Assembly (NCBI GenBank): GCA_021782065.1
Contig: JAJXVQ010000060.1
Span: forward strand, 1-7,134
Source of the DNA: Pseudomonadota bacterium
GTDB taxonomy: Bacteria; Pseudomonadota; Gammaproteobacteria; UBA1113
Direction of reading: 5' to 3'
DNA length: 7,134 bases
Shown here: one piece after another, positions 1-7,134 of the stretch
Numbering within the stretch: the first letter of the stretch is position 1
Layout of the letters: every line of letters starts with the position of its first letter
Made by a program: the position numbers and the translations under genes
The notes under the pieces: generated by a model
Database searches by the model: none
Told to the model about the DNA's origin: nothing
Seen by the model: only the letters and a program-made list of their open reading frames with translations

Positions 1-800
1 CATCCCCTGCTCAAAGGATTGTGCAGTGACCCAGGCAAAGCATACACCTGGCGTCCTTCATTCAAGGCGAAACGAGCCGTGATCAACGAGCCACTTTGCA
101 GTGTAGCTTCTATTACCAATACCCCCACTGCCAAACCGCTGATGATGCGATTGCGTGCCGGAAAATACTGTGGCAAGGGTGGCGTAGAAGGTGGATATTC
201 AGAGACCAATAAACCTGTCTGCACAATATCATCGCCCAACCTTTGGTGACGCTTAGGATAAATGCTTTTTAAGCCCGTGCCTAAGACCGCGATTGTTTGC
301 CCCTTAGCCTCTAAAGCGCCGCTATGCGCTACACCATCAATGCCTTGCGCTAAACCACTGGTAATCACCCACCCTAAAGCCGCCAATCCGCGCGCAAAAT
401 GCCTGGCCCATTCACACCCCGTGATAGTGGGGTTACGACTACCCACAATCGCCAATTGCGGTCTGTGTAATAACTCGCTGCGGCCTTGTAAGAATAATAG
501 CTTCGGCGGTACATGGATAGTCTTGAGCAATTCGGGATACAGCGCATCTTCGGCAAAACAAATTTGGCAATGACTACTGCTATCTTGCCAAGATAGGCAT
601 TCATCTATGAGCGCCCAAGGTAAGGTGGTTAAATAATCCATGGTGCTGGGATTTAAGGCCAAACTTCGCCACAAACGCATACCACCATTGATGAATTCCT
701 CGGCAGCTAGACCTTTTTTTGCGATCCCCTGCCAAGACCGCAAAGACAAACCCGGAGCCAAAGCTACCGCTAAGCGCGCTTTTAGAGCTGTATGATCCAT
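1..800 (-). CDS. dprA: DNA-processing protein DprA (Smf), C-terminal part beyond the left edge
   Basis: DprA binds incoming single-stranded DNA in the cytoplasm and loads RecA during natural transformation. The frame is open from an ATG at 800 down to the left edge, giving 266 codons; the family is usually about 360-380 residues, so roughly 100 are outside the window. Visible motifs (ATG as residue 1) are the Rossmann-fold entry IVGSR (118-122), SGLAQGID (148-155), QTIAVLGTGL (168-177), SEYPP (200-204), FPARNRIISGL (213-223), VIEA (229-232), SGSL (236-239) and ALPGSLHNPLSRG (254-266), all diagnostic of DprA. Residues 1-100 form the variable N-terminal region. An in-frame stop at 831-833 makes the ATG at 800 the only plausible ATG start, although no strong ribosome binding site precedes it. 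It lies 111 bases downstream of lgt on the same strand with no clear terminator between, so it may be co-transcribed. The visible part has no frameshift or stop. Confidence 0.95.
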   Translation of the reverse strand, partial: MDHTALKARLAVALAPGLSLRSWQGIAKKGLAAEEFINGGMRLWRSLALNPSTMDYLTTLPWALIDECLSWQDSSSHCQICFAEDALYPELLKTIHVPPKLLFLQGRSELLHRPQLAIVGSRNPTITGCEWARHFARGLAALGWVITSGLAQGIDGVAHSGALEAKGQTIAVLGTGLKSIYPKRHQRLGDDIVQTGLLVSEYPPSTPPLPQYFPARNRIISGLAVGVLVIEATLQSGSLITARFALNEGRQVYALPGSLHNPLSRG

Positions 801-911
801 TATTGAATAAAACCAAAAAATTAGAGTTTTTTATTATTTCATACATTTTATATAAATGCAATTTTACCTTTCTAATTTTAATCCTCTTTTCCCCTTTAAG
901 CGCCCAAGCTT

Positions 912-1697
912 TTACTGAATGGACCTAATATGCGCATACCTCCACAGAATAACGCCCAAAATAACCATTGGAAAGGTTAACAATTGCCCCATGGTCAACC
1001 AATGAAAGGCAATAAAGCCCAGTTGCACATCCGGCATGCGGAAGAATTCGCAAAAGATACGCGCCACGCCATAACCTACTAAAAATAAGGCCGATACCGC
1101 CATGCGTGGAGGCTTAAGGCTAGAGTACCACCACAATAAGCAAAATAAAGCCACACCCTCTAATAAAAACTCATATAATTGTGATGGATGCCGCACAAAG
1201 GGGCCGCCGGTCGGAAAAACCATGCCCCAGGGTACGTTGGTCACTCTGCCCCATAATTCCCCATTGATAAAATTACCGAGCCGCCCAAAGCCTAAACCTA
1301 TGGGAACGACTGGAGCAATAAAATCCATCACCACCATAAAGGCCTTGTGATATTTACGACAAAACAACCAACACGCTGCTAATACCCCTAAGAGGCCACC
1401 GTGAAATGACATTCCTCCCTGCCACACTTTTAATATATTCAAGGGCGCCTGCCAGATGAGGGCTGTGTCATAAAATAAGATGTAGCCTAAACGTCCGCCA
1501 ATAACTACGCCTAAAGCGGCATAAAAAATAAGATCCGATACTTCTTCTTTAGAAAAGCCATAATCCTGATCGCGGCAGCGCCTGTGCAATAACCACCAGC
1601 CCAAGGAAATACCTAATAAATACATTAAGCCATACCACCGCACTGCCAGCGGTCCTATGTTTAATATGATGGGATCAATCTGTGGATAATGGATCAT
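912..1697 (-). CDS. lgt: Prolipoprotein diacylglyceryl transferase Lgt
   Basis: Lgt is an inner-membrane enzyme that moves the diacylglyceryl group of phosphatidylglycerol onto the lipobox cysteine of prolipoproteins, the first step of lipoprotein maturation. The 261-residue product has the usual size and several hydrophobic segments (about 20-37, 55-76, 100-113, 123-137, 178-191, 201-217, 236-252). It carries the family signature GRLGNFINGELWGR at 138-151, the WQGGMSFHGG loop at 92-101 with the conserved His, FVRHPSQLYE at 167-176, and RIFCEFFRMPD at 213-223, which belongs to the conserved C-terminal Arg region. The start ATG directly follows the TAA of the upstream permease gene (TAAATG, no spacing). 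An AAGGA ribosome binding site (1706-1710) lies 8 bases before it inside that gene, so translation is probably coupled. In E. coli lgt is followed by thyA; here the next gene is dprA. The gene looks intact and functional. Confidence 0.97.
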   Translation of the reverse strand: MIHYPQIDPIILNIGPLAVRWYGLMYLLGISLGWWLLHRRCRDQDYGFSKEEVSDLIFYAALGVVIGGRLGYILFYDTALIWQAPLNILKVWQGGMSFHGGLLGVLAACWLFCRKYHKAFMVVMDFIAPVVPIGLGFGRLGNFINGELWGRVTNVPWGMVFPTGGPFVRHPSQLYEFLLEGVALFCLLWWYSSLKPPRMAVSALFLVGYGVARIFCEFFRMPDVQLGFIAFHWLTMGQLLTFPMVILGVILWRYAHIRSIQ

Positions 1698-2531
1698 TTA
1701 TAGTATCCTTGCAAAAAAAGATATTAGCGCCATGACTACCCCATAGATCATATCAGTGCCGATTAAAAACAACAGAGCGGCAAAAATGCGGCGTATCAGT
1801 TTTACTTCTAAACGCATCGCCAACCGTACCCCTACAGGAACCAAAAGAATGCACGGCAATACCAAACCCAATAGGGCTGGCCAGTAGACATAACCAATGC
1901 TGTCTTTAGGCATCGCTAAATTGCTGGGTGTAGATAACATCAATAGGATTACGCCCGTTAAGGCTACCGGGAAAGTGCAGACGGATGCCGTAGCAATGGC
2001 ATGGCGTAAAGGCACATTACAGCGATTAAAATAAGGTACCAATAAGCTACCGCCCGACACACCCAGCAAAATGCATAAAACACCTATAATGGTGCTCACT
2101 ACATTTAAATGCATCCCTTCGGGCATGATTCTGTTTTTAACTTGCTTCTTAGGAAATGCCATGGACCAAGAAACGAATAACACAAAAAAGCCGAAGAATA
2201 ATTGCAATGCTTTGCTGGGAATATGTTTAGCAATAAAGATTCCCAATAAAGCCCCCATTATTAACCCTATTAACATTTTACGTACCAACGGCCACTGTAC
2301 ATTGCCATAACGGTGGTGATTGAAACCAGACACCAATGACGAACACACGACTAAGCCTAAAGAAGTTGCCACCGCAGCATGCATGAGTATCTGATGAGAA
2401 ACCCCTACTTCTGGCAATTGCCACACTAAAAAAGGCAAGACTATAATGGCGCCACCCAAACCTAATAATCCGGCTATTACCCCTACTAAAGCGCCTACTA
2501 CGGTGTACAGTGCAATAAAATGCAGAATCAT
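1698..2531 (-). CDS. TauE/SafE (TSUP, DUF81) family membrane permease
   Basis: This is a predicted inner-membrane transporter of the sulfite exporter TauE/SafE family, whose characterised members move sulfite, sulfoacetate or other small organic anions. The substrate here cannot be told from sequence. The 277-residue protein has about eight hydrophobic segments (roughly 5-38, 50-69, 86-102, 108-126, 142-168, 184-200, 214-236, 247-273). It shows the two-fold internal repeat of the family: AGLLGLGGAIIVLPFL (20-35) at the start of the first half and LLGVSGGSLLVPYF (155-168) at the start of the second. Its ATG overlaps the stop of the upstream VIT-type gene as ATGA (2528-2531), and its own TAA touches the lgt ATG, so it sits in a translationally coupled set. 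A TauE-like permease between ptsP and lgt also occurs in pseudomonads, so its position looks ancestral. No defects are visible. Confidence 0.9.
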   Translation of the reverse strand: MILHFIALYTVVGALVGVIAGLLGLGGAIIVLPFLVWQLPEVGVSHQILMHAAVATSLGLVVCSSLVSGFNHHRYGNVQWPLVRKMLIGLIMGALLGIFIAKHIPSKALQLFFGFFVLFVSWSMAFPKKQVKNRIMPEGMHLNVVSTIIGVLCILLGVSGGSLLVPYFNRCNVPLRHAIATASVCTFPVALTGVILLMLSTPSNLAMPKDSIGYVYWPALLGLVLPCILLVPVGVRLAMRLEVKLIRRIFAALLFLIGTDMIYGVVMALISFFARIL

Positions 2532-3262
2532 GTGGCCCCCAATCCTCGTAACAATACGCCTACACCATACGCCAGTACAGCTGCAACGGAGCCTATGGCC
2601 AAGGTTGCCAGCGCGGATTTATACATGGGCTCAATAGAGACCAAACTTTTCATAGCGCCTACAATTAGAAAAACAATGCCTACCGATAACATAGACCAGA
2701 GAAAGGGATTAGATACGGCCAATAAAAATGGCACTAAGGGGCACAAGCCACACAGCATAAAGGATAAAAATGTAGCCCAAGCGGATTTCCAAGGCGATCG
2801 CAATACAGGACTTAGTCCATATTCCTCTTGCATCATCGTTTCTACCCAACGATCTTCATCCGCCGTGATCAATTCTACAGTTTTTTCTAAGGCTATGCCA
2901 GAAAATCCTTTATGCCTATAAATTTGCCGCACTTCTTCTGCTTCACCCTGCGGAATATGCCGGACTTGCTGACGTTCATAATGTTCGTAAAAATCATATT
3001 CATCTTTTTCTGAACGCGTGCCCAAATAGTTTGCGGCTGCCATGGAAAAGCCATCGGCAATCACGTTGGCAAAACCTAAGATAAGAATAACGCTGGTTGC
3101 CAAATGTGCCCCTTTTACCCCAGAGATTATAGCAAAAGTAGTTACAGCGCCATCGATGCCGCCGTAGATCCAGTCGCGTAAATAATTACGTTTAGGTTTA
3201 ATGGATAAACGCTCTTGTATATCGTCCGCCTCATGGCTATGTTCTATATTTTTCTTTATCAT
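2528..3262 (-). CDS. VIT1/CCC1 family Fe2+/Mn2+ transporter
   Basis: The product is a predicted membrane transporter of the VIT/CCC1 family, which exports iron(II) or manganese(II), in eukaryotes into vacuoles. With the start chosen here it has 244 residues. The N-terminal part has the family's first transmembrane motif IYGGIDGAVTTFAIISG (32-48, conserved Asp37) and LGFANVIADGFSMAAANYLG (62-81, Met74). A charged cytoplasmic helical region follows (83-150) with many Glu and the WVETMMQEE motif (139-147), typical of the metal-binding domain. Three further hydrophobic segments lie at about 160-183, 188-206 and 216-238. The frame extends to an ATG at 3307, but that part overlaps the dead ptsP tail. 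The ATG at 3262 has a GAGGAA ribosome binding site 3 bases upstream and fits the family better. It overlaps the downstream permease gene by 4 bases (ATGA). The N-terminal segment has several His and Glu residues that could also bind metal (inference). Confidence 0.9.
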   Translation of the reverse strand: MIKKNIEHSHEADDIQERLSIKPKRNYLRDWIYGGIDGAVTTFAIISGVKGAHLATSVILILGFANVIADGFSMAAANYLGTRSEKDEYDFYEHYERQQVRHIPQGEAEEVRQIYRHKGFSGIALEKTVELITADEDRWVETMMQEEYGLSPVLRSPWKSAWATFLSFMLCGLCPLVPFLLAVSNPFLWSMLSVGIVFLIVGAMKSLVSIEPMYKSALATLAIGSVAAVLAYGVGVLLRGLGAT

Positions 3263-3265
3263 CGT

Positions 3266-3271
3266 TTCCTC
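3266..3271 (-). promoter_or_regulatory. Ribosome binding site deciding the VIT-type transporter start
   Basis: On the minus strand GAGGAA lies 3 bases before ATG 3262 (GAGG core to ATG, 5 bases). This favours that start over the in-frame ATG at 3307, which lies within the coding sequence of the ptsP relic and would add 15 Arg-rich residues without family support. Confidence 0.7.
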
Positions 3272-3278
3272 GCCCGAA

Positions 3279-3577
3279 TTAACCCGCCTCCTCCAACAAC
3301 TTTTCAACTTCTCTGCGGATTAGGGCGGTATTGTTCAACACTAATACACGCTGCACCCATGCTTTAGCACATTCATTACGGTATAGTACGTATAATCCAC
3401 TTAATACGCAACAGAATACCCGCATTCATACTCATCAGAGCATACTGCTAGCGCTTCAGATCGATCCAATAAATTCGACACAGATGCGCTTGCATAGCCT
3501 CACGCACGCAACGATGGGCAATGCACTAGGTCAATCGCCAGCCAAATCGATTTCTTGCGCAATATGCCACAATACGG
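3279..3577 (-). pseudogene. ptsP: Relic of ptsP (PTS-Ntr enzyme I), internally deleted and frameshifted
   Basis: Intact PtsP is a cytoplasmic phosphoenolpyruvate-protein phosphotransferase of about 750 residues: a GAF domain, then the enzyme I domains, feeding phosphate to NPr in the nitrogen-PTS. Here about 300 bases remain, in shifted frames. Reading from the rppH side: LWHIAQEIDLAGD (3572-3534) resembles the family's first helix. After a frame change, VREAMQAHLCRIYWID (3507-3460) resembles the next GAF helix and strand (family type: V..AM....CS.YL.D). Then MSMNAGILLRIKWIIRT (3435-3385) matches the C-terminal enzyme I motif around LSMN...RIKW.IR. After another frame change, AKAWVQRVLVLNNTALIRRE (3368-3309) and VEKLLEEAG then TAA (3308-3279) match the C-terminal helices. 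About 2 kb is missing, with the junction near 3459-3439. Position supports the call: ptsP follows rppH in E. coli and Pseudomonas. The match is from memory of the family, not an alignment. Confidence 0.8.
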
Positions 3578-4072
3578 CTAACATGGGGGTTCATCCAACA
3601 CAAATGGTGCAAAGTTTTTAAGGGCCTTAATATAAACCTTCTGTTTAAAGGCAATAACATGTTTAATGGGATACCAATATGATACCCAACGCCAATTGTC
3701 GAATTCTGCTTTATGGCCGGGTTGTTCTAGGCTGATATGTGTGTCGTCTGCCAATAACTTTAACAAAAACCATTTTTGCTTCTGCCCTATGCATAAGGGC
3801 CTAGAATGATAACGAATTAAGTCTTGTGGCAAACGATAATACAACCAGCGATCGGTGACGCTGATGATTTTTACATCGGTCTCTTTCAGTCCTACTTCCT
3901 CGTTCAATTCGCGAAACAAAGTTTGTTCCAGCGTCTCTCCTGGATGGACACCGCCCTGCGGAAATTGCCATGCCTCCTGTCCACACCTTTTCGCCCATAA
4001 TACCTTTTTATCCGCATTGACGATGATAATACCCACATTCGAGCGAAAACCGCGCCGGTCGATGATAGCCAT
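3578..4072 (-). CDS. rppH: RNA pyrophosphohydrolase RppH (Nudix family)
   Basis: RppH removes pyrophosphate from the 5' end of triphosphorylated transcripts, producing the monophosphate end that stimulates RNase E cleavage. The 164-residue product has the complete Nudix box, G40-x5-E46-x7-R54-E55-L56-x-E58-E59-x-G61-L62, with the metal-binding glutamates present. It also has the RppH-specific surroundings: [10 protein letters not shown] (8-17), WQFPQGG (35-41), [13 protein letters not shown] (92-104) and [13 protein letters not shown] (123-135), close to the E. coli protein. The basic C-terminal tail of E. coli RppH (176 residues) is missing here; the protein ends shortly after the conserved FAPFV region, which is within family variation. 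The ATG at 4072 aligns with the family start, but only a weak ribosome binding site is seen. Its stop lies directly before the ptsP relic, keeping the ancestral rppH-ptsP order. It is first in the minus-strand block and divergent from the acyl-CoA dehydrogenase gene. Confidence 0.96.
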
Positions 4073-4319
4073 GTCGTTATTTCATATTATTTGATTGAAT
4101 AGAACTATCGTACTGCAAAGCCAGGGTCTAATACAAGGCATGGTTAAAAAATGGGCTAATTTGAGACGGAAAGACTTAGTTGTATAGAAAAACGGTTCTT
4201 TATGCGGCAAACAACCCGCGCGTGGAATTGCTACAACACAGAAATACATACCCGTGTCGCATTTTACCTCCAATCCCGCTACAATAAGCTATTGCTATAG
4301 CGTATAAGGTTTTTAAATC
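4073..4319. promoter_or_regulatory. Divergent intergenic region between rppH and the acyl-CoA dehydrogenase gene
   Basis: These 247 bases separate two divergent transcription units, so promoters for both are expected here (inference). On the plus strand the best -10 candidate is TACAAT (4280-4285), 34 bases before the start codon, but no good -35 hexamer lies 16-18 bases upstream. A weak ribosome binding site, AAGG (4306-4309), precedes ATG 4320. On the minus strand the DNA next to rppH is AT-rich with no convincing consensus pair. Short open frames here show no coding character, and no tRNA or strong hairpin was found. Confidence 0.4.
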
Positions 4320-5465
4320 ATGGATTTTCGCTTAACTCCAGAACAAATTGCCATGCAAGATATGGTCTTTGATTTCATGCAAGAACAAATGATGCCACAG
4401 GCAGCACTCTGGGATGAAAAAAACATCTTTCCCAAAGAAGTGTTACGTCATGCGGCACAATTGGGTTTGGCCGGTATTTGTATTGCCAGTGATGTAGGCG
4501 GCAGCGAATTAACGCGTTTAGATTACGTTTTGATTTTCCAGATCTTGGCCAAGGCCTGCCCCTCCACCGCTGCTTATTTGTCTATACACAACATGGTAAC
4601 TGGTTTGATTGACCGTTTTGGATCAGAAGCACAACGCCAGCGTTTTGTTCCGAAATTAACATCCCTAGAACATTTCTCAAGTTATTGTTTAACAGAACCT
4701 TCTACGGGATCCGATGCTGCCAATCTTAAAACCACCGCTACACGCAACGGGGATCAGTATGTTTTAAATGGTAGTAAAGCTTTTATATCGGGCGCGGGCG
4801 TTAGTGAGATCTACCTTTGCATGGTGCGTACTGGGGAAGAAGGTGCTAAAGGGATTAGTTGCATCGTCGTAGAAAAAGATACGCCTGGTTTTTCAATGGG
4901 TAAAAAGGAAGTGAAATTAGGTTGGCACAGTCAACCCACAGCCATGTTGTTCTTTGAAAACTGTCGTGTACCTATAGAAAACCGCATTGGCGAAGAAGGC
5001 CAGGGTTTTAACATTGCTTTATCTGCTTTAAACAATGGTCGTTTAGGCATAGCCGCTTGTTCTCTAGGCGGTGCTACACAGTGCTTCGATCTAACGCGCC
5101 GCTACACGCATGAACGAGAACAATTTAAACAACGCCTAAATGAGTTCCAAAGCATTCAATTTAGGTTGGCTGATATGTATACTCAACTGGAGGCGGCACG
5201 CTTAGCGGTTTATCGCGCGGCCTGTTCTTTGGATGCAAAAGACAGTAAGGCGCCTGTCTATGTGGCCATGGCAAAGCAACTGGCCACGGATACCAGTTTT
5301 ACTGTGTGTAATGAGGCGCTACAGTTACACGGCGGTTATGGGTATTTACGCGAGTATCCTATAGAACGGTATCTGCGCGATCTGCGCGTGCATCAAATTT
5401 TAGAGGGCACGAATGAGATCATGCGGGTTATTATTGCCAAAGATTTATTACGTGAGATGGAGTAA
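4320..5465 (+). CDS. Acyl-CoA dehydrogenase, isobutyryl-CoA dehydrogenase (ACAD8)-like
   Basis: This is an FAD-dependent, soluble acyl-CoA dehydrogenase that introduces the alpha,beta double bond into an acyl-CoA and passes electrons to electron transfer flavoprotein. The 381-residue length is typical. The N-terminal helical domain (about 1-115) leads to the flavin/substrate loop YCLTEPSTGSDAA (122-134) and the beta-domain with LNGSKAFISGAG (149-160). The C-terminal helical domain has RYTHEREQF (261-269), LQLHGGYGYLREYPIERYLRD (334-354) and HQILEGTNEIMR (358-369). Glu362 is in the position of the catalytic base in this branch. Several stretches, especially KGISCIVVEKDTPGFSMGKK (177-196), GWHSQPT and ACSLGGA, resemble mammalian ACAD8, so isobutyryl-CoA (valine breakdown) or another short branched acyl-CoA is the likeliest substrate (inference). 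It is the first gene of a two-gene operon; the enoyl-CoA hydratase starts 3 bases after its stop. No defects are seen. Confidence 0.92.
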   Translation: MDFRLTPEQIAMQDMVFDFMQEQMMPQAALWDEKNIFPKEVLRHAAQLGLAGICIASDVGGSELTRLDYVLIFQILAKACPSTAAYLSIHNMVTGLIDRFGSEAQRQRFVPKLTSLEHFSSYCLTEPSTGSDAANLKTTATRNGDQYVLNGSKAFISGAGVSEIYLCMVRTGEEGAKGISCIVVEKDTPGFSMGKKEVKLGWHSQPTAMLFFENCRVPIENRIGEEGQGFNIALSALNNGRLGIAACSLGGATQCFDLTRRYTHEREQFKQRLNEFQSIQFRLADMYTQLEAARLAVYRAACSLDAKDSKAPVYVAMAKQLATDTSFTVCNEALQLHGGYGYLREYPIERYLRDLRVHQILEGTNEIMRVIIAKDLLREME

Positions 5466-5468
5466 ACA

Positions 5469-6251
5469 ATGTCATATCAAAATGTATTGACCGATTTAGG
5501 TCAAGACGGGATCTTAAGCATTACCTTAAACCGCGCCGATAAATTAAACGCATTAAGCGCCGAGTTATTGGAAGAATTGTTACACGTTATCGGCCAGGCG
5601 CAAAAAGACAGCCAAACCTATAGCCTATTGATAACCGGTGCGGGAAAAGCGTTTTGTGCCGGTGCAGACATACGTCGCTTAGCCGAGTTAGATGCTAACA
5701 GTGCGTATGACTTTGCGCGTCATGGACAACATGTTTTTGACCGCTTAGAAAATTTAGATAAACCCTCATTAGCTGCCGTCAATGGTTTTTGTTTGGGTGG
5801 TGGTTGTGAATTGGCCATGTCAGCCACATTGCGTTTTGCGAGCCTTGAAGCACGTTTTGCGCAACCCGAAGTTAAATTAGGGGTTATTCCTTGTTTTGGC
5901 GGCACACAACGTTTACCGCGTTTAGTGGGCAAAGGTCGCGCGCTAGATATGTGTTTATCGGGCCGCACTGTAGCCGCTGAGGAAGCACATGCTTGGGGTT
6001 TGGTGAATGCCTTACACTCTGCAGATACTTTATTATTGGCCGCTAAAGAGTATTTACGACAATTACGACACTTAGCGCCTATAGCATTACGACGTACCAT
6101 GGAAGCTATTCATCAAGGTTACGATTTACCCCTAACCGATGCGCTGCAATTAGAAGCCCTATTGTTCGCACAAAGTGCAGCGACTAAAGACAAAGCAGAG
6201 GGAGTGTCCGCATTTTTAGAAAAGCGCGCCGCAAAATTTGTGGGAAAATAG
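5469..6251 (+). CDS. Enoyl-CoA hydratase/isomerase (crotonase) family protein
   Basis: A crotonase-fold hydratase that would add water across the 2,3 double bond made by the preceding dehydrogenase. The 260-residue product has the usual length. It has an N-terminal SITLNRADKLNALS (17-30), the oxyanion-hole segment KAFCAGADI (60-68), the second oxyanion-hole and first catalytic-Glu region NGFCLGGGCELAM (105-117, Glu114), and the second catalytic-Glu segment AQPEVKLGVIPCFGGTQRLP (131-150, Glu134). Having both glutamates, at the rat enoyl-CoA hydratase positions 144 and 164, supports true hydratase activity rather than isomerase only. LSGRTVAAEEAHAWGLVN (163-180) and a C-terminal helical region complete the fold. 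A GGAG ribosome binding site (5459-5462), inside the end of the upstream gene, lies 6 bases before the ATG, so the pair is co-transcribed. The acyl substrate cannot be fixed from sequence; methacrylyl-CoA would fit the partner enzyme. Transcription ends at the hairpin just downstream. Confidence 0.93.
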   Translation: MSYQNVLTDLGQDGILSITLNRADKLNALSAELLEELLHVIGQAQKDSQTYSLLITGAGKAFCAGADIRRLAELDANSAYDFARHGQHVFDRLENLDKPSLAAVNGFCLGGGCELAMSATLRFASLEARFAQPEVKLGVIPCFGGTQRLPRLVGKGRALDMCLSGRTVAAEEAHAWGLVNALHSADTLLLAAKEYLRQLRHLAPIALRRTMEAIHQGYDLPLTDALQLEALLFAQSAATKDKAEGVSAFLEKRAAKFVGK

Positions 6252-6252
6252 C

Positions 6253-6290
6253 TGGATCTGTGCCACCGCGCACTGGTCCAAGTATTTTTT
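6253..6290 (+). terminator. Rho-independent terminator of the dehydrogenase/hydratase operon
   Basis: It starts 2 bases after the hydratase stop. Arms TGGATC (6253-6258) and GTGC (6260-6263) pair with GCAC (6270-6273) and GGTCCA (6275-6280), with one T-T mismatch, one G-T pair and a six-base loop (CACCGC). AGTA and then six T residues (6285-6290) follow. The position, GC-containing stem and T-tract fit an intrinsic terminator. Confidence 0.85.
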
Positions 6291-6388
6291 ACCCGCATAA
6301 AGATACCCGATTTAATCTAGCTTGCAGTCGCATCCTTTTCCAAATGATTGGGCTTGGATCTATAGGCCTAGGGCGGGTAGATCTTGCT

Positions 6389-6787
6389 CTAATGGCGTGA
6401 ACCTAAATCCCTATCTGATTTTTCTCCTTTGATAAGATGAGTTAGTTCGTCACACAAAACGACTTTTTTATTTTTAATCTTAAATAATGCATTTACCTGA
6501 GCTTCAATGACACCACCGTCCTTTTTAATCCCGCTAACAAGATGGACGGTAGCAACTGTATCTCCCTCTACAATAATATACTTAAAAGTTACTTTAGCCG
6601 ATTTCATAACATTTTTCTGCGTTTTCATATGCGCAATAAAACCATTATAGTCCAATGTTTTTCCGTCTACATATTGAATGTAATCTTGAGAAAAATAGTG
6701 GGCATATGTTTCTTCTGTAGCATCCATATTCTCAACCGTATTTTTAAAAATTTCTTTTACAAATTTTTTTGTCTCATCGGGTGCCAT
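6389..6787 (-). CDS. NTF2-like / SnoaL-like domain protein, function unknown
   Basis: A 132-residue soluble protein with no signal peptide or membrane segment. The pattern of N-terminal helices (about 1-34), a YFSQDYIQYVDGKTLDYNGF segment (31-50), then strands KVTFKYIIVEGDTVATVHLV (65-84), EAQVNALFKIKNKKVV (95-110) and CDELTHLI (112-119) is that of the alpha+beta NTF2-like (SnoaL-like) cone fold. The acidic-basic tail GEKSDRDLGSR (121-131) occurs, as I recall, in bacterial proteins annotated as NTF2 family. The fold is used by many small enzymes and ligand binders, so no reaction can be assigned. A GGAG ribosome binding site (6797-6800) lies 9 bases before the ATG. GC across 6421-6780 is about 32% by hand count, against about 45% in the neighbouring metabolic genes, suggesting later acquisition. 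It faces the acyl-CoA operon tail to tail; no clear terminator follows it. Confidence 0.82.
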   Translation of the reverse strand: MAPDETKKFVKEIFKNTVENMDATEETYAHYFSQDYIQYVDGKTLDYNGFIAHMKTQKNVMKSAKVTFKYIIVEGDTVATVHLVSGIKKDGGVIEAQVNALFKIKNKKVVLCDELTHLIKGEKSDRDLGSRH

Positions 6788-6796
6788 CTTTAATTT

Positions 6797-6800
6797 CTCC
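6797..6800 (-). promoter_or_regulatory. Ribosome binding site of the NTF2-like gene
   Basis: GGAG on the minus strand, 9 bases before ATG 6787, supports that start codon and shows that this AT-rich frame has a proper initiation region. Confidence 0.6.
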
Positions 6801-6832
6801 AGATACTGTTTGTCTATGATAAAATCTCTACT

Positions 6833-6846
6833 TACATTCTACATTC
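6833..6846. repeat. Tandem 7-bp repeat upstream of the NTF2-like gene
   Basis: TACATTC occurs twice without a gap (minus strand GAATGTA twice), 45-59 bases upstream of the NTF2-like start codon. It lies where a promoter or regulator site would be expected, but may be chance in AT-rich DNA. Confidence 0.4.
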
Positions 6847-6903
6847 AATGCACTTCAAATAAAAGAGGTAATTTTGTTTTTTAGTAACTACTCCCCCCCA
6901 TTC

Positions 6904-6948
6904 ACTTGAACCATCATGGCTGACGGAATCAGCCATGATGGTTCAAGT
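6904..6948. repeat. Perfect 20-bp inverted repeat with 5-base loop
   Basis: ACTTGAACCATCATGGCTGA (6904-6923) is followed, after the loop CGGAA, by its exact reverse complement (6929-6948). The stem has no mismatch and ends sharply at both sides. It is preceded by a run of seven C (6893-6899) and has no T-tract on either strand, so it does not look like a standard intrinsic terminator. It lies between the NTF2-like gene and the stop codon of the right-edge ORF, 15 bases past that stop. Possible roles are a dispersed palindromic (REP- or MITE-like) element, a structured 3' end protecting the transcript from the right, or a protein-binding site. The sequence alone does not decide. Confidence 0.9.
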
Positions 6949-6963
6949 AAGGCTAGGGCCTGT

Positions 6964-7134
6964 TTATGTCTCGGTCATCACTCCACTACTTTTAATTTTC
7001 GAAACCGAATCCGTTGCTGATTGCTGCGACTTTAAACGAATTGAGATACATCCCCGCATAAAAGCACCATCTTCACTCAGACTGCGCTTTTTTAATTTTA
7101 TACTACAGCCAGCTGCGCCAAAGCGGGGGTCTAT
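6964..7134 (-). CDS. C-terminal end of an unrecognised protein entering from the right edge
   Basis: From the right edge a minus-strand frame is open for 56 codons to a TAA at 6964-6966; the other two minus-strand frames close within about 12 codons of the edge. The visible sequence begins IDPRFGAAGCSIKLKKRSLS and ends in a Ser/Lys-rich polar stretch, SKIKSSGVMTET. It has no membrane segment and no motif I recognise. GC is about 40-45%, like the core genes and unlike the NTF2-like gene. The start lies outside the window, so length and family cannot be judged. A chance open frame of this length is possible, but the perfect inverted repeat just past the stop agrees with a gene end. No function is proposed. 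Confidence 0.45.
   Translation of the reverse strand: MDPRFGAAGCSIKLKKRSLSEDGAFMRGCISIRLKSQQSATDSVSKIKSSGVMTET

Follow-up and report, generated by a model that had tools for sequence, protein, structure and literature searches.

A stretch of 7,134 bp of genomic DNA (the window) was found to carry a pseudogene of ptsP at positions 3259-3584 on the minus strand. The product of ptsP starts a regulatory phosphate relay, and only the two ends of the gene are left. Taken as a whole, the explanation that we favor, and that we hold with high confidence, is that this relic gives no working enzyme, that the gene was lost after the lineage of the window split from its closest relative found (G008), and that the loss was tolerated because partners of the relay had gone earlier.

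The ptsP remnant flanked by rppH and the VIT gene

The remnant is embedded in an otherwise well-preserved minus-strand neighborhood. Upstream lies an intact rppH of the Nudix family (3578-4072; PF00293, E 1.7e-21), 90% identical to that of G008 over residues 1-164 of 164, and downstream an intact VIT1-family gene (2528-3262; PF01988, E 1.4e-60), 92% identical to its G008 counterpart. Intact TauE/SafE-family (1698-2531) and lgt (912-1697) genes, both syntenic in relatives, follow on the same strand, as does a dprA-like gene (3-800) cut by the window end. On the other side of rppH, an intact acyl-CoA dehydrogenase gene (4320-5465, plus strand), syntenic in G008, G009 and G007, occupies 4320-6251 together with an enoyl-CoA hydratase gene on the same strand, and a SnoaL-like gene lies at 6389-6787 on the minus strand.

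Beyond the start of the SnoaL-like gene, we observed an inverted repeat of two perfectly matching 20-bp arms around a 5-nt loop (6904-6948), whose RNA fold has an energy of -39.8 kcal/mol (z -7.05); when 19 bases of one arm were compared with 170 loci, no exact match was found. Since no T run follows it on either strand, as judged by eye, this repeat is not a plain terminator. A tRNA scan of the window gave no match.

When the 745-residue PtsP of locus L001 was searched against the whole window with tblastn, the four best matches had E values from 1e-5 to 6e-12, and the next one stood at E 1.9. They cover residues 1-35 (3584-3483), 24-56 (3522-3424), 685-703 (3435-3379) and 705-735 (3374-3282), all on the minus strand. 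A prior sequence-only reading had described four PtsP-like fragments on this strand in the correct order, exactly as found here, and had proposed a tblastn comparison of the stretch with PtsP proteins. In our comparison with 120 listed of 7,689 PtsP homologues, every one of the 120 matched the relic at E<=1 and 70 did so at E<1e-3; both PtsP ends were matched by 102 and the C-terminal end only by 18, always on the minus strand. The same 120 homologues gave 65 matches in the window outside the relic, the best of them at E 0.057. A chance resemblance to PtsP was also considered and is ruled out by shuffling, the top score of ten PtsP queries being 48.5 bits on the real stretch versus a maximum of 26.2 over 500 shuffles.

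At the DNA level, the window and G008 are identical at 549 of 658 positions (83%) from rppH into the 5' remnant and at 367 of 444 (83%) from the 3' remnant into the VIT gene. From 3584, where it overlaps the final codons of rppH, the relic extends in the alignment to the VIT start (3262) with a four-base overlap, the same as that of the intact ptsP in G008. The limits of the span originally proposed, 3279-3577, have to be moved outward at both ends.

The same site was then compared across relatives by scanning contigs with RppH, using the best 80 loci of 588 relatives. The closest RppH among the matches listed (80% identity) belongs to the metagenome-assembled gammaproteobacterium Bin_72_2 (locus L001, genome G001), where the genes after rppH are, in this order, an intact 745-codon ptsP, VIT, TauE and lgt. 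An intact ptsP between rppH and VIT was seen in all five genomes with this rppH-ptsP-VIT-TauE-lgt arrangement (G001, G007, G008, G009 and G010). Its length is 745 codons in G008 as well, and the L001 and G008 proteins pass the NCBIfam equivalog NF008283 with 774 and 771 bits, respectively (cut-off 583). G008 has four neighboring proteins 88 to 95% identical to those of the window, and also has the acyl-CoA dehydrogenase, hydratase and SnoaL-like genes. The window thus shares with these five closest relatives the gene order, including the VIT gene after ptsP, but retains just the two ends of ptsP itself.

These intact copies at the same site support the reading of the stretch as a decayed ptsP. 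They also agree with the premise that ptsP is the usual neighbor of rppH in gammaproteobacteria, as does a 2026 review, which places ptsP typically downstream of rppH (PMC13104625). Among the 120 listed of 7,689 homologues, there was no near-identical intact ptsP from the window's own species, and when viral contigs were scanned for the locus, five stretches matched the pattern, none of them a relative.

More widely, a PtsP-like match was present in all ten genomes compared from the order to which L001 belongs, nearly full length in nine. In G002 (L109), the match is limited to residues 160-736 and lies in a frame of 590 aa that looks as though it had no N-terminal GAF region, and no rppH match was found in the surrounding 11 kb. 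In G010 (L102, 4866 to 4942), about 75 bases separate ptsP from VIT, two genes that overlap or touch in G008, G001, G009 and G007.

Lesions of the remnant and rival readings

Two pieces of the gene remain. The 5' remnant (3433-3584) corresponds to codons 1-53, the start of the GAF region, and is identical to the G008 ptsP at 119 of 152 aligned bases, whereas the 3' remnant (3259-3432) corresponds to codons 686-745 and is identical at 142 of 170 aligned bases (this alignment covered 3262-3432, the final bases being taken from the longer DNA alignment). Between them, codon 53 is joined to codon 686 at 3433|3432, a position ambiguous by two bases, the TG common to both sides. The junction falls on a codon boundary, since 152 nt remain of 159 after a 7-nt deletion. 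With either G008 or G001 as reference, the internal deletion removes 632 of 745 codons (1,896 bp) in frame, and its being in frame is a point against the reading of the stretch as decay. An internal deletion of about 2 kb had been anticipated near 3459-3439; its size holds, and its place has to be corrected to the junction given above.

Apart from this deletion, the 5' remnant carries the 7-nt deletion and two in-frame stop codons, and the 3' remnant a 1-nt insertion and a 10-nt deletion near its end. The same small indels appear against G001, with the 10-nt gap split as 7 and 3, and a few extra small gaps appear against the more distant G010 and G009. Alignment to intact copies thus confirms the frameshifts that had been suspected, in the form of three small indels. 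Two motifs at about residues 347 and 663, which we take to be the phosphohistidine and PEP-site regions that are catalytic in enzyme I, were present in all four intact copies checked, and both lie inside the deleted part. Consistently, no open frame with GAF, phosphohistidine and PEP-binding domains was found at the site, and no long frame remains.

The remaining codons still look constrained, as they might if an intact gene had been broken only by a false contig join or by local errors. We consider such an assembly or sequencing artefact very unlikely, because three indels and two stops fall within about 325 bp, on both sides of the junction, while the seven neighboring genes (5,178 bp in total, dprA being cut by the window end and uncounted) show not a single frame break, and because G008 is collinear with the window on either side of the relic. 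Local sequencing error taken by itself is ruled out by the intact frames of these neighbors. Similarly, it is highly improbable that the remnant is still active, either through a short peptide or as a leader for the VIT gene. A 48-codon stop-free frame does exist at 3279-3425, and the VIT start is still preceded by a purine-rich stretch, as judged by eye; however, this frame differs from that of ptsP at its start and coincides with it only over its last part, and the rest is interrupted by stop codons and indels. Moreover, an Rfam scan of the window at gathering scores gave no match, and within 3200-4320 no promoter-like site was found on the minus strand (two were found, both on the plus strand, versus 3.2 expected by chance).

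A further alternative accepts the relic as real and is compatible with it, but supposes that a working ptsP or another enzyme I resides elsewhere in the genome, so that no function was lost. This we regard as unlikely, given that the relic occupies the ancestral site and that each of the ten relatives has a single PtsP-like match, the far weaker second match (29 to 36% identity) found in eight of them being a PEP synthase in the one scanned (G008). The bacterium of the window has probably lost the enzyme that starts the phosphate relay, and a loss of the phosphorelay input in this organism is plausible.

Branch and age of the loss

A tree was built from four concatenated neighboring proteins (954 columns) and covered the window plus eight genomes, all of the ten but G003 and G005; VIT was missing in the three outgroups, RppH in G002 and, in G010, part of TauE. 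It places the window as sister to G008 with a support of 100, whereas support is weak at two deeper nodes (37 and 85). Since G008 is the sister and ptsP is intact in G008, G001, G009, G010 and G007, the loss falls on the window's own branch.

Relative to G008, the relic shows 19 substitutions at codon positions 1 and 2 and 31 at position 3. The corresponding ends of the intact ptsP of G008 gave 27/53, 25/54 and 24/53 against G001, G010 and G009, respectively, and the relic does not differ from these comparisons (Fisher p 0.71, 0.57 and 0.45), although it offers only 50 substitutions. Compared with six pooled flanking genes of the window and G008 (167/563), the relic is mildly shifted (p 0.024). 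As codon positions show no clear relaxation, the decay looks recent, bearing in mind that 50 substitutions make for a weak test. Most of the remaining letters look like those of a gene under selection until recently, a matter that 50 substitutions are insufficient to settle. Relaxed selection therefore gives no proof, and it is the deletion, the indels and the stops that make the case for a pseudogene.

The relay in relatives and a proposed order of losses

The usual acceptor of the PTS-Ntr relay is PtsN. We searched the ten genomes with profiles for ptsN (PF00359), EIIA-Man (PF03610), HprK (PF07475), sigma-54 (PF04552) and HPr (PF00381), the ptsN and Man types being the EIIA families covered. 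Genes of the ptsN, EIIA-Man and HprK types were each found in five of the ten genomes, and these were the identical five (G002-G006, 5/5), versus none of the five relatives that share the locus of the window (G001, G007, G008, G009 and G010, 0/5). Likewise, rpoN exceeded the cut-off in G003-G006, that is, in four of the five other genomes and in none of the window's group, where one weak sub-cut-off match in G001 falls in a frame resembling a transposase, as judged by eye. Single absences are weak, because the completeness of the ten genomes is not given, but assembly gaps would not readily produce an identical five-versus-five split in three families. On the other hand, the three families do not amount to independent losses, because their genes adjoin in the outgroup: G006 has RpoN-, Hpf-, PtsN-, HprK-, EIIA-Man- and HPr-type genes in one row (Hpf assigned by eye).

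HPr has a different distribution, being present in eight of the ten genomes and not found in G008 and G010. In G009, G001 and G007, it adjoins rapZ and an hpf-like gene (hpf was scanned in G009 and recognized by eye in the other two). G008 and G010 miss both HPr and RapZ. The HPr-RapZ site of G009 is flanked by pyrC, pmbA and an LptC-like gene; in G008, there was no match to pyrC or the LptC-like gene and pmbA was weak (25%), and in G010 the LptC-like gene was not found and the pmbA match stopped at residue 275 of 440, having begun at residue 1. Because these flanking genes are missing or weak too, the absence of HPr and RapZ from G008 and G010 may be an assembly gap; G007, which has HPr and RapZ, is also without a pyrC match, so the flanks are no sure sign of one. 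We had considered, from these two genomes, that HPr was lost before PtsP, and dropped this idea since both absences may be assembly gaps.

Because five relatives have the locus without detectable ptsN, hprK, EIIA-Man or rpoN, we conclude that ptsP probably died after its relay had lost these partners. In the mechanism that we propose, the common ancestor of the window's group would have lost the relay acceptors first, and HPr and PtsP would have persisted for a time, the remainder of the relay then being the HPr protein encoded beside rapZ. The lineage of the window would subsequently have lost PtsP, after its split from G008, and this could have been tolerated because PtsN, EIIA-Man and HprK were already gone. 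The remnant would yield no working enzyme, and expression of rppH and of the VIT gene probably continues.

A fuller version of this scheme may be put forward tentatively, and we would give it somewhat less than an even chance. The relay would have been dismantled from its output end, with PtsN, EIIA-Man, HprK and sigma-54 going first in the common ancestor, while HPr and PtsP survived, with HPr next to RapZ in three relatives at least. The window would then capture PtsP shortly after its loss, and HPr, if present, would be an unphosphorylated partner in the rapZ operon.

Losses in this relay are known from other gammaproteobacteria. According to the review (PMC13104625), L. pneumophila encodes EI and HPr without recognizable EII or PtsN domains, some Legionella species are without PtsN, PtsO or both, and Acinetobacter and Moraxella are without PtsN, Acinetobacter keeping PtsP and PtsO. 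The window resembles these cases in that relay parts are missing there too. In the cases just cited, however, it is PtsN or PtsO that is missing, whereas in the window it is the first enzyme that has been lost, with the broken gene still in place. A narrow look at the literature returned no comparable ptsP relic.

The relic itself is ordinary gene decay and alters no general idea; it captures gene loss in a clean snapshot, in a stretch that is blank to an ORF caller. What gives it interest is the order of losses seen across relatives, which suggests in what sequence a regulatory relay broke down. Those relatives that have PtsP, and HPr beside RapZ, without detectable PtsN or EIIA-Man-type proteins offer a natural setting in which to study the role of HPr phosphorylation.
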